Of a stretch of 64,000 nucleotides of DNA, positions 1 through 64,000 are shown in pieces. The DNA lies in contig NZ_JACJPX010000002.1 of NCBI RefSeq assembly GCF_014696315.1, positions 1 to 64,000 of the forward strand. Direction: 5' to 3'. This DNA is from Calothrix membranacea FACHB-236. GTDB lineage: Bacteria; Cyanobacteriota; Cyanobacteriia; Cyanobacteriales; Nostocaceae. Position numbers and translations under genes: made by a program. The notes beneath the pieces are model-generated. The model was not told the DNA's origin. It saw only the letters and a list, made by a program, of their open reading frames with translations, and made no database searches. The stretch's first letter is position 1, and each line of letters starts with the position of its first letter.

Positions 1-133
1 GGGTAATGGGTAATGGGTAATGGGTAATGGGTAATGGGTAATGGGTAATGGGTAATGGGTAATGGGTAATGGGTAATGGGTAATGGGTAATGGGTAATGG
101 GTAATGGGTAATGGGTAATGGGTAATGGGTAAT
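1..133. repeat. Heptamer tandem array GGGTAAT, 19 copies
   Basis: Nineteen perfect consecutive copies of GGGTAAT run from base 1 to 133, and the array may continue to the left of the window. It is followed by a C-rich tract with ccctcat-like units up to the end of queA. Heptanucleotide short tandem repeats (STRR) are a known feature of heterocystous cyanobacteria. No coding function is apparent; polymerase slippage is the likely origin. Confidence 0.97.
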
Positions 134-219
134 GGGGTGTTTGGTGTTTCCCCTCCCTTATCTCCCTCATCTCCCTCATCTACCCCATCTCCCTGCCCCC
201 TGCCCCCCTGCCTCTTCGC

Positions 220-1374
220 TCATGGCAAAATTAACATGGCATCACCGAAGGAATAGAAACGATATCGAGCAGCGATCGCTTCTTGGTAGATATTGAGCAA
301 TCTTTCTCTACCAATTAAAGCACTCACCAGCATTAATAAACTGGAGCGTGGCAGGTGAAAATTAGTGATTAGACCATCTACTACCCGCCATTGGTATCCG
401 GGATAAATAAAGAGATTTGTTTTGCCACAAAATGGTTGTAATTCTCCAGATTGAGCCGCCCCTTCTAAGGATCTGACTGCTGTTGTACCTACTGCAATCA
501 CTCTACCGCCTGCTGCTTTCGTGGCACGAATTTGCTCTACTGTAGCGGCTGGCACTTCTATCCATTCTTCATGCATCTGGTGGGTAGTGACATCTTCTAC
601 TTCCACAGGGCGAAATGTGCCTACACCCACGTGTAATGTAATGAAAGATTGATTAATGCCGCGATCGCGCAAATTTTCTAGTAATTCGGGGGTAAAGTGT
701 AACCCGGCTGTTGGTGCTGCGATCGCACCTGGATGTTGGGCATACACAGTTTGGTACTGTTCGTCAGTAGCTTCGGAGGCTGTGATGTAGGGTGGTAAAG
801 GGACTTCTCCAAATACATCTAATAATTGCACCAAAGGTACTCCCCCTGGCACATCAAATTGCAATAGCCGCCCCCCAGTTGCGGGATCAGTTTCTAAAAC
901 TGTAGCTGTGAGGGATAAAGAGGAATTCACTTGCTCATCTTCCCCTGCTTCCTTGCTTCCTTGCTTAAAAGTTCCCCTTGGGTCAAAAATGATCTTTGAC
1001 CCAACTTTGAAGCGCTTACCGGGCTTGACTAAAGCTAACCAACAGTTATACTGGCGTTCTTCCAACAATAACACCTCAATCTCCGCACCCGTAGCCTTCC
1101 GTCCATACAGTCGTGCTGGTATCACACTAGTATTATTCATGACTAGCAAGTCACCTGCTTTTAATAAGTGTGGCAGGTCGCGAAAAATATGATGTATACT
1201 TCGGGAATTAACTACCAGTAGCCGAGAGCTATCTCTGGGAATGGCAGGATTTTGGGCAATCAGTTCGGGTGGTAGTTCGTAATCATACGCAGATAATGAA
1301 CGGTCTAATTCCGTATTTACTACATCATCATTTGAGTTTGGGATCAAATATGCTGGTGTTGATTGTTGCTCCAT
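220..1374 (-). CDS. queA: S-adenosylmethionine:tRNA ribosyltransferase-isomerase QueA
   Basis: QueA transfers and isomerises the ribosyl part of S-adenosylmethionine onto preQ1 at tRNA position 34, giving epoxyqueuosine; it acts in the cytoplasm. The 384-residue product shows the family hallmarks: an N-terminal [12 protein letters not shown] segment (about residues 30-41), [19 protein letters not shown], and a C-terminal [20 protein letters not shown]-type block followed by [14 protein letters not shown]. About 28 extra residues precede the conserved start. An acidic/serine insertion near residues 137-152 fits a linker. The upstream spacer is 136 bp and the neighbour is divergent, so it is probably monocistronic. 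The family is distinctive; only the exact start is uncertain. Confidence 0.96.
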
Positions 1375-1615
1375 TGAATTTTATTCTGCCTTTAATTAAG
1401 CCTATTTGAGCTTTCCTTGCTCATCACAACTCTAGGCGATCGCGGCTCGATTTTACTCCCTGAATTTTTGATTGATACTATTAGGTAATACGGACACACT
1501 TAATTGAAAATTGGGTAAACCTCCCTATCCAAAAACGGGGGCTTCTACCCTACCGGGAATTGGTAATTATTACGAAGATAGAAATGTAGGATTGGCTTTG
1601 ATCCCAAGCACCAAC

Positions 1616-2005
1616 ATGGAATACTTGTATTACCTGGCAAATGCCAGTCTAACTCTGAGGGTCGTTCAATACCTGCACGGCAGACCCCAGATGCCTGTTT
1701 CGTTCGTTACCGTCATCCATCAAATCGATGGTTGGGTAGTTAGGATAAAACTCAAAGGTCAAGTTTCACCCCAGGTTGACGGTGATTTTCGAGCTTTTCT
1801 GAACGAATTAGGAATCAGCTACGAACCACCAATGCGGGTACAAATGGCACTTTGGAGTCTGGAAGCAGGACAGTGTCCTGTAGACGTGATGCGTCGCTAC
1901 CAAGTAGCAATTGTCTCGCATGGTAGCCCAGAGAGAGAGGAAATTGAAGCATTTCGGCAGCAGTTTGTTCGGGGATTGGGCTATTGTCCCGAAACATTAG
2001 CATAA
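1616..2005 (+). CDS. Hypothetical protein, cyanobacterial, about 129 aa
   Basis: I do not recognise a named family. The ATG at 1616 gives a protein starting MEYLYYLANASLTLRVVQYL, mixed alpha/beta in character, with no signal peptide, no membrane segment and no metal motif. An in-frame TTG at 1511 would add 35 residues of proline/glycine-rich, less protein-like sequence, so I prefer 1616, although neither start has a clear Shine-Dalgarno. The composition (balanced charge, few low-complexity runs) and a full-length reading frame that ends cleanly support a real gene. It is divergent from queA and convergent with yraN, so it is likely a single-gene unit. No function is proposed. Confidence 0.6.
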   Translation: MEYLYYLANASLTLRVVQYLHGRPQMPVSFVTVIHQIDGWVVRIKLKGQVSPQVDGDFRAFLNELGISYEPPMRVQMALWSLEAGQCPVDVMRRYQVAIVSHGSPEREEIEAFRQQFVRGLGYCPETLA

Positions 2006-2090
2006 TCGCCTTTGGTTGTTACATTGATAGAGAATAAATTAGTAATTGGTCATTAGTAATTTGGATATTATATCTATTGCTGGTGACCAA

Positions 2091-2573
2091 TTACGCGTTA
2101 TCAATTACAGAGTCAAAAGCGGCGGGAATGTATTCTTGTAACTGGAACTGATAACCAGCAACGACAGAAGTAGCTAAGACTTGAGGGTTAGATATTGTTT
2201 TATAAAAGTTTTTGGGGATTTTTTGGCAATAGACGATCGCAACATCAAACCGACAATAATAATTGGCTTTGTCTGGGTGTTGAGCTAAGAATATCTCCGC
2301 AGTCCGCCAAAGTTTTGTTTGCTTTTTTGCAGTGATGGCGCTTCTTCCCCCCATATCCCAGTTACCAGGGCTACGAGTTTTGACTTCTACAAATGCCAAA
2401 GTAGAGTTTTGAGTGGGGCTGTCATTAGATTGAGCAATAATATCGATTTCTCCCCAGCGACACAAAAATTGACGATGCAAAATTAACCAACCTGTAGATT
2501 GTAGCCATTGTGCTACTAGGTCTTCACCTACGTCACCAATGTCGGGATAATGGGATGGAGGAGGGTTCGCCAT
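2091..2573 (-). CDS. YraN/UPF0102 family nuclease-like protein
   Basis: This small cytoplasmic protein has the endonuclease-like fold of the YraN family, which resembles Holliday-junction resolvases; its precise role is not established. At 160 residues it is slightly longer than the usual 120-130. Key motifs are GEDLVAQWL near residue 16, WGEIDIIA near residue 40 and FVEVKTRSPG near residue 61, which carry the acidic and lysine residues of the predicted nuclease site. The C-terminal tail (YQFQLQEYIPAAFDSVIDNA) extends beyond the core family. Its ATG lies only 11 bp from the divergent start of the pentapeptide-repeat gene, so the promoters must overlap coding sequence. Confidence 0.9.
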   Translation of the reverse strand: MANPPPSHYPDIGDVGEDLVAQWLQSTGWLILHRQFLCRWGEIDIIAQSNDSPTQNSTLAFVEVKTRSPGNWDMGGRSAITAKKQTKLWRTAEIFLAQHPDKANYYCRFDVAIVYCQKIPKNFYKTISNPQVLATSVVAGYQFQLQEYIPAAFDSVIDNA

Positions 2574-2584
2574 TGGTTAAAAAT

Positions 2585-3097
2585 ATGATGAATAAAAAAT
2601 TAAGTATTAGGATTTGCACAAGTATACTCTGTGTATTGCTGGGGGGAGTAGTTGCCATTACCGCCATTACTGGTTTTGTGCCCACAGCTTTGGCACTAGA
2701 ATACAACAAAGAAATTTTGACAGGATCTGATTTTTCTGGACGAGATTTAAGAGATTCTAGTTTTACGAAAGCTAATTTGAAACAAAGCAACTTTTCTGGT
2801 GCAAACTTGGATGGAGTGAGCTTTTTTGCAGCTAATTTAGAATCGGCAAATTTTGAGGGAGCAGATCTGAGCAATGCTACTTTAGATTCAGCTCGCTTTA
2901 TCAAAGCAAATTTGACCAATGCGGTGTTAGAAGGTGCTTTTGCAGCGAATGCTAAGTTTGATGGTGCAATTATTGATGGCGCAGATTTTACGGATGTGTT
3001 GCTGCGTCCAGATGAGCAGAAAAAATTATGTCAAGTTGCTAAGGGGACTAATCCCAGTACAGGAAGGGATACCCGAGATAGTTTGTTTTGTCCCTAG
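2585..3097 (+). CDS. Secreted pentapeptide-repeat protein
   Basis: The product is 170 residues from ATG 2585 (an adjacent in-frame ATG at 2588 is equivalent). A basic N-terminus is followed by a hydrophobic core and a TALALEYN cleavage region, so I expect Sec export to the periplasm or thylakoid lumen. From about residue 48 to 135 it has A(D/N)LXX-type pentapeptide repeats (for example FSGRDLRDSSFTKANLKQSN), forming a right-handed beta helix. The C-terminus contains two cysteines. The longer frame starting at 2510 reads through yraN and would bury the signal peptide, so it is rejected. Pentapeptide-repeat proteins of the thylakoid lumen are common in cyanobacteria; the specific function is unknown. 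Confidence 0.9.
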   Translation: MMNKKLSIRICTSILCVLLGGVVAITAITGFVPTALALEYNKEILTGSDFSGRDLRDSSFTKANLKQSNFSGANLDGVSFFAANLESANFEGADLSNATLDSARFIKANLTNAVLEGAFAANAKFDGAIIDGADFTDVLLRPDEQKKLCQVAKGTNPSTGRDTRDSLFCP

Positions 3098-3118
3098 TGG
3101 CGGTTGAGATTTCTCAGT

Positions 3119-3221
3119 TATACCAAATTAAATAATGTTTGCGACACATCAATAATATTCTAGAGGTCAAGGCACTGCCTTGCCCCTACAATCTGTCGCA
3201 TTCTTTTTTCAAATTGGTATT
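3119..3221. repeat. MITE-like element with terminal inverted repeats (copy 1)
   Basis: About 100 bp are bounded by imperfect inverted ends: ataccaaatt at the left and aaattggtat at the right, with gcgac/gtcgc matching further inside. The interior holds a ggcactgcc motif and atctgtcgc. A related element with the same ends and the same inner motifs lies at 32143-32234. It has no coding capacity. It sits immediately before the surviving CHAT-domain fragment, so it may mark the point where that gene was broken. Confidence 0.6.
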
Positions 3222-3225
3222 ATTA

Positions 3226-3384
3226 ATGGTGAAATATTATCAGAACTTGAAGGCTGGTCAAGGCAGGCATGAAGCTTTACGTTCTGCACAGTTAGAATTG
3301 CTCAATAGTCCCGATTATCAGCATCCTAAGTACTGGGCTGCGTTTGTTCCCTCTGGTAATTGGACAATTTTGAGCGACAAGTAG
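3226..3384 (+). pseudogene. C-terminal remnant of a CHAT-domain protein
   Basis: The 52 codons from 3226 to the TAG at 3382 read like the end of a CHAT (caspase HetF-associated with TPR) domain: YYQNLKAGQGRHEALRSAQ, then HPKYWAAFVPSGNW. In intact proteins this is the last helix-strand unit, downstream of the catalytic His and Cys, which are absent here. Everything upstream is replaced by the MITE-like element and the end of the pentapeptide gene. A 42-bp minisatellite follows the stop. I infer a decayed gene; expression as a mini-protein is unlikely. Confidence 0.7.
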
Positions 3385-3399
3385 TCTCAGAAGTTGGAG

Positions 3400-3663
3400 T
3401 TTCGAGTTCAGAAGGTGAAAGTTCGAGCTTTTTACTCGAATGTTCGAGTTCAGAAGGTGGAAGTTTGAGCTTTTTACTCGAATGTTCGAGTTCAGAAGGT
3501 GGAAGTTCAAGCTTTTTACTTGGATGTTCGAGTTCAGAAGGTGGAAGTTCAAGCTTTTTACTTGGATGTTCGAGTTCGGAAGGTGGAAGTTCGCGCTTTT
3601 TACTCGGATTTTCGAGTTCGGAAGGTGAAAGTTCAAGCTTTTTGCTCAGATTTTCGAGTTCAG
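3400..3663. repeat. 42-bp minisatellite, six units plus a partial
   Basis: Units begin at 3400, 3442, 3484, 3526, 3568 and 3610, with a broken copy at 3652. Each starts gttcgagttcagaaggtgga or a close variant and continues with an agctttttactcgaat-like half. Since 42 is a multiple of three, several frames on both strands stay open and yield spurious serine-rich or proline-rich ORFs. Units differ by a few substitutions, so the array is not freshly expanded. It lies between the CHAT remnant and fghA. There are no unique spacers, so it is not a CRISPR array. Confidence 0.93.
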
Positions 3664-3774
3664 AACCTAACCGATGCAATTAAGCTGTTCTCCCAATTCA
3701 TTAAATAATTGATAGAGATTACTTCCTCTGCTCCTCTGCTTCCTCTGCTCCCCCTGCTTTTATTAGGAACTCCC

Positions 3775-4617
3775 TTACTTCAGTGCGATCGCATGATGGC
3801 GAATGTGATCTTCAATAAAGCTGGTAATAAAATAGTAGCTGTGGTCATAGCCTTCTTGATAGCGCAAGTTGAGGGGTTGGTTGACTGCTTGACAACTTTG
3901 CTCAAATATTTCTGGTAGCAATTGTTCGGCTAAAAATTTATCCGCAGTCCCTTGGTCAATGAGAATTGGGCTATGATACGCTCCCAGCTTGATTAATTCG
4001 CTAGCATCATAGTTACGCCAATCTTCTTTATTTGTTCCTAAATAACGGCTGAAGGCTTTTTGTCCCCAAGGACAGCGCATCGGTGCAGTAATGGGTGCAA
4101 AAGCGGAAACTGATTTATAAAAATGGGGGTTTCGCAGCGCACAAACTAGCGCCCCATGTCCCCCCATTGAGTGACCGAAAATACCTTGTTTCTCAACGAT
4201 GACAGGAAAGTTGGCGCTAATGATTGCGGGTAATTCTTGGACAACATAACTATACATTTGATAGTGCGATCGCCAAAGTTCTGTTGTCGCATCCACATAA
4301 AAACCTGCACCTGTCCCAAAATCCCAATCTTCATCCTCACTGGGAATCCCTGTATTGCGCGGGCTAGTATCTGGCGCAACTAACATTAACCCATACTCTG
4401 CTGCGTAGCGCTGCGCTCCAGCTTTGACAATAAAATTCTCTTCAGTGCAAGTCAAACCAGCAAGGAAATAAAGAATTGGTACAGGTTGTTGACTCGCCTG
4501 TGGCGGTTGATAGACAGCAAAGCGCATTTCCCCGTTACAAGTCGAGGACGAATGGGAGTAAAAGCCGACTTTACCACCAAAGCTTTTAGATTCGGAAATT
4601 AGTTTGAGGTTTGTCAT
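3775..4617 (-). CDS. fghA: S-formylglutathione hydrolase
   Basis: This esterase-D-type enzyme hydrolyses S-formylglutathione to formate and glutathione, the last step of glutathione-dependent formaldehyde detoxification in the cytoplasm. The 280-residue length is typical. The alpha/beta-hydrolase signatures are present: an oxyanion region LAGLTCTEENF near residue 52, nucleophile motif GHSMGGHGA near residue 148, an acid region DQGTADKFL near 221, and the catalytic His in GYDHSYYF near 258. No formaldehyde dehydrogenase gene lies next to it here. It is divergent from the kinase gene, with about 225 bp of repeat-rich spacer between them. The Ser-Asp-His assignment is by family pattern. Confidence 0.94.
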   Translation of the reverse strand: MTNLKLISESKSFGGKVGFYSHSSSTCNGEMRFAVYQPPQASQQPVPILYFLAGLTCTEENFIVKAGAQRYAAEYGLMLVAPDTSPRNTGIPSEDEDWDFGTGAGFYVDATTELWRSHYQMYSYVVQELPAIISANFPVIVEKQGIFGHSMGGHGALVCALRNPHFYKSVSAFAPITAPMRCPWGQKAFSRYLGTNKEDWRNYDASELIKLGAYHSPILIDQGTADKFLAEQLLPEIFEQSCQAVNQPLNLRYQEGYDHSYYFITSFIEDHIRHHAIALK

Positions 4618-4780
4618 TTGTCATTTGTCATTTGGTAATGGGTAATTGGTAATTGGTAATTGGGTGTTTGTTACTCTTTTCCTCTCATCCCCCTCATCCC
4701 CCTCATCCCCCTCATCCCCCTCATCTCCCTTATCTCCCTCATCTCCCAGTCCCCAATCCCCAATCCCCAGTCCCCAATAA
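4618..4780. repeat. Compound short tandem repeats (TCATTTG, CCCCTCATC, CCCCART)
   Basis: This spacer is built almost entirely of short repeats. It has TCATTTG heptamers at 4618-4634, TAATTGG units to about 4665, runs of ccctcatcc and ctccctcat at 4680-4745, then CCCCAGT/CCCCAAT heptamers to about 4778. CCCCA(A/G)T matches the classical STRR1 heptamer of heterocystous cyanobacteria. The tract is open in frame with the downstream kinase gene and can mislead start-site prediction. Confidence 0.9.
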
Positions 4781-4842
4781 TGTCACGCTTCATTTTGGGA
4801 ATACTAAATTCACCTCCCAGTAAATTTCATCACTCAACGGTT

Positions 4843-7800
4843 ATGGTTAGCACGCAAGTTAGTATTCCCGGTTATCGCATCAGCGAAGAAATATACAATG
4901 GCTCGAGAACGCTGGTTTATCGTGGGTATCGAGAGGCTGACCATCAACCTGTGGCGATTAAGCTGCTGAAAAATTCATATCCTAGTTTCAGTGAATTGGT
5001 GCAGTTTCGCAATCAGTATACCATTGCCAAAAATCTTCCATCTCCTCTGGTAGTGCAAAGTTATAGCCTGGAACCCTATCAGAATGGCTATGCATTAGTG
5101 ATGGAGGACTTTGGGGGAATTGCGCTTAATTTGTGGTGGGATAGGGGGGAAGTTGTAGGTTGTTTGCTGGAGTTTTTGAAGATTGCGATCGCTCTTTGCA
5201 ATATTTTAGATATTCTCTATCGCCATCGTATCATTCATAAAGATATTAAACCTGCCAATATTTTAGTTAATCCCGAAACTCATGAAATTCGCTTAATTGA
5301 CTTTAGTATTGCATCTTTATTGCCAAGAGAAAGTCAAAATGTTGTTAGTCCTAATATTTTGGAAGGAACGCTCGGATATTTATCACCAGAACAAACAGGG
5401 AGGATGAATCGCGGGATAGATTACCGTACTGATTTTTACTCTTTAGGCGTAACTTTTTACGAATTGCTGACTGGAGAATTACCATTTCAATCAAATGACA
5501 TGATGGAGATGGTACATTGTCATATTGCCCAACAACCAAATCAATTCAAAATTCGTCTTGGAAAGTTTGCTCAACGGGGGGGAACCCCCGCACGCAACTT
5601 TCCGCAAAATTCAAAATTCAACAATGAAGAATTGATTCCGCAAGTACTCTCAAATATTGTAATGAAACTGATGGCGAAGAATGCGGAAGAGCGCTATCAG
5701 AGTGCATTAGGGCTGAAATATGATTTAGAAAAATGCCTTGAGCAACTGCAGATAACTGGAAAAATTGAAAGCTTTCCAATTGCACAAAGAGATGTGTGCG
5801 ATCGCTTTATTATTCCTGATAAACTTTATGGTCGAAAAACTGAAGTTGAAGCGCTGTTAAATGCCTTTGAGAGAGTTAGCAAAGGTAATACAGAAATAAT
5901 ATTAGTTGCTGGCTTTTCTGGGATTGGTAAAACTGCTGTTGTCAATGAAATCCATAAACCGATTGTCCGTCAACGCGGTTATTTTATTAAAGGTAAATTT
6001 GATCAATTTAATCGGAATATTCCCTTTTCGGCTTTTGTGCAAGCTTTGCGCGATTTGATGGGACAATTGCTGTCTGAAAGTGACGCACAACTGCAAATCT
6101 GGAAAAATCAAATCCTCAAAGCTTTGGGTGATAATGCCCAGGTAATTGTAGATGTAATTCCAGAACTAGAACAGATTATTGGTGTGCAAGCACCTGTAGC
6201 CCAATTGGGAGGGAATGCAGAGCAAAATCGCTTCAATTTACTGTTTCAAAAATTTATTGCTACCTTTACTACAAAAGAGCATCCTCTAGTCATATTTATT
6301 GATGATTTACAATGGGCAGATAGTGCTTCGTTAAAGTTAATAGAATTATTGATGGCAGAAAATCATCATGGATATCTATTATTAATTGGCGCTTATAGGG
6401 ATAACGAAGTCTTTCCAGCCCATCCTTTAATCGTGACTTTAAATGAAATTAGCAAAAAGCAAAGCAATTTTTCTACCATTACCTTAAGCCCACTCAAAAT
6501 ATCCCAGATTAATCAACTAATAGCTGATACGCTCAATTGTTCTCCGGATATAGCTTTATCTTTAACTAAGTTAGTTTATCAAAAAACTCAAGGTAATCCT
6601 TTTTTCAATAACCAATTTCTGAAAGTATTGTATGAAGAAGGCTTGATTGTCTTTAATATTGATGTTGGTTATTGGCAATGTGATATTTCTCAGGTAAATA
6701 CCTTAGCACTGACAGATAATGTAGTGGAATTTATGGCAATGCAGCTACAGAAATTGCCGCCATCCACACAAGAAGTTTTACAATTAGCAGCTTGTATTGG
6801 CAACTTATTTGATTTAGAAACTCTAGCGATTGTCCATCAAAAGTCCCAAGTTGAGACTGCGGCGAATTTGTGGCGCGCTTTACAAGTAGGTTTAATTATC
6901 CCTACTAGCGAAGTTTATAAGTTTTTTCAGGGAGCTAGTAATAATTCTGAAGCCAAATTTGCTCACAATTCCCATAACCAGGTTGCCACTTACAAATTTT
7001 TACATGACCGCGTTCAGCAAGCTGCCTATTCATTAATTCCCGAAGATAGGAAGCCTGTAACTCATTGGCAAATCGGCAATTTATTATTAAATAATAAACC
7101 TAAAACCAAACAAGAAGATAAACTATTTGAAATAGTTAATCATTTGAATCTCGGCAAGACATTAATTTCCGAACCGCAAGCATCTCTAGAATTTATTAAT
7201 TTAAATTTAAGAGCGGGGATAAAAGCCAAAGCAGCCAATGCTTATGCTGTAGCAGCGGAGTATTTAAAAATAGGTTTGGAATCTTTACCTGCAAATAGCT
7301 GGGAAATTCACTATCATCTGACACTAGATCTGCATGAAGCAATTACAGAGGTATTGTGTCTCATTGGCGATTTTGCGGCAATGGAAATCTACACTGAAGT
7401 AGCGTTGCAAAAAGCCAAATTGTTACTTGAACAAGTGCCTATTTATAACATCAAGATTCAGGCATATATGGCACAGAGCAAACATCTTGACGCTTTACAA
7501 GTCGCTCTGAATGTCTTGGCAATGTTAGGTATAGAATTACCAAAAAAACCCGATAAAAGCAATATAGAGCATGAATTGGATGTGACCAAGCATCTATTAG
7601 CAAACAGAACTTTGAAAGATTTGCTCGCACTTCCAGAAATGACAGATGTCACTATCAAAGCAGGGATGCAAATTCTTTCTAATATTATCTCTGTTGCTTA
7701 TCAAGCTGCTCCTGAGTTATTTAGGCTAATTGTACTCAAGCAAGTTCAACTGTCTCTCAGCTACGGTAATGCGCCAGAATCTACCTATGCTTATGCTACC

Positions 7801-10350
7801 TATGGCTTGATGTTATGTGGAGTATTAGGCGAAATTGATGCTGGCTATGAGTTGGGACAACTAGCATTAGATTTAGTCAATCAACTTCATGCAGTGAAGC
7901 TCAAATCAAAAACTATTTTTGCTGTCAATTGTTTTATTAGACATTGGAAAGTTCATCTCAAAGAAACCTTAAATTCTTTATTAGAAGCATACACTTGCGG
8001 TTTAGAAACCGGAGATATTGAATATGCGATGATGTCTGCTTATGTGTTTGGTAGATATGCTTACTTAAGTGGTCAAGAATTGGGTGAATTAGCACAAGCT
8101 ATGAGCAACTACGCCAATGTCATGAAACAATTAAAGCAAACTACCTACTTAAACTTTAATAGTATCTACCAACAATCGGTTCTCAACTTACTAGGAATGG
8201 CAGATAATCCTTGTTTGTTGATAGGTGAAAGCTACAACGAAGCAGAGATGTTACCCTTACATTATGCTGCTAATCAATTCAGCATCATTTGTCAGGCTCA
8301 TTTTTGCAAGTTGATTCTTTGCTATTTATTTGGCGCATATGACCAAGCTTTAGAAAACGCCAATGTTGTAAAGCAGTATTTCAGCAGTATTACTAGCTTG
8401 GCTGTGATTCCAACTTTTTATTTCTATGAATTGTTGACACAATTGGCTTTGTATCCAGATTTACCATCTTCACAACAAGAGTCTATTGTTGAATATGTCA
8501 CAAGTAATCTAGAAAAACTGAGAAAATGGGCTGATTATGCTCCTGAGAATTATCAGCATAAATTCTGTTTAATTGCAGCAGAAAAACATCGAGTATTAGG
8601 ACAAAAAGCGGAAGCTATTGAATATTACGACCGCGCTATTACCCTGGCTAAAGAAAATCAGTACTTGCAAGAAGCTGCACTCGCTAATGAACTGACAGCT
8701 AAGTTTTATTTAGCATGGGGTAAAGATAAGGTAGCTCAATTTTATATGCAAGAAGCTTACTATTGCTATGCTCATTGGGGTGCTAAAGCCAAAATTCAAG
8801 ATTTAGAAAAACGCTATTCTGAACTGTTATTGCCGATATTTCAAGCTCAAAATCATCGCTTCCAACTTAGCGAAACTTACATTTCTACTATTGATGCATC
8901 CTCCTATCTGCATCAAACTATTCAAACTACTAAATCTAGTAGCAGTAGCAGTATTTCTAAAAATCTTGATTTTGGCACTATTTTTAAAGCCTCACAAGCT
9001 TTATCTAGTGAAATTGAACGAGAAAAATTGCTCAATACTCTCATGGAAGTATTGATGACAAATGCGGGTGCAAAAAAGGCAGTTTTATTAGTAGTCAGAG
9101 ATGGCAATTGGGTAATCGAAGCAATTGCTACGACAAACGAAGGTACAAATCAACTCACTGTGCCATTGGAAGTTAGTCAAGCGATTCCGGAAACATTGAT
9201 AAATTACGTCAAACGTAGTGGTAAAACTGTGGTTTTGGATGATGCAACTTCTCAAACTGATTTTATCGCTGACCCTTATTTGATGCAGCAACAACCAAAA
9301 AGTGTGATGTGTACACCGATTTGGCATCAAGGCAAATTAATAGGTTTATTATATTTAGAAAATCAATTAACGATCGCAGCCTTTACTCGCGATCGCACGG
9401 AAGTTATCCAACTATTATGTACTCAAGCTGCTATCTCCCTTGAAAATGCCCATCTTTACCAACAATCTCAAGATTATGCCCAAAAGTTGGAATTGATGTT
9501 GAAGCAACTCAAGCATACACAGCTGCAAATGGTGCAAAATGAGAAAATGGCTTCCTTGGGTAATTTAGTTGCAGGGGTAGCCCACGAAATTAACAATCCT
9601 GTAGGCTTTCTTCAAGGCAGTCTCAACAATAGCCAAGATTATATCCAGGATTTACTTACCCATCTGCAATTATTGCAGGAAAATAATCCGACTCTCGCCC
9701 CCGCAGTCATCGATCATGCCCAAGAGATTGATTTAGAATTCCTCAAAGCCGATTTACCCAAGCTGGTGGGTTCAATGAAAGTTGCATCTGAACGCATCAA
9801 AGATATTAGCACCAGTTTGCGTACCTTCTCACGGGCGGACACAGCCGAAAAAGTCGCGTGCAATCTCCATGAGGGGATTGAAAGTACAATATTAATTTTG
9901 AAATATCGCTTGAAAGCTTCAGAAAAACGCCCAGCCATTCAGGTAATCAAAGAATATGGCAACTTACCCCAGGTTAAATGCTTTTTAGGGCAGCTCAATC
10001 AAGTATTTATGAATATCCTGGGTAATGCGATTGATGCCTTAGATACAGCCTGTGAGGGGCAATCTTATGCTGATTTAGAAGCCCATCCTCAGCAAATTAC
10101 CATTCGTACAGATATCTCTGATGATGGACGCATGGCGATTATTGGTATCAAAGATAACGGCCCAGGAATGCCAGAGTCAATTCGCGATCGCATTTTTGAC
10201 CATCTGTTTACCACCAAAGAAGTTGGTAAAGGTACGGGATTAGGATTAGCCATTGCTCGTCAAATTGTTGAACAAACCCACAATGGGCGTTTAAGCTGTA
10301 ACTCTGTTCTGGGTGAAGGTACAGAATTTGTCATCGAAATTCCCGTGTAA
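4843..10350 (+). CDS. Hybrid Ser/Thr protein kinase - AAA ATPase - GAF - histidine kinase
   Basis: A giant cytoplasmic signalling protein, 1835 residues from ATG 4843. The Ser/Thr kinase domain lies at about 10-300, with VAIK Lys40, HKDIKPAN (Asp134) and the Mg-binding Asp153 in DFS, where DFG is usual. A STAND/AAA ATPase follows with Walker A GFSGIGKT near 357 and Walker [12 protein letters not shown] near 485. A long TPR-like helical region spans about 750-1330, a GAF domain about 1370-1530, then a HisKA H-box VAHEINNP (His1581) and an HATPase with DNGPGMP and [11 protein letters not shown]. This architecture is frequent in Nostocales. In-frame codons from 4660 encode only spacer repeats (PLIPLIS), so the start is placed at 4843; ATG 4780 is an alternative. 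Confidence 0.93.
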
Positions 10351-10789
10351 ACTCAACTACTCAGTTAAAGATTTATGCTGAAGGCTGTCGGGGATATACT
10401 TTCCCGCCGACTTCCTATGAAGAGGAGCGCAAAGCTTTGCGCCCCTACAGATGTTTGATGTGTTGCAACAATCTTTTCCAGATGAGATTGATGTCTAATC
10501 ATTTTATTATTACAGATTATGAATAATTTTTAATCTACTCTTACGGTTTGATAGCCCATGTACAGACTCTAAGCAGACTGAAGTTGGACTTATCGACAAG
10601 CACAAACCCGCTTAATGAGAGGGATTAATGATGTCACATAGCAAAACAGTAACTAGAAAACATTTCTTAACTGCACATTCTAAAGAAATAATTAAATATT
10701 AAAAATAATGTTTAATTGCATGAGATTGTAAATAAACAATAAAACCTCTCATTTTTAATGGGGTCAGTCATTATAAAGACCCTAAATAT
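10351..10789. other. Intergenic spacer with a small palindrome
   Basis: No gene is seen in the spacer after the kinase stop. It holds a perfect palindrome gcgcaaagctttgcgc near 10428-10443, embedded in a gaggagcgcaaag...cccctacag context that looks like a dispersed repeat. The rest is AT-rich. Confidence 0.6.
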
Positions 10790-10844
10790 AAAGCTATTTG
10801 GCACTCTCACTGTCTTTCACGTTGGGGGTGCCAAATAGCTTTTT
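10790..10844. terminator. Hairpin terminator candidate
   Basis: A perfect inverted repeat pairs aaagctatttggcac (10790-10804) with gtgccaaatagcttt (10828-10842), followed by a short T run. The loop is about 23 nt, which is long. It lies between the ends of the convergent kinase and SLH-glycosidase genes and could serve the + strand transcript. Confidence 0.6.
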
Positions 10845-10871
10845 AGATAGATTTATCTTGATTCTTTAAAC

Positions 10872-10899
10872 GTAAGGGCACAAAATGTTGTGCCCTTAC
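10872..10899. repeat. Dispersed hairpin GTAAGGGCACAA-type (copy 1)
   Basis: A perfect 12-bp stem, gtaagggcacaa with ttgtgcccttac, encloses a 4-nt loop. Related hairpins occur at 20637-20663 and 32104-32134, all in spacers. It behaves like a dispersed palindrome family rather than a gene-specific signal, although here it could also help end the - strand gene. Confidence 0.8.
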
Positions 10900-10921
10900 C
10901 CATATCATTTAAATAAATTGC

Positions 10922-13105
10922 TCAAGTCACTGTAATCATCACTCCCTGGCTTTCATTTGCTAACCTATCGACGGCGCACACAGCGTATGTTCCCGGCCCT
11001 ACAGTGGCAAAGGTTGTACCAGCAGATAAAATACGCTGAATTACCCAGCCATCCCCACTTTGGCGATAAAGTGTCCAAGAACGAACTGGCTGATCATCTC
11101 CAGGTTTCCAATTGAGTTTACCGTTCACATATACTAGCCCTGTGGGTGGTGCTGGTGCTGTTGTCACCTGGGAAGACCAAGTAGGAGGAATGGCAGGTTT
11201 GCTATAAATTTGAGTTTGGAACCTATCAGCGATACCTTGGCTGTTTTCCATCAAAACACCCAAATTAAAAAAGATATTACCGAGAGAATACCTTCCAGCT
11301 TGGCTACGACTAATTATTACCTGCTTTTCAATCTCCTCACTTTCGCGACTCTTGTTGCTAGGTTCAGTCAAATTGTTACCAGCGTAAACGTGTTTTTGTT
11401 TTGCGTTTATCTGTGTCCACCAATTGAGTAACGCAGGATAACTTTGTTGTGTTTGGTCGGTACGCCAATAAAGTTGAGGCGCAATATAATCAACCCAGCC
11501 TAACTCTAACCATTTCTTAGCATCAGCATACAGTACATTATAGGCATCTAAGCCAGTAATACCTGCTGGTTGTCCGGGGCGATAAATTCCAAAGGGACTA
11601 ATACCAAATTTCACATGGGGCTTTGTGGCTTTAATTCCTTCTGATAGACGCAGCACCATGAGATTGACGTTTTCTCGCCGCCAATCACCTAAACTCAGTC
11701 CACCGCCAGCAGATTTGTAAGCTTCATAGGTTTTGCTGTCGGGGAAAGTTTGCCCAGATATGGGATAAGGATAAAAATAGTCGTCTAAGTGAACGCCATC
11801 AATATCATACCGACGCACAACATCAAGAATAACGTTATAAGCCCTATCCTGAACGATTTGAATCCCTGGGTCCATCCACAATTGATTGCCCCATCTATAA
11901 ACGACTTGGGGATTCGTGACAACTATGTGGGGACTGACATTAATTCCACTATTGACACTAGTCTTAGCGCGGTAAGGGTTAAACCAAGCATGAACTTCAA
12001 TGTTGCGCTTGTGGCATTCTGCGATCGCAAACTCTAAGGGATCGTAGTATGGATCTGGTGCTTTCCCTTGCGTTCCCGTAATCCAAGCACTCCAAGGTTC
12101 TAACGTTGACGCATACACAGCATCGCCTTCTGGTCGCACCTGTAAAATTAAGGCATTAAAGTTGAGTTGCTGTAAGCGAGTAATAATTGCAACTAGCTCA
12201 GATTTCTGTTGTGCAACAGGTAATCCAGGTTTAGAAGGCCAATCACCATTCCAGACTGATGCTACCCACGCCCCGCGAAACTCCCTTTGATGACTTAGCC
12301 TCACAGTATTCTGTGGTACTTCTACCTTAGGTGGCTCAACTGGAGGTACTACTACAGGCGGATCAACTGGAGGTACTACTACAGGTGGATCAACTGGAGT
12401 TACTACTACAGGTGGATCAACTGGAGTTACTACTACCACAGGTGGATTAACTGGAGGATCTACTGGCTTTGGAGGTACTACTACCACAGGTGGTGTTGGA
12501 GATGGCACCAAGTACGCAGAGCTAATCTTATCTACTTGCCCTAGATATACCAAAGCTTGATAGGCTATGACCGCTAAATCAGCACGAGTTGCGGCTAGAT
12601 TGGGGTTGAGTAATTTGAGATTTGGGTAGTTAACTACTAACCCTGCACTCGTAGCAATAGCTACTTGATTTTTGGCATAACCTGCGATCGCAGTCGCATC
12701 TGTATAATATTGCGACAATTTATTAACTAAGTCAGGTTTGATTTTAGTAGCAATCTCTAAGCCATTAACTATTGCAACTAAAACATCACCCCGAGAAATT
12801 CTATTATTGGGGCGGAAAGTTTTATCAGGGTACCCTGAAATAAACCCTGTTTCATAAGCATTTTTAATAACATTGGCTGCCCAATGATTAGTCGGTACAT
12901 CAGTAAACGGGGAATATTTGCGCTTAGAAGTAAGTGTAAAGACTTTGGCAATGAGGGCAGCAAATTCAGCACGAGTGACTGAGTTATCTGGGCGAAAAGT
13001 ACCGTTAGGATACCCATTGATTAAGCGCCGCCCTGATAAAGCTCCAATAAATGAGCTTGCCCAATGGCCTTTAATATCCGAAAACGCTGTAGAAGTAGAT
13101 ACCAT
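10922..13105 (-). CDS. SLH-domain protein with GHL10 (DUF187-like) glycosidase domain
   Basis: Predicted cell-surface glycosidase-like protein of 727 residues. Three SLH motifs occupy about 8-190 (FSDIKGHWASSFI, FTDVPTNHWAANVI, then a degenerate third). A proline/valine linker of DPPVVV units spans about 195-270. The GHL10 TIM-barrel region runs about 275-610, with FRGAWVASVWNGDWPS, GVHLDDYFYPYP, FGISPFGIYRPG and YIAPQLYWR. The last 80 residues look like a fibronectin-III-like domain (PPTGL...SWTLYRQ). SLH domains normally bind peptidoglycan-linked polymer, and GHL10 domains are thought to act on glycans. Oddly, no signal peptide is visible from ATG 13105, and the upstream ATG near 13129 is out of frame. 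Export route is therefore unclear. Confidence 0.9.
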   Translation of the reverse strand: MVSTSTAFSDIKGHWASSFIGALSGRRLINGYPNGTFRPDNSVTRAEFAALIAKVFTLTSKRKYSPFTDVPTNHWAANVIKNAYETGFISGYPDKTFRPNNRISRGDVLVAIVNGLEIATKIKPDLVNKLSQYYTDATAIAGYAKNQVAIATSAGLVVNYPNLKLLNPNLAATRADLAVIAYQALVYLGQVDKISSAYLVPSPTPPVVVVPPKPVDPPVNPPVVVVTPVDPPVVVTPVDPPVVVPPVDPPVVVPPVEPPKVEVPQNTVRLSHQREFRGAWVASVWNGDWPSKPGLPVAQQKSELVAIITRLQQLNFNALILQVRPEGDAVYASTLEPWSAWITGTQGKAPDPYYDPLEFAIAECHKRNIEVHAWFNPYRAKTSVNSGINVSPHIVVTNPQVVYRWGNQLWMDPGIQIVQDRAYNVILDVVRRYDIDGVHLDDYFYPYPISGQTFPDSKTYEAYKSAGGGLSLGDWRRENVNLMVLRLSEGIKATKPHVKFGISPFGIYRPGQPAGITGLDAYNVLYADAKKWLELGWVDYIAPQLYWRTDQTQQSYPALLNWWTQINAKQKHVYAGNNLTEPSNKSRESEEIEKQVIISRSQAGRYSLGNIFFNLGVLMENSQGIADRFQTQIYSKPAIPPTWSSQVTTAPAPPTGLVYVNGKLNWKPGDDQPVRSWTLYRQSGDGWVIQRILSAGTTFATVGPGTYAVCAVDRLANESQGVMITVT
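12330..12490. repeat. Intragenic repeat coding the Pro/Val linker
   Basis: About five imperfect copies of a unit containing ggtggatcaactggag plus a tactactac tract encode the DPPVVV linker of the SLH-glycosidase. Units are in frame, so slippage would change linker length without breaking the gene. Confidence 0.8.
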
Positions 13106-13520
13106 TGTTGATTGCAGCTAGCGTTGTCATTGTGATTATCTCTTGTTAATTTAGCAACATCAGCGCGATCGCTGCATTTCTACATTTTTCTTCTTTCTTC
13201 TCCTCATTTTTCTCTCTTATGGGTTTTATCCCACCTTCATCTTACGATTTGTATTCATTTATCCTAAAATTGCTTAACTTGTGATATATCTCACCAGATG
13301 CGTAACTACAAATTCTCTAATTGCAATGAGGTGACTATCACAAATAAATTGTCTCAATGTCTGGATTGCACAAGACTGCTAATTCTCTCGGCTCCCTGCT
13401 TCATCAGTGATGGAACATTGATTTAATTGCAAGTCGCTGAAAGGGAACCTTTTGGAGGCTGACTAGTTCAGATATTAACCAAGTTCAATTATGATGTATC
13501 AATAAAATTTTTCTAATACC
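13106..13520. other. Intergenic region between divergent genes
   Basis: This 415-bp spacer separates the SLH-glycosidase and the MltA-like gene, which are transcribed away from each other, so it should contain both promoters. One HIP1 octamer lies near 13167. I see no convincing operator, RNA gene or terminator. Confidence 0.5.
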
Positions 13521-14876
13521 ATGAGTATCATATTCACTAAAAAAATTCGCTTAACAGTAGGTTTAGCTACCTTATTAGTTGTTGGTTTTGCCAATAATCA
13601 TTTATCTGCTCAGTCAAAAGATAAACAACTAATTCCAGCAAATCAGACTACGCCAAATCTCTCTTTTACTCAACAAGAAAAACCAGTTACTTTATCATCA
13701 TTTCTGCTTCCTTTAATGAAATCTGCTCAGATACTTGCTGCAAATGGGCAAAATTTGGTGAGCGAGCCGCAAATATTTACAGGAGCAATTACTCAAGCTA
13801 ATAATCATACATCAGGGCAAACTTTTGCTTCAGCATCTAAAAAATATGATGTAGTTGATGAGTTTAAAAAATATAAATTTAGTATTAATTCTAATCAGAT
13901 TTTTGCTGCAACTAAGTTACCAAAATCTAAAATTAGTTTTAATCAGAAAGACTTATTAACTGTACTAGTTAACACGAGAAAATATTATCAAGACTATGCT
14001 CAAGAAGACCCTGATATTTTACGTACAGGGGTGCTGGGTTCTCAAGGAGTTAGTATTGATGATGTGCTGAAAACCTTAGAGTTTATGATTACGATTTTAC
14101 AGGAAGATATTGCGAATAATCGCACTACTCGCTTGCAAGATCCTAATTTCATTAATAGCAATTTTAAAGTTATTAAATGGTCTCCTTATAATCCCAAGCA
14201 AACAAAACAACAAAAATTACGCATTACAAAATATGCTGTGTTTATTCACACGGGTTCACATAAAAAAACATCTACTTTTAATATTCCAATTTATAGTTTA
14301 AAAGATAATTTGGCTGCTGATAAATTCTACACCAAATATACAAAACAAGATGTATTATCAGGTATTTATGAACCTGGAGGTAAAGAATATGGCAAAGTCG
14401 AGCCGCTTGCATATTTAACACGCCAAGGTTTAGAAGAAGCCCTAATGCAGGGAACAATATTCATCAAATTTACTGATGGTACAGAAGCATATTTTAATGT
14501 AGATAGAAATAATGGAATGCCCTATATTCGAGGATTAAAAGCCACATCCCAAAAGCGCTACTGGTACTTTAGAAAAGTTGATGCTATCAAAGGTTATGGT
14601 TATAAAATAGATGCCAAAATATCTATTAAACCAGGAGTAACTTTTGCTGGTGATATTCTCAATGTCGGTTTAGGTAAAATTATTGTGCTTGAGAATATAA
14701 TAAATGGGCGCAAGCAACTGCAAATGGGCGTGGTTGCTGATACAGGTGGAGCTTTTTTACCTAACCTGTATCAACTCGATTTTTTAGCAGGTATTTTTCA
14801 GAGTAATAAACAATTTGCACAGCGAATTGCACAAATGCCTGACTATGCTACAGCATATGTATTAGTGAAAAAATAA
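13521..14876 (+). CDS. Secreted protein with MltA-like C-terminal features
   Basis: The 451-residue product starts with a basic, hydrophobic signal-peptide-like segment (KKIRLTVGLATLLVVGFA, then LSAQS). No lipobox is seen. The first half is Lys/Asn-rich. The second half resembles lytic transglycosylase MltA. YEPGGKEYGKVEPLAYLTRQ, GLEEALMQGTIFIKFTDG and AYFNV match the order of the MltA barrel, and VVADTGGAFLPNLYQLDF resembles the 3D-domain catalytic Asp region (DTGGAI...DLF). If correct, it would cleave peptidoglycan glycan strands in the periplasm. The match is by eye and distant. It stands alone, divergent from the SLH-glycosidase gene. Gene integrity is certain; function is tentative. Confidence 0.72.
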   Translation: MSIIFTKKIRLTVGLATLLVVGFANNHLSAQSKDKQLIPANQTTPNLSFTQQEKPVTLSSFLLPLMKSAQILAANGQNLVSEPQIFTGAITQANNHTSGQTFASASKKYDVVDEFKKYKFSINSNQIFAATKLPKSKISFNQKDLLTVLVNTRKYYQDYAQEDPDILRTGVLGSQGVSIDDVLKTLEFMITILQEDIANNRTTRLQDPNFINSNFKVIKWSPYNPKQTKQQKLRITKYAVFIHTGSHKKTSTFNIPIYSLKDNLAADKFYTKYTKQDVLSGIYEPGGKEYGKVEPLAYLTRQGLEEALMQGTIFIKFTDGTEAYFNVDRNNGMPYIRGLKATSQKRYWYFRKVDAIKGYGYKIDAKISIKPGVTFAGDILNVGLGKIIVLENIINGRKQLQMGVVADTGGAFLPNLYQLDFLAGIFQSNKQFAQRIAQMPDYATAYVLVKK

Positions 14877-14883
14877 ACAATCA

Positions 14884-14937
14884 GCCGTTGACTTTTGACT
14901 TTTGACTGTTGACGGTTCACATTCAACAGTCAACAAT
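14884..14937. repeat. GTTGACTTTTGAC-type inverted spacer repeat
   Basis: The sequence gttgacttttgacttttgac and a matching gtcaac-rich right half (caacagtcaac) form an imperfect inverted repeat between convergent genes. A related, better-formed copy lies at 42294-42352. It is probably a dispersed heptamer-derived repeat (CAACAGT is an STRR unit). Confidence 0.6.
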
Positions 14938-14975
14938 AGTAATGGAATATTTTTTACTTGAAAATCGCTGACTAT

Positions 14976-15824
14976 TTATACAATTATTGATGATTGCTCA
15001 ATCAGTGCATGAGGTAGGCGACCCCATTCATTCCACGAACCATCATAATTTCTCACGTTGGGATAACCCAACAAGTATTTCAAAACAAACCAAGTATATG
15101 CCGATCGCCCGCCAATGGCACAGTAAGCAAATACTTCTTTGTCAGGCGTAATCCCTTTACTACTGTAGAGATGATGCAACTCTTCGGCTGACTTGAAAGT
15201 TCCATCCGCATTCAAAGTCAAGGTATGTTCAATATGCACTGCACCCGGAATATGTCCGGCGCGTTCTGTTCCTTGTGGCGGCTGCATCATGAATAATTCA
15301 CCATTGTACTCTTGAGGAGTACGCACATCTAATAATACACGCTCTGTTTGCAGCAAAGAGACTTGAACTTCCGCCAGCAAAACCCTCAAGTTAGCATCGG
15401 GTGCTTTGGCTTGGTAGTTTGTGGGTGTAAAAGTAGACAACTCTGCTGCTAGTGGACGACCTTCTGCTACCCATTTCTGATAACCGCCATTGAGAACATA
15501 TACGCGATTATGCCCAAAGAGTTGCAACAGCCAGAAAATCCAACCTCCGGTTCCAGGATAGCTACCATAGGCGATGACTGTTGTGTCAGGGGAAATACCT
15601 GATCGCGCAAGTAGCTTTTCTATAGATGTAGGATCTAAATTTATCCGCAAATCGGGAGTTAAGATATCCGTGAAGATATTCCAAAAGACTGCACCAGGGA
15701 TGTGAGCATTTTTGTATGGTTCTGGACTCATATCCACCTCAACCACCCGCACACTAGAATCGTTGAGATGATCCATCAGCCATTGCGTATTGATCAGAAC
15801 TTCAGGATGAGCATACTGAGACAT
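14976..15824 (-). CDS. Sulfurtransferase with two rhodanese domains
   Basis: Thiosulfate or 3-mercaptopyruvate sulfurtransferase, 282 residues, cytoplasmic. The N-terminal rhodanese domain (about 8-125) is inactive-type and the C-terminal domain (about 150-275) carries the catalytic Cys in AYCAIGGRSAYTWF near residue 233. Conserved elements include VVEVDMSPEPYKNAHIPGA and LLDVRTPQEYNGE. The active loop CAIGGR is not the classical CRKGVT of bovine rhodanese nor CGSGVTA of mercaptopyruvate enzymes, so substrate preference is open. It is divergent from the GAF-LuxR regulator, with 96 bp between starts, which hints at a shared control region. Confidence 0.9.
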   Translation of the reverse strand: MSQYAHPEVLINTQWLMDHLNDSSVRVVEVDMSPEPYKNAHIPGAVFWNIFTDILTPDLRINLDPTSIEKLLARSGISPDTTVIAYGSYPGTGGWIFWLLQLFGHNRVYVLNGGYQKWVAEGRPLAAELSTFTPTNYQAKAPDANLRVLLAEVQVSLLQTERVLLDVRTPQEYNGELFMMQPPQGTERAGHIPGAVHIEHTLTLNADGTFKSAEELHHLYSSKGITPDKEVFAYCAIGGRSAYTWFVLKYLLGYPNVRNYDGSWNEWGRLPHALIEQSSIIV

Positions 15825-15920
15825 TGGTTGTTCTCCTGTGATTTACACTAAAACTAAGATTAGGAGAAGAGACTTAGCTCGCCCAGTCCTCGATCGTGTA
15901 CAGTTTTCGACACAATAATC

Positions 15921-16631
15921 ATGAGAAATTCCTTGCAGTTGCTCTTTGAAGCCATCAACCAGGCCCAGAATGAACAGGAATTGCGATCGCAAGTTGTACC
16001 GCAACTCGGTGAGTATTTTACGACTAAAAAATGTGGCATTTTCTTCTTCGATGAACTGCGCTTTTTAGATCGCAAACTGCAGAAAATACTGGACATTGCA
16101 CTATCAATCGAACATAACCCAGTTGCACGTTACTTGGTGGAACGTCACACTCCGGTTCATGAAGCCTTAGTTACATCACCCCATGTCTGGAGAATGATTT
16201 GTCCTCGAAGCGATCATTGGCACGTCATGGCAGGGCCGATAGTTAGTCATGGGAAACTAGTGGGTGCAATTGGCTTTACCCGTGAACAGAAAATGACTGC
16301 ATTTGATGCCCAGAATTTAGCAGATTTAAGTGGGCTGTGTCTGCACCTCTCGATTTGGAATGCGACAGTGCGATCGCAATCTCATAATTTCAAGTGCGAT
16401 CGTCTAACGCCTCGTGAATTGCAAATTGCTGAATTAGTGGCGTTAGGTTATACCAACGCCGAAATCGGTCAGCAACTTTGGATTACCGAAAATTCTGTGA
16501 AACAAGCACTGAAGAGAATGTTTCGTAAGCTTGAAGTTTCCTCTCGTGCTGAGATGGTTGCTCAACTTGCCGCAGTTACACAGCATTCTTCACCAATCAC
16601 AAATAAAATACAGCAGATTGCAGGTATATGA
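15921..16631 (+). CDS. LuxR-family transcriptional regulator with GAF-like domain
   Basis: A 236-residue cytoplasmic regulator. The first 150 residues look like a small GAF sensor domain (FTTKKCGIFFFDELRFLD...GPIVSHGKLVGAIGFTRE). The C-terminus, about 165-225, is a LuxR/GerE helix-turn-helix: LTPRELQIAELVALGYTNAE followed by IGQQLWITENSVKQALKRMF. There is no receiver domain, so it probably senses a small molecule or redox state directly. The divergent arrangement with the sulfurtransferase suggests it may regulate that gene. The ATG at 15921 gives a compact start. Target and ligand cannot be deduced from sequence. Confidence 0.9.
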   Translation: MRNSLQLLFEAINQAQNEQELRSQVVPQLGEYFTTKKCGIFFFDELRFLDRKLQKILDIALSIEHNPVARYLVERHTPVHEALVTSPHVWRMICPRSDHWHVMAGPIVSHGKLVGAIGFTREQKMTAFDAQNLADLSGLCLHLSIWNATVRSQSHNFKCDRLTPRELQIAELVALGYTNAEIGQQLWITENSVKQALKRMFRKLEVSSRAEMVAQLAAVTQHSSPITNKIQQIAGI

Positions 16632-16655
16632 GATAATACTTGTCGGTTAAGGGGA

Positions 16656-16730
16656 AAAAGGAGACTGGGAAAAAGAAAAGAAAAAACCTTTAAGCATTTA
16701 GTCTTTTAATATCGAGATTGTCTCCTTTTC
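16656..16730. terminator. Long imperfect hairpin between convergent genes
   Basis: aaaaggagac (16656-16665) pairs with gtctcctttt (16720-16729). Purine-rich inner tracts pair partly with the pyrimidine tract that follows. It lies between the LuxR gene and the patatin-like gene and may serve as a weak bidirectional terminator. The preceding 19 bases, 16635-16653, recur at 32807-32825 in inverted orientation. Confidence 0.45.
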
Positions 16731-16762
16731 TTTCTTTTTCAGCAAACCCTAATTGGGGATTC

Positions 16763-18940
16763 CTAGTCTGACATACTCCAGGTTTCTCGCCACAGTTTTT
16801 TAATAGCTTGAATTTTGCGCCCTTTTTTCATTTCATTCCAACCCTCTTGAATAGCCTTTTGTTCTTTATCAGTTAACCTCCAAGATAAAGGTGGTTGATA
16901 CCTGCCATTTTTGTAAAATTCTGGCGCATCTTCTTCTGACGGAAAGAATATAGAAAAGTATTGGATGTCTACCCCATCTTTATTTTCTGACTTGTCTTGA
17001 TATGTTTTCCATCTATTTTTCAGCAAATCTGCTTCAGTTGCATTTCGATTCGCTTGAATTGGATCTCGAACTTTAAACATCGCTAGTAATGGCCCAATAG
17101 TTGCCATAAACCAGCCACCATCACCTTTAACATCTTCACTTTTATTATCTTTCTTAAAACTTGTTTCCGGAAAGGCATTAATTTGCAATACCAGCACACG
17201 TTGGACATTCAATTGCTTTTCGGGTTTGAGCCATTTGTTGAGCCATTCTGCAATTGTAACGAAACCAGAATTATCAAAATAGCCACCATCAGCAATATGA
17301 TAATTTTTACCGGGAATATTCTGATTGCTACGACAAATTGGAGAAACATAGGGAAAAGTAGAAGAGAGTCTTGCTGCTGTCACAGCATTTATGTCATAGC
17401 CGTTATAAAGCGTATTGAAATCTACATATTTTTTTTCATTTTTCTCACAAAAAGTCATAGGAGAAATCAGGAATCTCCGACCGTCTTCCACGAGAGTGGC
17501 ATTGAATATAGGAATAGGAATTTCACCTGCAAAAATTTGTTTCCGCCATGTTGCTAAGGTTTTTTTGGTTCCTGATTGCCTCATTTCCCCTTGCCAATCT
17601 GTCTCAACGGCGGTACCGCGATCAAAATTTTTACGAACTATGAAGGGTAAGCCAATAAATCGCCATATATCCAGATATGCTAAACCCCAACTCACAGCAT
17701 CTAAACTATCTTTTGTAGCGCTCTGAAATATACAATTCAATTCATGATCTTGAGGATAACCCTTGTCTTGTGAATCGCTTTTAGTATCTTCAATAAAGCG
17801 ATCCAGGTAGTACATTGTCCCTACTGAACCGCCAGAAACAGCACTAATTAAACCAATAGCTTTAGTAAATGACTTGCCTAATAAATCTTCATCTTGTAAC
17901 CCAGTGAGTACTTGTGCTGTCCAACCAGCTGCTTGAATTCCGCCACCACTAGCGCAAACAATCACTAAAGTTCGCTCTCCATTTTGGTGCTGTAGCCGTG
18001 TATCTAGTATTTGTTTAAAGTTTTCAGCATCGCTATTAATTGCCTGCTTATTATCTTGATTTTCTGTTAATGGCTCAAGTTGAAAATAGTGATCTACTCC
18101 AAATGCATAATATGTAAAAGCTGAGAAAAGCAGCAAAATAATAAATACAGGAACCCGAAAATAATCTAGGTAAAAACTTGCACCTCCATAAAAAAGTGTT
18201 GCCATCGAAATAATTAGCAACAAATAAAAAAGTGCTGGTGCTTCAGGACGATCTGGATTGGATTCTGGGTTGAAAATTAAACCAACCGCGATGTAAATAA
18301 CTGTGCCCACTAACAGAAAAGCGATCGCAGTTAAATGTCCTTCTGTCAATTCGTTATTTTGAAGATTGATATAGCCTTCTACACCATGTTTAATCATCGA
18401 GAAAGCACTAGCTGCTTTCTCTTTAAATAAAGCATTTGCTCCTAACCAATTTCTGAGCAAACTAGTAAAAATCACCAACCCAATGCTGGCGACTAGTCCT
18501 ACAACTGTCCCCCATCTTATATCTTGCGGCTGTAGCTTCTCGCGAGATAAATCTATTGTCACGAAACAAATATATGCACTCAAGCCAATTGCGATCGCAT
18601 ATTGCCAAAATTCGGAAATTTCTAGGATTACTGGTACACCAAAGCGCTCTGGTGCATTATGTATAATAATCGATGCTACCAATACTACCGATATTCCGGC
18701 GGCGATCGCACTGATAATCACGGCGGCTAATTGCCATTTATTCCGCAGCACAAATAAATTTTTGAGTATGGCTGGTAGCCAATCTTTGGCAGCTTTCGGG
18801 AGAAGCAGCAGGAATAAACCCATAATTAAGGGCATACGTAAAAAGAAAATATATTGCCAAATAATGCTGGGACTGAAGAACCATACTGCTATGGCTGTTA
18901 GCACTAATACAAACCAAATAATTTTTTCCATTTCTGTCAC
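16763..18940 (-). CDS. Membrane-anchored patatin-like phospholipase
   Basis: A 725-residue protein with about eight predicted membrane helices in the first 290 residues (for example IIWFVLVLTAIAVWFF and ALFYLLLIISMATLFYGG). A patatin/cPLA2-like lipase domain follows. The oxyanion glycine region is VIVCASGGGIQAAGW near 325, the nucleophile motif is SAVSGGSVGTMYYLDRF (GxSxG Ser near residue 371), and the catalytic-dyad Asp is in IADGGYFDNSGF near 551. It would hydrolyse acyl esters of membrane lipids at the cytoplasmic face. The soluble domain ends with a basic helical tail. It is a single gene, convergent with the LuxR regulator. Patatin-like proteins with N-terminal membrane domains are known, but the substrate here is unknown. 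Confidence 0.88.
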   Translation of the reverse strand: MTEMEKIIWFVLVLTAIAVWFFSPSIIWQYIFFLRMPLIMGLFLLLLPKAAKDWLPAILKNLFVLRNKWQLAAVIISAIAAGISVVLVASIIIHNAPERFGVPVILEISEFWQYAIAIGLSAYICFVTIDLSREKLQPQDIRWGTVVGLVASIGLVIFTSLLRNWLGANALFKEKAASAFSMIKHGVEGYINLQNNELTEGHLTAIAFLLVGTVIYIAVGLIFNPESNPDRPEAPALFYLLLIISMATLFYGGASFYLDYFRVPVFIILLLFSAFTYYAFGVDHYFQLEPLTENQDNKQAINSDAENFKQILDTRLQHQNGERTLVIVCASGGGIQAAGWTAQVLTGLQDEDLLGKSFTKAIGLISAVSGGSVGTMYYLDRFIEDTKSDSQDKGYPQDHELNCIFQSATKDSLDAVSWGLAYLDIWRFIGLPFIVRKNFDRGTAVETDWQGEMRQSGTKKTLATWRKQIFAGEIPIPIFNATLVEDGRRFLISPMTFCEKNEKKYVDFNTLYNGYDINAVTAARLSSTFPYVSPICRSNQNIPGKNYHIADGGYFDNSGFVTIAEWLNKWLKPEKQLNVQRVLVLQINAFPETSFKKDNKSEDVKGDGGWFMATIGPLLAMFKVRDPIQANRNATEADLLKNRWKTYQDKSENKDGVDIQYFSIFFPSEEDAPEFYKNGRYQPPLSWRLTDKEQKAIQEGWNEMKKGRKIQAIKKLWRETWSMSD

Positions 18941-19452
18941 CCTGTTCGGGTTGGTATTAATATGATTGCAAGCTACAAAAGTTGGTGTAATTTTTCCGCA
19001 AAAATCTCAGAGTAAGTCCTTAGGGTAATTAAAAATTAAAAATTAAAAATTTCAGCACCTCAAAATAAATCTGGTGCTTAAATTAATATTCCTTGCCTTT
19101 TCTTTGTGACGCAAAGCTAGCACTAACTGCACTCTAGGCGAATGCACTTTTTATTATCCATAGATTAATAATGTAGCTAGTATCCCCTTCTTCTGCGATT
19201 GCTGAAGCGGTATCTGTTGTGTTATCACAAATACCGCAGATACTATTAGCATAAATATTCTCTGTAGCCCTGAAGAATTTAACTATTTGTAAAATAATCT
19301 CTTGACAAAAAAGCAATGATATTTATCCCCAAATTCAGCTTTAGGGAGTATCAACTAGAGGTTGCATACTCCCAATCTGATGCAGGAATTTATGTATTAA
19401 ACTTCAATTACTCAATAATTTGGTTGCGATCGCACTCTGTTTTACTATGGGC
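18941..19452. other. Intergenic spacer, no gene supported
   Basis: The spacer contains attaaaa heptamer repeats at about 19026-19051. A 60-codon frame on the - strand at 19134-19316 has no recognisable features or ribosome site. One HIP1 octamer lies near 19427. I see no RNA gene. Confidence 0.5.
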
Positions 19453-20298
19453 TTAATCCCACCAGAAGTACCAAATTTGTCTGTTTAGCAACATAGCTGC
19501 TAAATTATTCAGCGTTTCTACACCTTGGTCTACAATATCAGAGCAGTACATATACTGTTCTTGAGCAAGGCGAAATGCATCTTCGCAATTTTGGGGAGGA
19601 TGATTAACGCACATTTCTACTACATCATGGGTAATACCAACTACTTCTGCACCATATTTCTGCTGCCAGTATTTCATCAATCCCACGTGTATTGTTGGTA
19701 GAGGGCAATCATTCCAATTACCAAATTTGAGAAAAGCTGGAACTTGCCAACTAAATGTAGTGGGAATGATTGCTAATACTATATTTGGATGTGGTAACCG
19801 CGTCAAAATATTATAGGGAATTGTGTACCTTTCCGGCTGTTCAGAAATTAAATTGTCCCACTCGCCAATTTCTGCTTGAGTCAATGGATCTAAAGTATTC
19901 TGCATCTCTATGGTGCTACTATAATCTGCCGACCAAGCTGCTCTTTCTTCCCTTTGTTGTTGCGCTTTATTATTCAACCACTCATCAATATTGAAAGCAT
20001 CTGCTTGGGTAATGATTTCCAAAACAGTTAATAATTGATTGCTTGAGGAATCTTGACTGTAAAACTTTAGTGTTTCTCGATGAGATTCAACTTCATCTCG
20101 ATTTCCTAGCAACAAAGGATAATGTTCTGTCTCATCTACAAGCTGACGCAGTTGTTGCCAATGTATAATCGCTTCTGAACCAGCAACCGTCAAGCCATAT
20201 ATTTTTTGTGAGTCAACTTCCCAGAGTAATTCTAGGGTATCTGATTTAATACTATGTTGAGCCAATATTGATTTTAACTGGCTTTGATTAATAACCAT
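19453..20298 (-). CDS. DUF4253 domain protein
   Basis: The 281-residue protein has a C-terminal DUF4253 domain (about 175-281). It shows the conserved order KYGAEVVGITHDVVEMCV, PPQNCEDAFRLAQEQYMYC, SDIVDQGVETLNNLAAMLL and a terminal IWYFWWD. The N-terminal half is not recognised. There is no signal peptide or membrane segment. DUF4253 proteins are scattered across bacteria without a known role; some lie near polymorphic-toxin immunity-type genes, but no toxin is visible here. It is flanked by spacers of 500 and 400 bp, so it is a lone gene. Identification of the domain is firm and the function is unknown. Confidence 0.87.
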   Translation of the reverse strand: MVINQSQLKSILAQHSIKSDTLELLWEVDSQKIYGLTVAGSEAIIHWQQLRQLVDETEHYPLLLGNRDEVESHRETLKFYSQDSSSNQLLTVLEIITQADAFNIDEWLNNKAQQQREERAAWSADYSSTIEMQNTLDPLTQAEIGEWDNLISEQPERYTIPYNILTRLPHPNIVLAIIPTTFSWQVPAFLKFGNWNDCPLPTIHVGLMKYWQQKYGAEVVGITHDVVEMCVNHPPQNCEDAFRLAQEQYMYCSDIVDQGVETLNNLAAMLLNRQIWYFWWD

Positions 20299-20703
20299 TG
20301 TTTATTAGTACCTTTTTGGATTTTGCAATCGCTTAAATTCAAACCTTAATATTACGAAGCGGAGGTAAAAATTAAAATATATTATAGTATTTATTATTCT
20401 AGTAAAGTACAAATTTATCTGCATTTATCCTCTTCTATATGCGGTTAATTTTTTATTGCTGTAACTCACCAATATGGTAACCTATACCTACTAATAACAG
20501 TTTGGAACAATAATGCAATATTCCGTGTATTTTTATTGATTGTAAATATTATTTAAAATTGGATAATTGTCTCAATTATTTTTAATATTTCTACCAATTT
20601 GGATGATATAAAAATTTTTCTTGTTATTAATAGCAATAAGGGCACAACAATGTTATGCCCTTACAAAGTGTGATATTGCAACAATAACTGCTATATGAAA
20701 ATT
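20299..20703. other. AT-rich intergenic spacer
   Basis: The spacer between the rubrerythrin gene end and the DUF4253 gene start is strongly AT-rich and contains the dispersed hairpin described at 20637-20663. No gene or other element is seen. Confidence 0.5.
20637..20663. repeat. Dispersed hairpin TAAGGGCA-type (copy 2)
   Basis: taagggca pairs with tgccctta across an inner aac/gtt pair with one mismatch. It is close in sequence to the hairpin at 10872-10899. It lies just downstream of the rubrerythrin stop and might also act as a 3'-end stabiliser or weak terminator for that - strand transcript. Confidence 0.75.
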
Positions 20704-21417
20704 TTAGGCAGCAAGTTTTTCCTCAAGTGGTTTAAAGGTCTTTTTGGTTGCGCCGCAAATTGGACAACGCCAGTCTTCAGGAATATCTTCAAAAGCTGTA
20801 CCAGCAGCAATTCCTGAATCGGGATCGCCAACAACAGGATCATAAATCATGCTGCATTGTCTGCAAATCCATTTACGAGTTTTGGGATCTTCTCCTGCAA
20901 CTCTGGTTGCTGCTTGTCCACCGTTTAATACTTCTAAAGCTTCAGCGTAGCGATCTGCGTGGTAGTTTTCGATGAATTTGAGCAAACCAAAACGATGGGC
21001 TGCATCGCGGAATGTGGTAGCGTGTTCGCTAGATTCTTTTGCTTGTTTGAGAAATTCTTCTGCTGCGGGATTGTCGCGATCGCGTTGAGCAGCTGAGGCA
21101 AATTCTGGATACATTGTAGTGTATTCATAAGTTTCGCCTTCAATTGCCAAAGATAAGCAACGAGACATAATTTCTCGCTTTTGTTCGTCCGTTAATGCAG
21201 CTGGATCTTTGACAACTAATTCTGGATGTAGCAAAACAAAATGTGCAAAAGCGTGTTCTGTTTCTTGATCTGCTGTTTCTTTAAAAAGTTTCGCTAAGTC
21301 TGTAAACCCAAGTTTACGCGCCACATCAGCAAAAAACAGATACTTTCTATTCGCCATCGATTCGCCACCGAAGGCAGCTTCTAAGTTTTGAAGTGTAGTA
21401 AAGTTTGACAAATCCAT
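20704..21417 (-). CDS. rbr: Rubrerythrin
   Basis: A cytoplasmic diiron peroxidase, 237 residues from ATG 21417, that reduces hydrogen peroxide with electrons via rubredoxin-like iron. The N-terminal four-helix ferritin-like domain carries ETADQETEHAFAHF and ESSEHATTF (ExxH iron ligands). The C-terminal rubredoxin domain (about 185-235) has CRQC and CPIC cysteine pairs. I prefer 21417, where MDLSNFTTLQNLEAAF begins the normal family N-terminus, over the ATG at 21465, which adds an unrelated 16 residues. A palindrome upstream (21493-21507) is a candidate operator. Rubrerythrins are associated with oxidative stress and, in Anabaena, with protection of heterocysts. Confidence 0.95.
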   Translation of the reverse strand: MDLSNFTTLQNLEAAFGGESMANRKYLFFADVARKLGFTDLAKLFKETADQETEHAFAHFVLLHPELVVKDPAALTDEQKREIMSRCLSLAIEGETYEYTTMYPEFASAAQRDRDNPAAEEFLKQAKESSEHATTFRDAAHRFGLLKFIENYHADRYAEALEVLNGGQAATRVAGEDPKTRKWICRQCSMIYDPVVGDPDSGIAAGTAFEDIPEDWRCPICGATKKTFKPLEEKLAA

Positions 21418-21492
21418 AATTGTAGGATGTTGCAAAATGAGATTTGTGGGGAAAACAGAAGCCAAAATTCAGTGAATTAACTGATATATATA

Positions 21493-21516
21493 AACGTTGT
21501 CAACGTTTTAATACAA
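21493..21516. promoter_or_regulatory. Palindrome AACGTTG-T-CAACGTT upstream of rbr
   Basis: A perfect 7-1-7 palindrome at 21493-21507 is followed by a third half-site caacgtt starting at 21514. It lies about 75 bp upstream of the rbr ATG, inside an AT-rich promoter-like stretch. Spacing and symmetry fit a dimeric repressor or activator site; the cognate regulator is not known. Confidence 0.5.
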
Positions 21517-21710
21517 CGTTTTTTAGCTCATATTCACTCACCTGTTTGGTTAGCTGCCATAGCCATTATATTGGGTGTTTGCTATTTGGCGTTTGGCATT
21601 TGTTATTTGTTAAGAGTCAAAGGTTAAGAGTCGTTTCTTGTGTCTCATCCGCTTCTTTATTGTTTCACCTATGAGCGTTTTGAGTATAAATATTCAGAAT
21701 AATTTTCAGC

Positions 21711-22451
21711 TCATGCAATTCCGCCATTAACGCGAATATTTTGCCCAGTAATCCATCGCGCCTCATCACTAGCTAAAAATGCTACTACATCGGCGATTTC
21801 TTGCACATCTCCCAATTTTCCTAAAGCGGCCATTTGGGCTAAACGGTTAATTTGTTCGTCACTTTTACCGTCGCGGAACAGTTCTGTATCTGTGGGGCCT
21901 GGAGAAACGGCGTTGACTGTAATTTTCTTTGTACCTAGTTCTTTGGCTAATACTCGCGTGATTTGTTCTACAGCGCCTTTGGTTGCGACATAAGCGCTGT
22001 AAGTTGGTAGCATCATGGCTGTGGTTGAGGAGGAGAAGTTAATAATCCGTCCTCCCTCTGTTAGCTTTTGGGCAGCTTGTTGACAGGCAAAAAATGTACC
22101 TTTGACGTTGACAGCAAAGATTTTATCAAAATCGGCTTCTGTGATTTCCGTTATGGGCTTGTAAACGATACTGCCAGCATTATTCACCAAAATATCGACC
22201 TTACCAAATTTGGCAATAGCTTGAGCGAACAGCCGCTCAATTTCAGCTACTTGGCTAATATCTGCTGGGATAGCGATGGCTTGTCCTCCATGCTGAGTAA
22301 CTTCAGCCACAACTTCTTCGGCTTTGGCGGTATTACCTGCATAGTTGACCACAACTGATGCACCGTTACTAGCTAACTTGAGTGCAATCGCTTTTCCAAT
22401 ACCGCGTGATGCACCAGTGATAATTGCAACTTTTCCTGTTAAAGGTGTCAT
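21711..22451 (-). CDS. SDR-family NAD(P)-dependent oxidoreductase
   Basis: A classical short-chain dehydrogenase of 246 residues. It has the cofactor glycine motif TGASRGIGKAIA near 13, DVLVNNAGS near 86, the catalytic Ser in FSSSTTAM, YSAYVATKGA (Tyr/Lys), and the terminal GQNIRVNGGIA. The sequence resembles 3-oxoacyl-ACP reductase/glucose-1-dehydrogenase-type SDRs, so the substrate is a small ketone or alcohol that cannot be named. It lies 97 bp downstream of the RND permease gene on the same strand, with a dispersed palindrome between, so co-transcription is possible but unproven. Confidence 0.92.
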   Translation of the reverse strand: MTPLTGKVAIITGASRGIGKAIALKLASNGASVVVNYAGNTAKAEEVVAEVTQHGGQAIAIPADISQVAEIERLFAQAIAKFGKVDILVNNAGSIVYKPITEITEADFDKIFAVNVKGTFFACQQAAQKLTEGGRIINFSSSTTAMMLPTYSAYVATKGAVEQITRVLAKELGTKKITVNAVSPGPTDTELFRDGKSDEQINRLAQMAALGKLGDVQEIADVVAFLASDEARWITGQNIRVNGGIA

Positions 22452-22488
22452 AATTCAATTCAATATTAAGAAATTTTGACAGAATGTA

Positions 22489-22515
22489 GATGCGTTACGC
22501 TATCGCTAACGCATC
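22489..22515. repeat. 27-bp dispersed palindrome (copy 1)
   Basis: gatgcgtta and taacgcatc form a 9-bp stem around cgctatcgc. The same 27 bases occur, reverse-complemented and without mismatch, at 32477-32503. Both copies are flanked by a gtagg/cctac-like motif. Confidence 0.88.
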
Positions 22516-22548
22516 CTACATGAACTTTCCTTGCTCCCTTGCTTAGCC

Positions 22549-25500
22549 TTAGTGGTGAGTTGTGTAAGTTACTTTGCCATCCTGGGTAGATTCTGGTAAT
22601 TGTGGATGCTGGGGATGACGGCGAAAGCGATCGCGAATTTTGCCAATGACGATATATAAAATTGGCACTACAAACAAACTCAATAAAGTAGAAACAATCA
22701 TCCCACCAGCTACAGCGTTACCTAGTGATTTTCTGCTGGCTGCACCTGCACCTACGGGATTGACTAACGGCCAAATCCCTAAAATAAAGGATAAGGAAGT
22801 CATCAAAATTGGTCGTAAGCGCTCTTGTGATGCTTGAATGGCGGCTTTAGTGAGTGAAACGCCTTGTTCTCGCAGTTGGTTGGCAAATTCTACAATCAAA
22901 ATCGCGTTTTTACTGGCTAAACCAATCAGCATTACTAAACCCACTTGGCAAAACACATCATTGGGTAAACCACGCATCGACTGTGCTAACAGTGCGCCTA
23001 AAATAGCTAGGGGTACTGCCAGCATAATAATCAACGGGTCAACGTAGTTCTCATATTGAGCAGCCAGTACTAAGAATACAAACACCAGCCCCAAAATAAA
23101 GATGATCGGTGCTTGACCGCCAGATTCTTGTTCTTCGGCGGCGATTCCTGACCATTCGTAGCCCATACTCGCTGGTAGAACCTGCTTGGCTAGTTGTTCC
23201 ATTGCTGTGGTTGCTTGTCCAGAACTATAACCTGGTGCGGCTGAACCGTTAATTTCAATTGAACGGAACAAGTTATAGTGATTGATTGTTTGCGCGCCAA
23301 TAGTGGAAGTGACTTTCACTAGATTGCTGAGAGCAATCATTTGATTGTTGTCCGAGCGAACGTACAATTTACCAATATCTTCAGGATTAGAGCGAAATTG
23401 CGCGTCTGCTTGCACATATACCCGATAAGTTCGTTGGAGTAAGTTAAAGTCATTGACATACCGCGAACCTAAGTAACTTTGGAGAGTATTAAAAATCTCG
23501 TCTACAGGAACTTGTAAGGCTTTGGCTTTGTTGCGGTTGACCTCAATCAGCATTTGCGGCGTATTCGCGTTAAATGTGCTAAATACGGCTTGTAATCCTG
23601 GTGTCTGATTACCACGTTCGAGTAACTGACCCATGACTTGCAGTAGCGTATTCAAACCACTGTTACCAGCTCTATCTTGTAGCTGAAATTGGAAACCCCC
23701 AAAACTGCCTAAACCTTGAATTGATGGTGGGTTGACTGGGAAGATTCTGGCTTCGGGAATGGCTGAAAACACCCCGGCTAATTTACCAATAATGGCTTGT
23801 GCTGACTGTCCTGGTTCGTGGCGTTCTTCCCAAGGTTTGAGGGTAGTAAAAATCGCCCCACTATTAGCAGAGTTCCCACTAAAACCAAAACCACCGATCG
23901 CAAAGGTACCTGTAACTTCTGGTAATTTGAGAATTTCTTTTTCTACCTGAGCCATCACTTTACTTGTGTAGTTCAGGGAAACGCCTTCTGGCCCTTGAAT
24001 AATGGTGATGAAATAGCCTTGGTCATCGTCGGGGATAAATGCTGTGGGTACGCGGGTATAAAGCCAAGCTGTGAACCCCAAGGACAGCATAAATAAGAGG
24101 ACAACGATCGCTCTGAGCTTATTTAAACGAAACAGCGATCGCTCATACCCTCGACGTGTCCAATCAATAAAACGGTTAATGCGCTCAAAAACCCAACCTA
24201 ACCAACCACGTTGCCTTTGTCCGGGACGCAGCAACAAAGCCGAAAGCGCAGGAGTTAGGGTCAAAGCTAAAAATGTAGAGATCACCATCGAAAAGGCGAT
24301 CGTCAGCGCAAACTGTTTATATATCTGTCCTGTAGAGCCAGGGAAAAAGGCAACAGGGACAAATACAGCCATTAGTACGAGAGAAGTGGCAATTACTGCC
24401 CCAAATAGCTCTCGCATAGATTCAGACGCGGCCTGAAGAGGAGGCATTCCCTCATCCTCAATTAAGCGAGAGACATTCTCTACTACGATAATTGCGTCAT
24501 CCACCACCAAACCTGTAGCGAGGGTTAAACCAAACATGGTCAGGGTGTTGATGGAAAAGCCAAAAGCTTTGATAAAGGCAAATGTCCCTACCAAAGTTAG
24601 GGGAATGACAATCACCGGAATCAAGGTAGTGCGCCAGTCTTGTAAGAACAGGAAAATTACCAAGACCACAAGAGCGATCGCTTCTATCAGCGTCTTAACC
24701 ACCTCTGCCAAGGACGCTTCCACAAAGGATGTTGTATCAAAAGCTACTTGATATTTCATGCCTGGTGGAAAGCTTTGTGCTAGTCGCACCATTTCTGTTT
24801 TCACGGCCTTAGCAACATCTAGGGCATTACTTCCGGGAGTAGCAAATATCCCTATACCTACACCTTCGTTGCCTCTAAATCGCAGGAAGGAGTTATAGTT
24901 TTCTGCTCCCAATTCCGCCCGACCCACATCTTTCATCTTGATCAGCGTGCCATCGCTTGCGGTCTTGATCACAATGTCGTCAAATTCCGCGGCTTCCGTC
25001 AGCCTACCGATAGCTTGCAAGTCTATTTGATACATTTGCTCGGGCAATGTTGGCTGCTGACCAATTTGCCCTGCACCCACCTGCACGTTTTGTTCATTGA
25101 GGGCATCAATCACATCTTGGGCAGTGAGGTTGCGGCTAGCTAGACGGTTGGGGTCAAGCCACAAACGCATTGCATAACGCCGTTCCCCGAAAATCTGTGC
25201 CTCGCCCACACCACTAATTCTTTTTACAGCATCGACGATATATAAGTCAGCGTAATTACTTAAAAAGACATTGTCGAACTCTTGGTTATCAGAGTACAAC
25301 CCGATCGCTAACAGGATATTGTTCGATTGTTTGGTGACAGTCACTCCAGTTTGCTGCACCACTTCTGGTAACAACGGTTCCGCCAGAGAAACGCGATTTT
25401 GCACATCAACTGCGGCAATATCTTTATTTCGTGATGGATCAAATGTGACTGTAATCGTACTGTTGCCATTGTTACTACTGCTCGAAGTCATATACTTCAA

Positions 25501-25725
25501 GCCTTCAACGCCATTAATTTGGCGTTCTAATACCGTTGTCACAGTATTTTCAACAACTTCCGCACTAGCACCAACATAGTTTGCAGTCACAGTAATTTGA
25601 GTCGGACTAATTTCTGGATACTGTGCTGTAGGTAGGGTGGGAATGCTGATTGCTCCTACCAAAAGGATGATGATAGAGCAGACACTTGTAAATACAGGTC
25701 GCCTGATAAAGAAATCGACAAACAT
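22549..25725 (-). CDS. RND efflux pump permease (AcrB/HAE1 family)
   Basis: The inner-membrane permease of a tripartite drug/hydrophobe efflux pump, 1058 residues from ATG 25725 (AcrB is about 1050). It begins MFVDFFIRRPVFTSVCSII and shows the RND hallmarks: a first helix, a large periplasmic loop with TVTFDPSRNKD, VVDDAIIVVENVSR in TM4 carrying the proton-relay Asp residues, a second porter domain, and RLRPILMTSLSFILG near the end. An in-frame ATG at 25800 would add 25 residues encoded by spacer repeats, so it is rejected. The adaptor gene lies 179 bp upstream on the same strand. No TolC-like gene is in the window. Substrate is unknown. Confidence 0.95.
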   Translation of the reverse strand: MFVDFFIRRPVFTSVCSIIILLVGAISIPTLPTAQYPEISPTQITVTANYVGASAEVVENTVTTVLERQINGVEGLKYMTSSSSNNGNSTITVTFDPSRNKDIAAVDVQNRVSLAEPLLPEVVQQTGVTVTKQSNNILLAIGLYSDNQEFDNVFLSNYADLYIVDAVKRISGVGEAQIFGERRYAMRLWLDPNRLASRNLTAQDVIDALNEQNVQVGAGQIGQQPTLPEQMYQIDLQAIGRLTEAAEFDDIVIKTASDGTLIKMKDVGRAELGAENYNSFLRFRGNEGVGIGIFATPGSNALDVAKAVKTEMVRLAQSFPPGMKYQVAFDTTSFVEASLAEVVKTLIEAIALVVLVIFLFLQDWRTTLIPVIVIPLTLVGTFAFIKAFGFSINTLTMFGLTLATGLVVDDAIIVVENVSRLIEDEGMPPLQAASESMRELFGAVIATSLVLMAVFVPVAFFPGSTGQIYKQFALTIAFSMVISTFLALTLTPALSALLLRPGQRQRGWLGWVFERINRFIDWTRRGYERSLFRLNKLRAIVVLLFMLSLGFTAWLYTRVPTAFIPDDDQGYFITIIQGPEGVSLNYTSKVMAQVEKEILKLPEVTGTFAIGGFGFSGNSANSGAIFTTLKPWEERHEPGQSAQAIIGKLAGVFSAIPEARIFPVNPPSIQGLGSFGGFQFQLQDRAGNSGLNTLLQVMGQLLERGNQTPGLQAVFSTFNANTPQMLIEVNRNKAKALQVPVDEIFNTLQSYLGSRYVNDFNLLQRTYRVYVQADAQFRSNPEDIGKLYVRSDNNQMIALSNLVKVTSTIGAQTINHYNLFRSIEINGSAAPGYSSGQATTAMEQLAKQVLPASMGYEWSGIAAEEQESGGQAPIIFILGLVFVFLVLAAQYENYVDPLIIMLAVPLAILGALLAQSMRGLPNDVFCQVGLVMLIGLASKNAILIVEFANQLREQGVSLTKAAIQASQERLRPILMTSLSFILGIWPLVNPVGAGAASRKSLGNAVAGGMIVSTLLSLFVVPILYIVIGKIRDRFRRHPQHPQLPESTQDGKVTYTTHH

Positions 25726-25737
25726 GAAGAATGGGGA

Positions 25738-25905
25738 ATGGGTAATGGGTAATGGGTAATGGGTAATGGGGCATGGGGCATGGGGCATGGGGCAATTCAA
25801 TTTTGGATTTGCAATTTTGGATGAGGTTTAAATCTAAAATCCGAAATTTAAAATCTAAAATTCTTAGTACCCAGTGCCCAGTCCCTAATCCCCAATCCCC
25901 CTCCC
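25738..25905. repeat. Short tandem repeats between pump genes
   Basis: GGGTAAT heptamers at about 25739-25767 are followed by GGGGCAT heptamers to about 25793. An ATCTAAAAT-like stretch follows, then STRR1-like cccagtccctaatccccaat. They separate the adaptor and permease genes of what is otherwise an operon. Confidence 0.88.
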
Positions 25906-27215
25906 TACTCTGCAATTACAGGTACGCCATCTCTCAAATTCAGCAAACCAGAGACGATAATTTGTTCTTCTGGCTGCAATCCTTCGAGAACTTGGTAATT
26001 ATTACCTTGAATATTGCCTAGCTTGACTCGCTTTTGCCGCGCGACTAATTGCGGTTTACCTTGGGGATCATTTTCTGTTTGCGCTACATAAGCAAAGGTT
26101 TCTCCAGCTACGCGAGATACTGCTGTTGTGGGAATTAAAACTCCTGGCTTTTGATTCCAAATCACTTTTGCTCGGACTAATTGATCAGCTCGCAATGTAC
26201 CTTGCGAGTTGTTCAACAGCGCTTTCACTTGTATGGCTTGTGTACCATTACCCACACTAGGAGAAATAAAGAATATTTGGCTTTTACCTATAGGTTGTCC
26301 TTGAGCATCCATGATTTCCACAGGTAATCCTTTACGTAATTGTGCCCCTCGCTCTAGTGGGATGGAAATGTTGACTTCTAATGGTTGATTTTGAGTGATA
26401 GTAGCTAATTGCGTGGAAGTATTCACAAAATCTCCCACTTTTACGGGAATATCGCCAACAGTGCCAGCAAAAGGAGCAGTAATTTTGTAGTATTGCAGCT
26501 CAACTACTTGTTGTTTAGTATTAGCCTCAGCTTGCTGCAAAGCTTTTTCTGCTTGGGATACACTAGCCTGCTGTGCTTGAATTTTGGAATCTATGGCGTT
26601 GAGTTGTGCCTTAGATGTAGCTAGGCGATTAGCGTACTGATCTCTGATCTGCCGGGAGACAGCACCTTCCGCAGCAAGGGTTACATACCTGTCATAATCC
26701 TGCTGGTTTAATTTCACATCAGCAACATTCGATAGGCGATCGGCTTGTAATGATTTAAGTGTAGCTAAAGCATTTTGTAATTGCGCTCTCGCCCCTTGGG
26801 CCCCTGCATTTAACCCGCTCACTGCTGCTTGTTGCTGCCTTGGATCTACCTGAATAATTGGCGTACCTTCCGCTACTTTATCTCCTGATCGCACAAATAT
26901 CTGAGTGACTTGACCTTGGATTCTCGGTTGTAGTCTGACTGAACGCCGAGACTCTAGGTTGGCAATAAAATCTGAACTTTCTTGGATTGTGCCTGTTTGT
27001 GCGGGGGCTAATTTAACTCTTACCCCTGGCGGTTGAGCGTTAGTTTGCGCTGTTGGCTGTTGCGGGGTTACCAAACGCCAAACTAAAGCAGCACCACCCA
27101 GTAATAAGAGTGCAGCTAACAATAACCGAAGCCACCGCCTTTGTTTTGGTGGTGGCTCAAATGATGATTCGGGAAGGCTTTCTTCAAAATCAGTAGGTGA
27201 ATTAGGGGATGTCAT
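25905..27215 (-). CDS. RND efflux periplasmic adaptor (membrane fusion protein)
   Basis: The 436-residue adaptor links the RND permease to an outer-membrane channel. A short cytoplasmic tail is followed by one membrane anchor (LRLLLAALLLLGGAALVWRLV, about 29-50), so it is anchored rather than lipidated. Then come the barrel-sandwich halves (SVRLQPRIQGQVTQIFVRSG and KITAPFAGTVGDIPVKVGDF) around a coiled-coil hairpin at about 140-225, a beta-barrel, and a membrane-proximal C-terminal domain (VLEGLQPEEQIIVSGLLNL). It is upstream of the permease gene in the same orientation, so adaptor-permease order is standard. The 603-bp spacer upstream should hold the promoter. Confidence 0.94.
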   Translation of the reverse strand: MTSPNSPTDFEESLPESSFEPPPKQRRWLRLLLAALLLLGGAALVWRLVTPQQPTAQTNAQPPGVRVKLAPAQTGTIQESSDFIANLESRRSVRLQPRIQGQVTQIFVRSGDKVAEGTPIIQVDPRQQQAAVSGLNAGAQGARAQLQNALATLKSLQADRLSNVADVKLNQQDYDRYVTLAAEGAVSRQIRDQYANRLATSKAQLNAIDSKIQAQQASVSQAEKALQQAEANTKQQVVELQYYKITAPFAGTVGDIPVKVGDFVNTSTQLATITQNQPLEVNISIPLERGAQLRKGLPVEIMDAQGQPIGKSQIFFISPSVGNGTQAIQVKALLNNSQGTLRADQLVRAKVIWNQKPGVLIPTTAVSRVAGETFAYVAQTENDPQGKPQLVARQKRVKLGNIQGNNYQVLEGLQPEEQIIVSGLLNLRDGVPVIAE

Positions 27216-27818
27216 GGTATATAAGGAACCTCAAAAAAAGTTAAGTAAAAATTAATTTGAATTTAACCTCATAGAATTTTCAATCTCCTCCTTTTTGTTT
27301 TGGTGACCCCAGAGCTACAAGGGCAAGTAGTCCAAGAGTTTTCAATGAGGACTTTAAACCCATATGTTCCCTAAGTGTCTTTTAAACCGTAACCCTTGAC
27401 TCTTGAATTTTTACCATTAACTCTTTTAGATTTACTGATTTAGCATGATGATTGATGGCAAATTATCTAACATTCTTGATCAAATATACTACTTTTGTAG
27501 TTATCTATAATCTACCGAAAGGTAAGTGGTAAAAATAAGTTTATATATATGCATTTATTACTGCCTTTTCAATCCTTGCGGAAAATGTTCTAATCTTGCT
27601 TGGCTGGGATCGCTGCCTATGTATTGCCGAAAATAAATGTAATTTATGATTCTATTTGTCTGTTGGGTAAAATTAATTTTTTTTACACTTGTTACACTTA
27701 ATTGAACAAAAAAATAGACGTAAAACCCTCTCTATATTTACCCTAGAGGGTTTTATGTCTAACAACTTTATTGTCTATTCGGGTATATCCAATAACATCA
27801 ATAAAAGCAGATGTACAA
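27216..27818. other. Intergenic region upstream of the efflux operon
   Basis: The 603-bp spacer contains the presumed efflux-operon promoter on the left and a hairpin at 27722-27754 near the LysR gene end. A 60-codon + strand frame at 27689-27871 spans this hairpin and overlaps the LysR gene; it is not supported. Confidence 0.5.
27722..27756 (-). terminator. Hairpin AAAACCCTCT/AGAGGGTTTT
   Basis: A perfect 10-bp stem (27722-27731 with 27745-27754) encloses a 13-nt loop. On the - strand it lies about 65 bp downstream of the LysR stop and is followed by a short run containing T residues, so it probably terminates that gene. Confidence 0.6.
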
Positions 27819-28805
27819 CTAAGAGACTTGCCTTTCCAGAGCCAATATTGACGAACTTAGTGATGAATTAGGCAAATGTGATGTTATTAGCATTTTCTCA
27901 AAAGCTTTGGAAAGAGCTGTTTGAAAACGTTGTCTATGTTTGAGTTTAAAAAAAGGTCGAATTATCTCTACACTCATACTAGAGCTATTTCTATTATCTA
28001 GAACTCGGATTGTACGCAAAGTCCCCAGTTGGATTTCTTTTTTTACCATTAACTCAGAAATTCCTGTAGCACCTACTCCGCTTTCTACTGCGGCTTTTGC
28101 CATCTCGCCACTGTTGAAAACTAACATGACATCAAGTTGGCTAAGGTTTATCCCCCAATTTTGTAAAGCTTCCTCGAATCTCTGCTGTGTTCCCGAACCT
28201 GGTTCCCGCATCACCCAAGGAGTTTGAGTCAGTTCTATGAGTTCAACTTCACCGCGCTCAAACCAAGGGTGCGTTTTGCCGACCACAATTTGTAAGCGAT
28301 CGCTCCCGATAATTTCATAGTCCATCGTTGTTTGCAGTTCTGGCTTCACATCCCCTTCCACCAAACCTAAATCAAACTGTCCCATTGCTGTTCCTGTACA
28401 AATCGTCTCTGCGTTAGCAAGGGTACAGTTAACAGAAATTCCCGGATATTGGCTTTTAAACTCGCTAATCTTACTCGGAAGCCAATAGTTACCAATTGTC
28501 AAACTCGATCCCAATTTCAATTCCCCTCTTTGCAGATTGTTGAGTTCCCGTAATCCGCGTTCTGTCAAACTCACCTGATCGAGAATTTTTCGCGCCTCCT
28601 CTTGGAGTAATTTACCCGCTTCCGCAATCTCAATATGACGGCCTATGCGATGGAACAGCTTGACTCGGTATTCCTGCTCTAAGCTTTGGATCGCAGCACT
28701 AACAGCCGGTTGAGTAATATATAGCTCTTCCGCTGCACGAGTAAAGTGTAGATGCTCCGCCACAGCGAGAAAGATGCGTAGCTGATCGAGCGTCATCCCT
28801 GCCAT
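27819..28805 (-). CDS. LysR-family transcriptional regulator (CysL-like)
   Basis: A 328-residue DNA-binding regulator. The winged helix-turn-helix is at about 4-62 (LDQLRIFLAVAEHLHFTRAA and ITQPAVSAAIQSLEQEY). The effector domain at about 90-290 begins LKLGSSLTIGNYWLPSKISE, followed by FDLGLVEGDV, a pattern of the CysL/YeiE-like substrate-binding group. It is transcribed toward the efflux operon, which starts 604 bp downstream on the same strand, so regulation of that pump is possible but not shown. The C-terminal 40 residues extend past the usual family end. Ligand unknown. Confidence 0.92.
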   Translation of the reverse strand: MAGMTLDQLRIFLAVAEHLHFTRAAEELYITQPAVSAAIQSLEQEYRVKLFHRIGRHIEIAEAGKLLQEEARKILDQVSLTERGLRELNNLQRGELKLGSSLTIGNYWLPSKISEFKSQYPGISVNCTLANAETICTGTAMGQFDLGLVEGDVKPELQTTMDYEIIGSDRLQIVVGKTHPWFERGEVELIELTQTPWVMREPGSGTQQRFEEALQNWGINLSQLDVMLVFNSGEMAKAAVESGVGATGISELMVKKEIQLGTLRTIRVLDNRNSSSMSVEIIRPFFKLKHRQRFQTALSKAFEKMLITSHLPNSSLSSSILALERQVS

Positions 28806-29072
28806 GTGAACTGTCCCTAATTATGTATGTCAAAATTTTAATTACTTCTCTTTATCATTTTGACAAAAAAAAGCATCTGATCCTATCATTTATAGTTTGT
28901 AAAGTATAAATCAAAGTCTTTTGCTCCCTATCTCAGCAGATGCGTCAGAGCTAGGGACTTTCAATTAATAAAAAATCTCCCATCACTGTCTAAGCCGGGA
29001 GAAAAATAACAATATTTATTATCTGAGTAAATTAAATAATTGATTCTCTGGAAGCCTCTAAGATGAATTTGA

Positions 29073-29921
29073 TTAAGAATTGCTAGTGAGCTTGACTAAT
29101 TGATCTAGCTCATGCTGCATTTTATTTAAAACTAATTCATAACATTCATTGACATATTCGCGATCGCACGCCGCTTCTCTACCATAATGCTCAAATTTAA
29201 TCGGTGGGCAAACCCTTGTATGAATAGTGATAGGAAAGGGTATGTTAGGCAATGGGCCGAGTGATAAACCCCAAGGTAAGCCTAAATAAATGGGAAAAAC
29301 TACCGGATCAATACCAAACAACCAAGGCATTCCCAATTTGTGAAGTTGCGCGACAATGTCATAACATTCAGTCAATACAATCAGCGTCTCATGAGCACCC
29401 GCAGAAATCACAGGGACAATCGGTACTCGTTCCCGCAGTGCTACCTTGATAAACCCTTGTCGCCCCGCAAAATAAATTTGGTTCCGTAAAGCATAAGGTC
29501 GAAAAACATCTTCCGCACCACCAGGATACACAAGTACACTAGCTCCAGAGCGCAAAGCCGCATAGGCCATTTTGGGATGAGCCATAATTGCACCACATTT
29601 AGCTACCAATTGTGCTATTTGCGGAGTAACTTCCCAAACTTTCGGATGCATTAAACCATAGACTGGCCGCTCTACACCAAATTTTCGGAACCAGTCATAC
29701 ATCATCATCAGCATATCTGGAGCCGCGAGTCCCCCATTGTGAGAACCAACAAATAAAACTTGTTCTTGGGGTGGTAGATTCTCCCAACCACTAGTTTGAA
29801 CTCGAAAATAGTGGTCATAGAACCACCCCATGATCGGCATGATTGATTTGATGAATCCTGGATCTCGCTCATCCAAAGACCATCCGAGTTTTTTGTGCAA
29901 GCGATGTTGTGTTTCTGACAT
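29073..29921 (-). CDS. Lysophospholipid acyltransferase family protein (MGAT-like)
   Basis: A 282-residue predicted membrane-associated acyltransferase that would move an acyl group onto a glycerolipid or related alcohol. FVGSHNGGLAAPDM near residue 56 corresponds to the catalytic His region. VYPGGAEDVFRPYALRNQIY and QGFIKVALRERVPIVPVISA are typical of the MGAT/DGAT2-like branch of the superfamily, rather than PlsC, which has a tight HX4D motif. The N-terminus contains the stretch GFIKSIMPIMGWFYDHYFRV. It is divergent from ddl, separated by a 256-bp spacer made largely of tandem repeats. Substrate unknown; family assignment is good. Confidence 0.85.
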   Translation of the reverse strand: MSETQHRLHKKLGWSLDERDPGFIKSIMPIMGWFYDHYFRVQTSGWENLPPQEQVLFVGSHNGGLAAPDMLMMMYDWFRKFGVERPVYGLMHPKVWEVTPQIAQLVAKCGAIMAHPKMAYAALRSGASVLVYPGGAEDVFRPYALRNQIYFAGRQGFIKVALRERVPIVPVISAGAHETLIVLTECYDIVAQLHKLGMPWLFGIDPVVFPIYLGLPWGLSLGPLPNIPFPITIHTRVCPPIKFEHYGREAACDREYVNECYELVLNKMQHELDQLVKLTSNS

Positions 29922-29984
29922 CCAGGCATATTAACAAACTTGATAAAGTTCAGACAATGAGTAGTGTCTTCATTCCAGGATAAT

Positions 29985-30125
29985 TTTTGGGATTGGGGAT
30001 TGGGGACTGGGATGAGGGAGATGAGGGAGATGAGGGAGATGAGGGAGATGAGGGAGATGAGGGAGATGAGGGAGATAAGGGGGATGAGGGGAGCAATTAC
30101 CAATGACAAATGACAAATGACAAAT
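29985..30125. repeat. GATGAGGGA nonamer array with STRR1 and CAAATGA heptamers
   Basis: ATTGGGG/ACTGGGA heptamers at about 29990-30010 are followed by eight or so GATGAGGGA nonamers to about 30085, then tgacaaa heptamers to about 30128. The same nonamer on the opposite strand appears at about 160-190, 4680-4745 and 39080-39112. Confidence 0.92.
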
Positions 30126-30177
30126 AACAAACCTGTGATACGCTATCTGCGAGATAAAGCGTTATTAGGTACTGAAG

Positions 30178-31248
30178 ATGACTAAGCTGCGGGTAGGGTT
30201 GCTGTTTGGCGGACGTTCTGGGGAACATGAAGTTTCGATTAGTTCAGCACGGGCGATCGCTAATGCCTTAAGTGCAGAGCAAAATGCTAGTAAGTACGAA
30301 ATTCTACCTTTTTATATTCAAAAAGATGGCTTCTGGCAAGCTGGGGATGTGGCTCAACAAGTTTTAGCATCTGGCGCTGCTATTCAAAATCCTGCTGCTA
30401 ATCCTAACCTTTGGCAATTTCCACTGCAAACCCAAGCAGTAGATGTTTGGTTTCCCATTTTGCACGGGCCTAATGGTGAGGATGGCACAATTCAAGGTTT
30501 ACTCAGCCTGATGCAAGTGCCTTTTGTTGGTTCTGGGGTGTTAGGTTCGGCAACGGGAATGGATAAAATTGGCATGAAAGTTGCTTTTGCTCAAGCAGGA
30601 TTACCCCAAGTTAAGTACAAAGCCGTAACCAGAGCGCAAGTTTGGTCTAATCCTTGCGTATTTCCGAAATTATGTGACGAAATTGAGTCTGACCTTGACT
30701 ATCCTTGTTTTGTCAAGCCTGCAAACTTGGGTTCATCGGTGGGGATTGCGAAAGTGCGATCGCGCCAAGAATTAGAAGCGGCGTTAGATAATGCTGCTAG
30801 TTATGATCGCCGGATCATTGTAGAAGCTGGAGTGGTTGCTAGAGAAGTAGAATGTGCTGTTTTAGGCAACGATCAACCCCAAGCCTCGGTAATTGGAGAA
30901 ATTACTTACAAGAGTGATTTTTACGATTACGAAACAAAATATACAGCAGGTTTAGCAGATTTATTTATACCTGCTCAATTACCAGATGCGATCGCGCGTC
31001 AAATTCAAGACATGGCTTTACAAGCTTTTGCTGCTGTTGATGCGGCTGGTTTGGCAAGAGTAGACTTTTTCTATGTAGAAGCTACAGGCGAAGTTTTGAT
31101 CAATGAAATAAATACTTTGCCAGGGTTTACCGCAACTAGTATGTATCCCCAATTATGGGGGTATAGCGGTGTTCCCTTCCACGAACTAGTGGATAGATTA
31201 ATTCAACTAGCTTTAGAAAGAGATACTGTGGTTGAAAGGCAGAGTTAA
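30178..31248 (+). CDS. ddl: D-alanine--D-alanine ligase
   Basis: This cytoplasmic ATP-grasp enzyme joins two D-alanines for the peptidoglycan stem peptide. The 356-residue length is normal. The N-terminus has [33 protein letters not shown] near 98 and [14 protein letters not shown] follow. ATP-grasp elements include [17 protein letters not shown] near 180 and EVECAVLGN near 225. The Mg-binding end is [20 protein letters not shown] with [14 protein letters not shown]. The insert between residues 150 and 175 is typical of cyanobacterial Ddl. The start ATG at 30178 gives the canonical N-terminus. It appears to be monocistronic. Confidence 0.97.
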
Positions 31249-31398
31249 CCCGACCAAAGTAGAGTTTTTGTCATAAATTATCAGATTTATTCCCCTCAGC
31301 AGTTTGTAAAAGTTACTTTGTTGTAAAATTGTGCTACTGATACCTGAATCCTCCAGTATGATCTTGGATCGAGAGGGGTACAAATCTGAAAGTAATCT

Positions 31399-32064
31399 AT
31401 GGAAAGTAGTCAGAGTGTACAGCACGAGGCAACCCAATCTACTGGGGCAACTCCAGAGCTGACAAAGAGTAAATCGAGCGTCATCAGTAATTCAAAAGTT
31501 CTGATACAAATCCTCGCACGCCATCCTTGGCTGTTATTGATTGGGTTATCAGCAACATTTTTTGCCAGTGCTGTGCTGGCCTTGCATTATCTCGGTTCTG
31601 TTGGCTATATAAGTCAGCCACAACAAGAACCAGAGAAGAACCAAGAGGTAGCAACTGTAGCTGAAGCAGCCATCAATACGCCCTCTGAAACTAGCAATCC
31701 TACACCTTTATGGCTGATAATGGCGATCGCTTTTAGCTGTGCTAGTGGGTGCTTAATAATTTTACGCGTCCTCAACCGTCCAGCTAAGGGGCAAAAAGGG
31801 CAAAAGCATATTAAACGCTATCCTACCCGTTCTGTACCCAGCCAGTTATCTCGAGTAGAACCACAACCTTCACGCAATCCGCAAGTATTTGTCCCACCCC
31901 CATCACTTGCGCCGCTTGCTTCTATGCAATCTCAAACAAAACCTCTGACGACAGTTCTACCACCAGAACCGAAATACGGTATGGAGAAAAGCAAAGAGTC
32001 TTTGGCAGATTTATTGGATCTTCGTAAACAAAGTTCACTGTCTACCATTTTACGCAAGTATTAA
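31399..32064 (+). CDS. Hypothetical membrane protein, two helices
   Basis: A 221-residue protein of unknown function. A polar N-terminus (about 1-40) precedes one membrane helix (PWLLLIGLSATFFASAVLAL). A short acidic loop follows, then a second helix (LWLIMAIAFSCASGCLIILR). A basic, proline-rich cytoplasmic tail with a conserved-looking end (KESLADLLDLRKQSSLSTIL) completes it. I do not recognise the family. It follows ddl by 150 bp on the same strand, but nothing shows co-transcription. The composition is coherent across the whole frame, so it is very likely expressed. Confidence 0.8.
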   Translation: MESSQSVQHEATQSTGATPELTKSKSSVISNSKVLIQILARHPWLLLIGLSATFFASAVLALHYLGSVGYISQPQQEPEKNQEVATVAEAAINTPSETSNPTPLWLIMAIAFSCASGCLIILRVLNRPAKGQKGQKHIKRYPTRSVPSQLSRVEPQPSRNPQVFVPPPSLAPLASMQSQTKPLTTVLPPEPKYGMEKSKESLADLLDLRKQSSLSTILRKY

Positions 32065-32103
32065 TATCTCTCCACCAAAAAATCGTTTAATTACAATTTT
32101 GTC

Positions 32104-32134
32104 AATAAGGGTATGGGGCTACCATGCCCTTATT
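32104..32134. repeat. Dispersed hairpin AATAAGGG-type (copy 3)
   Basis: aataaggg pairs with cccttatt and inner tatgg pairs with ccatg. It is related to the hairpins at 10872 and 20637, with a changed core. It also sits just downstream of a gene, here the two-helix membrane protein. Confidence 0.7.
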
Positions 32135-32142
32135 TATGTTTA

Positions 32143-32234
32143 TACCAATTTGAAAAAAGAGTTTAACAGATGAGTAGGGATATGGCATTGCCCTCTAAAT
32201 TATTTATCTGTCGCTGAAAGTATTTAAATTGGTA
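32143..32234. repeat. MITE-like element with terminal inverted repeats (copy 2)
   Basis: taccaattt at the left and aaattggta at the right bound 92 bp. The inner segments aacagat and atctgt continue the inverted symmetry. The motifs ggcattgcc and atctgtcgc match the element at 3119-3221. It has no coding capacity, so movement would need a transposase in trans. Confidence 0.65.
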
Positions 32235-32476
32235 CTATTTAGGAAATTGCCAAAATGGCAACCAATTAAAAGTTGTTCTAGTTACAGTGTAGAAGATAAA
32301 CGACTTCAAGGGTGTTGTTATCAGGGTCTACCAAGTAATTGGCAATTCTTAATACCCTACGGAAAGCGCAAAGCGCTACGTAATTCGTAGTTAAGAAAGT
32401 CTTATATTATTGGGATTATTGATTTAAATTGGTTGCATATTATAAGACTCATATTTTATTTTTGAAGTTCACGTAG

Positions 32477-32503
32477 GATGCGTTAGCGATAGCGTAACGC
32501 ATC
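32477..32503. repeat. 27-bp dispersed palindrome (copy 2)
   Basis: Exact reverse complement of 22489-22515: gatgcgtta, loop gcgatagcg, taacgcatc. Its stem-loop form and intergenic location resemble a small REP-like element. Confidence 0.88.
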
Positions 32504-33098
32504 AGCTAAACAAAAATACATAAAGAAGCGTAAAGGTTAAGCAGCAAACCCTTTACGCTTTTGACGCTACAAAAGTTTACTTAATTACGTTTAATAGCAC
32601 TTACTTAAATTTTGTATAGAATTTATATTTGATTATTGCAAAGCTAGGTATACTCTCAATACTGCTCGGTTAAGGATTTTCAAGTCGGAATTTGGTTTGG
32701 GGAAAAGGTGTACCCCTGCGCTTAAGCAAGCTACGCGTAGCGTCTCCGCAGGAGAAAGGGTAAGGGTTAAAGGTTTTTTCTTGCCCCTTTTTCCCTTCCC
32801 CTTTTGCCCTTAACCGACAAGTATTGGGTATACTCTAATTGATATGCCCTGTTCCATTTGCTCAATTACCTAACTACGCAAGTAATATCTGCGAATCAAA
32901 TCTTAATTACTATCTATTAGTATATCTGAATTATTGAAGAAAATTGATACATCTCTTCCCTCAGCTAGAAGCCCAAAAAATTATCCTTAACTAATATTAG
33001 AAAGGAAATGCACCTCTAAATAACAGTTGTTACAACTATCTTTGTTGAGGAGAGAAATAAATGAGGTCGTGACCTAATTAGAGTTCTGGGATTCATCT

Positions 33099-35513
33099 AT
33101 GTATGAACTAGTTCAGGCTGCTTTAAATAGTGACGATAAAAGTGCGCTGCATCAATTAATTCTTAATCTCAGTTCTACAGGTAAGCGTTACTTTCTTAGG
33201 AACGAGATTTTACAAGCTTTTGCTGACTATTGCCAACAATTCCAAAAGCCTACATATTTTTATCATTCTTCCTCTATCGGTCAATTAATTCATTATTGTC
33301 ATGAAATTATTTTGGAAGATGACAGTGTTTGGTTTGTTGTGCGTCCGAGAATTGCTAGTCAGGAAGTTTGGCAATTAACAGATGAATTGACCCAATTTGA
33401 GCTAATGACTTCCCAGGATTTGCTAGACGTAAGAGACCGTCTAGTAAATCGCTACCAACCTCACATTTTAGATATAGATCTGCACCCTTTTTATGCTAAT
33501 TCTCCAACGATTAGCGATCCAAGAAATATTGGTCAAGGTCTAGCTTTTCTCAACCGTTATTTGTGCAGCCAGGTATTAACAGACCCCCAATACTGTTTAG
33601 ATGTACTATTTAAAGTTCTCCATCGGCTGCAATACGATGGTATTGGCTTGCTAATTAATGATCGCATTCAATCGGGTAATCATCTAGCCCAACAAATGCA
33701 GCAAGTCATGAAATTTCTCAGCCAGCAACACCCTGACGCACCTTACGAGAAATTTCGCGTTGATTTGCAAGAACTCGGTTTTGAACCAGGCTGGGGTAAC
33801 ACTGTCTCACGAGTGAGAGAAACTCTAGAACTATTCCAAAGACTAATTGAAAACCCACAGCCCGCAATGTTAGAAGCATTGGTGTCCAGGATTCCCGCTG
33901 TATTTCGGGTTGTTCTCATTTCTATACATGGCTGGGTGAGTCAAGAAGGTGCTTTAGGTAGAGATGAAACCCTCGGTCAAGTTGCTTATGTTCTAGAACA
34001 AGCGCGCAGTTTAGAAAATAAACTGTGGGAAGAAATTCAACTTGCTGGTCTTGATGTGATAGGAATTAAGCCGCAGGTAATTATTCTTACCCGGCTAATT
34101 CCTAACTGTGAAGGCACATTTTGTAACCTCCGCCGGGAAAAAATCGAAGGGACAGAAAATGCTTGGATTCTGCGCGTACCTTTCCGAGAATTTAATCCTG
34201 AAGTTACAAATAATTGGATTTCTAAATATGAAATTTGGCCTTATTTAGAAACATTTGCCCAAGATGCAGAACAAGAAATATTAGCTGAATTTCAAGGTAG
34301 CAAACCACATCTTTTAATAGGTAACTATACAGATGGGAATTTAGTCGCTTTTCTGCTATCGCAAAAGCTGAAAGTTACCCATTGTCATATTGCCCATTCT
34401 TTAGAAAAACCGAAACGCCTGTTCAGCAATCTTTATTGGCAAAATCTCGAAGAACAATACCATCTTTCAGTCCAGTATAGTGCTGATTTGATTAACATGA
34501 ATGCGTCCGACTTCATCGTCACTTCTTCTTACCAAGAAATTGTCGGTACGCCAGAAAGCATGGGACAGTATGAGTCATACAAATGTTTTACCATGCCGGA
34601 ATTGTATCATGTAGTTGATGGTATTGATTTATTTAGTGCTAAATTTAACGTTGTTCCGCCAGGGGTAAACGAGAGTATCTTCTTTCCCAACAGCGAAGTA
34701 GGAAAACGAGATGAGAATCTTCGTCAACATCTCAACGAATTACTTTTTTATCAAGAAGATGGGCAAATTCTCGGTCATTTAGAAAACCCTGATAAGCGAC
34801 CAATTTTAACTTTAGCGCCGATGATATCTATTAAAAATCTGGCGGGTTTGGCTGAATGCTTTGGTAAAAGTCAGGCTTTGCAAGACCATTGCAATTTGTT
34901 TATCTTAACAGGTAAATTGCATCCATCAGAAGCATCTAATACAGAAGAAGCCGCAGAAATTCAAAAACTCCACGACATTATAAACCAATACAATCTGCAC
35001 GGTCATATCCGTTGGTTAGGTATGCGTCTCCCTGGACGTGATATTAGCGAAGCTTATCGATTCATAGCTGATAAAAAAGGAATTTATGTCCATTTTGCCA
35101 GCTTTGAAGCATTTGGTAGAAGCATTTTAGAAGCAATGATTTCTGGTTTACCAACTTTCGCCACACAATTTGGCGGTGCTTTAGAAATTATTGATGAACG
35201 AGAACATAAATTTACGCTTAATCCTACAGATTTAGAAGGGTCAGCAAATAAAATTGTAGAATTCTGCAATCAATGTGATATTCATCCTGAAAATTGGGAG
35301 GAAGCTTCCAATTGGATGATCAGAAGAGTTCGCAGTAAATATAACTGGAATATACACACCAATCAGTTACTTTTGCTAGCGAAAATTTATAGTTTCTGGA
35401 ACTTTGTCGCGCCAGAAAACACCGAAGCTAGGGTTCGCTATATGGAAACATTATTCCATCTAGTTTATAAACCAAGAGCGGATAAAATTTTAGAAAATCA
35501 TACAAGGCGATAG
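33099..35513 (+). CDS. susA: Sucrose synthase
   Basis: A reversible GT-B glycosyltransferase that, in filamentous cyanobacteria, mainly cleaves sucrose to fructose and ADP- or UDP-glucose. The 804-residue length is that of Anabaena SusA. An N-terminal regulatory region (about 1-240) is followed by the two Rossmann domains. Signatures include VTHCHIAHSLEKPKRLFSNL near 427, a YHVVDGIDLFSAKFNVVPPG segment near 505, and the donor-binding E-X7-E motif in SFEAFGRSILEAMISGLPTF near 668. The next gene starts 82 bp downstream in the same direction and encodes a sugar phosphorylase-mutase fusion, suggesting a shared sugar-catabolic operon. Upstream lies the repeat-rich spacer. Confidence 0.97.
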   Translation: MYELVQAALNSDDKSALHQLILNLSSTGKRYFLRNEILQAFADYCQQFQKPTYFYHSSSIGQLIHYCHEIILEDDSVWFVVRPRIASQEVWQLTDELTQFELMTSQDLLDVRDRLVNRYQPHILDIDLHPFYANSPTISDPRNIGQGLAFLNRYLCSQVLTDPQYCLDVLFKVLHRLQYDGIGLLINDRIQSGNHLAQQMQQVMKFLSQQHPDAPYEKFRVDLQELGFEPGWGNTVSRVRETLELFQRLIENPQPAMLEALVSRIPAVFRVVLISIHGWVSQEGALGRDETLGQVAYVLEQARSLENKLWEEIQLAGLDVIGIKPQVIILTRLIPNCEGTFCNLRREKIEGTENAWILRVPFREFNPEVTNNWISKYEIWPYLETFAQDAEQEILAEFQGSKPHLLIGNYTDGNLVAFLLSQKLKVTHCHIAHSLEKPKRLFSNLYWQNLEEQYHLSVQYSADLINMNASDFIVTSSYQEIVGTPESMGQYESYKCFTMPELYHVVDGIDLFSAKFNVVPPGVNESIFFPNSEVGKRDENLRQHLNELLFYQEDGQILGHLENPDKRPILTLAPMISIKNLAGLAECFGKSQALQDHCNLFILTGKLHPSEASNTEEAAEIQKLHDIINQYNLHGHIRWLGMRLPGRDISEAYRFIADKKGIYVHFASFEAFGRSILEAMISGLPTFATQFGGALEIIDEREHKFTLNPTDLEGSANKIVEFCNQCDIHPENWEEASNWMIRRVRSKYNWNIHTNQLLLLAKIYSFWNFVAPENTEARVRYMETLFHLVYKPRADKILENHTRR

Positions 35514-35595
35514 TTTAGGAAGATGAGAGAGATAAGGTAGACAATACCAAATGACAAATGACAAATGCCAATTGAACTAATTCAAGACATGTACG

Positions 35596-38478
35596 ATGGA
35601 TATAACAGGTAATTATCACGATTTTATTTATAAAGACTGGATTTTAATTGAAACCCAGTTTAACCCCGATCAGTTACATGCTAGAGAAACCATTTTCACA
35701 ATCGGTAATGGTTATTTGGGTACACGCGGTAGCTTTGAAGAAGGGTATATGCGTGCATTACCGGCTACATTTATCCACGGTGTTTATGATGAGGTTCCGG
35801 TTGTCTATACAGAACTGGTTAACTGTCCTGATTGGTTACCATTGACGGTGACGATCAATGGCGATCGCTTCCGTATGGATCAAGGAGAAATATTACAATA
35901 CGAACGTCAACTTGATGTGCGTCGGGGTCTAATTAGCCGTTCTGTACGTTGGCGCAGTCCTACAGGAAGTACGGTAGACCTGCAATTTGAGCGTTTCGCT
36001 AGTATGGCAGATGAGCATATTCTAGGGCAACGATGCCAAATCACACCCCTAGATTTTGATGGCTTAATTGAAATTCAAGCTAGCATTAACGGTTATCCGG
36101 AAAACCCTGGTTTTAATCACTGGGAATGGTTAGATCAAGGTAAAACTGACCAAGGCGTGTGGTTACATCGTCGTACCCGCAACTCATGCATTGATATTGG
36201 AATGGCGACACGGTTGCAAATTTTTGGCGCTGAGACAACTTTACAAGTTAACAGTGCGCCTGGTTATCCTACCTTGAGTGCATCATTCTCCGCGACAGCA
36301 AATCAGACAGTAACGGCAGAAAAAATTGTCACAGTTTTTACTTCACGGGATGTAGAAGCACCATACAAAGCTGCACGGGAAAAACTCGCTGTTCTTCCTA
36401 ACTATACAACCCTTCTCCAAGACCAAGAACAAGCATGGAATGAGTTATGGGAAAAAAGTGATATTGCAATTGAAGGCGATATTACAGCCGCTTTTGCTGT
36501 CCGCTACAACCTATTTCAGCTTTTAATTGCAGCCAGACGAAATGATGATCAGGTAAGTATCCCCGCCAAAACCCTTTCAGGCTTCGGTTATCACGGTCAT
36601 GTTTTCTGGGATACAGAAATTTTTATACTGCCATTTTTTATATATACACAACCAGAGCTTGCTCGTAACCTTCTCAGCTACCGCTACCATACTTTAAAAG
36701 GAGCACGACGCAAAGCCGCCCATGATGGTTATAAAGGGGCCATGTTTGCTTGGGAAAGTGCAGATACGGGCGATGAAGTCACACCCCGCTGGGCGTTACC
36801 AAACGATCCTTATGGCGAAGACGTGCGGATTTGGTGCCGCGATCGCGAAATTCATATAAGTGCAGATATCGTTTATGCTGTTTGGTACTACTGGCAAGCC
36901 ACTGGTGATGATGAGTGGATGCGAGACTGTGGCGCAGAAATTGTGTTAGATACGGCGATATTCTGGGGTAGCCGGGTGGAATTTAACCCCAAATACGAAC
37001 GTTATGAGATTCGCGGTGTTATCGGTGCAGATGAATATCACGAGTTTGTCCATAACAATACCTTCACCAACCGCATGGTGCAATGGCATCTGGAAAAGGC
37101 AATTATCATCGATGATTGGCTGCGCGCCAACTTCCTAGAACAAGCCAAGGAACTAGAAGAACAATTGCATTTGAGTAGGAAACAGCGATCGCGCTGGGAA
37201 GATATCATCGCTAATATCTGGATTCTCAGTTATCCAGACACAGGGTTAATTGAACAATACGAGGGATTTTTCCAATTAGAAGATATCGACTTGAGTAAGT
37301 ATGAACCCCGCACACGATCCATGCAAGCTATCTTAGGTATTGATGGTGCAAATAAGCGGCAAGTACTCAAGCAACCAGATGTTTTAATGCTGCTTTATTT
37401 GATGCGGCAATCAGAGGAATCGCCCTACAATCAAAAAACATTGCAGATTAACTGGGACTACTATGCACCCCGTACAGATATCACCTATGGTTCTTCCCTC
37501 GGCCCAGCCATTCATGGCATCTTAGCCTCAGATTTAGGGAAATCAGATGTAGCTTACGAACGGTTTATGCAAGCCGCAATGGTAGATTTGCAAGATGTTC
37601 GGGGTAATACTAACGATGGAATTCACGGCGCAAGTGCTGGTGGCGTTTGGCAAGCGGTAATTTTTGGCTTTGGTGGCATTCAAATGCGGGAAAATGGCCC
37701 TGTAGCCCAGCCCCACTTACCCCCAGGTTGGACGCGTCTCAAATTCAAATTACATTGGCGTGGTAAGTGGCACGATTTTGATTTACAGCCAGGAATAGGG
37801 ACTATGGAAGAATCCAATTCTCCGGATATTCGAGGAGTAATTTTTGATTTAGATGGTGTTCTTACAGATACCGCAGAATATCATTATCGCGCTTGGCAAA
37901 AGCTAGCCGATGAAGAAGGTATACCCTTTAATCGCCAAGCTAACGAAGCATTGCGCGGTGTTTCGCGGCGGGAATCTCTGATGCTGATTATAGGTGATAG
38001 ACAGTATTCAGAAGAGCAAATTCAAGAGATGATGGCACGTAAGAACCGCTATTATGTGGAATCTATTGAGAATATTTCACCCGCAGATTTATTACCAGGT
38101 GCGATCGCACTTCTTGATGAACTACGACAAGCGGGGATTAAAATCGCTATTGGTTCCGCCAGCAAAAATGCCCAAACCGTTGTCGATAAATTGGGCATTG
38201 CTAATAAAGTAGATGCGATCGCCGATGGTTATAGTGTAGAAAAACCCAAGCCAGCACCAGACTTATTTCTCTTCGCTGCCAAATTGCTAGGAATCCCGCC
38301 AGCACAATGCGTAGTTTTTGAAGATGCAACCGCAGGTGTGGAAGCCGCTTTAGCTGGCGGAATGTGGGCTGTAGGACTCGGCCCAGTTGAACGAGTTGGT
38401 GCTGCTAATGTAGTGCTGCCAGATTTAAAATGCATTAAATGGTCAGATATTAAAGATAAATTAATAATTCGTAATTAA
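35596..38478 (+). CDS. GH65 glucoside phosphorylase fused to beta-phosphoglucomutase
   Basis: A 960-residue two-enzyme polypeptide. Residues about 1-735 form a glycoside hydrolase family 65 phosphorylase (maltose, trehalose or kojibiose type). Its catalytic Glu is in VIGADEYHEFVHNNTFTNRM near residue 477 and its conserved FWDTEIFILPFF lies near 337. Residues about 745-960 form a HAD beta-phosphoglucomutase: VIFDLDGVLTDTAEYHYRAW carries the nucleophile and acid/base Asp, with GSASKNA and EDATAGVEAA further on. Phosphorolysis would give beta-glucose-1-phosphate, which the second domain converts to glucose-6-phosphate. It lies 82 bp after susA. The fusion joins two steps usually encoded by separate genes. 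The disaccharide is not determined by sequence. Confidence 0.94.
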   Translation: MDITGNYHDFIYKDWILIETQFNPDQLHARETIFTIGNGYLGTRGSFEEGYMRALPATFIHGVYDEVPVVYTELVNCPDWLPLTVTINGDRFRMDQGEILQYERQLDVRRGLISRSVRWRSPTGSTVDLQFERFASMADEHILGQRCQITPLDFDGLIEIQASINGYPENPGFNHWEWLDQGKTDQGVWLHRRTRNSCIDIGMATRLQIFGAETTLQVNSAPGYPTLSASFSATANQTVTAEKIVTVFTSRDVEAPYKAAREKLAVLPNYTTLLQDQEQAWNELWEKSDIAIEGDITAAFAVRYNLFQLLIAARRNDDQVSIPAKTLSGFGYHGHVFWDTEIFILPFFIYTQPELARNLLSYRYHTLKGARRKAAHDGYKGAMFAWESADTGDEVTPRWALPNDPYGEDVRIWCRDREIHISADIVYAVWYYWQATGDDEWMRDCGAEIVLDTAIFWGSRVEFNPKYERYEIRGVIGADEYHEFVHNNTFTNRMVQWHLEKAIIIDDWLRANFLEQAKELEEQLHLSRKQRSRWEDIIANIWILSYPDTGLIEQYEGFFQLEDIDLSKYEPRTRSMQAILGIDGANKRQVLKQPDVLMLLYLMRQSEESPYNQKTLQINWDYYAPRTDITYGSSLGPAIHGILASDLGKSDVAYERFMQAAMVDLQDVRGNTNDGIHGASAGGVWQAVIFGFGGIQMRENGPVAQPHLPPGWTRLKFKLHWRGKWHDFDLQPGIGTMEESNSPDIRGVIFDLDGVLTDTAEYHYRAWQKLADEEGIPFNRQANEALRGVSRRESLMLIIGDRQYSEEQIQEMMARKNRYYVESIENISPADLLPGAIALLDELRQAGIKIAIGSASKNAQTVVDKLGIANKVDAIADGYSVEKPKPAPDLFLFAAKLLGIPPAQCVVFEDATAGVEAALAGGMWAVGLGPVERVGAANVVLPDLKCIKWSDIKDKLIIRN

Positions 38479-38490
38479 GAATTACGAATT
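38466..38490. terminator. Perfect hairpin over two convergent stop codons
   Basis: aattcgtaatt (38466-38476) pairs with aattacgaatt (38480-38490) around a 3-nt loop. The + strand stop (38476-38478) and the - strand stop (38489-38491) both fall in or at the edge of it. The T-run is weak, so termination is inferred from position and symmetry. Confidence 0.5.
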
Positions 38491-38944
38491 ACAAATGTGA
38501 TTGTGTTAATGGTTCTGTCCATTGTCTACCCTTTTCATGGGGCGATCGCAGCCATTGGTAAGCCACAACATTTAATAGTAAACCTACACCAAATAAAATT
38601 GCCATTAAAGCAATTTGATACCAAAAAATTGGTGTTACAAATAAGTCAAGAATCAGATGCAGTAAATTCATCACGCTGTAAAATATAGTCAATCCAAAAT
38701 GAATCACTCTATAGCGTTTAGAATCAGCAAAAGCAGTCGCAATAATTACCAACATTGGTATCACAAAAAATCCCAACATTAACCACATAATTACCGAAAT
38801 TTCATTCATGGTTGTGGCTTTTTGTGACTCAGCAACCGATAAACTGTGGAACAAAGGCATTAACCCAAGTTGTGTATGAAACAGTATGCCTAATAAAAAT
38901 ACTGTCCACAAAGCAATAATTTTTTCTCGATAATTCATAGCCAT
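38489..38944 (-). CDS. Hypothetical four-helix membrane protein
   Basis: The 151-residue product is strongly hydrophobic, with four predicted helices: IIALWTVFLLGILFHTQLGL, VIMWLMLGFFVIPMLVIIAT, VIHFGLTIFYSVMNLLHLIL and YQIALMAILFGVGLLLNVVA. Loops are short and the C-terminus is cytoplasmic and polar. Histidines appear in the first and third helices, but no known metal or haem motif can be named. I do not recognise the family. It converges with the GH65-PGM gene, with only 10 bp between stop codons. The gene is likely real given consistent helix spacing; its role is unknown. Confidence 0.8.
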   Translation of the reverse strand: MAMNYREKIIALWTVFLLGILFHTQLGLMPLFHSLSVAESQKATTMNEISVIMWLMLGFFVIPMLVIIATAFADSKRYRVIHFGLTIFYSVMNLLHLILDLFVTPIFWYQIALMAILFGVGLLLNVVAYQWLRSPHEKGRQWTEPLTQSHL

Positions 38945-39023
38945 TTTTCACCCTCATTTTTTACTATTGAAAATATTTCAATAAAAAGCGAGTTTGGCTT
39001 AGGTAAAAAACCAAGAATTGTAG

Positions 39024-39043
39024 AGACGCGATTCATCGCGTCT
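39024..39043. repeat. Dispersed hairpin AGACGCGA-TTCA-TCGCGTCT
   Basis: A perfect 8-bp GC-rich stem with a 4-nt loop lies between the four-helix protein start and the adenosine-specific kinase end. Sequences of this form (gagacgcgattcatcgcgtct) are familiar dispersed spacers in Nostocales from memory; only one copy is visible here. Confidence 0.6.
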
Positions 39044-39116
39044 TTAGTCAAAGGTCAAAATTCATTATTTATTTCTCCCTCATCCCCCTCATCTCCCTCA
39101 TCTCCCTCATCCACCT

Positions 39117-39599
39117 TCAAAGCTTATAACCAATTTGACGTAAAAATCCCTGACGTACTTTGACATCTTCAGGCGATTCTAAGCCTTTAGGTGAAAATCC
39201 ATCAACTACACCGAGAATACCTCTTCCTTGCTCGGTTTCAGCTACAATTACCTCTACTGGATTTGCTGTTGCACAGAAAATTGAGCAAACTTCTGGACAC
39301 TGCTTAATGGCATTGAGGAAATTAATTGGATAAGCTTCTTTAAGTAAAATTATAAAACTATGGCCTGCACCAATAGCGAGAGCATTTTTAATTGCTGTGT
39401 CTTCTAAAGTGCGATCGTTTCCTGTAGTTCTGAGTAAACATGGCCCTGAAGCTTCACAAAAAGCAATCCCAAATTTTACCTGTGAAGATATATTGACCAT
39501 AATTTCATAGAGGTCTTCCACTGTTTTAATAAAGTGGCTTTGTCCCAATATGAAGTTACAGCCTTCAGGAATTTGCATTGCAACTGCTTTGAGTTCCAT
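39117..39599 (-). CDS. Adenosine-specific kinase (DUF355 family)
   Basis: A 160-residue cytoplasmic protein of the PF04008 family, described as adenosine-specific kinase from archaeal structures. From ATG 39599 it begins MELKAVAMQIPEGCNFILGQ, the conserved family start; the frame extends 10 residues upstream to 39629 without family similarity. Further conserved blocks are SHFIKTVEDLYEIMVN, FGIAFCEASGPCLLRTTGND, AIGAGHSFIILLKEAYPINF, ICSIF-like CSIFCATANPVEVIVAETEQ, and RGILGVVDGFSPKG. It lies near no nucleotide-metabolism gene. In vivo role in bacteria is poorly defined. Confidence 0.92.
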   Translation of the reverse strand: MELKAVAMQIPEGCNFILGQSHFIKTVEDLYEIMVNISSQVKFGIAFCEASGPCLLRTTGNDRTLEDTAIKNALAIGAGHSFIILLKEAYPINFLNAIKQCPEVCSIFCATANPVEVIVAETEQGRGILGVVDGFSPKGLESPEDVKVRQGFLRQIGYKL

Positions 39600-39926
39600 T
39601 TTTTGTTGTCCTCGTAGCGCAGAACTCAACTATACCAATTCTAATTTGAATGCAATAAATAGGTCAGCAGAAATCAACATAAATATATGAAAAAAGGTAA
39701 AGAAAAAGGGGAAAGATTTTCCCTTTCCCCCTACAAAACTTTACATATACTTTTCACCCTTAACCTTTGACTCCTAACTCTCAAAACTAATTAAGTAAGT
39801 CGGTAAAAATAAACCCAACTATGTTAATAAACGTAAATAGGTTTAAAATCCTTACCAATGACTAATGACTAATGACTAATGACCAATGACAGCCTCAGCC
39901 AGTTATCTTTAATTTCGCCAACCTAC
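39600..39926. other. Intergenic spacer with a heptamer array
   Basis: The 327-bp spacer holds a half-copy of the ataccaattct MITE end near 39631 and a purine/pyrimidine inverted tract (ggggaaa...tttcccc, about 39707-39729). It also has an AATGACT heptamer array at about 39856-39888. No gene is seen. Confidence 0.6.
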
Positions 39927-40364
39927 TTATTTACCAGAACAGTAAGTATTAATTTCTTTTACTAAAGTACTTTCCTCCGTACTATTCTTTTTCAGAGTTA
40001 CCAAAGAACGTTTTGCACCAGCTAAATCTTTTTTATCTAAAGCTTTGGCTTCATCTTTTAATCCTTGGCTTGTACTCTGATAAAGAGTGGTAAATCGCTG
40101 CTGAAAGCCTTGCAACTTTTCATCCTTAATTTCCAGTGCTTTCATCTCTGTAGTGATTGCGTCTATTTTACCTGCGACTTCAGTTAAGGCTTTAGAACCT
40201 GTTTTGGCATTATTAGGATTTTTACCAAAGTCTTGACCTATAGTTACTGCTTGATTTGCTACTTTAACTATTTTGTTACATTGAGCAACCTTGCTCTCGC
40301 CACAACCTGTAAATAGTAGTGCGATCGCAGCCGTTGCGGAAAGTATGGTAGTTTGTTTAAACAT
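39927..40364 (-). CDS. Small lipoprotein, helical
   Basis: A 145-residue predicted lipoprotein. The signal sequence is followed by a good lipobox (LLFTGC, Cys21), so it should be lipid-anchored in the periplasm. The mature part is a helical, lysine-rich domain with two further cysteines (QCNKIVKVAN and a terminal TYCSGK) that could form a disulfide bond. I do not know a named family, though similar lysine-rich lipoproteins are common in cyanobacteria. It is a lone gene, with a HIP1 octamer inside the signal-peptide codons. Function unknown. Confidence 0.85.
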   Translation of the reverse strand: MFKQTTILSATAAIALLFTGCGESKVAQCNKIVKVANQAVTIGQDFGKNPNNAKTGSKALTEVAGKIDAITTEMKALEIKDEKLQGFQQRFTTLYQSTSQGLKDEAKALDKKDLAGAKRSLVTLKKNSTEESTLVKEINTYCSGK

Positions 40365-40687
40365 ACGTTCTATCTGTTTAATTTTTTTGACTATATGCAG
40401 GAAAATACTTAGCTAGTATCATTCCTGATACGTTATACTCCATACTTTCCAAAAAGAGTACAAAGATATACTAAGTTACGGCAGATAACAGTTACATAAT
40501 TTTACTGAAGTGCTGCTTATTCTAGGCGATCGCTTGTTTGTAGAGTCATTGCTAGTTGCCTAATTCCTAGCCTAGTCAGCACAATAATTATACAAATCAA
40601 AACATGATTGGGACAGAAGGATTAACAGAATCCCGACAGAGACAGTAATTTCCAATCCAAAATCCAAAATCTAAAATCCAAAATGGT
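40365..40687. other. Intergenic region between lipoprotein and cruP
   Basis: Both adjacent genes are transcribed away from this 323-bp spacer. It contains one ggcgatcgc site near 40526 and CCAAAAT heptamers at about 40655-40684 immediately before the cruP start. No clear promoter elements are distinguishable. Confidence 0.55.
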
Positions 40688-42232
40688 ATGAGCATCACCG
40701 AAGATATTCTCTCCCAACTACCAGGAAATGTCATAGAAGGTTTACGTCGTGCCGATCGCACTTTAGCATCACTCAGGGCTGATCAAGCACCAATACCAAT
40801 GGTAGTGAAAGAAAACCCTCAACTATTAGATACTGTGGACTGGGATGTAATTGTCTGCGGTGGAACCTTGGGAATTTTAATCGGTTGCGCCTTAGCCGTA
40901 AAGGGACTCAAGGTTGGGTTGATTGAACGGGGAATTTTGCGTGGTAGAGAACAAGAATGGAATATTTCGCGCAAAGAGTTAGAAGTATTTTTGGAATTAA
41001 ATCTACTTACCAATGCAGAATTAGAGGAAGCGATCGCCACTGAATATAACCCAGCCCGTGTTAGCTTTCAAGGTGGTACCGAGGTATGGGTAGAAGATGT
41101 TCTTAATATTGGTATCGATCCAGTCTATCTCTTAGCAACATTGAAAACGCGATTTTTAGCTGCTGGTGGCGCGTTATGGGAAAACACACCCCTAAGTGAA
41201 GCTGTAGTTCATCCCAATGGGGTGATGGTAAATAGCCAATTCAAAACAAGGTTATTAATTGATGCAATGGGACACCTTTCTCCCATCGCTCAACAAGCGC
41301 GTCAAGGCCAAAAACCTGATGCATTATGCTTAGTGGTGGGAAGTTGTGCCCAAGGATTTCCGGAAAATCACAGTGGGGACTTGTTGTTATCTTTTACATC
41401 CTTGCAAAATCAATGTCAGTACTTTTGGGAAGCTTTCCCAGCGAAGGATGGTAGAACAACCTACTTGTTTACATACATGGATGCACACCCCCAGCGCTTA
41501 GGTTTAGAAGCTTTATTTGAGGAATATTTGCGCCTTCTACCACAATATCAGGGTGTGGAATTAAGCAATTTAAAATTTCAACGGGCACTGTTTGGTTTCT
41601 TTCCTACCTATCGCCAAAGTCCCCTCAAAACCCCTTGGAATCGCATTTTGCCAATAGGAGATAGTAGTGGAAGTCAATCGCCTTTAAGTTTTGGTGGCTT
41701 TGGTGCAATGGTACGACATCTCAAGCGGTTAACATTTGGGATTCAAGAAGCACTACAAAGCGAACAATTATCTACAACAGCCCTAGCTTTACTGCAACCT
41801 TATCAACCTAGTTTAGCCGTTACTTGGTTATTTCAAAAAGCGATGAGTGTGGGCATAAATCAAAATATTTCACCAGAGCAAATTAACCAATTGCTTGCCG
41901 TTGTTTTTCAAGAAATGCAAAAGTTAGGAACTAAAGTAATCAAACCATTTCTACAAGATATAGTACAGTTTCCTGCATTAACGCAAACACTTGTAAAAAC
42001 AGGTTTGGCAAATCCAGGATTAATTGCCAAAATAATTCCTCAAGTAGGTTTAATAAATTTACTGGATTGGATATTGCATTATGTAAACTTAAGTATTTAT
42101 ACTGCCTTGTTTTGGCTAAGTCCAATGTTAGAAACATTAGTTAAGTATTTACCAAGCCAACAACAATATTATTGGCATCGTTTATTTGATGCTTGGCAGT
42201 TCGGTTCTGGTAGCGATTATGCAGATGAATAA
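40688..42232 (+). CDS. cruP: CruP-like FAD-dependent lycopene-cyclase paralogue
   Basis: A 514-residue flavoprotein of the CruA/CruP group. It has a dinucleotide-binding motif VIVCGGTLGILIGCALAVKG near 58 and a conserved GRE-type region (RGREQEWNISRKELEVFLEL). A second FAD block is LIDAMGHLSPIAQQ near 195, and the motif near 320 is RILPIGDSSGSQSPLSFGGF. CruA is a lycopene cyclase of about 630 residues; this shorter protein matches CruP, which in plants has been linked to carotenoid protection rather than cyclisation. The C-terminal 100 residues are hydrophobic and may associate with membranes. It stands alone. The assignment to CruP rather than CruA rests on length and motif spacing. Confidence 0.82.
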   Translation: MSITEDILSQLPGNVIEGLRRADRTLASLRADQAPIPMVVKENPQLLDTVDWDVIVCGGTLGILIGCALAVKGLKVGLIERGILRGREQEWNISRKELEVFLELNLLTNAELEEAIATEYNPARVSFQGGTEVWVEDVLNIGIDPVYLLATLKTRFLAAGGALWENTPLSEAVVHPNGVMVNSQFKTRLLIDAMGHLSPIAQQARQGQKPDALCLVVGSCAQGFPENHSGDLLLSFTSLQNQCQYFWEAFPAKDGRTTYLFTYMDAHPQRLGLEALFEEYLRLLPQYQGVELSNLKFQRALFGFFPTYRQSPLKTPWNRILPIGDSSGSQSPLSFGGFGAMVRHLKRLTFGIQEALQSEQLSTTALALLQPYQPSLAVTWLFQKAMSVGINQNISPEQINQLLAVVFQEMQKLGTKVIKPFLQDIVQFPALTQTLVKTGLANPGLIAKIIPQVGLINLLDWILHYVNLSIYTALFWLSPMLETLVKYLPSQQQYYWHRLFDAWQFGSGSDYADE

Positions 42233-42293
42233 GTTAATAAAAACTCTAGCTGAGATGCATCATCAATATCTTTCATAAGAATCCAGAGTCAAA

Positions 42294-42352
42294 TGTCAAG
42301 AGTCAAAAATTTTTCCTGCAACTTTTTGACTTTGGACTTTTGACTCTTGACA
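42294..42352. repeat. Perfect 15-bp inverted repeat TGTCAAGAGTCAAAA
   Basis: tgtcaagagtcaaaa (42294-42308) pairs perfectly with ttttgactcttgaca (42338-42352). It lies in the spacer after cruP and is related to the tract at 14884-14937. It may act as a terminator but looks like a dispersed heptamer-derived repeat. Confidence 0.8.
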
Positions 42353-42412
42353 GTCCAAACAAGAGGCGATATTTAGTAGCATCCGGATAAAAAATTTGTG
42401 TGAGGAGCTAAG

Positions 42413-43117
42413 ATGATTGAACGGCAATCTTCGGGGATCAAATACTTTGCAGTACTGATTGGCTTACTGCGCGATCGCCAAGCTTTTTTAGAAGAAATTA
42501 CTCAAGGTATAAGATTACCAAGTAAAATAATTTCTCTATTGGTTTGTAGTTCTCTATTTTTGTCTATTTACGGCGGTATTATTGGCGCATATCATAGCTG
42601 GATGCAAGCTTTATCTTCTGCTGTAAAGCTACCTGCACTCTATTTAATTACCCTGCTAATTTGTCTACCCACCCTTTATTTTTCTAATATTATTTTTGGT
42701 TCTAAGCGAACTTTTGGGCAGCATTTTGCACTGGTATTAACAGCGGTTTCTGTAACTAGCGTATTGTTATTTAGCTTTGCACCAATCACGCTCTTTTTCT
42801 TAATTACTACTAATAACTATCAGTTTTTAATTCTGCTCAATGTTTTAATATTTAGCTTTACAGGATTTATTGGTATTTCCTCTCTATATCAAGCCACAAG
42901 TGTAGTTTTAGAACAAGACAATGAAGGTAGCAATACACGCCGCAAAATTATCCTATCTTGGTTATTTCTCTATGCTTTTGTAGGTAGCCAACTGGGATGG
43001 ACTCTCAGACCATTTTTTGGTACGCCTGGTTCTATATTCCAACTATTTAGAGATAGAGAAGGTAGTTTTTACCTAAGTGTGCTGCAAGCTATTGGCTACC
43101 TCTTAGGATTACGTTAA
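42413..43117 (+). CDS. Hypothetical multi-helix membrane protein (paralogue A)
   Basis: A 234-residue membrane protein with five or six predicted helices. The cytoplasmic N-terminus carries GLLRDRQAFLEEITQGIRLP. The helices include the blocks LFLSIYGGIIGAYHSW, ALYLITLLICLPTLYFSNII, HFALVLTAVSVTSVLLFSFA and SWLFLYAFVGSQLGWTLRPF. It is a tandem paralogue of the next gene, about half identical by eye, with the same motif order. The layout resembles Yip1-like membrane proteins, but I cannot assign a family with confidence. An SD-like gtgaggagc precedes the ATG. Function unknown. Confidence 0.8.
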   Translation: MIERQSSGIKYFAVLIGLLRDRQAFLEEITQGIRLPSKIISLLVCSSLFLSIYGGIIGAYHSWMQALSSAVKLPALYLITLLICLPTLYFSNIIFGSKRTFGQHFALVLTAVSVTSVLLFSFAPITLFFLITTNNYQFLILLNVLIFSFTGFIGISSLYQATSVVLEQDNEGSNTRRKIILSWLFLYAFVGSQLGWTLRPFFGTPGSIFQLFRDREGSFYLSVLQAIGYLLGLR

Positions 43118-43211
43118 CTCAATCTGAGTAATAAAAATCAGATGTAATTGACAAGCTTTTTTATGCAGGGTGCAATTTCTAATTAATCGTTAATTAATTT
43201 ACTACACCACT

Positions 43212-43919
43212 ATGCTTGATAAGCCTTCTTACAAAAATAAACAGTTTAACATTCTCATTAGTTTACTCCGCGATCGCCAGGGTTTTTTAGAAGAAATTAG
43301 CCAGGGAATAAGATTACAAAGTAAAATCAGTGCTCTCTTTGTTTCCAGTTCAATTTGTTTTGCTATCTACGGTGCAATTATCGGTGCATCCCATAGTTGG
43401 GGACAAGCATTATCTGGCGCTATCAAACTCCCAGCTTTTTATTTGCTAACGCTAATTATTTGTTTCCCAACTCTCTTCTTTTTTAATGTTTTATTTGGTT
43501 CCCGTAGCACTATTCAACAGCATTTTGTCGTTTTGCTCACTGCTGTATCTGTAATCAGCGTACTTTTATTCAGCTTGGCACCAGTGACGCTATTTTTTAT
43601 GATCACTGCGCCTGGTTCTTACCAATTTTTTAAACTGCTGAATGTGTTAATTTTTGGTATCACAGGTATATTCGGCGTGAAATTCCTCTATGAAGGAATG
43701 CAGTTACTTTCGCAACAAGATGAAGTTGGTAAAAAAACTCGCACCACTATTTTACGATCCTGGCTATTTTTATATGGCTTTGTAGGTGTGCAATTAGGCT
43801 GGTTTTTAAGACCATTTTTTGGTTCGCCTGGCTCTAAATTTGAATTATTTCGCGCAGTAGGCGGCAATTTTTATCTTGATATTGTATCGGCAATCTCTGA
43901 AATTTTAGGTAGTCGTTAA
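43212..43919 (+). CDS. Hypothetical multi-helix membrane protein (paralogue B)
   Basis: The 235-residue product matches its neighbour in length and motif order. It carries LISLLRDRQGFLEEISQGIR near residue 15, GAIIGASHSWGQALSGAIKL, and the C-terminal GVQLGWFLRPFFGSPGSKFE. The two genes are separated by 94 bp in the same direction, so they arose by tandem duplication and may be co-transcribed. A strong hairpin follows the stop at 43950-43982, probably ending the pair. No catalytic motif is seen; the conserved charged N-terminus and the LRPFFG(S/T)PGS motif are the likely functional sites. Confidence 0.8.
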   Translation: MLDKPSYKNKQFNILISLLRDRQGFLEEISQGIRLQSKISALFVSSSICFAIYGAIIGASHSWGQALSGAIKLPAFYLLTLIICFPTLFFFNVLFGSRSTIQQHFVVLLTAVSVISVLLFSLAPVTLFFMITAPGSYQFFKLLNVLIFGITGIFGVKFLYEGMQLLSQQDEVGKKTRTTILRSWLFLYGFVGVQLGWFLRPFFGSPGSKFELFRAVGGNFYLDIVSAISEILGSR

Positions 43920-43949
43920 TTTCTAGATAAATAAATTTTGATATGACAG

Positions 43950-43986
43950 AATTCCCGATTTCTAAAATAGAAATCGGGAATTTTAA
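43950..43986. terminator. Strong hairpin terminator, bidirectional
   Basis: aattcccgatttc (43950-43962) pairs perfectly with gaaatcgggaatt (43970-43982) around a 7-nt loop, followed by T residues. It lies between the convergent membrane-protein pair and the hli cluster and can serve both strands. Confidence 0.8.
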
Positions 43987-44008
43987 TTTTCTACTAATTG
44001 GCTATAAT

Positions 44009-44212
44009 CTAATAGCCAATGATGCGTAATACATCACGCAGAACGCTGTAGCCAGCTAAATCCCAAAGTAAATAAGCCAAGAAACCAATAGCTGCTAAAC
44101 GACCATTCCAAAGTTCTGCTTGTGGTGTCCAACCGAACAAAAAAGCATTGCGATCTACGCCGTTATATTCTGTAGCAACAGGTGGTAAATCAGTAGAAGG
44201 ACGAGTTTCCAT
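44009..44212 (-). CDS. High-light-inducible protein (copy 3)
   Basis: A 67-residue single-helix chlorophyll-binding protein (HLIP/SCP) of the thylakoid membrane. The HLIP signature is present: FGWTPQAELWNGRLAAIGF, where the Glu, Asn and Arg bind chlorophyll, followed by LAYLLWDLAGYSVLRDVL. These proteins protect the photosystems and chlorophyll synthesis under strong light. An SD ggag lies 7 bases before the ATG. It is the third of three tandem near-identical genes on this strand, the distal one in transcription order. No separate terminator lies between copies; the shared hairpin follows this one. Confidence 0.95.
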   Translation of the reverse strand: METRPSTDLPPVATEYNGVDRNAFLFGWTPQAELWNGRLAAIGFLAYLLWDLAGYSVLRDVLRIIGY

Positions 44213-44254
44213 TTTTTTACTCCAAAATTACGCGTTTTTATTTGTATTTAATCT

Positions 44255-44458
44255 TTAGTAACCAATCAGGTGTAATACGTCGCGAAGAACGCTATAACCT
44301 GCTAAATCCCAAAGTAAATAAGCCAAGAAACCAATAGCTGCTAAACGACCATTCCAAAGTTCTGCTTGTGGTGTCCAACCGAACAAAAAAGCATTGCGAT
44401 CTACGCCGTTATATTCTGTAGCGACAGGTGGTAAATCAGTGGAAGAGCGAGTTGCCAT
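44255..44458 (-). CDS. High-light-inducible protein (copy 2)
   Basis: A 67-residue HLIP nearly identical to copy 3; differences are confined to the N-terminal residues (MATRSS versus METRPS) and the last few (HLIGY versus RIIGY). ggag lies before the ATG. The 42-bp gap to copy 3 and the 39-bp gap to copy 1 support one transcript. The central 40 residues carry the chlorophyll-binding ExxNGR motif without change. Confidence 0.95.
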   Translation of the reverse strand: MATRSSTDLPPVATEYNGVDRNAFLFGWTPQAELWNGRLAAIGFLAYLLWDLAGYSVLRDVLHLIGY

Positions 44459-44497
44459 TTTTTTACTCCAATGCGCGTTTTTTTCTGTCTTTAATCT

Positions 44498-44701
44498 TTA
44501 GTAACTAATCAGGTGTAATACGTCCCGAAGAACGCTATAACCTGCTAAATCCCAAAGTAAATAAGCTAAAAATCCAATAGCTGCTAAACGACCATTCCAA
44601 AGTTCTGCTTGTGGTGTCCAGCCGAATACAAAAGCATTACGATCTATGCCGTTATATTCTGTAGAAATTGTTGGTAAATCTGTGGAAGAACGAGTTTCCA
44701 T
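44498..44701 (-). CDS. High-light-inducible protein (copy 1)
   Basis: The first of three tandem HLIP genes in transcription order. The ATG at 44701 gives METRSSTDLPTISTEYNGID and 67 residues, matching its copies, and an aaggga ribosome site precedes it. An in-frame ATG at 44725 would add eight residues (MKQIVKGK) made from that site, so it is rejected. It differs from the other copies at more positions (VF instead of LF in the signature and TIS for PPV). It is the most diverged copy, which suggests the other two are the more recent duplicates or have been homogenised by conversion. Confidence 0.93.
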   Translation of the reverse strand: METRSSTDLPTISTEYNGIDRNAFVFGWTPQAELWNGRLAAIGFLAYLLWDLAGYSVLRDVLHLISY

Positions 44702-45230
44702 TTTTCCCTTAACAATTTGTTTCATAACTTAAATGTAACGATTTACAAACAAATTGCTTTCTGTCTATAGGTACAAACAATAGGCACTTCTTATGGATGA
44801 AGCTTTAAAAGCGATCGCAACTTAGATATCCACCTTAAGATGGTGATAAAAAAATATTTGTAAATAAATGTAACACAGACAACATAAAAACTTATAATTG
44901 CGGGAATTTAGTTTTGCAGGGATACCTATAAATAAATAATTTCCTTGCACAATCAATGTATATAAAAAAATCTTCTTGAATATAGCCATCTATCTGCCTT
45001 AACTAGTAATAAATCCGAATTTTTGCAAGCTATCTAACGAATATTTTCCCTTTGGCTAGTTAAATTTCTACCTAACGCTAGATATGTTGTTCAAACTGTG
45101 GAGAGATGCTCTTCATACCCAAATTCCACGATTCTGAGACTTACAAGAGTTAGGTATCGCCATAAATACAGAGTTTCTGCAAACGTAATCCTTAATTTCC
45201 CCAAATTTAAGCTTAGAGAAAGGAAATAAA
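44702..45230. other. Intergenic region upstream of hli and the repeat protein
   Basis: The 529-bp spacer between divergent genes holds the hli promoter and that of the repeat-membrane protein. One HIP1-like site (gcgatcgc) is near 44811. It is AT-rich; no further feature can be supported. Confidence 0.5.
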
Positions 45231-48200
45231 ATGTTTCAAAGTACAGAAATTATGCTGGGACTCTACAAGCCATTCTTATGGGTGGCACAGATTCCAGTTA
45301 ACCCCACCTCAGATATTTCACCAGCACAAGCATCGGTTCTCACTTCTGGGCCGCGCTTTTTTATTGCCTTAATCTCCGGCGTAATTCTCGCCTTTGCATT
45401 CCAATTAGTATTAACAAATCTCTCCCTAGCAGCTGGTATTTCCTACTTAGGGCATTCCTCTGACTCAGATTCCAATAATGAAGCCGGAAGTTTGGGCGGC
45501 ACAATTCGTAAAATTGGTACTGCTGTAGGGATTTGGACTTTGGTCACGGTGACAGTCGCTCTATTAATTGCTAGTTACTTAGCGGTTAAACTCAGTCTCC
45601 TGGTATTAGATCCAGGATTGGGTGCAACTCTAGGGTTAGTAATTTGGGGAGCCTACTTCTTATTACTGATGTGGGTGAGTTCCACCACAGTCGGTTCTTT
45701 AATTGGCTCAGTAGTTAACACAGCAACCTCTGGCTTTCAAGCAATTATGGGGACAGCTACAGCTGCATTAGGCGCAAAAGCTGTGAATAACCAAGTTGTA
45801 GCCACAGCCGAAGCCGCCGCCGCCGCCATGCGCCGCGAACTAGGAAGCGGAATTGACCCCACAAGCATTCGAGAAAATGTAGAGGATTACCTAGACAGGT
45901 TGCGTCCGCCAGAGTTAGATCTATCCAAAATCCGCAGCGATTTTGAAAACTTACTGAAAGACCCGCAATTTCAAGCGATCGCAGGTAGCCCTGACATCCG
46001 CAACATTGACCGCCAAAAGTTTATTGATTTAGTCAGCAGCCGTACAGACCTATCTAAACGCGATGTTAAACGCATCTCAGACACATTATATAAACTCTGG
46101 CAGCAGGTAGTTAGTCAGCAAGCACCAGCCCAAGACCGCCTTGGAGAGTTAGTTGATTATCTGAAATCCTTACCGCCAGGGCAAAGCAGAACAGATGAAC
46201 TCAACGCCAAGTTAGAAAGATTAATTGCAGAAACTCGTGACGCTAAAGTAGCTGACCAAAAAGCCACCCCTGGGCCAATTCAGAGCACACTCCAGCAAGG
46301 AATATCTGCTTTAACAGGTATTGTTTTAGGAAGAACAGACTTATCAGATGTAGATGTAGAAAAAATTTGGCAATCCCTGTCCACCGCTAAAGACAAAATC
46401 AGCGAACAAGCCGATAAGCTAGGTTTACCCGCAGCGTCTCAACCCTATAGTCCCATTCGGGCTGATGTCGAAAATTATCTTTCTAATACCTTTGCTTGGC
46501 AACTCAGCCGCGAAAGAATTGCCCAGGAATTCCGCGATGTCATCCATGATCCAGCAGCAGATCCTGGAGTTGTACGGCGAGAATTAGAGCGCCTTTCCCG
46601 CAATGATTTTGCTAACATCTTGCAACAGAGGGGACTGCTTACCCAAGGACAAATTCAGCGCATTGCAGATCAGCTAGAAGCTGTTCGCCGAGAAGTATTG
46701 GTGACTGTGACTGCTGCTGAAGAAAGAGAGATAGTAGAAGACTTGCAACGCCGAGTATCCAGCTACCTACTTGTTACCAGTAAGTCTGATTTAACTTCTG
46801 AAGGTATTGAACGGGATTTTAAACCCCTGTTGTCCGATCCAGACGCAGATTATGAAACCCTCTCACGGCAATTAGCTGCGATTGATCGCCAACAAATGGA
46901 GCAAATACTCTATCAACGCAACGACATTCAGCCATACGAACTCAACGGGATTCTAGAAGATTTAGAAAAACAACGCGATCGCGTGTTAATCGAATCTAAG
47001 GGTTTGGCAGATCAAGCAAAATATCAAGCAGAAACCCTATGGCTGAATTTAGAATCATATCTGCGTAATACCGGCAAAGGCGAACTCAACCCCGATGCAA
47101 TTCGAGCCGATCTCAAAAGATTGCTGGAAGATCCCCAAGCTGGTGTGACTGCAATTCAGGCACGCTTGTCTCGGTTTGATCGCGATACCTTAGTACAACT
47201 GTTGAGTCAGCGCCAAGATATCAGCCAAGACCAAGCAAATCAAATCATTGATACTGTCGAACACTCATGGCATAGTATCCGCCACACACCCCAAGCTGTA
47301 GCAGATAAAGCCAAAGAGCAATATGACTCTGTTAGCAGTACCATCGCTGATTACTTGCGTAATACCGGCAAAAGCGAACTCAATCCCGAAGGTATTCAAC
47401 GCGATTTAAATAGACTGTTTGAAAACCCCAAAGAAGGAGCCTTAGCACTCCGCCGTCGCTTATCCCAGGTAGACAGAGATACCCTAGTGAAATTACTCAG
47501 TCAACGTCAAGACTTGAGCGAACAACAGGTCAATGAAGTCATTGATTCCGTACAACATTCGATTCGCAATTTTGTGCGTGCGCCGCGTCGTCTGGCAACC
47601 AGAACTCAGCAAAGAGTAGAAACCTTCCAAGCTTATTTAGAAGAGTATTTACGGCAAACTGGCAAAGAAGAACTCAACCCCGAAGGTATCAAGCGCGACT
47701 TACAACTGTTATTGCACGATCCACGGGTGGGGATTGAAAGTTTTAGCGATCGCCTCGCACACTTTGACCGTTCCACAATTATCGCTCTGCTGAAAATCCG
47801 CGAAGATATTTCCGATGAAGAAGCAGCGAGAATTGCAGATAATATTGTCTCCGTGCAAGAACAATTTGTAGAACAAGTACGGGGTATTCAGCGCCGTATC
47901 CAAGATGTGATTGATGGCGTGTTTGCTCGCATCCGCAACTACCTCAACTCATTGGAGCGCCCAGAACTCAACTACGATAGTATTAAGCGAGATGTTCGCC
48001 AACTATTTGACGATCCACAAGCTGGATTTGATTCCTTACGCGATCGCCTATCTTCCTTCAACCGCGATACCTTAGTAGCACTGATCAGTTCCCGTGATGA
48101 TATCTCCGAAGAAGATGCCAACCGGATTATTGACCAAATTGAAGGAGCGCGCAACACAGTTTTACAACGGGCAGAACGCTTACACCAAGAAGCGCAACGC

Positions 48201-48350
48201 CGCTTAGAACAAGTCAAGCATCAAGCACAGCAACAAGCCGAAGAAACCCGCAAAGCCGCAGCTTCAGCCGCTTGGTGGTTGTTTGCAACAGCAGTTGTCT
48301 CCGCTATTTTCTCCGCAATCGGAGGAGCGATCGCTGTCGTCCGGCTGTAG
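45231..48350 (+). CDS. Large membrane protein with about seven helical repeats
   Basis: A 1039-residue protein I cannot assign to a characterised family. Residues 40-150 hold three membrane helices (FFIALISGVILAFAFQLVL, GIWTLVTVTVALLIASYLAV, LGATLGLVIWGAYFLLLMWV). Repeats of about 85-100 residues then lie at about 206-295, 406-495, 500-588, 601-685, 701-787, 798-885 and 897-980, with a weaker one near 310-400. The consensus is YLRNTGKxELNPEGIxRDLx, a DPxxG turn, then LSxxDRDTLVxLLSQRxDIS and a helix IIDxVE. A final helix (WWLFATAVVSAIFSAIGGAI) closes the chain. The repeats are helical and charge-rich, so a scaffold or membrane-organising role is possible. A terminator follows at 48383. Confidence 0.9.
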   Translation: MFQSTEIMLGLYKPFLWVAQIPVNPTSDISPAQASVLTSGPRFFIALISGVILAFAFQLVLTNLSLAAGISYLGHSSDSDSNNEAGSLGGTIRKIGTAVGIWTLVTVTVALLIASYLAVKLSLLVLDPGLGATLGLVIWGAYFLLLMWVSSTTVGSLIGSVVNTATSGFQAIMGTATAALGAKAVNNQVVATAEAAAAAMRRELGSGIDPTSIRENVEDYLDRLRPPELDLSKIRSDFENLLKDPQFQAIAGSPDIRNIDRQKFIDLVSSRTDLSKRDVKRISDTLYKLWQQVVSQQAPAQDRLGELVDYLKSLPPGQSRTDELNAKLERLIAETRDAKVADQKATPGPIQSTLQQGISALTGIVLGRTDLSDVDVEKIWQSLSTAKDKISEQADKLGLPAASQPYSPIRADVENYLSNTFAWQLSRERIAQEFRDVIHDPAADPGVVRRELERLSRNDFANILQQRGLLTQGQIQRIADQLEAVRREVLVTVTAAEEREIVEDLQRRVSSYLLVTSKSDLTSEGIERDFKPLLSDPDADYETLSRQLAAIDRQQMEQILYQRNDIQPYELNGILEDLEKQRDRVLIESKGLADQAKYQAETLWLNLESYLRNTGKGELNPDAIRADLKRLLEDPQAGVTAIQARLSRFDRDTLVQLLSQRQDISQDQANQIIDTVEHSWHSIRHTPQAVADKAKEQYDSVSSTIADYLRNTGKSELNPEGIQRDLNRLFENPKEGALALRRRLSQVDRDTLVKLLSQRQDLSEQQVNEVIDSVQHSIRNFVRAPRRLATRTQQRVETFQAYLEEYLRQTGKEELNPEGIKRDLQLLLHDPRVGIESFSDRLAHFDRSTIIALLKIREDISDEEAARIADNIVSVQEQFVEQVRGIQRRIQDVIDGVFARIRNYLNSLERPELNYDSIKRDVRQLFDDPQAGFDSLRDRLSSFNRDTLVALISSRDDISEEDANRIIDQIEGARNTVLQRAERLHQEAQRRLEQVKHQAQQQAEETRKAAASAAWWLFATAVVSAIFSAIGGAIAVVRL

Positions 48351-49038
48351 TTTGACAAATTATCTCCGCTTTCCTGTATGAGCCTCCCTTTATGGGAGGT
48401 TTTTTTAGTGAAACTGAGGAAGTATTGAGAAATTCGTTGTTTACACCTAAAAGCTATATGGAAGTGATTTCTGATCTTCTTCTACGACCTCAGCTTCTGT
48501 GCGGTGGTTGGATTGTTGAGATCCTAGCGGATGGAGTACCATCCCAAATTACTGGCTCAATATCAGTAAAAATTCGTTAGTAATTTTCACTGAAGTAAAA
48601 TGTCAGCAATCTGTCGAAAATTTAATTTAAAACATTGCTTTTTAACAGAGAATTAACTATTGGAGCGATGTTGGGAATATTTAGATTTGATTTAAATTGC
48701 TATCCAAATCTGGCTGATCATTGCTCACCCATTTCATCAAATCCCTCTATTTTCAGGGACGGAAGCCTGCACTAATAATATAACTTCTACAAAGTTTGCT
48801 CTCGATTAATCAATAACAAACAAATAAAGTGTTTATTAAATACATATATAATCTTTAAATACTTTCAGCATAAAAACTTACTTTTGCTCAGGATATATTT
48901 TAGTTAATCCTACTCACTATCTACAGTCTAAAAAATCAAAAACCGTAATATCCTCATGGTTATTCTCAACATACGTCTATAGAATGAACTTGAAAGATGA
49001 TTAATGTATACCAGCAAGTTTAGATTTTAAGGATTAAG
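48351..49038. other. Intergenic spacer after the repeat-membrane protein
   Basis: Apart from the terminator at 48383-48406, no gene is supported in this 688-bp spacer. A 62-codon frame at 48392 begins inside the terminator. The remainder is AT-rich. Confidence 0.55.
48383..48406 (+). terminator. Rho-independent terminator
   Basis: cctccc (48383-48388) pairs with gggagg (48394-48399), followed by seven T residues. It lies 32 bp after the stop of the repeat-membrane protein and is a textbook intrinsic terminator. Confidence 0.85.
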
Positions 49039-49350
49039 ATGGGGTTATTAAATTCCAAACAAGCAAAAAAAATTATTCAACCAAGAAGCAGCAAAAAAAC
49101 TTGGACTTTAAACAACACTCTACTTTGCGTCGCAGGTCTCATAATTTTACCAATTTGTAGTTTTGCTACTTTCCGTTTCTTGTCATCTTCATCCACTTCC
49201 TCTTCAGTCTCATCATTGTTTACCTCCCAAAACACCTCAGCACACGAGACATCTATTCCTTGGATTGATAATCCCTCAGAATGCCAATACACTAACAGAA
49301 CTTGGCATGACAATAAATGCTGGGACGATCAACATAGCTCGACTTTTTAG
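49039..49350 (+). CDS. Small membrane-anchored protein, unknown function
   Basis: The 103-residue product has a basic cytoplasmic N-terminus (about 1-25), one membrane helix (LLCVAGLIILPICSFATFRF) and a serine-rich stalk. A short C-terminal domain (NPSECQYTNRTWHDNKCWDD) contains two cysteines and aromatic residues, so the C-terminus is probably periplasmic with a possible disulfide. An aaggattaag ribosome-site-like stretch precedes the ATG, and an intrinsic terminator follows the stop closely (49371-49405), so this is a compact gene unit. I recognise no family. A real small gene is more likely than chance because of the SD-terminator context. Confidence 0.65.
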   Translation: MGLLNSKQAKKIIQPRSSKKTWTLNNTLLCVAGLIILPICSFATFRFLSSSSTSSSVSSLFTSQNTSAHETSIPWIDNPSECQYTNRTWHDNKCWDDQHSSTF

Positions 49351-49370
49351 ATTTTAAATAAATACTAATT

Positions 49371-49405
49371 AAAAGCTGCGTTAAATAGATTGGCGCAGCT
49401 TTTTT
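49371..49405 (+). terminator. Rho-independent terminator
   Basis: aaaagctgcg (49371-49380) pairs with cgcagctttt (49394-49403), 13-nt loop, followed by further T residues. It ends the small membrane-protein transcript. Confidence 0.85.
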
Positions 49406-49486
49406 AGTGTCGCTGGGTAGGGAAATATAAAATGATACAGGTAAAATATAAAATGTTCTGCGTTCATTTGGCGTGCAAACTTCATA

Positions 49487-50476
49487 ATGGTATGGACTCC
49501 CCTTCATGCAAAAATTCATCGAACTATCCGAATGCGCCATCTATTTGAGCGAAACCAACGCCTATTAGTCGCAGTTTCCGGTGGTCAAGATTCTTTGTGC
49601 TTAATAAAATTACTATTAGACTTACAACCAAAGTGGGGATGGCATTTAGGTATTGCTCACTGCGATCATCGCTGGCGTGAAGACTCCCAAGCTAATGCCA
49701 TTCATGTAGAGCAGCTAGCTAAAAGCTGGGACATATTATTTTATTTAGAAACAGCAAAAGAGGCTTTAACTAGTGAAGCGGCTGCCCGCGATTGGCGATA
49801 TCAGGCTTTAAGTGCGATCGCCCAGGAGCATAATTATCACTATATTGTCACAGGACACACAGCAAGCGATCGCGCTGAAACTCTTCTCTATAATTTAATG
49901 CGCGGTACGGGAGCAGATGGTTTACAAGCTCTAACTTGGCAACGTCAACTGGCTCTCAACATTACCTTAGTACGGCCACTGTTAGAAATTACTCGTACAC
50001 AAACCAAACAATTTTGTGATGATTTCCATCTTCCAGTTTGGGAAGATTCCACAAATCAGGATTTAAAATACACCCGCAATCGCATCCGCAACGAGTTATT
50101 ACCGTATTTACAAGCACATTTTAATCCTAAAGTAGAATCAGCTTTAGCCCAAACTGCGGAACTATTGCAAGCAGAAGTGGAATATTTAGAGACAGCGGCC
50201 CAAAAGTGGAAAGCAGAAGCGCTAACAGCAGAAAATCCAGATAATTTTCCCCTCAGGCTCAATCGTCGTATATTGCAGAAAGCACCAGTAGCGTTGCAGC
50301 GTCGAGTCATGCGTCAAGTATTACAACAAATACTCCCTGATGCTCCCAGTTTTGAACATATTGAAAAATTAACTGCTTTAATTACAGCACCCAATCGTTC
50401 CCAAACCGATCCATTTCCGGGAGGCGCGATCGCTCAAGTTGCAGGTGATTGGATAGATATCAAGAATGAAGTCTGA
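49487..50476 (+). CDS. tilS: tRNA(Ile)-lysidine synthase
   Basis: TilS attaches lysine to C34 of the tRNA-Ile2 anticodon (CAU), which switches it from reading AUG to AUA; it is essential in most bacteria. The 329-residue protein has the PP-loop LLVAVSGGQDSLCLIKLLLD near residue 29, GWHLGIAHCDHRWREDS near 57 and VTGHTASDRAETLLYNLMRG near 123. VWEDSTNQDLKYTRNRIRNE lies near 184. It stops after the TilS substrate-binding region and lacks the extra C-terminal domain of E. coli TilS, as is usual in cyanobacteria. A terminator-like hairpin follows at 50529-50562. ATG at 49487 is accepted because the family start is close behind it. Confidence 0.95.
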   Translation: MVWTPLHAKIHRTIRMRHLFERNQRLLVAVSGGQDSLCLIKLLLDLQPKWGWHLGIAHCDHRWREDSQANAIHVEQLAKSWDILFYLETAKEALTSEAAARDWRYQALSAIAQEHNYHYIVTGHTASDRAETLLYNLMRGTGADGLQALTWQRQLALNITLVRPLLEITRTQTKQFCDDFHLPVWEDSTNQDLKYTRNRIRNELLPYLQAHFNPKVESALAQTAELLQAEVEYLETAAQKWKAEALTAENPDNFPLRLNRRILQKAPVALQRRVMRQVLQQILPDAPSFEHIEKLTALITAPNRSQTDPFPGGAIAQVAGDWIDIKNEV

Positions 50477-50528
50477 AGCCTTTAGGCTCTGTTGTTGACT
50501 GGCACGATATAACTTCTTCTCTATGGCC

Positions 50529-50562
50529 AAAAACTCCATCCCTTTGTGGTTGGAGTTTTTTA
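50529..50562. terminator. Hairpin terminator between tilS and hmpF
   Basis: aaaaactcca (50529-50538) pairs with tggagttttt (50551-50560) with a 12-nt loop. T- and A-rich flanks on both sides allow termination of both convergent transcripts. Confidence 0.8.
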
Positions 50563-50589
50563 TCCTTTATACTTCATACTTTATCCTTT

Positions 50590-52347
50590 TCAGGATGCTA
50601 GTAGTTCTGGCTGAGATATTAAACCCAGAAGAGTATGGCGCATTTGGCTAATAGCTTGGAGTTGATAATCTCCAGTTTCTTGAACTTGAGCCAAAGCTTC
50701 CACCATTGCTTGCAACTTCTGCCGTAAACCATCCAGACAGTCCTGAATTGGTTGTAATGCTTCTTGGTAAAGCTTCACCCTACCCCAGCACTCACTAGTT
50801 GCAGTTCTCAATGTTTGTAAATTTTCCTCCATTGTTTTTAGTTCTTGGTGCTGCTGTTCTAAGTCATGGCTTTGATTATCAATCATCCCTTGGGCAAGCT
50901 CAATACCAGAACGTAACTGCTCAATCTCTCGTTCCAATTTTTGCAAATCTTGAGATTGCTGTTGTCGCTGGTTTTCAGTTTGCAAAAGAATTGGTCTCAA
51001 ATCAATTTTGGCAGCTTCTGGCTCATGACTAACCGTATGCCCTTGTCGCTGTAGGAGCAGAGTTTGGTGCTGTTTAAGTAAATTTTGCCGTTGTAGTAAA
51101 TTACGACGTTGCCCTACCAAGCTTTCATTGAGCATTTGGTAGAGGTCTTTTTCATCTGCCAGTTCCATTTCCAAATTGATCACGTCTTGGTCGGATGCCT
51201 GGTGAATCTTATTTTTTAGGTCTTCTATAGCTTCTTGTTTATATTTCAGTTCTTGTTCCTGATCGTGGACAAAGCTAGAATCGATATCAAATTTCTCCTG
51301 CAAATCTTGCACTAATCTTTGCAGATCCTCTAAAGACATATTCTCTAAAGCTTTAACATCTACTTCGCAAAGAATCATGTCACTGGAGCTTGCAGCCAAG
51401 GACTGAATCTGCTGATATAAATTTTCTTGGCTTTGCAATTGTGCTTTCAATATTTGAGCGTATTCTTGCTTGCTTGTCAGGATAGCAGTGTTGACTTTTA
51501 ATTCAGATGTTTGTTGCTGTAGAGAATTTTGTGCTTCTTGCCAAGCATTTTGGCGATCGCTCAAGGTTTGGACAAAGCTATCTACTTCTTGTTGCTGTTG
51601 AGTCGCTACAGTTTTTTGCTGCTCTAGGTTTTGCCAGTGTTCATTAAGAGTAGCTTGCTGCTTTTCGACTAATTCAACAGCAAAATTCAGGTGTTCCCGT
51701 ACTGTCTCCGTAGGAGCTACGCGACTAGACAAGCGATCTAGTAACTCACTTAATACTCGACTTTGCTCCTCGTCTAAAACCTTACCCTGCTGGGCATCTG
51801 CTTGATATTCCTCCAAACGGCGCTGCTCACCCCGCAAATGCTCCCAAGCGCCTGAAAGTTCTAAGCGATCGCGCTCAATTTGTTGTTGCAACTTTTCAAT
51901 TTCTTGGCGAGAGGCTTCAAATTCCTGCTTTTGCGCCTCCAGCTTTTGAAAATCATCCTCAATTTGTTGCAACTGATCCATACGGACTTCCATGTCCATT
52001 TCACGGCGATTCAATTCTTGCGCCTGAAATGTCAGTGATTGTTTCCACTGATCGATTTCGTCTTCCTTGAGCTTAAATTTTTCTAACTGGCGAGAAAAGT
52101 TCTGCAATATATTAACAAGTGGTCTCCCAGCTTCTTGAATCCGTTGCACTTGGCGGTTGGGATTCACTTCTACTAGTACCAATGCACCATCATTTAATTT
52201 GCTTGCTTCCTCTGCCGCAATCACTTCTTCCGACACAGTACTCCAAATCTGGTCGGTTCGCTGACAAGCCAGCAGTTTCAATTCGGTTTTGGAACTACCA
52301 CTAAGTAAGCCGCCTTTTTGCTTTTGTACTTCTGCTAAATACAGCAC
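50590..52347 (-). CDS. hmpF: Pilus motility/taxis coiled-coil protein HmpF
   Basis: A 585-residue protein recognisable as HmpF by its N-terminus (MLYLAEVQKQKGGLLSGSSK, then LLACQRTDQIWSTV) and by its place next to the hmp cluster. Residues about 75-530 are nearly continuous coiled coil rich in Gln, Glu and Leu. There is no signal peptide or membrane segment. In Nostoc punctiforme HmpF is needed for hormogonium gliding and localises dynamically to cell poles with the type IV pilus system. The segment coding SSRVAPTETVREH (near residue 210) coincides with a GTCTCCGTAGGAG/GCTACGCG module also found at 32730-32754, probably a small repeat inserted in frame. It is divergent from hmpA. Confidence 0.9.
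   Translation of the reverse strand: MLYLAEVQKQKGGLLSGSSKTELKLLACQRTDQIWSTVSEEVIAAEEASKLNDGALVLVEVNPNRQVQRIQEAGRPLVNILQNFSRQLEKFKLKEDEIDQWKQSLTFQAQELNRREMDMEVRMDQLQQIEDDFQKLEAQKQEFEASRQEIEKLQQQIERDRLELSGAWEHLRGEQRRLEEYQADAQQGKVLDEEQSRVLSELLDRLSSRVAPTETVREHLNFAVELVEKQQATLNEHWQNLEQQKTVATQQQQEVDSFVQTLSDRQNAWQEAQNSLQQQTSELKVNTAILTSKQEYAQILKAQLQSQENLYQQIQSLAASSSDMILCEVDVKALENMSLEDLQRLVQDLQEKFDIDSSFVHDQEQELKYKQEAIEDLKNKIHQASDQDVINLEMELADEKDLYQMLNESLVGQRRNLLQRQNLLKQHQTLLLQRQGHTVSHEPEAAKIDLRPILLQTENQRQQQSQDLQKLEREIEQLRSGIELAQGMIDNQSHDLEQQHQELKTMEENLQTLRTATSECWGRVKLYQEALQPIQDCLDGLRQKLQAMVEALAQVQETGDYQLQAISQMRHTLLGLISQPELLAS
51704..51723. repeat. Small palindromic module inside hmpF
   Basis: gtctccgtaggag directly followed by ctacgcg lies inside hmpF codons. 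The same two parts, gctacgcg and gtctccgcaggag, occur at 32730-32754 in a spacer. It is read through in frame, adding about seven residues to the coiled coil at a likely break. Confidence 0.55.
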
Positions 52348-52904
52348 ACCGTTAGTCCTTTTGTGTACTTGATGTCCGTGATTTGGTTTATACCATAGAT
52401 AATTCTGTTAGCCTGTTTGATTTAACCCTATTTAGGTAAAAAAACTGGCAAAACTATTTATAGACATGACATATCACGCCTTGATATATATAAATCTAGA
52501 TGCGCTGACTCTGGATCGCGCCTTTATATTGTGTGCTGATGGTAATAATGATGGCTACCGTGTGATTACTAGCTTCATCAAAGTTTATTACAAAAAATTA
52601 AGGAATATTGCTGAACGTATTCTATTGCTAGAGATGTTTGGATAGGCAGTAATTTTCTTTGTATACAACAAATTACATAAAATGTAAATCCAGCCGGAAA
52701 ACCCTTGTAATTTCGTAGATCCTCACAAAAGTGTAATTTTGGGCTAGGCTAGAAACCCTTATGAGATAATTTACACCAAATTCACATTAGGCAGAAATTA
52801 TCAATTTAGTGCAGATCGGTGGTGCTAGTTAAAACATCGAAAAATTACTGGGCAAAATTAATTAAAGAATATCAACAGGATCGCAAGGAGCACCTTTGAG
52901 CTAA
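52348..52904. promoter_or_regulatory. Divergent hmpF-hmpA control region
   Basis: This 557-bp spacer separates hmpF and hmpA, both transcribed outward, so it should contain both promoters. An aaggag Shine-Dalgarno-like site at about 52886-52891 precedes hmpA. I cannot identify a sigma-factor box with confidence. No repeat elements are seen, unlike most spacers in the window. Confidence 0.5.
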
Positions 52905-54131
52905 ATGCAGGGAAATTTAAATGAAATAGATCTTCGTAGTATCCTGCAATTGATTGAGTTGGGCCAGCGAACTGGCCAACTGTTGGTGAAAACTCATAAC
53001 TTTCGCAATAGCAACCAAATTAGAGAAGAGGTGAATAGATATCACCATTCCTTTTGCTACCAACCACAACAGTACTGGTTCGTCTTTTTCTTAAATGGCC
53101 AGATTATCTATTGCCAAGAAGGGGATGGTACTTCATCTAGGATTAACGATTACTTAAGACATTATCGTGTGGAGACTCAGCTCAACGAAATCCAGCTAGC
53201 CTCCATAGATCCACTGAATATAAAAGAATATAGCTATCTTTGGTTACTTTTAGAGCAAAATATGATTAACCCCAAGGTAGCGCGTAATATCATGCATAGT
53301 CTGGTGAATGAAACGCTATTTGATTTAGTGGGTTTGCACACAGGTAGTTTCATCTTCCAACACAGCCCGGCCCTGACTCCACAATTAAACACTTGGGAAA
53401 TAGGGCCGCTAGTCAGTAAAATTGCCAAGCAACTGCAACATTGGCAGCAGTTGTATCCTCACATTGAGTCTGCCGATCAAGTGCCCATACTTTCTGAGAT
53501 GGTTCAATTAAACTCATCTTTACCAGCAGAAACAGTAAATAAACTCAAGCATTGGGCAGATGGGAAAACATCCTTACGTCAACTTTCTCGTTATCTCAAC
53601 CGAGACATTTTGACAATTGCCAAGGTAATATATCCCTACGTCCAACAGGGTTGGCTCAAATTAGTATATCCAATTACTAATCAATCAAGTATTAATACTG
53701 AGATGATTGCAGTAGAGTCCGACTATAAGGCACGGATATTATGTATTGACGAAGTCACAACGATTGGTGAGACTATAGAGGCTATTTTGCAGCAGCAAGG
53801 TTATGAGGTGTTAACTTTAACTAATCCCTTAGACTCTCTAAGTCTCGTTTTTCAACTCAAGCCGCAGATGATTTTTTGCAACATTACCATGCCGGAATTA
53901 GATGGATATGAGATTTGCGCCATGCTGCGACAGTCCACAGCATTTCGGCTGGTGCCGATTATTATGCTGAGTAGTCAAGATAGATTTATTGATCGAGTCA
54001 GAGCTAGTATGGTTGGGGCTACAGATTATCTGACTAAGCCTTTGCAAGATACTGAGTTACTCACGCTCGTAGAAAAATATATCAATAAACAGCCTTACAT
54101 GGGCATACAAAAAAGATATAACACTTGTTGA
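52905..54131 (+). CDS. hmpA: PatA-family protein HmpA (DUF4388/PATAN + degenerate receiver)
   Basis: A 408-residue signalling protein. The N-terminal DUF4388/PATAN part (about 1-250) begins MQGNLNEIDLRSILQLIELG. The C-terminal receiver (about 280-400) has ILCIDE for the acidic pair, and YLTKP for the conserved Lys. The phospho-acceptor position reads FCNITMPELDGYE, with Asn (codon aac) where Asp is expected. Phosphorylation there is therefore unlikely. PatA-type proteins influence cell differentiation and motility in Nostocales. In the known hmp locus the first gene encodes such a protein, and here it is followed by CheY, CheW, MCP and CheA genes. Spacing to hmpB is 182 bp. Confidence 0.92.
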   Translation: MQGNLNEIDLRSILQLIELGQRTGQLLVKTHNFRNSNQIREEVNRYHHSFCYQPQQYWFVFFLNGQIIYCQEGDGTSSRINDYLRHYRVETQLNEIQLASIDPLNIKEYSYLWLLLEQNMINPKVARNIMHSLVNETLFDLVGLHTGSFIFQHSPALTPQLNTWEIGPLVSKIAKQLQHWQQLYPHIESADQVPILSEMVQLNSSLPAETVNKLKHWADGKTSLRQLSRYLNRDILTIAKVIYPYVQQGWLKLVYPITNQSSINTEMIAVESDYKARILCIDEVTTIGETIEAILQQQGYEVLTLTNPLDSLSLVFQLKPQMIFCNITMPELDGYEICAMLRQSTAFRLVPIIMLSSQDRFIDRVRASMVGATDYLTKPLQDTELLTLVEKYINKQPYMGIQKRYNTC

Positions 54132-54270
54132 TTCGATAAAAGATGAGGTAAAAAATGTTATCACAGAATCAGCCAGCCCCAGTACAACCAGTATAAAGTT
54201 ATTATCTAGTAAATCATTTAAGGAATAGACTTAATTTATACACTAAATACTTGCGGGGAAATCAGGGAAT

Positions 54271-54301
54271 GTTCCAAGTAGGAACGTCTACATCAGGAGG
54301 T
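54271..54301 (+). promoter_or_regulatory. GTTCC-N5-GGAAC inverted repeat and Shine-Dalgarno before hmpB
   Basis: The hmpA-hmpB gap holds a short palindrome gttccaagtaggaac (54271-54285), then aggagg a few bases later, about 14 bases before the hmpB ATG. The palindrome could be a small operator or RNA hairpin; evidence is weak. Confidence 0.35.
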
Positions 54302-54313
54302 AGATAGGCATTT

Positions 54314-54679
54314 ATGAGTACAGTTCTGATTGTGGAAGACAGTATCGCACAAAGGGAGATGATTACAGACCTCCTGAAAGCAAGTGGCTTAACAGTCACC
54401 CATGCCAGTGATGGGGTTGAAGCTTTGGAGGCAATTCAAAGCACACCTCCTGATTTAGTGGTCTTGGATATTGTCATGCCCCGGATGAACGGCTACGAAG
54501 TTTGCCGTCGGTTAAAATCCGATCCGAAAACCCAAAATGTCCCCGTTGTGATGTGTTCTTCCAAAGGTGAAGAATTTGATCGCTACTGGGGCATGAAACA
54601 GGGTGCAGACGCTTACATAGCCAAACCATTTCAACCAACTGAGTTGGTGGGAACAGTCAAACAACTGCTGCGAGGATAA
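54314..54679 (+). CDS. hmpB: CheY-like response regulator HmpB
   Basis: A stand-alone receiver domain of 121 residues. The phosphorylation site is intact: VLIVEDS (acidic pair), LVVLDIVMPRMNGYE (Asp52 by count), the conserved Ser in VVMCSSKG, and YIAKPFQP (Lys). It should take phosphate from the CheA-like HmpE and signal to the pilus motor. It is the second gene of the hmp cluster. The hmpC start follows 13 bp after its stop, which supports one transcript. Confidence 0.95.
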   Translation: MSTVLIVEDSIAQREMITDLLKASGLTVTHASDGVEALEAIQSTPPDLVVLDIVMPRMNGYEVCRRLKSDPKTQNVPVVMCSSKGEEFDRYWGMKQGADAYIAKPFQPTELVGTVKQLLRG

Positions 54680-54692
54680 GGATGACAAGAAA

Positions 54693-55223
54693 ATGGTCAG
54701 TAAACCGGACTTTTTAAGTGGTGGTAGTCAAGACCACTTCCGTCCTGAATTACAAGTAGAAAGCCCTGAAGGTGAATTACATTTGCGGTTTTACATCCCC
54801 TCGCGCCAGGAGTTTGCACTACCAGCAACTGGAATCCGAGAGGTAATGGAATTGAGTCCTGATAGAATCACTCCGATTCCTAATGCTTCTCCTTTACTTT
54901 TGGGTACTCTAAACTTACGAGGTCGAGTAATTTGGGTAGCTGATTTGGGTCAATTTTTAGGAGAAGCAACCGCATTAAATACAGATAGAGCAGAAATTCC
55001 GGTAATTGCTATCGAAGAGCAAGACACAATAGTGGGCTTAGCGGTAGAAGAAATAGGTGGTATGGACTGGCTTGATGTGCAGCATCTAATGCTAACAACT
55101 CATGTACCGGATACTATGGCTCCCTTTCTGCGCGGTGAGTGGTTAATAGATGCCAAAACAAATAAGTCTTTAAGACTACTGGATCAAATGGCAATTTTGC
55201 GGAGTGCGAGGTGGGCAGGATGA
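54693..55223 (+). CDS. hmpC: CheW-like coupling protein HmpC
   Basis: A 176-residue CheW domain that couples the chemoreceptor to the kinase. After a polar N-terminal tail of about 28 residues, the fold shows [40 protein letters not shown] (the conserved P-P-LLG-NLRG block), [12 protein letters not shown], and [20 protein letters not shown]. Stop and next start are 16 bp apart, so co-transcription with hmpD is expected. CheW here may be adapted to pilus-based phototaxis or hormogonium movement. Confidence 0.95.
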
Positions 55224-55239
55224 TATTGGGAGGGTGGAC

Positions 55240-58227
55240 ATGGCAGCAAGTATAGATGATTACTTAGAAATATATAAGCAGGCTTGTACGGCTTACGCGC
55301 AACAGAACTATGATGTTGCCGCCACTTTAGTGGATCAAGTGGTACAAAATTTGCCAAATGACCCTAACTCCCATTTGTTACGGGGTCACATATACTATGT
55401 TTTACAGCAGTACGATATAGCCAAAGCTGAATATCAACAAGTTTTACAGTTAACCGAAAATCGAGAATTAATTGATTTTGCTAAACATGGTCTGGAAAGT
55501 ATTGCTCAATATCAACAATCATTACCAGATGAGTTTGCTATCAGTGAAAATAATGAAGATATTTCTTCATCAGAAATATCCAATGGTCGGTTCGCGGATA
55601 CAGAAGACTTACAAAATTCGCAACAGAATAATGATTTTGCTAGCAGTAGCTTTGGCGACAATCCCTTTGGTGAATACCAAGAATCTGGCGATGAAATAGA
55701 AGAACTATCCTTAGATAGTTCATTGGACAGTTCATTTGATATCTCTGCATATAGTAGTAGTGCATTTAATGGTTTAGCAGATGATTCAGCACCTTTGAGT
55801 AACGATCCCTTTAGTTTTACTGAGGAAGCTAGCGATCGCGACACCAATGCTAACATTTGGGAAAAACAAGGAGAATTAGAGTTACCTGCTTTTTGGCAAG
55901 AAGACAACAATCAAAATAATATTGATGATTCAGGGATAAATAATCCTTTTGTAGAAGCTACTACAAATTCAAATAATAAAGGTTTCACTAATTCGGAAAA
56001 TTATAGCGATTCACCGTTTACAGAAGTTGAAGAACTTGATGCTTCAGCAAGTAATAATTGGGAAATACCTACTGAATTCTTAACGTCAGAAACCTATCCA
56101 GAACCTAGCGAAGCTGATTTCGAGTGGAAGAGTAATAGCCTGGAAAATGAAACTCTAGTTAAGAACCAAACACTTCTCCAGGAAAGTGCGTCAAAAACTA
56201 GCAATTTGCCATCGCAGCCTCAGGAGAATTTATCCCCTACTACACCTGATAATTGGTTGGGCCCGATAGAAGCTGAAGATACATTAAAAGAAGTAGTTAG
56301 CGCTACCGATCAAAATTTTCACCGAGAAGAACGGCCACAAAAACAGGTTAGTAAGGTAGAAGAAAATAATTCTGATACTGATGATAGTTTTGATTTGGAG
56401 GCTTTTGAATCTGCCTTTGGCACAGATGATTTCAGTCCCGATGACGAACCAAGCAATATCCAAGCCAGTAATATCACTAGTGGAGAAATTAATCGCGAGA
56501 CTTCTAAAACTAATATAGATTTTTTAGATGACTTTGATGAATTTGACGACCTAGGTAACATTCCTGGATTTGATTTGACAGATGCAGAAGCCAGCTTCAG
56601 AGATGTCAGCATGGATTCTGGCCCGTTGGAAACAGGTAGTCACCCTCGCAGTCAAACCGGACAACCACCTGCAATTGATGAAACAGGCGATCGCGAAGAT
56701 GAACTGTTTTCAATTACTGGTTCCCAAGAAGTAGTCCCAGTATTTACCCAAGTAGATGTCGCTAAATTAGAAGCCAATGTCAGCGTTGAGCAAGGTTGGT
56801 TAGCGCCTTTAGAAAATGCTTCCCTAGAAAAGAAACAATGGTTGATTGCGGGAACAGTAGGTGTAGTATCAGCCCTAGTGGTAGCAACAGTCAGCTTTGG
56901 CGCTACCAGTTTTTCGCCGCCACAGCAGCGAGAATCAGTGCGTAACACTGGCTGGGCCATGTCACTAGCAGCAGGGCTGGCTGGTTTTGCTACCGCAGCT
57001 TTTATGGGTAATTTCACTATTAAGCAAGTTCGCCGCACAACTCAGAATTTACAAGCTCAGTTTGATGCTGTTCGTCAAGGCAATCTCAATGTTCAAGCCA
57101 CAGTCTATTCTGAAGATGAATTAGGACTGTTGGCTACTGGCTTTAATGAAATGGCAAGGGTAATTTTTACTACTACCAATGAAGCCCAAAGAAAAGCTGA
57201 TGAACAGGAAGAAGCCAAAGAAAATCTACAACGCCAAGTAATTCGCCTATTGGATGATGTAGAAGGAGCAGCCAGAGGAGATTTAACAGTACAAGCTGAG
57301 GTCACAGCAGACGTACTAGGAGCCGTAGCTGATGCCTTTAACCTGACAATTCAAAACTTGCGGGATATTGTGCAACAGGTAAAAGTAGCTGCCCGTGATG
57401 TTACCAAGGGTGCAACGAATTCCGAAACATTTGCTAGAGCCTTATCTAGTGATGCTTTAAGGCAAGCAGAAGAGTTAGCAGTCACGCTCAATTCTGTACA
57501 GGTAATGACCGACTCCATTCAACGGGTAGCGGAAGCAGCGCGAGAAGCTGAAACTGTTGCTCGTGATGCTAGCACCATCGCCTTAAAAGGTGGTGAAGCC
57601 GTGGAAAATACCGTGGCAGGTATTTTAGAAATCAGAGAAACTGTGGCAGAAACTACTCGCAAAGTGAAGCGCTTAGCGGAATCTTCGCAAGAAATTTCTA
57701 AGATTGTGGCGTTAATTTCACAAATTGCTTCCCGAACCAATTTATTAGCGCTCAACGCTAGTATTGAGGCAGCCAGGGCAGGTGAAGCCGGACGCGGATT
57801 TGCAATTGTAGCGGATGAAGTACGCCAGCTAGCAGACAAATCTGCCAAGTCCCTAAAAGAAATTGAACAAATCGTGATGCAAATCCAGAGTGAAACAGGC
57901 TCTGTAATGACTGCAATGGAGGAAGGGACACAACAGGTAATTAAAGGTACTAAATTAGCTGAAGAAGCCAAGCGATCGCTAGAAAATATCATTCAAGTAG
58001 CAAATCGTATTGATATCCTGGTGCGCTCAATTACCTCGGATACTGTAGAACAGACCGAAACCTCCCGTGCAGTAGCTCACGTTATGCAATCGGTAGAACT
58101 AACAGCACAGGAAACTTCCCAGGAAGCACAAAGAGTATCTGGTGCGCTACAACACTTAGTAGGCGTATCAAGAGACTTAATTGCTTCTGTGGAACGTTTC
58201 CGGGTAGATACTCTCGAATCTAGATAA
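55240..58227 (+). CDS. hmpD: Methyl-accepting chemotaxis protein HmpD
   Basis: A 995-residue chemoreceptor from ATG 55240, which has a ggaggg ribosome site close upstream; the ATG at 55204 overlaps hmpC and is rejected. Residues about 5-100 form TPR-like helices. About 105-520 is an acidic Asn/Ser/Asp-rich linker without recognisable fold. Two membrane helices follow (about 534-560 and 571-590) with almost no periplasmic loop, so any ligand is not sensed there. HAMP domains lie at about 590-720. The signalling domain contains [20 protein letters not shown] and [20 protein letters not shown]. Input probably comes from the cytoplasmic N-terminal part. Confidence 0.94.
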
Positions 58228-58353
58228 AGTATGAAGTATAAAATGTGAAGTGTGAAATAGTAAGTATGAACTATTATTCATGCTTCAGTCCCTTTAACCT
58301 TTAACCTTTATCTTTCATTTTTTTCTTTCATCCTTTATCCTTCATCATGTCCT

Positions 58354-61300
58354 ATGCTGCCGGAACAACAACAGCGCATTTTAGGTTACTTTATTGAAGA
58401 AGCAAGAGACCACCTGAATACCATTGAGCAGGGGTTGTTAAATCTTCAGAGTACCCTGAACGATCCAGAAATGATCAACGAAGTCTTCCGGGCTGCTCAC
58501 TCCATTAAAGGAGGAGCGGCGATGCTTGGTTTGAGTAGCATCCAGCATACATCTCACCGCCTAGAAGATTGTTTCAAGGTTCTCAAAGAAAATCCGATTC
58601 AGGTTGACCAAAAGTTAGAGTCCTTATTTCTTGGGGTTTCTGATACCCTTAAAGCGCTACTAGAGAATTTGAGCGGCCCATTTGGTTTGTCAGAAGAGAC
58701 AGCTAATACATTGATGTCGGAAACTGAGCCGGTCTTTCAATGGCTGAACGAGCATTTGGAACTACTTGTACAACAAGCAAGCGGTGGTGTAGACAGTAGC
58801 GTTTCACCAGCAATGCAGCCAGCTTTTGCTGATCACTCCCACACGCTAACAGAAATCTTCATGCAACGGGATTTCTCCGTCCCGGAAGAAGAAGCACCAC
58901 CCCAAAAGCCTACGCCAGTTGTTACCAAAGCAAATGATAACTGGGGTGAGTTTCAAGCTCAAGTGCTGCAAACGCTACGAGAAATGTTGCAGCTATTTAA
59001 ACAAGGGACAACACCAGAAAATCGGCAACATCTCCAGCAAACTTGCCACCAATTAGTCGTATTGGGTCAGACATTTAATTTGCCCAAATGGTGTAAGTTA
59101 TGCGAAGCCGCAGAAAATGCGATCGCTAATCCAGATAATAGTTATCTCACTCTGGCAAAAATCGTCATTACAGAAATTAAAAAATCTCAGGAATTAGTTC
59201 TTAAAGGTAAAGAATCTGAAATTGTCATTAGCCAGCAGCTAGAAGTTCTTTTGAGTTTCCCTGACGTTGAGCTATTTGAAGTTGCTACTGATTTACCGGA
59301 TGAGTTTGCAATTGGGACAACTCCATCCGCTAAAGCTAATAATGAAGCGATCGCTAATGAGTTAGCTGCTCCAACGCGAGATAATTTTGTCAATACCACT
59401 AATAACAATATAGCTAGCGTACCTGACCTAACAGTACCAGTTAAACAAGATAAAGAGATTTTTACAGCTAAAGAAAATTCTACCCCTGAGACTTCTGAAT
59501 TATTCAACTTCTTACCAAATAATGAAGATGAAACAGTACTGACAAATCAAAATCTTGACCCCAAAGGGCCAGAAGTTGGAATTGCTGAGTTAAATACACT
59601 TGCTGATTTATTTGAAGGTGAAACTCCCGAACTAGATGAAACTTGGCAACAAGAGGAAATTTTAGACATTAATGCAGCCAACAAATTAGGTATTGATACC
59701 AGCAGTAGTAACACTGAAGATGCTGATAGTGATTTAGCTGATTTACTATCTTTTGATGAACCCACCAGTATTGATGAATCTAAACAAACTATTATTCAAA
59801 CAGAAGATTTCAGCCTATTATTTGGTGAAAGCTTCCTAGAAAAAGAAAATTCTCCTGCGAAACCTCTAAAACCATCAGCAACAAACTCTGAGACCAATAA
59901 TATTTCTCAAAATGATAGAAATTTAAGCTCATCTACTAATGAAAGTCTCAGAGAATTTACAGAAATTCTGCAAGAATATCCTGGTGATATTGCCCCACAA
60001 GATGTGGTGCAAGATTTATTGAGTCTAGAACTAGATGAAACCAATCTGCTGTCTCTTGATGAATTACATCAACCAGATACAGAAGCCAGTTTTGATGATT
60101 TATTCTCAGAAACTTCAAATGACAGTTTATTAGAAGAAATTTCTCCAATTAACTTCCCACAGCCAGAAAGCTTGTCTTTGGATAATCCATTTACTGACTT
60201 GACAGAAAATCCTCTACTTTCTACTAGCGAATCAACAATTGACGATTTATTTGATCCGCAAGCAACAGTAGCAAGGGATTATGATATTTCAGCAGACGAT
60301 TTAAGCAACTTCTGGAATGAAGACGCTGGCGCAGAACCACAGCTAGAATTTAGTTCTCGGGTTGAGCAAGATGTCGCCAAAGCGCTAGAGGAGAGTTTGT
60401 TTACAGCTGCTCATGACTTTTTGGATGATAGCGAGTTAGCTCAATCCTCAGCATCGCCTTTTGAAGTAAAAGATTTTAATCTGACTTTTCAGCCAGATGA
60501 TGAGCAGTTTGATCTGATGTTTGAAGCCGATGCTGGAGATGATTTATTTGCAGATTTGGCATCAGAAAACACAGCTATTTCTCCTGCTGATGCTACCGAA
60601 CTACCTGTGACAGAAATTCGTAGCTTGACACCAGAGGAAAGCGATGTTTATGAAGGACTAAGCCTACACTCACCACTCCCCGCAACAACATTACCTCCCG
60701 AATTAGATTTCACCCCAGAATTCACCAATCAGCCATCAACAGACAATACATTTGGTAGTTTTGGGGATAATGATTTATTTGATGTCATCAACGACAATAG
60801 CGGTGATAATCCACAATTGTTATTTGAGAATATCAACACCACTCACTCAACATATATTCAGCTTGACCCTTCAGAAATTAGGATTTCTGATACTCACGAA
60901 TTAGGTTTAGGCGATAATTTACTGTCAACATCAGCCGATTTAGACCTAGATTTAAACGAATCGACAGAAGTACAACAGCGTCCAGCAAATCTCGATTTAT
61001 TCGCAAATATTGAAACCGCAGAAACAACTAATGATGATGTTTCAAACTTAGATTTAGGTGCTGATTTACTAGAAACAGAAAATGATTTAGAACTAGGTTT
61101 AAATGAATCGACAGAAGTACAACAGCGTCCAGCAAATCTCGATTTATTCGCAAATGTTGAAACGGCAGAAACAACTAATGGTGAGTTCGCAACATTAGAG
61201 TTAGGCGATGATTTACTGACAACATCAGATGCTCTAGAACTGAATTTTGGCGAAGCAACAGAATTAGCACAGCCGGAAAATAATCTAGATTTATTAGCGA

Positions 61301-64000
61301 ATGTTGAATCTGTAGAAACAAAGAATAATGAGGTTTTAGGATTAGAGTTAGGCGATGATTTACTGGGAACAGCAGCTAATTTAGAACTGAATTTTGGCGA
61401 AGCAGCAGAATTAGCACAGCCGGAAAATAATCTAGATTTATTAGTAAATGTTGAATCTGTAGAAACAAAGAATAATGAGGTTTTAGGATTAGAGTTAGGC
61501 GATGATTTACTGGGAACGGCAGCTAATTTAGGACTGAATTTTGGCGAAGCAGCAGAATTAGCACAGCCGGAAAATAATCTAGATTTATTAGCGAATGTTG
61601 AAACCGTAGAAACAAAGAATGATGAGGTTTCAGGATTAGATTTAGGTACTGATTTACTGACAACATCAGATGATTTAGAACTGAATTTTGGCGAAGCAGC
61701 AGAATTAGCACAATCAGACAATAATCTAGATTTATTAGCGAATGTTGAAACCGTAGAAACAAAGAATGATGAGGTTTCAACTTTAGATTTAGGTGCTGAT
61801 TTACTGACAACATCAGATGATTTAAAACTGAATTTTGGCGAAGCAGCAGAATTAGCACAATCAGACAATAATCTAGATTTATTAGCGAATGTTGAAACCG
61901 TAGAAACAAAGAATGATGAGGTTTCAACTTTAGATTTAGGTGCTGATTTACTGACAACATCAGATGATCTAAAACTGAATTTTGGCGAAGCAACAGAATT
62001 AGCACAGCCGGAAAATAATCTAGATTTATTAGCGAATGTTGAATCTGTAGAAGCAAAGAATGATGAGGTTTCAGGATTAGATTTAGGTACTGATTTACTG
62101 TCAACATCAGATGATTTAGAACTGAATGCCAACGAAGTAACATTAGTACAATCAGACAATAATCTAGATTTATTAGCGAATGTTGAAACCGTAGAAATAG
62201 CTAATAACGAGGTTTCAACATTAGATTTAGGTCATGATTTACTGTCAACATCAGATGCTCTAGAACTGAATTCCAACGAAGCAAAATTAGCACATCTGGA
62301 AAATAATCTAGACTTATTTGCAAATGTTGAAACCGTAGAAACAAAGAATGATGAGGTGTCAGGATTAGATCTAGGCACTGATTTACTGACAACATCAGAT
62401 GATTTAGAACTAAATTTTGATGAGGGAACAGAATTAGCACAGCCGGAAAATAATCTAGATTTATTAGCAAATTTTGAAACGGCAGAAAAAGCTAATGATG
62501 AGGTTTCAGAATTAGATTTAGGCACTGATTTACTGGGAACAGTAGATAATTTAGAACTAAATTTTGATGAGGGAACAGAATTAGCACAGTCGGAAAATAA
62601 TCTAGATTTATCAGCAAATATTGAACCTGTAGAAACAAAGAATGATGAGGTTTCACAATTAGATTTAGGTGATGATTTACTGGCAATAGCAGATGATTTG
62701 GATCTGAATTTTAATGAAGTAACAGAATTAGCACAGCCGGAAATAAATTCAGAGATTTTAGAGACTGCAGAAACGACTCTTGCTGATAGCGCAGAATTAA
62801 ACTTACTAGATGATTTATTAGCAACAGAAACTATACTGCAAGCCGAAACAAAGCTGGAAGACGCAGCAAATACCCAAGATACTGATGCTGCGATGTCTAC
62901 GACGGGCTACGCCTACGCAAACAATGTAGTTGAATTAGATGCAGCTAATGATTTTTCTGCATCCCTAGAGAATATAACCCAGACCGATGAAGTGGCAATA
63001 ATTACCGAAGCAGAATTGGATGTGCCACCATCAACTCCAGAAGATGAATTTGCTGAATTAGAAACATTACTAGAAGAGGAATTAGCTTCCCCCTTACAAG
63101 AAGAAGATTTTGCGGCTCTGGAAGCATTGTTGGATGCAGATCTCAATGAGGAGCCATCAGCAGCACCTTTACCTGTTTACCCACAACAATCGCAACCACC
63201 TACCGCTTACAATAATGCCAACACTGCTACTACATCATCAGAATTAGAAGATGAATTTGGTGACTTAGAAAAATTGTTGGCGGAAGCAGATCAAACCATA
63301 TCTCATTCACCATCTATCAAATCAACCCCAGGCAAAGCCGCACGTCCTGCAACGCGTCGGGGTGCAAGATTTGAAGAAACGATGAAAGTTCCAGTGAAGC
63401 AACTAGATGATATGAGCAATCTAGTTGGGGAACTGGTAGTAAATCGCAATACCTTGGAGCAGGATCACGAGCGTCTGCGACAGTCATTAGATAACTTGCT
63501 GATTCAAGTACAACAGCTATCTGATGTTGGGGCGCGGATGCAAGAATTATATGAGCGATCGCTATTGGAAGCTTCTTTGTTAGCTACCCGCAAACATAGA
63601 GAATCTGGTGGCTCATCAAGTGATTCCAATTCTGACAGGGGTTTCAGTGAATTGGAAATGGATCGGTTTACGCCTTTCCATACACTGTCCCAAGAAATGA
63701 TTGAAATGATCGTCAGGGTACGTGAGTCTGCGAGTGATATTGACTTTGTGACTGAAGAAACTGAGAGAGTAGCGCGACAGTTTCGGCAAGCCACAACTCA
63801 ACTCCAAGAGGGATTAACACGGGCCCGAATGGTGCCTTTCTCTCAAGCTATTGATCGCTTGCGACGAGGAGTGCGGGATAATGCCATTAAATATGGTAAG
63901 CAAGTGGAGTTAATGATTGAGGGTGGAGATACCTTAATTGACAAAATGATTTTGGATCACTTGACCGATCCACTAACTCATATGCTCAATAATGCGATCG
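58354..64000 (+). CDS. hmpE: CheA-like histidine kinase HmpE (3' end outside window)
   Basis: The reading frame is open from ATG 58354 to the window end, 1882 codons so far. The N-terminal Hpt domain has AAHSIKGGAAMLGLSSIQHT (phospho-His near residue 50). A very long acidic linker, about 130-1670, follows and includes a 49-residue tandem repeat (about 870-1465). Then come the CheA dimerisation region (VPVKQLDDMSNLVGELVVNR near 1680), LQEGLTRARMVPFSQAIDRL and the start of the ATPase domain (DPLTHMLNNAI). CheW-like and possible receiver domains would lie beyond base 64000. It receives signals through HmpD-HmpC and phosphorylates HmpB. An alternative ATG at 58347 is out of frame. Confidence 0.93.
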   Translation, partial: MLPEQQQRILGYFIEEARDHLNTIEQGLLNLQSTLNDPEMINEVFRAAHSIKGGAAMLGLSSIQHTSHRLEDCFKVLKENPIQVDQKLESLFLGVSDTLKALLENLSGPFGLSEETANTLMSETEPVFQWLNEHLELLVQQASGGVDSSVSPAMQPAFADHSHTLTEIFMQRDFSVPEEEAPPQKPTPVVTKANDNWGEFQAQVLQTLREMLQLFKQGTTPENRQHLQQTCHQLVVLGQTFNLPKWCKLCEAAENAIANPDNSYLTLAKIVITEIKKSQELVLKGKESEIVISQQLEVLLSFPDVELFEVATDLPDEFAIGTTPSAKANNEAIANELAAPTRDNFVNTTNNNIASVPDLTVPVKQDKEIFTAKENSTPETSELFNFLPNNEDETVLTNQNLDPKGPEVGIAELNTLADLFEGETPELDETWQQEEILDINAANKLGIDTSSSNTEDADSDLADLLSFDEPTSIDESKQTIIQTEDFSLLFGESFLEKENSPAKPLKPSATNSETNNISQNDRNLSSSTNESLREFTEILQEYPGDIAPQDVVQDLLSLELDETNLLSLDELHQPDTEASFDDLFSETSNDSLLEEISPINFPQPESLSLDNPFTDLTENPLLSTSESTIDDLFDPQATVARDYDISADDLSNFWNEDAGAEPQLEFSSRVEQDVAKALEESLFTAAHDFLDDSELAQSSASPFEVKDFNLTFQPDDEQFDLMFEADAGDDLFADLASENTAISPADATELPVTEIRSLTPEESDVYEGLSLHSPLPATTLPPELDFTPEFTNQPSTDNTFGSFGDNDLFDVINDNSGDNPQLLFENINTTHSTYIQLDPSEIRISDTHELGLGDNLLSTSADLDLDLNESTEVQQRPANLDLFANIETAETTNDDVSNLDLGADLLETENDLELGLNESTEVQQRPANLDLFANVETAETTNGEFATLELGDDLLTTSDALELNFGEATELAQPENNLDLLANVESVETKNNEVLGLELGDDLLGTAANLELNFGEAAELAQPENNLDLLVNVESVETKNNEVLGLELGDDLLGTAANLGLNFGEAAELAQPENNLDLLANVETVETKNDEVSGLDLGTDLLTTSDDLELNFGEAAELAQSDNNLDLLANVETVETKNDEVSTLDLGADLLTTSDDLKLNFGEAAELAQSDNNLDLLANVETVETKNDEVSTLDLGADLLTTSDDLKLNFGEATELAQPENNLDLLANVESVEAKNDEVSGLDLGTDLLSTSDDLELNANEVTLVQSDNNLDLLANVETVEIANNEVSTLDLGHDLLSTSDALELNSNEAKLAHLENNLDLFANVETVETKNDEVSGLDLGTDLLTTSDDLELNFDEGTELAQPENNLDLLANFETAEKANDEVSELDLGTDLLGTVDNLELNFDEGTELAQSENNLDLSANIEPVETKNDEVSQLDLGDDLLAIADDLDLNFNEVTELAQPEINSEILETAETTLADSAELNLLDDLLATETILQAETKLEDAANTQDTDAAMSTTGYAYANNVVELDAANDFSASLENITQTDEVAIITEAELDVPPSTPEDEFAELETLLEEELASPLQEEDFAALEALLDADLNEEPSAAPLPVYPQQSQPPTAYNNANTATTSSELEDEFGDLEKLLAEADQTISHSPSIKSTPGKAARPATRRGARFEETMKVPVKQLDDMSNLVGELVVNRNTLEQDHERLRQSLDNLLIQVQQLSDVGARMQELYERSLLEASLLATRKHRESGGSSSDSNSDRGFSELEMDRFTPFHTLSQEMIEMIVRVRESASDIDFVTEETERVARQFRQATTQLQEGLTRARMVPFSQAIDRLRRGVRDNAIKYGKQVELMIEGGDTLIDKMILDHLTDPLTHMLNNAI
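60973..62745. repeat. 147-bp tandem repeats in hmpE, about 12 copies
   Basis: The marker taatctagat recurs at 61281, 61428, 61575, 61722, 61869, 62016, 62160, 62304, 62451 and 62598: seven spacings of 147 bp and two of 144. Two earlier, more diverged units (marker caacagcg) start at 60973 and 61120, also 147 apart. Each unit encodes about 49 residues with the pattern LDLGDDLLTTSDDLELNFGE, then LAQPENNLDLLANVETVETK. Length variants are multiples of 3, so the frame is kept. The antisense strand therefore also contains long spurious frames. Confidence 0.97.
62896..62917. repeat. In-frame small repeat in hmpE coding GYAYA
   Basis: The bases gacgggctacgcctacgcaa break an otherwise acidic Glu/Asp/Asn-rich linker and encode TGYAYAN. 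GC content and codons differ from their surroundings. Repeats of this type are familiar from spacer and coding sites of Nostocales from memory; no second copy is in this window. Confidence 0.45.

Follow-up and report, generated by a model that had tools for sequence, protein, structure and literature searches.

We found that the linker of HmpE, a CheA kinase, contains in the filamentous cyanobacterium Calothrix membranacea FACHB-236 a tandem array of 12 in-frame units, and that other lineages carry different tandem arrays in the same orthologous linker, with similar charge and hydrophobic content. CheA is a textbook signalling enzyme, and the stretch that joins its Hpt to the core tends to be regarded as a mere linker. 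The interpretation we favour, held tentatively and just short of even confidence, is that the array acts as a disordered polyanionic spacer, variable in length and dose, that carries weak hydrophobic stickers. Tandem repeats that code for part of a disordered linker are of a kind already known. Their repeated use, with composition kept, in the orthologous linker of one core motility kinase is, as far as we have seen, apparently undescribed; among the literature matches listed, a body lying mostly outside subscription journals, none described tandem arrays in HmpE or in the linker of a CheA.

The hmp locus and the array in HmpE

The window, that is the whole stretch of 64,000 nucleotides analysed, ends inside the kinase gene (Table 1). 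The locus is hmp and the gene product is HmpE, the type-IV-pilus CheA. The first-pass annotation had given it this label, and it is borne out by the Hpt and H-kinase_dim domains and by hmpF, which was recognised by NF038350 and adjoins hmpA-E in the expected hmp gene order, as judged also from the domains of the other genes. Further downstream, aa 1766-2149 match CheA models of NCBIfam (scores below curated cut-offs) and aa ~2186-2305 match receiver models. No P2/CheY-binding family was detected by Pfam at E<=0.001 in aa 1-1882. The long acidic linker comes after the second, weak Hpt-like segment. Hpt-only frames elsewhere in the order are ~300 aa long, a length sufficient for a true Hpt plus such a weak segment. 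Between hmpD and hmpE, TRF also reported a 14-bp tandem repeat, CCTTTATCCTTCAT (4.1 copies, 58291-58346).

Table 1. Features of the hmp locus in the window, with positions counted from its first nucleotide.
Feature	Position	Strand	Remarks
hmpF	50590..52347	-	NCBIfam NF038350 taxis_HmpF, 775 bits, cut-off 200
hmpA (DUF4388 + receiver)	52905..54131	+	Pfam; name from locus order
hmpB (CheY-like)	54314..54679	+	Pfam; name from locus order
hmpC (CheW-like)	54693..55223	+	Pfam; name from locus order
hmpD (MCP with TPR, HAMP)	55204..58227	+	Pfam; no array by TRF
HmpD linker conserved island	56527..56556	+	make-up similar to HmpE motif
hmpE (CheA, Tfp-type)	58354..64000	+	CDS cut by window end; on the contig it ends at 65301, 2315 aa
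Hpt (P1) domain of HmpE	58378..58671	+	aa 9-106; Pfam PF01627, E=1.4e-20
Second weak Hpt-like segment of HmpE	58957..59124	+	Pfam Hpt, E=0.0014, 19.3 bits, curated cut-off 24.6
Tandem array with leading partial unit, hmpE	60900..62748	+	TRF, unit extraction, profile matches
Unit starts	60991, 61138, 61285, 61432, 61579, 61726, 61873, 62020, 62164, 62308, 62455, 62602	+	
Possible degenerate unit remnant after array	62758..62838	+	aa 1469-1495; weak profile match, 5.6 bits
Motif copy 1, DEFAELETLL	63043..63072	+	low-confidence short helix overlaps
Motif copy 2, EDFAALEALL	63103..63132	+	
Motif copy 3, DEFGDLEKLL	63250..63279	+	43 aa before P3
H-kinase_dim (P3) domain of HmpE	63376..63546	+	aa 1675-1731; Pfam PF02895, E=1.2e-7

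The tandem array is real. TRF reported it at 60900-62743 with a period of 147, 12.6 copies, 85% matches and a score of 2092, and a TRF row with a period of at least 30 arose in only 1 of 100 trials with the codon-shuffled array. Extraction of units gave 12 in-frame units at 60991-62748 in one open frame, preceded by a partial unit beginning at 60900; ten units are 49 aa long (147 bp) and two are 48 aa long (144 bp; 62020-62163 and 62164-62307). The about 12 copies of a 147-bp unit noticed at first are thus confirmed, as is their placement between the Hpt and H-kinase_dim domains assigned by Pfam, and the limits first given (60973-62745) are right apart from one partial unit.

Over the 66 pairs of units, identity averages 82.6% in DNA (68.7-97.3) and 70.8% in protein (44.9-95.9). 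The closest neighbours are u03/u04 (97%) and u05/u06/u07 (96-97%). Because pairwise identities spread so widely, the earlier description of the units as highly alike fits such neighbours more than the array overall. Mean dN between units is 0.187 and mean dS 0.260, and dN exceeds dS in 18 of the 66 pairs; the ratio of 0.72 suggests weak constraint.

An assembly artefact, raised by the first-pass annotation, was rejected as unlikely because assemblies of relatives in few contigs share the 49-aa unit (G005, 7 contigs, 12 cores; G002, 20 contigs, 13 cores) and no exact 150-bp repeat occurs inside the array. The exact copy number given here is the one read in a 164-contig assembly and is provisional.

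Arrays and their turnover among HmpE orthologues

Relatives came from a search of 39 genomes, the window's own included, and from fetched stretches and named loci; the genomes compared are species representatives. From 68 loci we obtained 58 proteins, 50 of them distinct and two incomplete. Calling an array where TRF gave a period of at least 30 and at least 2.4 copies, we detected one in 25 of the 50 distinct orthologues. All 51 TRF rows from these 25 have periods divisible by 3; the earlier remark that lengths change by multiples of three is right. In proteins with P3 located, arrays lie between aa 300 and P3 in 48 of 48 rows; the other three rows come from L044 and L096, in which the fetched frame does not include P3. 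The array starts at aa 815-948 in 18 of the 25 orthologues, earlier in six and later in one. Linker length, available for 47 orthologues, ranges from 232 to 1567 aa, with a median of 1066 where an array is present (n=23) and 774 where it is not (n=24). The hmpE frame runs off the contig in L044/L045 (Nostoc sp. T09, where the break falls inside the array), L096, L112, L113, L122 and L130, so hmpE length is under-reported there.

Units differ between lineages and measure about 15 to 64 aa. Calothrix brevissima NIES-22, for instance, has a 34-aa unit with LDFGGLDAFDTP, and Nostoc sp. 106C a 37-aa unit with QEFATLEEVVDF. Only five of the 50 orthologues (L009, L043, L040, L041, L046) match the profile of the 49-aa unit strongly, at about 33-95 bits for each main unit; seven others match it weakly (at most about 14 bits) and 38 not at all. 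These five form one clade with 100/100 support in a domain tree of 46 of the 50 orthologues (L044, L058 and L096, with no P3 by pattern, and L057 were left out). The same repeat number and sequence in distant relatives, named beforehand as contrary evidence, did not turn up; units are lineage-specific and the 49-aa unit is strong in this one clade. The array of each lineage may be a separate birth or an older array made uniform again. In shuffle-controlled alignment of the 20 hand-typed unit strings described below, 16 of 190 pairs exceed z=6, some of them across clades, and for this reason the 13 unit groups used below (formed at z about 10, with L043 and L046 added from profile matches) are not claimed as 13 origins.

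The unit profile was also run against 118 genomes of the family, where it matched in 3, always within HmpE frames; G003 and G007 also carry the 49-aa unit and were apparently outside this draw. By blastn, 72,556 plasmid records gave no match. A mobile or shared domain was rejected on these two results. In Nostoc carneum NIES-2107 (L046 / L076), hmpE itself is located on a 553,734-bp record titled plasmid1.

The repeat turnover expected at first from the likeness of units is supported by close relatives. Nostoc sp. B(2019) (L087) exceeds Komarekiella delphini-convector (L084) by one 64-aa unit, in proteins that are otherwise 92% identical. G000 and G005, its nearest relative, have 12 cores each; the first two units of one correspond to the first two of the other (94 and 93%) and outer units are conserved, and the inner units are often scrambled. 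Identity between the two is 97% in the Hpt part, 97% before the array, 76% in the array, 92% in the linker after it and 99% from P3 to REC. In G002, the best-scoring TRF row has a two-unit period of 291 bp.

Composition, predicted disorder and possible roles of the array

Composition was compared in 21 of the 25 array-bearing orthologues (L050, L054, L057 and L063 were left out). The arrays contain 28.4% D+E, on average 0.8% K+R, 28.1% large hydrophobics and 6.2% Pro+Gly, with a mean net charge per residue of -0.276; in 28 linkers without array, the values are 24.8% D+E, 3.1% K+R and 28.0% large hydrophobics. Compared with the linker preceding it in the same protein, the array is poorer in K+R in all 13 unit groups (0.8% vs 2.6%, p=0.00024) and richer in D+E in 12 of 13 (p=0.0012). 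Among 20 unit strings, which are hand-typed typical units and not computed consensuses (three from the 147-bp family, two from L042), 17 are free of K or R, where windows of equal size in their own linkers lead one to expect 6.8, and [DE][LM][LF] occurs 17 times against 7.6 by shuffles. Linkers without array contain the same pattern 216 times against 82.7 by shuffles, a 2.6-fold excess that is inflated by pseudo-replication because the proteins are related.

The window's own array is acidic and Leu-rich, as first described, with 24.9% D+E against 22.6% in its pre-array linker, and its net charge per residue is -0.227. Its purge of Lys and Arg is mild: K+R is 2.3% against 3.5% before the array, the second highest of the 21 arrays, and its unit contains one K. 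The unit has three [DE][LM][LF] (0.9 by shuffles) and lacks the stricter [DE][DENA][LM][LF].

AF2, given four units and an alignment of 34 rows, returned a mean pLDDT of 36.3; none of the 195 residues reached 50, and strands were drawn at repeating places without confidence. Disorder of the array appears likely from this model, though for repeats with a shallow alignment AF2 gives weak evidence. A folded repeat, either a solenoid or an amphipathic helix bundle, would suit the invariant unit columns (L, D, N and E at fixed places in related copies) and the repeating strands of the model, but we reject it as hardly credible since no helix and no confident fold were predicted, and the check for an amphipathic helix suggested at first came out negative.

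These data are consistent with the following picture. The array would be that part of the linker which repeats have expanded, the linker as a whole being long, negatively charged and probably intrinsically disordered. It would form an extended polyanionic spacer bearing many weak acidic/hydrophobic stickers of the [DE][LM][LF] kind, such as DLL or DLF. This spacer may hold the Hpt domain and the DEFxxLExLL motifs near P3 apart, and partners at the polar pilus/chemosensory site may bind to it at many places with low affinity. The array may also be a binding platform, as proposed at first. Tandem in-frame duplication and deletion would change copy number and so adjust length and sticker dose with kinase function intact, and selection would keep sequence less strictly than charge and hydrophobic content. 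That arrays so differently spelled are similar in composition suggests that bulk chemistry and length outweigh exact sequence. As regards units, in-frame turnover, lineage specificity, composition, lack of a confident fold and Hpt-less extensions, this reading draws on sequence and prediction. Several observations speak against it: 25 of the 50 orthologues have no detectable array, L117 and L131 have an Hpt and hardly any linker, the window's array is weakly purged of Lys and Arg, has no strict sticker and no DEFxxLExLL in its unit (p=0.90), and the composition could be inherited from an already acidic seed linker.

Near-neutral expansion, by slippage or unequal recombination in a linker tolerant of any in-frame disorder, would give copy number little effect. 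It accounts for the array-free half of the orthologues, for the wide range of linker lengths, for the between-unit dN/dS of 0.72 and for the fast turnover. We consider it rather unlikely all the same, on account of the depletion of K+R beyond the protein's own linker in every unit group and of HmpD, which has no array by TRF in any of 31 frames against 14 of 30 HmpE frames of the same species; HmpD is an imperfect control because its linker is shorter.

Another explanation, raised by the first-pass annotation, is a pure entropic tether, in which the sole role of the array is to fix how far Hpt reaches and at what effective concentration it meets the kinase core and the response regulators. The location of the array between Hpt and P3, the lack of a confident predicted fold and the greater length of linkers with array all fit a tether. 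Its expected effect is small: in a polymer estimate that ignores charge repulsion, end-to-end distance rises from about 25 nm in the absence of the array to 36 nm in its presence, and the whole array shifts the effective Hpt concentration only about 3-fold (~35 to 12 uM). About 28% of large hydrophobics also seems to us high for a plain spacer.

Relatives devoid of Hpt provide a built-in test of the tether idea. Among 45 kinase frames, partly picked for short or long length and hence no unbiased sample, 25 have an Hpt, 16 have none and 4 are cut at the 5' end. Fifteen of the 16 Hpt-less frames retain an extension of 233-869 aa before P3, with 17-31% D+E and 2.8-10% K+R, less purged than the arrays, and two of the 16 contain a tandem array (L111 and L124; the P3 of L124, 93 aa, has probably been placed wrongly). 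Eight of them have a separate Hpt frame, in the same fetched stretch and on the same strand for L106-L108 and also for G028, G029, G030, G038 and G106; for the remaining eight, the genome was counted with an Hpt relative. In two Hpt-less kinases, L065 and L072, LFGExFSF-like motifs recur in the acidic extension. In Synechocystis, the tax3 cheA is split into pilL-N and pilL-C, according to the accessible text of PMC7656254, and PilL-N / PilL-C belong to a Type 1 system, like hmp, in the accessible part of a review (PMC12288463); on that account, a cheA in two genes leaves no covalent Hpt tether there. In the 15 Hpt-less frames, a long, mostly acidic segment persists where tethering of Hpt is impossible, so the linker segment would appear to be not merely an Hpt tether. 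We therefore hold the pure tether to be unlikely; of the earlier proposal, the position between the domains, the acidic Leu-rich nature and the in-frame length change stand, and the setting of Hpt reach as its role is weakened by the Hpt-less frames and the roughly 3-fold effect.

The DEFxxLExLL motifs lie outside the array (Table 1), and AF2 placed short helices over all three at a pLDDT of about 50-55, with surroundings near 30. In 47 of the 50 orthologues (L044, L058 and L096, with no P3 by pattern, were left out), the strict form is present in 41 and occurs 91 times within the 125 aa that precede P3; the shuffle expectation of a wider form is 0.00-0.12 per linker. The pattern is absent from the other script-recognised CheA-like frames of the genome (L002, L003, L004, L007, L008), and its wider form occurs in 8 of the 16 Hpt-less kinase frames. 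The conserved island of HmpD reads DEFxD[LF] in 22 of 31 frames, with near variants in 7 more, and a partner shared between it and the HmpE motifs is possible. DEFxxLExLL may resemble the FliM and CheZ peptides that bind CheY. That the array is an amplified copy of such a response-regulator docking peptide would agree with this conservation and with L062, whose array unit is the motif (p=0.0005), but is very improbable, since the window's unit scores no better than shuffles (PSSM, p=0.90) and the 20 units combined reach p=0.039 mostly through L062. A profile search of PDB sequences, with a profile short and of little power, found no FliM or CheZ peptide; its sole match was a chance-like one to a beta-lactamase (E=4.5).

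The polyanionic spacer can be carried one step further. HmpE may be a sticker-dose rheostat, in which Lys/Arg-poor DLL/DLF polymers, created anew in different lineages, would gather Hmp and pilus-motor proteins into a dynamic polar assembly; recombination, by changing copy number, would tune polarity switching and with it the reversals of filaments. We regard this extension as quite improbable; if true, a core signalling kinase would contain a locus of the contingency type. More generally, HmpE arrays form a natural length/dose series for probing the role of a disordered linker in a chemosensory kinase, and they bear on the question whether composition alone is selected.

Comparison with known systems

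The Hmp system of Nostoc punctiforme reportedly goes back to a founding paper by Risser et al. in 2014. Gene families and order in the window are identical to that system, HmpA-F, with HmpE as its CheA. In the accessible text of PMC10581220, the N. punctiforme genes hmpA-E and hmpF are Npun_F5960-F5964 and Npun_R5959, and the review available in part as PMC12288463 states that the Hmp system governs the localisation of HmpF, itself tied to pilus activity. HmpE shares with Tfp-class CheA proteins such as ChpA of Pseudomonas aeruginosa an N-terminal Hpt, a C-terminal receiver and the absence of P2, as far as the accessible text of a survey goes (PMC10782961). ChpA has, by the same text, many Hpt domains in its N-terminal half, whereas in HmpE a single clear Hpt is followed by a long linker that contains repeats. 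The words 'repeat' and 'disorder' have 0 occurrences in the main text of that survey, within its accessible part.

Outside chemosensory kinases, two groups of proteins invite comparison with the spacer we propose. Algal pyrenoid linker proteins have a repeat structure. They are likewise disordered and little conserved between species in the accessible text of PMC11570498; they serve eukaryotic Rubisco condensation and are an analogy only. The acidic IDR of PopZ of Caulobacter has a charge of -0.28 per residue and keeps its composition and not its sequence, according to the part of PMC9512792 that is accessible. The HmpE arrays are like it in their strong negative charge and in having no confident AF2 fold. 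In the same source, the IDR of PopZ is rich in proline and varies little in length across Caulobacterales, whereas HmpE arrays are hydrophobic-rich and very variable in length, with neither Pro-richness (6.2% Pro+Gly) nor a conserved length (linkers of 232-1567 aa). Of the systems compared, the PopZ IDR would be the closest functional parallel of the proposed spacer.
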